Both the position numbers and the translations under genes were made by a program. From a bacterium (GTDB lineage: Bacteria; DYJV01; JALVYZ01), in contig JALVYZ010000166.1 of assembly GCA_027037705.1 (NCBI GenBank), forward strand, positions 1-12,972: DNA of 12,972 nt. The letters are read 5' to 3'. Below, one piece after another: positions 1 to 12,972 of the stretch; the first letter of the stretch is position 1, and every line of letters begins with the position of its first letter. Below the pieces are notes generated by a model that was given only the letters and a program-made list of their open reading frames with translations, had not been told where the DNA came from and made no database searches.

Positions 1-2
1 AA

Positions 3-1370
3 GATTCTAATGTTGATTTTGGTTACAACAGAAAATCAGAAGCTGAAAGAGATGTTGATGAAATAGAATTTGGATTTTCATACTTTTTAAATTCAATGTG
101 GTCATTTAAAGGAAAGATAAGTTACAAACAGATAGATAGAGATAATCCATTACAGGTTTTTGAAAATCCAACATTTAATGCAACAACTGGCAATCTTGGT
201 AAAGTCCAGCTTGATGAATACGATTATGGAGATACAGATATTACAGAAGTTAATTTCTCAACTTATTTCTATCCTTTTTCAAGATTGCATGGAATGTTCA
301 GTTTTAAATATACAAATATTGATGACCCATTTAAAAATCCACATGCAAAAGGAGAAAAGGATAAATTATTAAATTCAGTTTTAACTCCAATAATTGTTGG
401 ACCAAAAATTGATGTAACAAAAGGGGTTCCTGATATTTTACAGGGTTATCTAATTTTTGGAAAAGCTGCAGGAGATAAACCAGTTACCTATAATGTTGTA
501 AAACTAACTTCCCCATTTACTGTAGCTGGTAAAACTTTTCCAGCAGGATTTTTAATTGAAACAGCAGATGGAACTATTCCAGTTGCAGTGGAAGGGATGG
601 CTACAGGTTCTACTTATTCTGAATTTTTCAGACCTTTTAATAGAATTGAAGATGGAACAGCTCTACCAGATGATGCTTATACATTTAAATTTAATTTTGA
701 CTGGAATTTAACTGATAAATTTAGTGTATCTCCAAATGTTATTTATACAAATGAGGATAGCGATAGTACTGCTTGGGAAAGAAAAACATGGAATGCCGGA
801 ATTAATCTTTCACTTATGGTGAATGAAAAATTTAATGCATACTTAAGCTATAACTATATCAACCAAAAGACCACAACAGAAGTTTACTACTCGTTCTTTA
901 ACGGTTGAGCTGGAACAGCTTTTACACCCCAGGTTGGGTGTGGAAAAGATGATATTGATGATACTTTAACAAATCATAATATCACAGTTGGATTTAATGT
1001 GAATCCAACAAAAAGATTAAATCTATTCGCTAATTTCACATACACAAAATCTGAACAGGAATTTGATAATATTGATATTCCAAACAAAATTAAAGAATTA
1101 CAAAAAATGGGAGGAGCTGCTGGACCAAATTGGGCGGCACAAAATTTTGCATGGGGAGCTGTAAATCCTGATTTTTCAAATATTGATGATTGGACAGATT
1201 TAGAGATGGATCAAATTCAATTAAGTATCGGAGGTTCATACAATATTACAGATAGGATAAGCTTACTAACAACATTTACTTACGAAGACTATAATGATAA
1301 AGAATATTACATTGAAGATGACGATGGCTCATATTTTGCGGTAAATGCAGCAATTGAATATAAATTTTAA
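3..1370 (+). CDS. Outer-membrane beta-barrel selenoprotein, MtrB/GSU2204-like, 5'-truncated by the window edge
   Basis: The frame is open from the window edge and gives 455 residues if the TGA at 906-908 is read through as selenocysteine (residue 302 of the visible part). Alternating short amphipathic strands with Asp/Asn-rich turns and a C-terminal phenylalanine (IEYKF) indicate an outer-membrane beta-barrel. It is a paralogue of the barrel encoded at 9043-11436: IDRDN, IDDPF and TDKF recur in the same order, the segment after the TGA aligns (U-A-G-T-A-F-T-P-Q-V-G), and the C-termini match (DGSYFAVNAAIEYKF against DGTFYSANIGIQYKF). Codon use and composition do not change across the TGA. A conventional gene caller would split it into 96-908 and 999-1370. 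The N-terminus, including any signal peptide or CXXCH motif, lies outside the window. Probable role, by family, is the porin sheath of an outer-membrane electron conduit. The partner cytochrome is not visible. Barrel call is confident; exact function is inferred. Confidence 0.82.
906..908 (+). other. In-frame UGA, predicted selenocysteine codon
   Basis: This TGA interrupts the barrel frame between F-N-G and A-G-T-A-F-T. The frame stays open for another 153 codons of clear barrel sequence. The paralogue has a TGA at the aligned position (9523-9525), so a sequencing error or a random nonsense mutation would have to have occurred twice at the same site. A cysteine lies 11 residues downstream and could pair with Sec. 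Recoding as Trp is possible in principle, but TGG is used for Trp throughout and TGA ends other genes here. Confidence 0.8.
924..941 (+). promoter_or_regulatory. Predicted bacterial SECIS hairpin of the left barrel gene
   Basis: A compact hairpin follows the UGA. One fold pairs 924-926 with 939-941 and 928-931 with 935-938, bulges C927, and leaves a GGT apical loop at 932-934. The competing fold is an unbroken 6-bp stem (924-929 with 936-941) with loop CAGGTT, which can extend outward by G-U and A-U pairs to 920/945. The distance from UGA to the GGT loop is 23 nt. Bacterial SECIS elements usually place a G-containing small loop about 16-37 nt after the UGA, where SelB binds. Confidence 0.68.
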
Positions 1371-1386
1371 ATTTAGGCATCTTTTT

Positions 1387-1430
1387 GAGTGGGGGATTCA
1401 TTATCCCTCACTCCCCTCTTTTGTTTATTT
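1387..1430 (+). terminator. Rho-independent terminator of the left barrel gene
   Basis: A 10-bp stem pairs 1387-1396 with 1404-1413 (one G-U pair, 1392 with 1408) around the 7-nt loop TTCATTA. It is followed by a T-rich tract (CTCTTTTGTTTATTT). It begins 16 nt after the TAA at 1368-1370. The wobble pair becomes a C-A mismatch in the opposite transcript, and there is no T-run on that side, so it should act mainly on the + strand gene. The facing - strand dehydrogenase gene ends at 1441 with no clear terminator of its own. Confidence 0.85.
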
Positions 1431-1440
1431 TTATAAAATT

Positions 1441-2364
1441 TCAGTTCATAAACTTTAGAAACTCATTTATATTATCATAAATTTCATTTATTAATCTTTC
1501 TAATGCCTCTTTACTTGTCCAGGCAATATGTGGTGTGAGTAATGTCTTATCATTAAATTTTAAAATTGGATTATCTTTATCTAATGGCTCTTTTTCATAC
1601 ACATCAAGCCCAACAAAGATATTTTTTTCATTTAAAATTTTTACCAAATCTTTTTCATTTATAATCCCTCCTCTTCCGACATTTATTAAAATTGAACCTT
1701 CTTGGATTAATTTTAACTTATCGTAATTTAAGAGATTCTTTGTATTGTCATTTAATGGAGCATGAATAGAAATTATCTTAGAGGTTTTTAACAACTCATC
1801 CAATTCTAATCTTTTAAAATTGTTATTAAAATTTTTTCCAGAAGTTGAATAATATACAACTTCTGCACCAAAACTTTCTGCTAATAATGCCACCCTTTTC
1901 CCAATATTTCCAAGACCAATTATTCCCCATCTTATACCTTTAATTTCAAACCAATCTTGAATATGAGTGAAAATTTTTCCATTTGGATATTTAGTTCTTG
2001 TATAATTATCAAAATATTTAATTTTACATATTAATCCTAATACAAGAGCAAATGTTAATTGTGCAACTGATTCTGTTGAGTAACCCACCACATTTTTTAC
2101 AATTATCCCTTTTGATTCTGCATATTTAATATCAACATTATTTGTCCCAGTTGCTGCAACCTGAATAAATTTTAACTTTTTAGCATTATCAATGACATTT
2201 CTATCAATAATAACTTTGTTCGTAATAACAATATCAGCATCTTTTATTCTTTCGATAATTTCTTTATATTCAGTATTGTCATAAATTATAATTTCTCCAA
2301 ATTTTTTAAATTTTTCCCATCTAACATCTCCCAATGTTAATCCATCTAATACAACAATTTTCAT
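1441..2364 (-). CDS. D-2-hydroxyacid dehydrogenase, hydroxypyruvate/glyoxylate reductase-like
   Basis: 307 aa, normal length for the family. It is expected to reduce a 2-oxoacid such as hydroxypyruvate to the D-2-hydroxyacid with a nicotinamide cofactor in the cytosol. Visible: the G-x-G-x-x-G Rossmann motif at 150-155 (GLGNIGKR), and the catalytic triad as R231 (NVGRGG), E259 (YEKEP) and H279 (LTPHIAW). The N-terminus (MKIVVLDGLTLGD) resembles glycerate dehydrogenase/hydroxypyruvate reductase. The end of the second beta strand, where NAD-preferring members carry Asp, reads YYSTSGK here, so NADP(H) use is possible. The start is supported by AAGGGTGA seven bases or fewer upstream of ATG. It lies 25 bp after the LUD gene and is the last gene of the - strand run, ending in an ordinary TGA. 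Substrate cannot be decided from sequence alone; phosphoglycerate dehydrogenase is unlikely because the C-terminal regulatory domain is absent. Confidence 0.88.
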   Translation of the reverse strand: MKIVVLDGLTLGDVRWEKFKKFGEIIIYDNTEYKEIIERIKDADIVITNKVIIDRNVIDNAKKLKFIQVAATGTNNVDIKYAESKGIIVKNVVGYSTESVAQLTFALVLGLICKIKYFDNYTRTKYPNGKIFTHIQDWFEIKGIRWGIIGLGNIGKRVALLAESFGAEVVYYSTSGKNFNNNFKRLELDELLKTSKIISIHAPLNDNTKNLLNYDKLKLIQEGSILINVGRGGIINEKDLVKILNEKNIFVGLDVYEKEPLDKDNPILKFNDKTLLTPHIAWTSKEALERLINEIYDNINEFLKFMN

Positions 2365-2389
2365 TAATCACCCTTATATAAAATTAATT

Positions 2390-3034
2390 TTAAAAGCCTA
2401 AATTCTCTCCGATTATTAATACTTCAATATCACTTAATTTAGGCTTTTTATCCATTATTACTGTAACTCTACATATTCTTCCTGTACTTTTACAATCAAC
2501 ACATACTCCAGTTTCAGCACATGGAGTTTTTGCATTTAATCTCTTTGCATTCATTGGAGCAGCAATCTCTTTTATTCTATTTAATGCAGAATGGACATCC
2601 TTTGTTACTTTATTAATACCACATATAATTAATACCTTTTTTGGACCAAATATCATTGCACTAACTCTATTCCCAACTCCATCAATATTTACTATTTTCC
2701 CATCTTTTGTGATTGCATTTGTAGAAGTTATAAATAAATCACATGTTAGTTGCTTTTTTCTAATTTCAAGCTTTTTTTCCATTGAAAATTCAGGTCTGTT
2801 ATGATTTAAAATTTCTTTTCCCATATTTTCTGCTAATTTATCAATCATTAAGTCTTGTAATACAGTCATTGAGCCACCAAAACCTATAGAATGATAATTT
2901 TTTAATAGCTTTTTTATATAATCAATTGCCTCTTCCCTATTTTTGAAATATTTTGCACAAAATTCATTTTTTTCAAGATTTTCAACAACTTTTTTACCAA
3001 TTTTTTCATTGTACCATTCTTTTACTATTTGCAT
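2390..3034 (-). CDS. LUD-domain (DUF162/lactate-utilization-type) protein
   Basis: 214 aa. It matches the stand-alone LUD family found in many anaerobes: the GFGGSMT segment at 51-57, a central strand region with STNAIT, and N-I-D-G-V-G-N-R at 116-123. Near the C-terminus four cysteines lie at 172, 178, 181 and 188 (CAETGVC..C......C), a spacing that could hold an Fe-S cluster or metal. This cysteine set is typical of the short LUD proteins rather than of LutB or LutC, whose ferredoxin domains are absent. The biochemical function of the stand-alone members is not established; the lactate link comes from LutB/LutC homologues. The start is well supported by AAGGAGA upstream of the ATG. The K+ channel gene ends 1 nt upstream, so the two are almost certainly co-transcribed and translationally coupled. 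Confidence 0.85.
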   Translation of the reverse strand: MQIVKEWYNEKIGKKVVENLEKNEFCAKYFKNREEAIDYIKKLLKNYHSIGFGGSMTVLQDLMIDKLAENMGKEILNHNRPEFSMEKKLEIRKKQLTCDLFITSTNAITKDGKIVNIDGVGNRVSAMIFGPKKVLIICGINKVTKDVHSALNRIKEIAAPMNAKRLNAKTPCAETGVCVDCKSTGRICRVTVIMDKKPKLSDIEVLIIGENLGF

Positions 3035-3035
3035 A

Positions 3036-3860
3036 TCAATTCTCCTTCTCTTTTTGCAAAATATGTTTTATAATAACTTTAGCCACCTCTTTATCAATTC
3101 CTAAATCTTCTCTATACTTATCTAACTTTTTTATATCATCCTTAGATAGTTTACCATCATCATGGACTAAATGCTCTACTTCCATTTCAAACTTTTCTCT
3201 TCTTAGTCTTAATTGTTCTGTAAAACCAGAAGCAATAATACCTGCAGGCAAAGACACAAGTCCAACCCCTGCAATTGTAATAAATGTGGCAAATATTTTA
3301 CCTTGTGGTGTTATAGGAGTTACATCACCATAACCAACGGTAGTCAATGTTACAATAGCCCACCACATTGCTCTTGGGACAGAACCAAAGGTCTCAGGCT
3401 GAACATTATGTTCAAAAATATATATACCAACAGATGCAAAAATAACTATTATAAACATAATTGCAATTGCTACCATTAATGATTCAGCTTCTTCTTTTAA
3501 AACATCACCAAGTAATTTAAAGCCATGAAAATATCTCACTAATTTTAATAGTCTAAATAGTTGCAATAAAAGTAATATATTGTTGCTAAAAATATTAAAA
3601 AACCCAATAAAAAACGGCAAAAATGAAAATAAATCAATAATTCCTAAAAAAGATAAAATGTATCTAATTTTTGATTTTGCTTTAAAAACTCTAAAAATAT
3701 ATTCAAAAAGAAATATGAAACTAACAATTATCTCTTCAACTCTAAATATTTTACCAAATTTTTCTTTAATAAAAGGTTCCGTGCTTAAAACAAGTAAAAT
3801 AGAACTAATGCATATAATTGGAATAAAAATTAATTTTTCTAAATTTTTCTCTTTATTCAT
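3036..3860 (-). CDS. Voltage-gated-type potassium channel, six transmembrane segments
   Basis: 274 aa inner-membrane channel subunit, expected to form a tetramer passing K+. Hydrophobic segments lie at about 10-26 (S1), 42-58 (S2) and 66-90 (S3), and a basic S4-like helix at 96-115 with R103, K106, R109 and K115 spaced as in voltage sensors. S5 is at about 127-149, the pore helix and selectivity filter TTVGYGD at 173-179, and S6 at about 188-212 with a glycine hinge region (AGVGLVSLPAG). The cytosolic tail (213-274) is charged and probably helical. It has no RCK/TrkA-N nucleotide-binding domain, unlike many bacterial K+ channels. The ATG directly abuts the TAA of the upstream membrane protein gene (3861-3863), which implies translational coupling. 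Channel identity is secure; voltage dependence is inferred from the S4 charges. Confidence 0.9.
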   Translation of the reverse strand: MNKEKNLEKLIFIPIICISSILLVLSTEPFIKEKFGKIFRVEEIIVSFIFLFEYIFRVFKAKSKIRYILSFLGIIDLFSFLPFFIGFFNIFSNNILLLLQLFRLLKLVRYFHGFKLLGDVLKEEAESLMVAIAIMFIIVIFASVGIYIFEHNVQPETFGSVPRAMWWAIVTLTTVGYGDVTPITPQGKIFATFITIAGVGLVSLPAGIIASGFTEQLRLRREKFEMEVEHLVHDDGKLSKDDIKKLDKYREDLGIDKEVAKVIIKHILQKEKEN

Positions 3861-4979
3861 TTATGTTTCCTCTGTATAATATAAAACAGCTTTAATATCA
3901 TCTTCTTCTTCAAGTTGTCCACCAAGAGCAGAAGCCATAATACCAAAAGTCGCCATTATTTTTGAATAATGAATAATCGGTAATTTACCAGAAAGATTTG
4001 CCCAACCAAGCAATACTTTTTGAGGTAAAATGTATATTATAAAAGTAGAAATTATGAATAAACTTAGCCAGAATGAAATAATTCCAATTAAAATAGTTCC
4101 AATTATTACAAGTTGGGATCTTACAGCTTGTTCTTTTAACTTATCAGTTTTAGCAACTTTTTGTAAATTTTGCCCCAAGTATAAAGACAATGTTGAAAGA
4201 GTAATTACAAAAAATATAGAAAAATTTATCCATGATTCAGATAAATGTGCACCTATTTCCCAGGCCTCAGCACTTAAAAATAAAAATATTATAGAAATAA
4301 TTGTTATAACAGTAAATTTTCCCAGCCTTCCCATTAACAACCAAGATTTATTAACTAATATTTCTATTAAAATTTGAAACCCTTCATTTAAAAGTAATTT
4401 AATATAAAATAAAAATTTATTAATCTTTTTGCCATTAATTTCTTCTAATCTTGGATCAGCAATATTTTTTAAATATTGAATAATTTCTTCCTTTTCTTCA
4501 TCTGTCCATTCTAAAATAATTTCATCTTTCCAGAAAGATAAAGGTTTCATAACTGAATTTTCTCTATGTTGTAACCCCCATAAATGTCCAAGACAATGCA
4601 TTACTATTCCAATTATTGCATCCATATTATCCTGAAATCTTGATATACTTATAACAGCAACTTCTAACATATTGGAAGGCACTGCATTTACAGTGTCATT
4701 AAATCTATTCTTCAGTGGTTTTTCAGTAAAAAGTAATATATAATCAAAATCATACTCTAATTTTATTGATGAACTTAATTCAAGAAGGTCTATTGGATCT
4801 GCAGGAATTGATAATGGTAAATGTTTTCTTTTTATAATATTAAAGACCCAGTTAAATTGAGGAAATAGGTCATAAAATTTTTGATAAATAGTTTTTGAAA
4901 TTTCAATAATTTTTCTTTCTAAATCTTTTTCCTCAGCATCAAACAATAAACCAATTGAAATTAAATTATTTTTATCCAT
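3861..4979 (-). CDS. Membrane protein with N-terminal metzincin-like zinc site lacking the catalytic Glu
   Basis: 372 aa from the ATG at 4979. An in-frame ATG at 5009 would add ten residues but lies deep inside the preceding gene and has no ribosome site, while 4979 gives an ordinary 8-nt stop-start overlap. The N-terminal half looks like a soluble archaemetzincin-type protease domain. At residues 128-138 it reads HCLGHLWGLQH, the metzincin HExxHxxGxxH pattern with all three zinc-ligand histidines and the glycine, followed by a Met-turn-like SVMKP at 142-146. The general-base Glu is replaced by Cys129 (TGT). The C-terminal half has membrane segments at about 221-237, 252-268 and 290-320, so the domain is membrane-tethered. 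It is sandwiched between an unrecognised gene (8-nt overlap) and the K+ channel (0-nt gap). It may be a zinc-binding pseudoprotease or an enzyme with altered chemistry; substrate unknown. Confidence 0.72.
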   Translation of the reverse strand: MDKNNLISIGLLFDAEEKDLERKIIEISKTIYQKFYDLFPQFNWVFNIIKRKHLPLSIPADPIDLLELSSSIKLEYDFDYILLFTEKPLKNRFNDTVNAVPSNMLEVAVISISRFQDNMDAIIGIVMHCLGHLWGLQHRENSVMKPLSFWKDEIILEWTDEEKEEIIQYLKNIADPRLEEINGKKINKFLFYIKLLLNEGFQILIEILVNKSWLLMGRLGKFTVITIISIIFLFLSAEAWEIGAHLSESWINFSIFFVITLSTLSLYLGQNLQKVAKTDKLKEQAVRSQLVIIGTILIGIISFWLSLFIISTFIIYILPQKVLLGWANLSGKLPIIHYSKIMATFGIMASALGGQLEEEDDIKAVLYYTEET

Positions 4980-5559
4980 TAAAAAAGCCAATCCCTTTAA
5001 AAAATTCATTTTTAGAATTTAAAATATCTTCTTTCATTTTTAACACATAATCAGGTCTTCTACCGCCTTTCCAACGAGGCATACCACCTAACCATACATA
5101 ATTTAATAATTCAAAAAATGATTCTTTAGTAAATTCATACTCAGCAATATGAGTATAACCAGAACTATTTAATAGAATTATTTTTATATCTTCTTTTACT
5201 CCAAAATTTTTAATTAAATTCTCAACTACTTCTCTATTTTTAAATCCTTCTGGATCCTGTTTAAAATTTTTTAGATCATCTGGAAACGGAAATATTTTAT
5301 AAACTTCACCGATAAAGCCACTATATCTAATTTTATGAATGGCTCCCATTAAATCTCCAATCTTTTCATAGGGAATAAAATATCCATTAATAACAAAATT
5401 AAAACTTTGAACATTATCAATTTTTGCAAGTTTACTAATACAGTTACAGAAGTCAGAAGCAAAAAAGAAATGTTGTTCCAGTAAAAGTAAGTCTATTTTA
5501 ATATTAAAAAAACCAAAAGCTATATTTCCAAAATTTACAGATTCAAAAGATAATGGCAT
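4972..5559 (-). CDS. Conserved-looking hypothetical protein, first gene of the channel/metzincin cluster
   Basis: 195 aa; I do not recognise the family. There is no signal peptide or clear membrane helix, although the N-terminus is rich in hydrophobic and aromatic residues (FGNIAFGFFNI, LLLLEQHFFFA) in an alternating pattern that suggests beta strands of a soluble domain. It contains a Cys pair (DFCNCI, residues 37 and 39) and a basic glycine-rich stretch near the C-terminus (GGMPRWKGGRRPDYV). It overlaps the start of the metzincin-like gene by 8 nt, so the two products are probably made together and may interact. There is no Shine-Dalgarno sequence before the ATG; a TATAAT at 5572-5577 ends only 12 nt upstream, so the mRNA could have a very short leader or the gene may depend on readthrough from pcm. 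Reality of the gene is supported by tight packing; function is unknown. Confidence 0.7.
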   Translation of the reverse strand: MPLSFESVNFGNIAFGFFNIKIDLLLLEQHFFFASDFCNCISKLAKIDNVQSFNFVINGYFIPYEKIGDLMGAIHKIRYSGFIGEVYKIFPFPDDLKNFKQDPEGFKNREVVENLIKNFGVKEDIKIILLNSSGYTHIAEYEFTKESFFELLNYVWLGGMPRWKGGRRPDYVLKMKEDILNSKNEFFKGIGFFNG

Positions 5560-5669
5560 ATTAATTTAATTATTATAAAATTTAAACTAAATCAACATTA
5601 GTTAATTTTTTTACTTTTTCATGGGAAATTTTAACCATGTAGCTTATTTATATTTAAATTGGGTTATAA

Positions 5670-6314
5670 TCACCATCCTTCTTTCCCAATCAATGGTACA
5701 AAAGCACAGAAAAATAACTCTTCTGTATCATAAAAATTTTCTTTTCTTGTAATTCTTAATAATGATTGAGTAAATTTACTTCCAACTGGTATAACTAATA
5801 CTCCTCCATCTTTACTTAACTGTTTTTTTAAACTTTCTGGGACCTTAGGTGCTCCTGCAGTTACTATTATTCCATCATAAGGGGCATTTTCTTCCCATCC
5901 GAGACTTCCATCACCTGTTTTAAAAAAAACATTTTTATATCCTAATTTCTCTAAATTCCTTTTTGCCATTTCTGTTAATTCTGGAACTCTTTCAATTGTA
6001 TAAACTTCTTTACAAATCTCAGCTAAAATTGCTGTTTGATACCCACAACCTGTCCCTATTTCAAGAATTTTTTTATTTTTATTAGGCTTTAATAATTCAG
6101 TCATAACGGCAACCATATATGGTTGAGATATAGTCTGACCATACCCTATAGGTAGAGGTCTATCTTCATATGCTTCATCAATTCTATCTGAAGGGACAAA
6201 TAGATGACGAGGAATTTTCCTCATGGCATTAAGGACTTTTTCATCCTTAATACCACGAGGAATTAATTGAGTTTCTATCATTAAGTTTCTTAATTTTTCA
6301 AATTGATCTTTCAT
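5670..6314 (-). CDS. pcm: Protein-L-isoaspartate O-methyltransferase
   Basis: 214 aa, the usual length. It transfers a methyl group from S-adenosylmethionine to L-isoaspartyl residues that form in ageing proteins, starting their repair in the cytosol. Visible: the family segment GYGQTISQPYMVA (58-70), whose Ser63 belongs to the catalytic region; AdoMet motif I LEIGTGCGYQT (84-94); an acidic residue ending the second strand (E108 in TIERV); and DGIIVTAGAP (147-156). The C-terminus LIGKEGW is typical. The ATG lies 3 nt after the clpB stop and has no clear Shine-Dalgarno sequence, so it probably relies on ribosomes finishing clpB. Pairing with a disaggregase makes a sensible protein-damage operon. 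The gene ends with TGA as a normal stop. Confidence 0.95.
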   Translation of the reverse strand: MKDQFEKLRNLMIETQLIPRGIKDEKVLNAMRKIPRHLFVPSDRIDEAYEDRPLPIGYGQTISQPYMVAVMTELLKPNKNKKILEIGTGCGYQTAILAEICKEVYTIERVPELTEMAKRNLEKLGYKNVFFKTGDGSLGWEENAPYDGIIVTAGAPKVPESLKKQLSKDGGVLVIPVGSKFTQSLLRITRKENFYDTEELFFCAFVPLIGKEGW

Positions 6315-6317
6315 ATT

Positions 6318-8915
6318 TTAAGCAGCTTTTTCAATTACTTTGAATGTTATTTCTCCATTTTCAACATCTACTACTACTTCACTACCTGGTTTAACCTTCC
6401 CAGCAACAATTTCCCTTGCAAGTGGAGTTTCAACAAGTCTTTGCAATGTTCTTTTTAAAGGTCTTGCACCAAAGTGTGGATCAAAACCAACATTCACAAT
6501 ATAATCTTTCGCTTTGTCTGTTAATGTAATTGTAATTTCTTGTTCTGCCAATCTTTTATTCAAGTATTCTAACTGTATATCTATAATTTGTTTTACATGC
6601 TCTTTTGTTAATCCGTGGAATACCACTATTTCATCAACTCTATTGAGAAACTCTGGCTTAAAGTAACTTCTCAAAAGATTGAAAACCTGCTCCTTCATTT
6701 TTTCGTAATCATCAGTTGGTTGGTAATTAAGTATTATATCACTTCCAATATTTGAAGTCATAATTATTACTGTATTTTTAAAATCAACAGTTCTTCCTTG
6801 AGAATCAGTTAATCTACCATCATCGAGTATCTGTAGTAAAATGTTAAATACATCTGGATGAGCTTTCTCAATCTCATCCAAAAGAATCACACTATATGGC
6901 CTTCTTCTAACAGCTTCTGTTAATTGTCCACCTTCTTCATATCCCACATATCCAGGAGGAGCACCAATTAATTTTGCAACTGTATGTCTTTCCATATATT
7001 CACTCATATCAAGTCTAATCATATTATTTTCATCATCAAATAACGCTTCTGCTAATGCCTTTGCAAGTTCAGTTTTACCAACTCCAGTTGGTCCGAGGAA
7101 GATAAAACTACCAATTGGTCTATTTGGATCTTTTAATCCTGCTCTTGCTCTTATAATAGCATCACAGACTGCTTTAACAGCTTCATCTTGTCCAACAACT
7201 CGTCTATGTATATACTTTTCAAGATTCATTAATTTTTCTTTCTCGCCTTCTAACAATTTAGAGACAGGAATTCCAGTCCATTTGCTAACAATCAATGCAA
7301 TATCTTCTTCATCAACTTCTTCTTTTATTAATTTAAACGATACTTTGCTTTCAAGCTCTTTTAATTTCCTTTCAAGTTCTGTTAATTTTCCATACTTTAA
7401 TTCAGCAGCCCTGTTCAAATCATATTCTCTTTCAGCTTTTTCTATTTCAATTTTTGTATCTTCAATCTCTTTTTTTAATTTTCGTATCTCTTCTATTTGG
7501 GCTTTTTCAATTCTCCACTGCTCTTCAAGTTCTTGTTTTTTCTTTTTAAGCTCCTCAAGTTCCTTTCTTATCATTTCAAGACGTTTCTTACTTGCCTCAT
7601 CCTTTTCTTTTTTCAAACCAGCTTCTTCAATCTCTAATTGCATAATTTTTCTTGATATTTCATCAAGCTCACTTGGCATACTATCCATTTCTGTTCTTAA
7701 TCTTGCAGCTGCCTCATCTATTAGGTCTATTGCCTTATCTGGTAAAAATCTATCACTTATATATCTATGAGATAAAACTGCAGCTGCTACTAATGCAGAA
7801 TCTTTAATTCTTACTCCATGGTGATTTTCATATCTTTCTTTTAATCCTCTTAAAATGGAAATTGTATCTTCAACTGAAGGCTCTTTAACTAAAACTGGTT
7901 GAAATCTTCTTTCTAAAGCAGGATCTTTTTCAATATATTTTTTATATTCATTTAAAGTTGTTGCCCCAATACAATGCAATTCACCTCTTGCAAGCATAGG
8001 TTTTAATAAATTACCTGCATCCATTGCACCTTCTGCAGCTCCTGCTCCCACAACTGTGTGAAGCTCATCAATAAATAAAATTATTTTACCTTCTGATTTT
8101 TGTATTTCTTTTAAAACAGCTTTTAATCTTTCTTCAAATTCACCTCTATACTTTGCACCAGCTATTAATGCTCCCATATCAAGCGCTAAAATCTCTTTAT
8201 CTTTTAAACCTTCTGGGACATCTTTATTTACAATTCTTAAAGCTAAACCTTCAACAATAGCAGTTTTACCAACACCAGGTTCTCCTATCAAAACAGGATT
8301 ATTTTTAGTTCTTCTTGATAATACCTGAATTACTCTCCTTATTTCTTCATCTCTACCAATTACAGGATCTAATTTTCCTTCTCTTGCTTTTTGAGTTAAA
8401 TTTACTGTAAATTTATCCAATGCTTTCATTGTTGCTTCTGGATTTGGATTCGTCACTTTCTCATCCCCCCTTATTTTTGTTAATGAGTTTAAAAAGCTTT
8501 CCTCTTTAATTCCATATTTTGAAAAAATCTGATTTATTTTATCAGTTTCACCAAGTTTTAATATTGCAAGAAAAATATGTTCAACACTAATAAATTCATC
8601 CTGCATTGATTTCATTAAATTTTCTGCTTCAATAAAAACTTTGTTTACTCTATTTGTAATATAGATATTCGTTGAATCATAACCAGGCCCTGCAACAGAA
8701 GGAATTTTATTGAGTTCATTTTCAATATCTGAAATAACTGAATCTATGTTAACTCCCATATCACTTAGGACCATTGGCACAATACCATTTTCTTGCTTTA
8801 ATACCGCATAAGCTAAATGCTCCACATCTATATTTTGATGGCCTTTTGAAATAGCCAATTTTTGAGCATCTTGTATCGCTTCTATAGATTTTTGCGTAAA
8901 TTTATTCCAATCCAT
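6318..8915 (-). CDS. clpB: ATP-dependent protein disaggregase ClpB
   Basis: 865 aa, full length. A hexameric AAA+ machine that, with DnaK, pulls polypeptides out of aggregates by threading. Domains in order: N-terminal Clp-N repeats (about 1-150); first nucleotide-binding domain with Walker A GEPGVGKT (211-218), pore loop KYRGEF (255-260) and Walker B ILFIDE (279-284); the long heptad-rich coiled-coil middle domain (about 410-525), which distinguishes ClpB from ClpA and ClpC; second nucleotide-binding domain with Walker A GPTGVGKT (608-615), pore loop GYVGYEEGG (655-663), Walker B VILLDE (676-681) and a small C-terminal domain with GARPLKR (816-822). There is no ClpP-binding IGF/IGL loop in the usual place, as expected. 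The start is supported by GGAGGT 7 nt before ATG. It is the first gene of the unit with pcm. No CIRCE-type operator is seen upstream, so its heat control is not visible. Confidence 0.97.
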
Positions 8916-8952
8916 TATTTACCTCCATTTTTTGCTAAATTATTCTTTTATT

Positions 8953-8980
8953 AAGATAGGAGTTAATAGATAGAAGTCAA
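8953..8980 (-). promoter_or_regulatory. clpB: Candidate promoter for clpB-pcm
   Basis: TTGACT (8980-8975) and TATCTT (8958-8953) are separated by 16 nt, about 38 nt before the clpB ATG. The -35 is good but the -10 only fair. No heat-shock operator such as CIRCE is visible. It sits just downstream of the terminator of the preceding - strand gene, where a new promoter is needed. Confidence 0.45.
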
Positions 8981-8991
8981 CAATTATAAAT

Positions 8992-9016
8992 AAAAAAAGC
9001 GGGGAAATCCCCGCTT
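8992..9016 (-). terminator. Rho-independent terminator of the cytochrome-barrel operon
   Basis: A perfect 8-bp stem AAGCGGGG/CCCCGCTT (8997-9004 with 9009-9016) with a 4-nt loop. On the - strand it is followed by a run of seven T (8998-8992, partly inside the stem). It lies 26 nt after the barrel gene stop at 9043 and isolates the operon from clpB. Confidence 0.95.
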
Positions 9017-9042
9017 CTTAAATTTTACAGAAGTGCTCAAAG

Positions 9043-11436
9043 TTAGAACTTATATTGAATTCCTATATTTGCAGAATAGAATGTTCCATCTAAATCACCA
9101 TATACATATTCTTCGTCATCATTGAAATCAGTTAAATTAAAAACTCCATAAATTCCCCAGTGCTCATTAATATCAAAGTTTACATTTAATGTTAAATTTA
9201 AAATTGAATAATCTAAATCTGAATAATCATCAAAACCTGCATAATCAAGAGTTTTTCCTCCATCAGAAGAAATATATGTAATATAAAATTTTGGAGGGGC
9301 AAAACCATGAATATCTTGATCTTTATCTATGAAATTTACACTTGGGATAACGAAATGTGGAGTATCCATTTCAGCTGTTGCCTTTGTGTAAGTCCCGTTT
9401 AATGAAATATTAAAATTTTTTGTTGCTTTAAAATCTAAATTAGCTAAAAATACATTCATTTCATTTTCATATTCAATTTTATCACATGCAGAACCGACCC
9501 GGTCTGTAAAAGCATGACCACCTCAGCCACCATACAATGCAACGCTTATTTTTGACTTCTCTTCATATTTTGCGTAATTATATCCAAAAGTAAAAACTAA
9601 ATTTTTTGTTAAAAATAATGTCGAATCAAAACCAACCATGTAATCATTAGCATCCCAATCTGTATTTCCTTCATCGTTGTCTTTATCAGAATATATTCCA
9701 ATTAAGGATAAATTAAATTTATCTGTAGGCATAAAGTTTAAGTTTAGTTTATAATCATAAACTTCTGATGGTGAAACAGATCCATTATATGTTCTCAAAT
9801 CGTAAATTTTTGTATAAGCTGGCATTCCACCATAGCTTGTAATTGGTAATGGCTTCATGACAGTTGTTTGATCATACATTAATGTTTCTGGGATGCAACC
9901 AGCCTCTGGCTGTCCAAAAGGGTCATCAATATCTGAATATGCAAATTTAAATCTTCCAGAAAATTTATTAAATGGTTTAAAATCAAACCCAAATTTAAAT
10001 TTATTTAATTCTGTTTCCTTTTCATCTGGATAAACTTCATAATTATCCCTATCAATATCTTTATATTCATAACCTAATCTGATTTTATATCTATTCTTCA
10101 TAAATCTATATACTAAGTCAAATGAAAATTCATACTGATCTCTATCAATTGCAGACTTTCTTACAAAATCAAATTCTACTGGTTGGCCTGTTGCAGCGTT
10201 ATAATACGCTTTTGTTGGATCTGTAATTGGATTACCATTAGGGTCAACACCATTATAAGCATCTCCGTTTAAATCGACAAATACATCATCACTATCTATA
10301 TCGATATATCTAAATTTTGCTGATAATGTTAATTTTCTATTCAAAAGATGTGTTGTTAATCTTGTTCCAAATGTAGTTTGATCAATTTCAGGATCAGAAT
10401 CATTGTAACCATCATTATTTTTTATATTACTGTCAACAAAAGTCGCAGATAATGTAGTATAATAAGGTAAATCTAATCTCATCTTTATTGTATCCATATG
10501 TTTTTCAGACTCAGGAGTTCTCTGAACCTCTGCACTTGTAGCGTATGTGTCAGGATTCAATCTTGGTTGGAAAATTTTGTATTTTTTTTGGCTTATATTC
10601 CATAAACCTAATAGATTATCAAATTGTGTTGTTGGTGTTGTTCCATCAGTTTCAAATGTTCTGTACGTATGAGAATAGCTTAAATAAACAGGACCTAATG
10701 TCATATTAATTCCACCAGAAATATCTCTTGTTCTTTCATCAATATTTTTTCTTAAGCCTCTAACATGGCATAACGTACATTTACCAACCATCACAGTTTT
10801 ATGTTCATATCCTTTTCTTGACTCATTTCTACCAGCAAAAAATAATTTTACATTTTCTAAATTAGGTATAGAAAAAACTGTTTTAAATTTAGCTTCTGTT
10901 CTTCTTATATAATAATCTTTACCCACTGCAGATTTTTCATTTTCAAATTCAAACCATTGTGCACCAGGAGAACCACTCCCATTATCAAAAGTAAAAGGAT
11001 TTACTCCATAGACTTTACCATCTGGAGAATTTACAAGAGGAATTTTTTTCATTGCAACAGCAGGTTGGAAATTATTTTTATCAAAATCTATAAACAATTT
11101 ATCATAACTCTTTCTGTGATAAAGTCTATTATAGGAAAAATCTACATCAAGATGCCTTAATAAATTTCCTTTTATTTTTAAATCATTAGTGGATTCTCCT
11201 TCATAATTCCCTTCAACATAAATGTCTGAAGTTGAATTAAAAGCTTTTAATTCAACATTTCCAGCAGGAGAAGAATCATCTTCTTTATATTCCGCAGCTC
11301 TATCTAATTCGTCATTATCACCTTGAATATATGCACCAATCCCAACTTTACCACTAATATTTTTTTCTCCTGCAAATACAGGAATTGAAAGAACTAAACT
11401 TATAGTCATAATAATTAATATTTTAAATTTTTTCAT
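9043..11436 (-). CDS. Outer-membrane beta-barrel selenoprotein with one CXXCH motif, MtrB/GSU2204-like
   Basis: 797 aa if the TGA at 9523-9525 is read as selenocysteine (U638). A Sec-type signal peptide (MKKFKILIIMTISLVL...) with probable cleavage after VFA at residue 22 is followed by a long run of amphipathic strands and turns, ending in Phe797 (IGIQYKF), as in outer-membrane barrels. A single haem-attachment motif CTLCH lies at 220-224, unusual for a barrel. After U638 comes G-G-H-A-F-T-D-R-V-G-S-A-C, then 150 residues of further strands; Cys651 could partner the Sec. The start is supported by AAAGGAGGG before ATG. The gene lies 15 bp downstream of the decahaem lipoprotein gene, the arrangement of porin-cytochrome conduits (MtrA with MtrB). 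By that analogy it sheathes the cytochrome in the outer membrane. A standard caller would report 9523-11436 and 9043-9459 separately. What the Sec does is unknown. Confidence 0.87.
9489..9506 (-). promoter_or_regulatory. Predicted bacterial SECIS hairpin of the right barrel gene
   Basis: Reading the - strand, CAG (9506-9504) pairs with CUG (9491-9489) and ACCG (9503-9500) with CGGU (9496-9493). U9492 is bulged and the apical loop is GGU (9499-9497). The UGA ends at 9523, so 23 nt separate it from the loop, identical to the paralogue's hairpin. Both loops fall across the codon boundary before the conserved Val. The bulged U is on the 3' side here, whereas the E. coli fdhF element has it on the 5' side, so SelB contacts may differ. 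Confidence 0.68.
9523..9525 (-). other. In-frame UGA, predicted selenocysteine codon (U638)
   Basis: TGA follows A-L-Y-G-G and precedes G-G-H-A-F-T in an otherwise uninterrupted 797-codon barrel gene. The same position is TGA in the paralogue (906-908). The first Met after it (9459) has no ribosome site and starts 21 residues inside the conserved region, so independent translation of the tail is unlikely. Confidence 0.82.
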
Positions 11437-11451
11437 TACTATCCCTCCTTT

Positions 11452-12486
11452 TTATCTTGTTAGTCCTCTACCATGACTTGGAATGGATAACGATGGCAAA
11501 TCAGATCCGTGTACCGCTCCATGACAAGTTGTACATTTTGTTCCCATAAAAATTTGAGTTGTTCTTGGATTAGGAATACCCTCTATTTTTTGAGAAGTTT
11601 TATTTATATTAGGATTAAAAGGAATAGTACCACCTGGATTCATTTTTACATTAGGAGATTGAATAGCTGTGTGAAAATGCATTTCATGACATTGCAAACA
11701 TAAAAATGGTTCATTTTTCTTTAGTAAATTATTAGCCACAGTTCCGTGAGGATCATGACAGATTGTACAATCTTCAACAACAGGCTCATGTTCAAAAGTA
11801 AAAGGACCTTGATATCTTGTATGACAATTCAAACATAAATCTGTTAATCTTTCATCTGTTTTTAAATTATTAAGAAGACTTCCATGATTAGCATGACAAT
11901 CTGAACATTTCATTTTTCCTTCTTTTACAGGATGATGTGTGGGATAGTAAGATTTAGCTTGTATATCTTTATGACAGCTAAAACATAAATCAGGCTCTTT
12001 CTTTATTAATAAATATTCATTATGATTGTTATGAACTTTATGACAATCTACACAAGCAATATCATTCAATGAATGTTCAGAACCATTCCAATCATTATGT
12101 TCATCACCAGTATGACATCTTAAACATATTGCACTTGATGCTACTGCATCAACTTTTTTTGGATTAATAATTTTTGATGGATCTTCTTCATCAATATGAA
12201 CACTTCCTGGTCCATGACAACTTTCACATCCTCTTTGACCAGTAGGAGTTTCACCTGCAATTATTCTTCCATGCACATTTGCTTTAAAACTATTCACATA
12301 TTCTTCATGACAGTCTGCACAAGCCTTCGTACCAACATATTTAGCTCCTGGAGCTACTACTGGAATTTTAAGAAGAGATTTTCTTGAATTTTGAATTCCT
12401 TTTTGACAAACTTGATAACCACATGAAGAGATTAAGATCAAAGAAATAAACAAACATCCAACTAAAAAAATTTTTTTCTTCATCAT
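11452..12486 (-). CDS. Decahaem c-type cytochrome lipoprotein (DmsE/MtrA-like)
   Basis: 344 aa. The signal peptide ends in a lipobox (I-S-S-C22), so the mature protein is a lipoprotein. Ten CXXCH haem sites begin at residues 56, 87, 121, 145, 168, 194, 218, 240, 263 and 318, the count and overall spacing of the MtrA/DmsE family of periplasmic electron carriers. The segment GAKYVGTKACADCHEEY and the following CESCHGPGSVH are typical of that family. Expected role: accept electrons from the inner membrane or periplasm and pass them through the barrel made by the next gene, or the reverse. The N-terminal lipid is unlike classical soluble MtrA; which membrane it faces is not decidable here. MM start: the first ATG (12486) has GGGAG 6 nt upstream, the second (12483) 9 nt. 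An in-frame TGA lies just upstream of the first. The next gene's ribosome site begins at the stop codon, so the two are coupled. Confidence 0.95.
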   Translation of the reverse strand: MMKKKIFLVGCLFISLILISSCGYQVCQKGIQNSRKSLLKIPVVAPGAKYVGTKACADCHEEYVNSFKANVHGRIIAGETPTGQRGCESCHGPGSVHIDEEDPSKIINPKKVDAVASSAICLRCHTGDEHNDWNGSEHSLNDIACVDCHKVHNNHNEYLLIKKEPDLCFSCHKDIQAKSYYPTHHPVKEGKMKCSDCHANHGSLLNNLKTDERLTDLCLNCHTRYQGPFTFEHEPVVEDCTICHDPHGTVANNLLKKNEPFLCLQCHEMHFHTAIQSPNVKMNPGGTIPFNPNINKTSQKIEGIPNPRTTQIFMGTKCTTCHGAVHGSDLPSLSIPSHGRGLTR

Positions 12487-12550
12487 CCCTCACTCCCTTT
12501 CTTTATTTTTTTAATGAATTAGATTTTAAAAAATTGAGATTGATAAAATA

Positions 12551-12562
12551 TTCACCTCCTTT
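12551..12562 (-). promoter_or_regulatory. Orphan strong Shine-Dalgarno-like site in the cytochrome leader
   Basis: On the - strand the sequence reads AAAGGAGGTGAA, an excellent match to the 16S rRNA tail, yet no ATG, GTG or TTG follows at usable distance. The real cytochrome start is about 65 nt further on and has its own site (GGGAG). It may be a ribosome standby site, part of an RNA structure, the relic of a leader peptide, or use a rare start codon. Confidence 0.35.
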
Positions 12563-12588
12563 CGGAAAAATTTTAAAAAAATAATATA

Positions 12589-12730
12589 GTAATACACCGT
12601 AAATTTTTTTTGAAGAGAAATAAAGAATTGCCTTCAAAATCCCTCTGCTACGCAGAGTTTTAAAAGTTCATTTAGAATTGTAACATAATTGTTCCATAAA
12701 TTATCCTTTTTTGTTTCAATGGTGTAATAT
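12589..12730 (-). promoter_or_regulatory. Long, possibly structured 5' leader of the cytochrome operon
   Basis: If transcription begins near 12724, the leader is about 240 nt. Its outer parts can pair: TACACC (12593-12598) with GGTGTA (12721-12726), with further pairs beyond one mismatch. Inside are two perfect inverted repeats: CTCTGC/GCAGAG (12643-12648 with 12652-12657, 3-nt loop) and TTTTGAAG/CTTCAAAA (12608-12615 with 12632-12639, 16-nt loop). This resembles a multi-branched regulatory RNA, but I match it to no known riboswitch. A tiny ORF, MEQLCYNSK (12697-12668), has AAGGA 7 nt upstream and could be a leader peptide; this is weakly supported. Confidence 0.35.
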
Positions 12731-12759
12731 TTATTAATTAAAAAATATTAATTTGTCAA
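12731..12759 (-). promoter_or_regulatory. Candidate promoter of the cytochrome-barrel operon
   Basis: A perfect TTGACA (12759-12754) is followed after 17 nt by TAATAA (12736-12731), a weak -10. The surroundings are very AT-rich, so the exact -10 could shift by a base or two. It is the best sigma-70-type site between the terminator at 12806-12833 and the cytochrome start. Confidence 0.5.
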
Positions 12760-12793
12760 GTGAAAATTTTATTTATAGCAAGAAAATTTTCAC
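12760..12793 (-). repeat. Perfect 11-bp inverted repeat abutting the -35 box, candidate operator
   Basis: GTGAAAATTTT (12760-12770) and AAAATTTTCAC (12783-12793) are exact inverted copies separated by 12 nt, so the half-site centres are 23 nt apart (about two helical turns). The dyad ends one base before TTGACA, a position suited to an activator or to a repressor touching the -35. The hairpin it could form in RNA is AT-rich and lies outside the predicted transcript, so a DNA-binding role is more likely. Confidence 0.45.
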
Positions 12794-12805
12794 AAAGTTT
12801 AAAAT

Positions 12806-12833
12806 AAAAAAGGCAGCCATATGGCTGCCTTTT
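12806..12833 (-). terminator. Rho-independent terminator, best on the - strand
   Basis: An 11-bp stem: AAAAGGCAGCC (12808-12818) with GGCTGCCTTTT (12823-12833) around ATAT. The - strand has the longer T-run (six T then ATTTT), so it probably ends a transcript coming from the right edge. It could also work, less well, on the + strand. Confidence 0.88.
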
Positions 12834-12907
12834 AATATTTAATTCAAATCAAATTTAATTAATTTCTTCTACCTTCCTCCTTCAAACCTTTATATCTGTA
12901 TAATCAA

Positions 12908-12972
12908 CTATTTCCATGGAGAATAAAGAGTCCCTAAAACACCACAATTAGTCTTTTCTGCTGCCATATATT
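12908..12972 (-). CDS. Possible 3' end of a - strand gene running off the right edge
   Basis: One - strand frame is open from the window edge to a TAG at 12908-12910 and reads ...YMAAEKTNCGVLGTLYSPWK. A terminator with the right polarity lies 75 nt downstream, which supports a gene ending here. Only about 20 residues are visible, too few to recognise a family, and the two other frames have stops. The 74 nt between the stop and the terminator contain AAGGAGGAAGG (12882-12872) without a following start codon. The fragment could be noise in an intergenic region. Confidence 0.35.
   Translation of the reverse strand, partial: YMAAEKTNCGVLGTLYSPWK

Follow-up and report, generated by a model that had tools for sequence, protein, structure and literature searches.

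The window, the whole 12,972-nucleotide stretch of DNA that was analysed, contains two genes that each carry exactly one in-frame TGA (Table 1). The gene near its right end is complete, and the gene at its left edge is partial. The two proteins share 31% identity in the protein alignment, and within it the two TGA codons occupy the same position: ALYGG-U-GGHAFTDRVGSACD in the right protein and SFFNG-U-AGTAFTPQVGCGKD in the left. This confirms the original prediction that two diverged genes keep a UGA at the same aligned site. The motif proposed with it, U-x-G-x-A-F-T-x-x-V-G, needs a small correction: the wider-family motif is G-U-[GA]-[GN]-x(5)-Q-V-G-S followed usually by x-C-D, and the A-F-T part is not general across that family.

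Table 1. Features of the two barrel loci (positions in the window)
Feature	Position	Strand	Description
Right gene, GSU2204-family outer-membrane beta-barrel (seleno)protein	9043..11436	-	797 aa with UGA as Sec; CXXCH at residues 220-224; predicted Sec638
In-frame TGA of right gene	9523..9525	-	codon 638, predicted Sec; invariant in relatives
Predicted bSECIS upper stem-loop, right gene	9489..9506	-	CAGACC-GGGUC-GGUUCUG, with a single bulged U; aligns with the covarying hairpin; one of the weakest in the set
Left gene, second GSU2204-type (seleno)protein	1..1370 (frame 3-1370)	+	455 codons in the window; 5' part beyond the window edge
In-frame TGA of left gene	906..908	+	predicted Sec
Predicted bSECIS stem-loop, left gene	924..941	+	ACACCC-CAGGUU-GGGUGU
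GSU2203-family (OmcK-type, MtrA/DmsE-like) decaheme c-type cytochrome	11452..12486	-	344 aa, 10 CXXCH; directly upstream of right gene, co-directional

The right gene scores 448.3 bits against NF041027, the "GSU2204 family CXXCH-containing (seleno)protein", above the curated cut-off of 350. The left gene scores 119 bits on a fragment of 455 residues; of the other members of its clade, L041 reaches 450 bits and L042 404. Only the left fragment exceeds the cut-off of the Pfam MtrB_PioB model (PF11854; 52.9 bits, cut-off 23), and both proteins fall below that of TIGR03509 (240 bits), with 36.2 bits for the left fragment and no score for the right protein. The CXXCH of the right protein is also found in all Sec-containing relatives that cover the region; the corresponding region of the left gene lies outside the window. 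The family is listed among the known selenoprotein families in a 2026 review (PMC13188914), and an MtrB/PioB family outer membrane beta-barrel selenoprotein is listed in a 2022 review (PMC9312934). The main text of the 2008 paper cited by the review for the GSU2204 family (PMC2398784) names neither GSU2204, nor a porin, nor the outer membrane. Expression of both GSU2203 and GSU2204 rises in Geobacter on hematite and on magnetite (PMC4070692). NF041027 was a recognized selenoprotein family before this analysis, so the phenomenon has precedent, and both window genes are new members of this family rather than a new kind of selenoprotein.

The decaheme cytochrome encoded upstream of the right gene scores 443.5 bits against NF041028 ("GSU2203 family decaheme c-type cytochrome"; cut-off 325) and matches chain 6r2q_A of the Mtr complex in the PDB (E 1.6e-43). 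The sequence library's name for this chain, "Cystathionine beta-synthase", does not fit an entry for the Mtr complex and is probably a mistake in the label. As read from its sequence, the cytochrome has a lipobox-like N-terminus, and it is probably a lipoprotein. In almost all relatives whose flanking sequence is long enough, a decaheme gene adjoins the barrel gene, and the flanks examined contain no further protein with at least five CXXCH motifs, such as MtrC. A second GSU2203-family decaheme gene (404.6 bits) lies at the end of another contig (L019, G000:C63, 1-1223), with the opening 65 codons of a barrel gene after it. That contig has no end overlap with the start of the window. It probably carries the beginning of the left operon, with its decaheme upstream of the left gene, an assignment made only because this decaheme is closer to the one upstream of L041 (58% identity) than to that of the window (43%). 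Elsewhere in the window, the reverse-strand gene at 3861-5009 encodes a protein with an HxxxHxxGxxH motif (HCLGHLWGLQH), like that of zinc proteases of the metzincin/archaemetzincin type, and with hydrophobic segments after the motif. The reverse-strand gene at 2390-3034 encodes a 214-residue protein and is co-directional with the adjacent hydroxyacid dehydrogenase gene. Neither product has an NCBIfam match.

Of the apparatus for selenocysteine insertion, the genome encodes a tRNA-Sec with anticodon TCA (82.3 bits); the C-terminal 441 residues of SelB, cut by a contig end; and SelD (345 bits), which has one in-frame TGA of its own and is itself a predicted selenoprotein. The SelD genes L045 (G000:C202) and L046 (G001:C91) each have the in-frame TGA near the N-terminus. 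SelA was not found with two models in this genome, which is 92.8% complete in 496 contigs; the sister genome contains a full, intact SelA.

One alternative is that UGA is reassigned genome-wide to Trp or Gly. No point in favour of this reading was found, and several stand against it. All eight remaining genes of the window lack an in-frame TGA and use TGG as the Trp codon, and three of them terminate with TGA, bearing out the original reading of TGA as an ordinary stop at 1441, 3036 and 5670. Widespread in-frame TGA is thereby excluded among the window genes, which are the scope of the count. In addition, the detected tRNA-Trp carries anticodon CCA, and anticodon TCA belongs to tRNA-Sec. Reassignment is thus improbable in the extreme.

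A second alternative is that the UGA is a true stop, leaving a truncated barrel and a downstream sequence that is either a relic or a separate product. The use of TGA as a terminator in other window genes and the missing SelA would agree with this; the pattern of constraint around the site argues the other way. Relatives were drawn from whole genomes and named contigs. TGA is present in every family relative that covers the site: 18 aligned sequences, both window genes included, and L055, giving 19 distinct sequences. The codon is always UGA and never UAA or UAG. Protein identity between the right gene and its nearest relative is 52.5% before the UGA and 53.3% after it; between the left gene and L041 the values are 40.2% and 40.5%. 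In ten pairs, the two sides of the TGA resemble each other in amino-acid identity and in nonsynonymous divergence. In closer pairs dN after the UGA is far below dS, and in the L035/L039 pair dN is 0.164 before the TGA and 0.075 after it, with dS at or near saturation. These comparisons exclude a loss of selection after the UGA. The segment after the UGA also encodes the last five barrel strands and the C-terminal KF. Taken with these observations, a true stop is very improbable.

The internal UGA would instead be decoded as Sec, and the RNA downstream contains a candidate bSECIS element. A hairpin begins ~15 nt 3' of the TGA, mostly as GUGAGCC-AGGUU-GGCUCAC or a variant of it. In 16 sequences, 85.7% of cells are paired, compared to 66.8% in shuffles, and the covariation score is 0.405, compared to 0.136. 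None of 500 shuffles reaches either value, slid registers score far lower, and five of the seven pairs have changed on both sides. In most genes the hairpin is more stable than ~98% or more of synonymous recodings, with the exception of L027 (91%). L049 and L055 have a longer Sec loop and a hairpin of GGCACC-GUGG-GUGCC type in another coding register, with a GU-containing apical loop kept.

In folds of 28 nt for the two window genes, the left-gene hairpin is at -12.5 kcal/mol, with 0.3% of synonymous recodings equally stable, and the right-gene hairpin at -6.4 kcal/mol, with 1.7% equally stable. Over 54 nt in the right gene, an alternative pairing at -8.8 kcal/mol is the MFE structure, and the predicted hairpin is not. 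The right-gene hairpin contains the sole CGG among 144 Arg codons counted in the window. Published bSECIS criteria (PMC13188914) specify: a loop of 3-9 nt; a stem of 4-16 bp; a spacing of 16-37 nt; a G within the first two loop positions; and an MFE of at most -7.5 kcal/mol. Measured against these, the left gene has a spacing of 21 and -12.5 kcal/mol, with the G third in the 6-nt loop of its MFE structure. The right gene has a spacing of 22 and the G first; its hairpin is at -6.4 kcal/mol and the region at -8.8. The apical AGGUU and GGGUC loops and the spacing resemble the published pattern, with these reservations for both window genes. An Rfam scan of the window found no SECIS element, and all its hits lay far under the gathering scores. 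Taken in aggregate, equal constraint on either side of the UGA, the covarying hairpin and the Sec machinery of the genome support the original proposal of selection on recoding. Decoding by the standard bacterial SelB/tRNA-Sec/bSECIS system is well supported at the level of sequence.

In a tree built on the C-terminal half of the barrel proteins, the right gene groups with the sister genome (support 100/98), and the left gene groups with L041 and L042, which belong to another phylum-level lineage (support 99/99). By this phylogeny, the two genes come from two old, separate Sec-containing clades and are not recent or simple duplicates of each other. Both clades retain Sec, so the UGA shared by the window genes is explained by long retention and not by a recent duplication. 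No relative was found in viral contigs.

A structure model of the right protein suggests where the predicted Sec lies. The model is a 26-strand barrel with a mean pLDDT of 61.9, and its best structural match in the PDB is MtrB (6r2q_B; Z 24.2, rmsd 3.7, 583 residues aligned), the next best match having a Z of 15.6. A profile search for a sequence relative of the barrel in the PDB found none. The strands of the model are joined in strict alternation by turns of 2-6 residues and by loops that are mostly longer. The predicted Sec is located within a 13-residue loop joining strands 21 and 22, and both this loop and the CXXCH loop belong to the longer-loop series. In outer-membrane barrels, the longer loops are usually extracellular. 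Both loops would presumably be on the extracellular face; as each has a pLDDT below 50, this placement follows from strand alternation rather than from the modelled loops themselves.

The most probable explanation, held with high confidence as a whole, is that these are MtrB-like GSU2204 barrels in which UGA is read as Sec, that each is paired with a decaheme cytochrome as a conduit, and that the selenol may have a role at the outer mouth. Gene order, family membership and fold suggest that each barrel and its GSU2203-type decaheme would form a two-protein porin-cytochrome conduit across the outer membrane. In the predicted topology, Sec would be at the outer mouth, and the long, presumably extracellular loops and the CXXCH loop would share its face. 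Hypothetically, its most likely role would be that of a redox-active or metal/heme-binding selenol where electrons exit or enter the cell. A more specific version is rather unlikely: that the surface selenol and a heme bound at the CXXCH, which would share a face, make up a terminal redox or ligand site within the barrel itself, giving a conduit of two proteins that operates without a separate MtrC-type surface cytochrome.

The chemical role of Sec may also be different from redox activity. The protein could be a selenoprotein in which Sec is structural or serves as a heme or metal ligand, a possibility to be taken seriously though not the favoured one. None of the 19 sequences has a Cys form at the Sec site, and there is no universally conserved partner Cys, both of which are consistent with such a role, as is the CXXCH loop on the same predicted face. 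Geobacterales are thinly sampled among these sequences, so Cys forms may occur there. In the more distant barrels L051-L053, the aligned site is neither Sec nor Cys. A conserved Sec-Cys pair was considered as a general feature and rejected: the equivalent of Cys651, downstream of Sec, is present in 11 of 18 sequences, and a simple selenenylsulfide pair is therefore not general. Against a structural or ligand role stands the low confidence of the CXXCH and Sec loops in the model, and heme or metal ligation is conjecture.

It is unusual for a putative electron conduit to have Sec in its barrel, and a literature search found no experimental study on its role in such a barrel. Sec is invariant in 19 sequences from several phylum-level lineages, without Cys forms, and is predicted to lie at the outer mouth; together these points make the importance of selenium chemistry for extracellular electron transfer a proposal that can be tested.

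Several known systems have related features. The OmcKL conduit of ANME-partner sulfate reducers (PMC10553843) likewise combines a porin with an OmcK-type cytochrome and has no further adjacent periplasmic cytochrome; selenocysteine is unmentioned in the main text of that paper. ExtKL of Geobacter (NF040886) is a proposed selenocysteine-containing cytochrome (PMC5877670). Like the barrels, it has a predicted selenocysteine and is encoded in an electron-transfer gene cluster, but it is a multiheme cytochrome rather than a barrel and belongs to another gene cluster. The MtrB/PioB barrels of the MtrCAB and PioAB conduits (PF11854, TIGR03509; PDB 6R2Q) have the same barrel fold and an adjoining decaheme MtrA/DmsE-like partner. 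In contrast to these, the proteins described here have a Sec-bearing loop, score below the TIGR03509 cut-off and have no additional multiheme protein of the MtrC kind in the fetched flanks. The closest correspondence is to the GSU2204 family itself, with which the right gene shares a score over the cut-off, the CXXCH and the GSU2203-family decaheme neighbour; the family model stops just short of the Sec site. The present case differs in its AT-rich lineage, from a phylum represented here by two genomes, in having one copy from each of two clades within a single genome and in the partial left copy. To what was known of this family, the analysis adds SECIS covariation, the two-clade origin, the lack of Cys forms in the sample and the predicted surface position of Sec.
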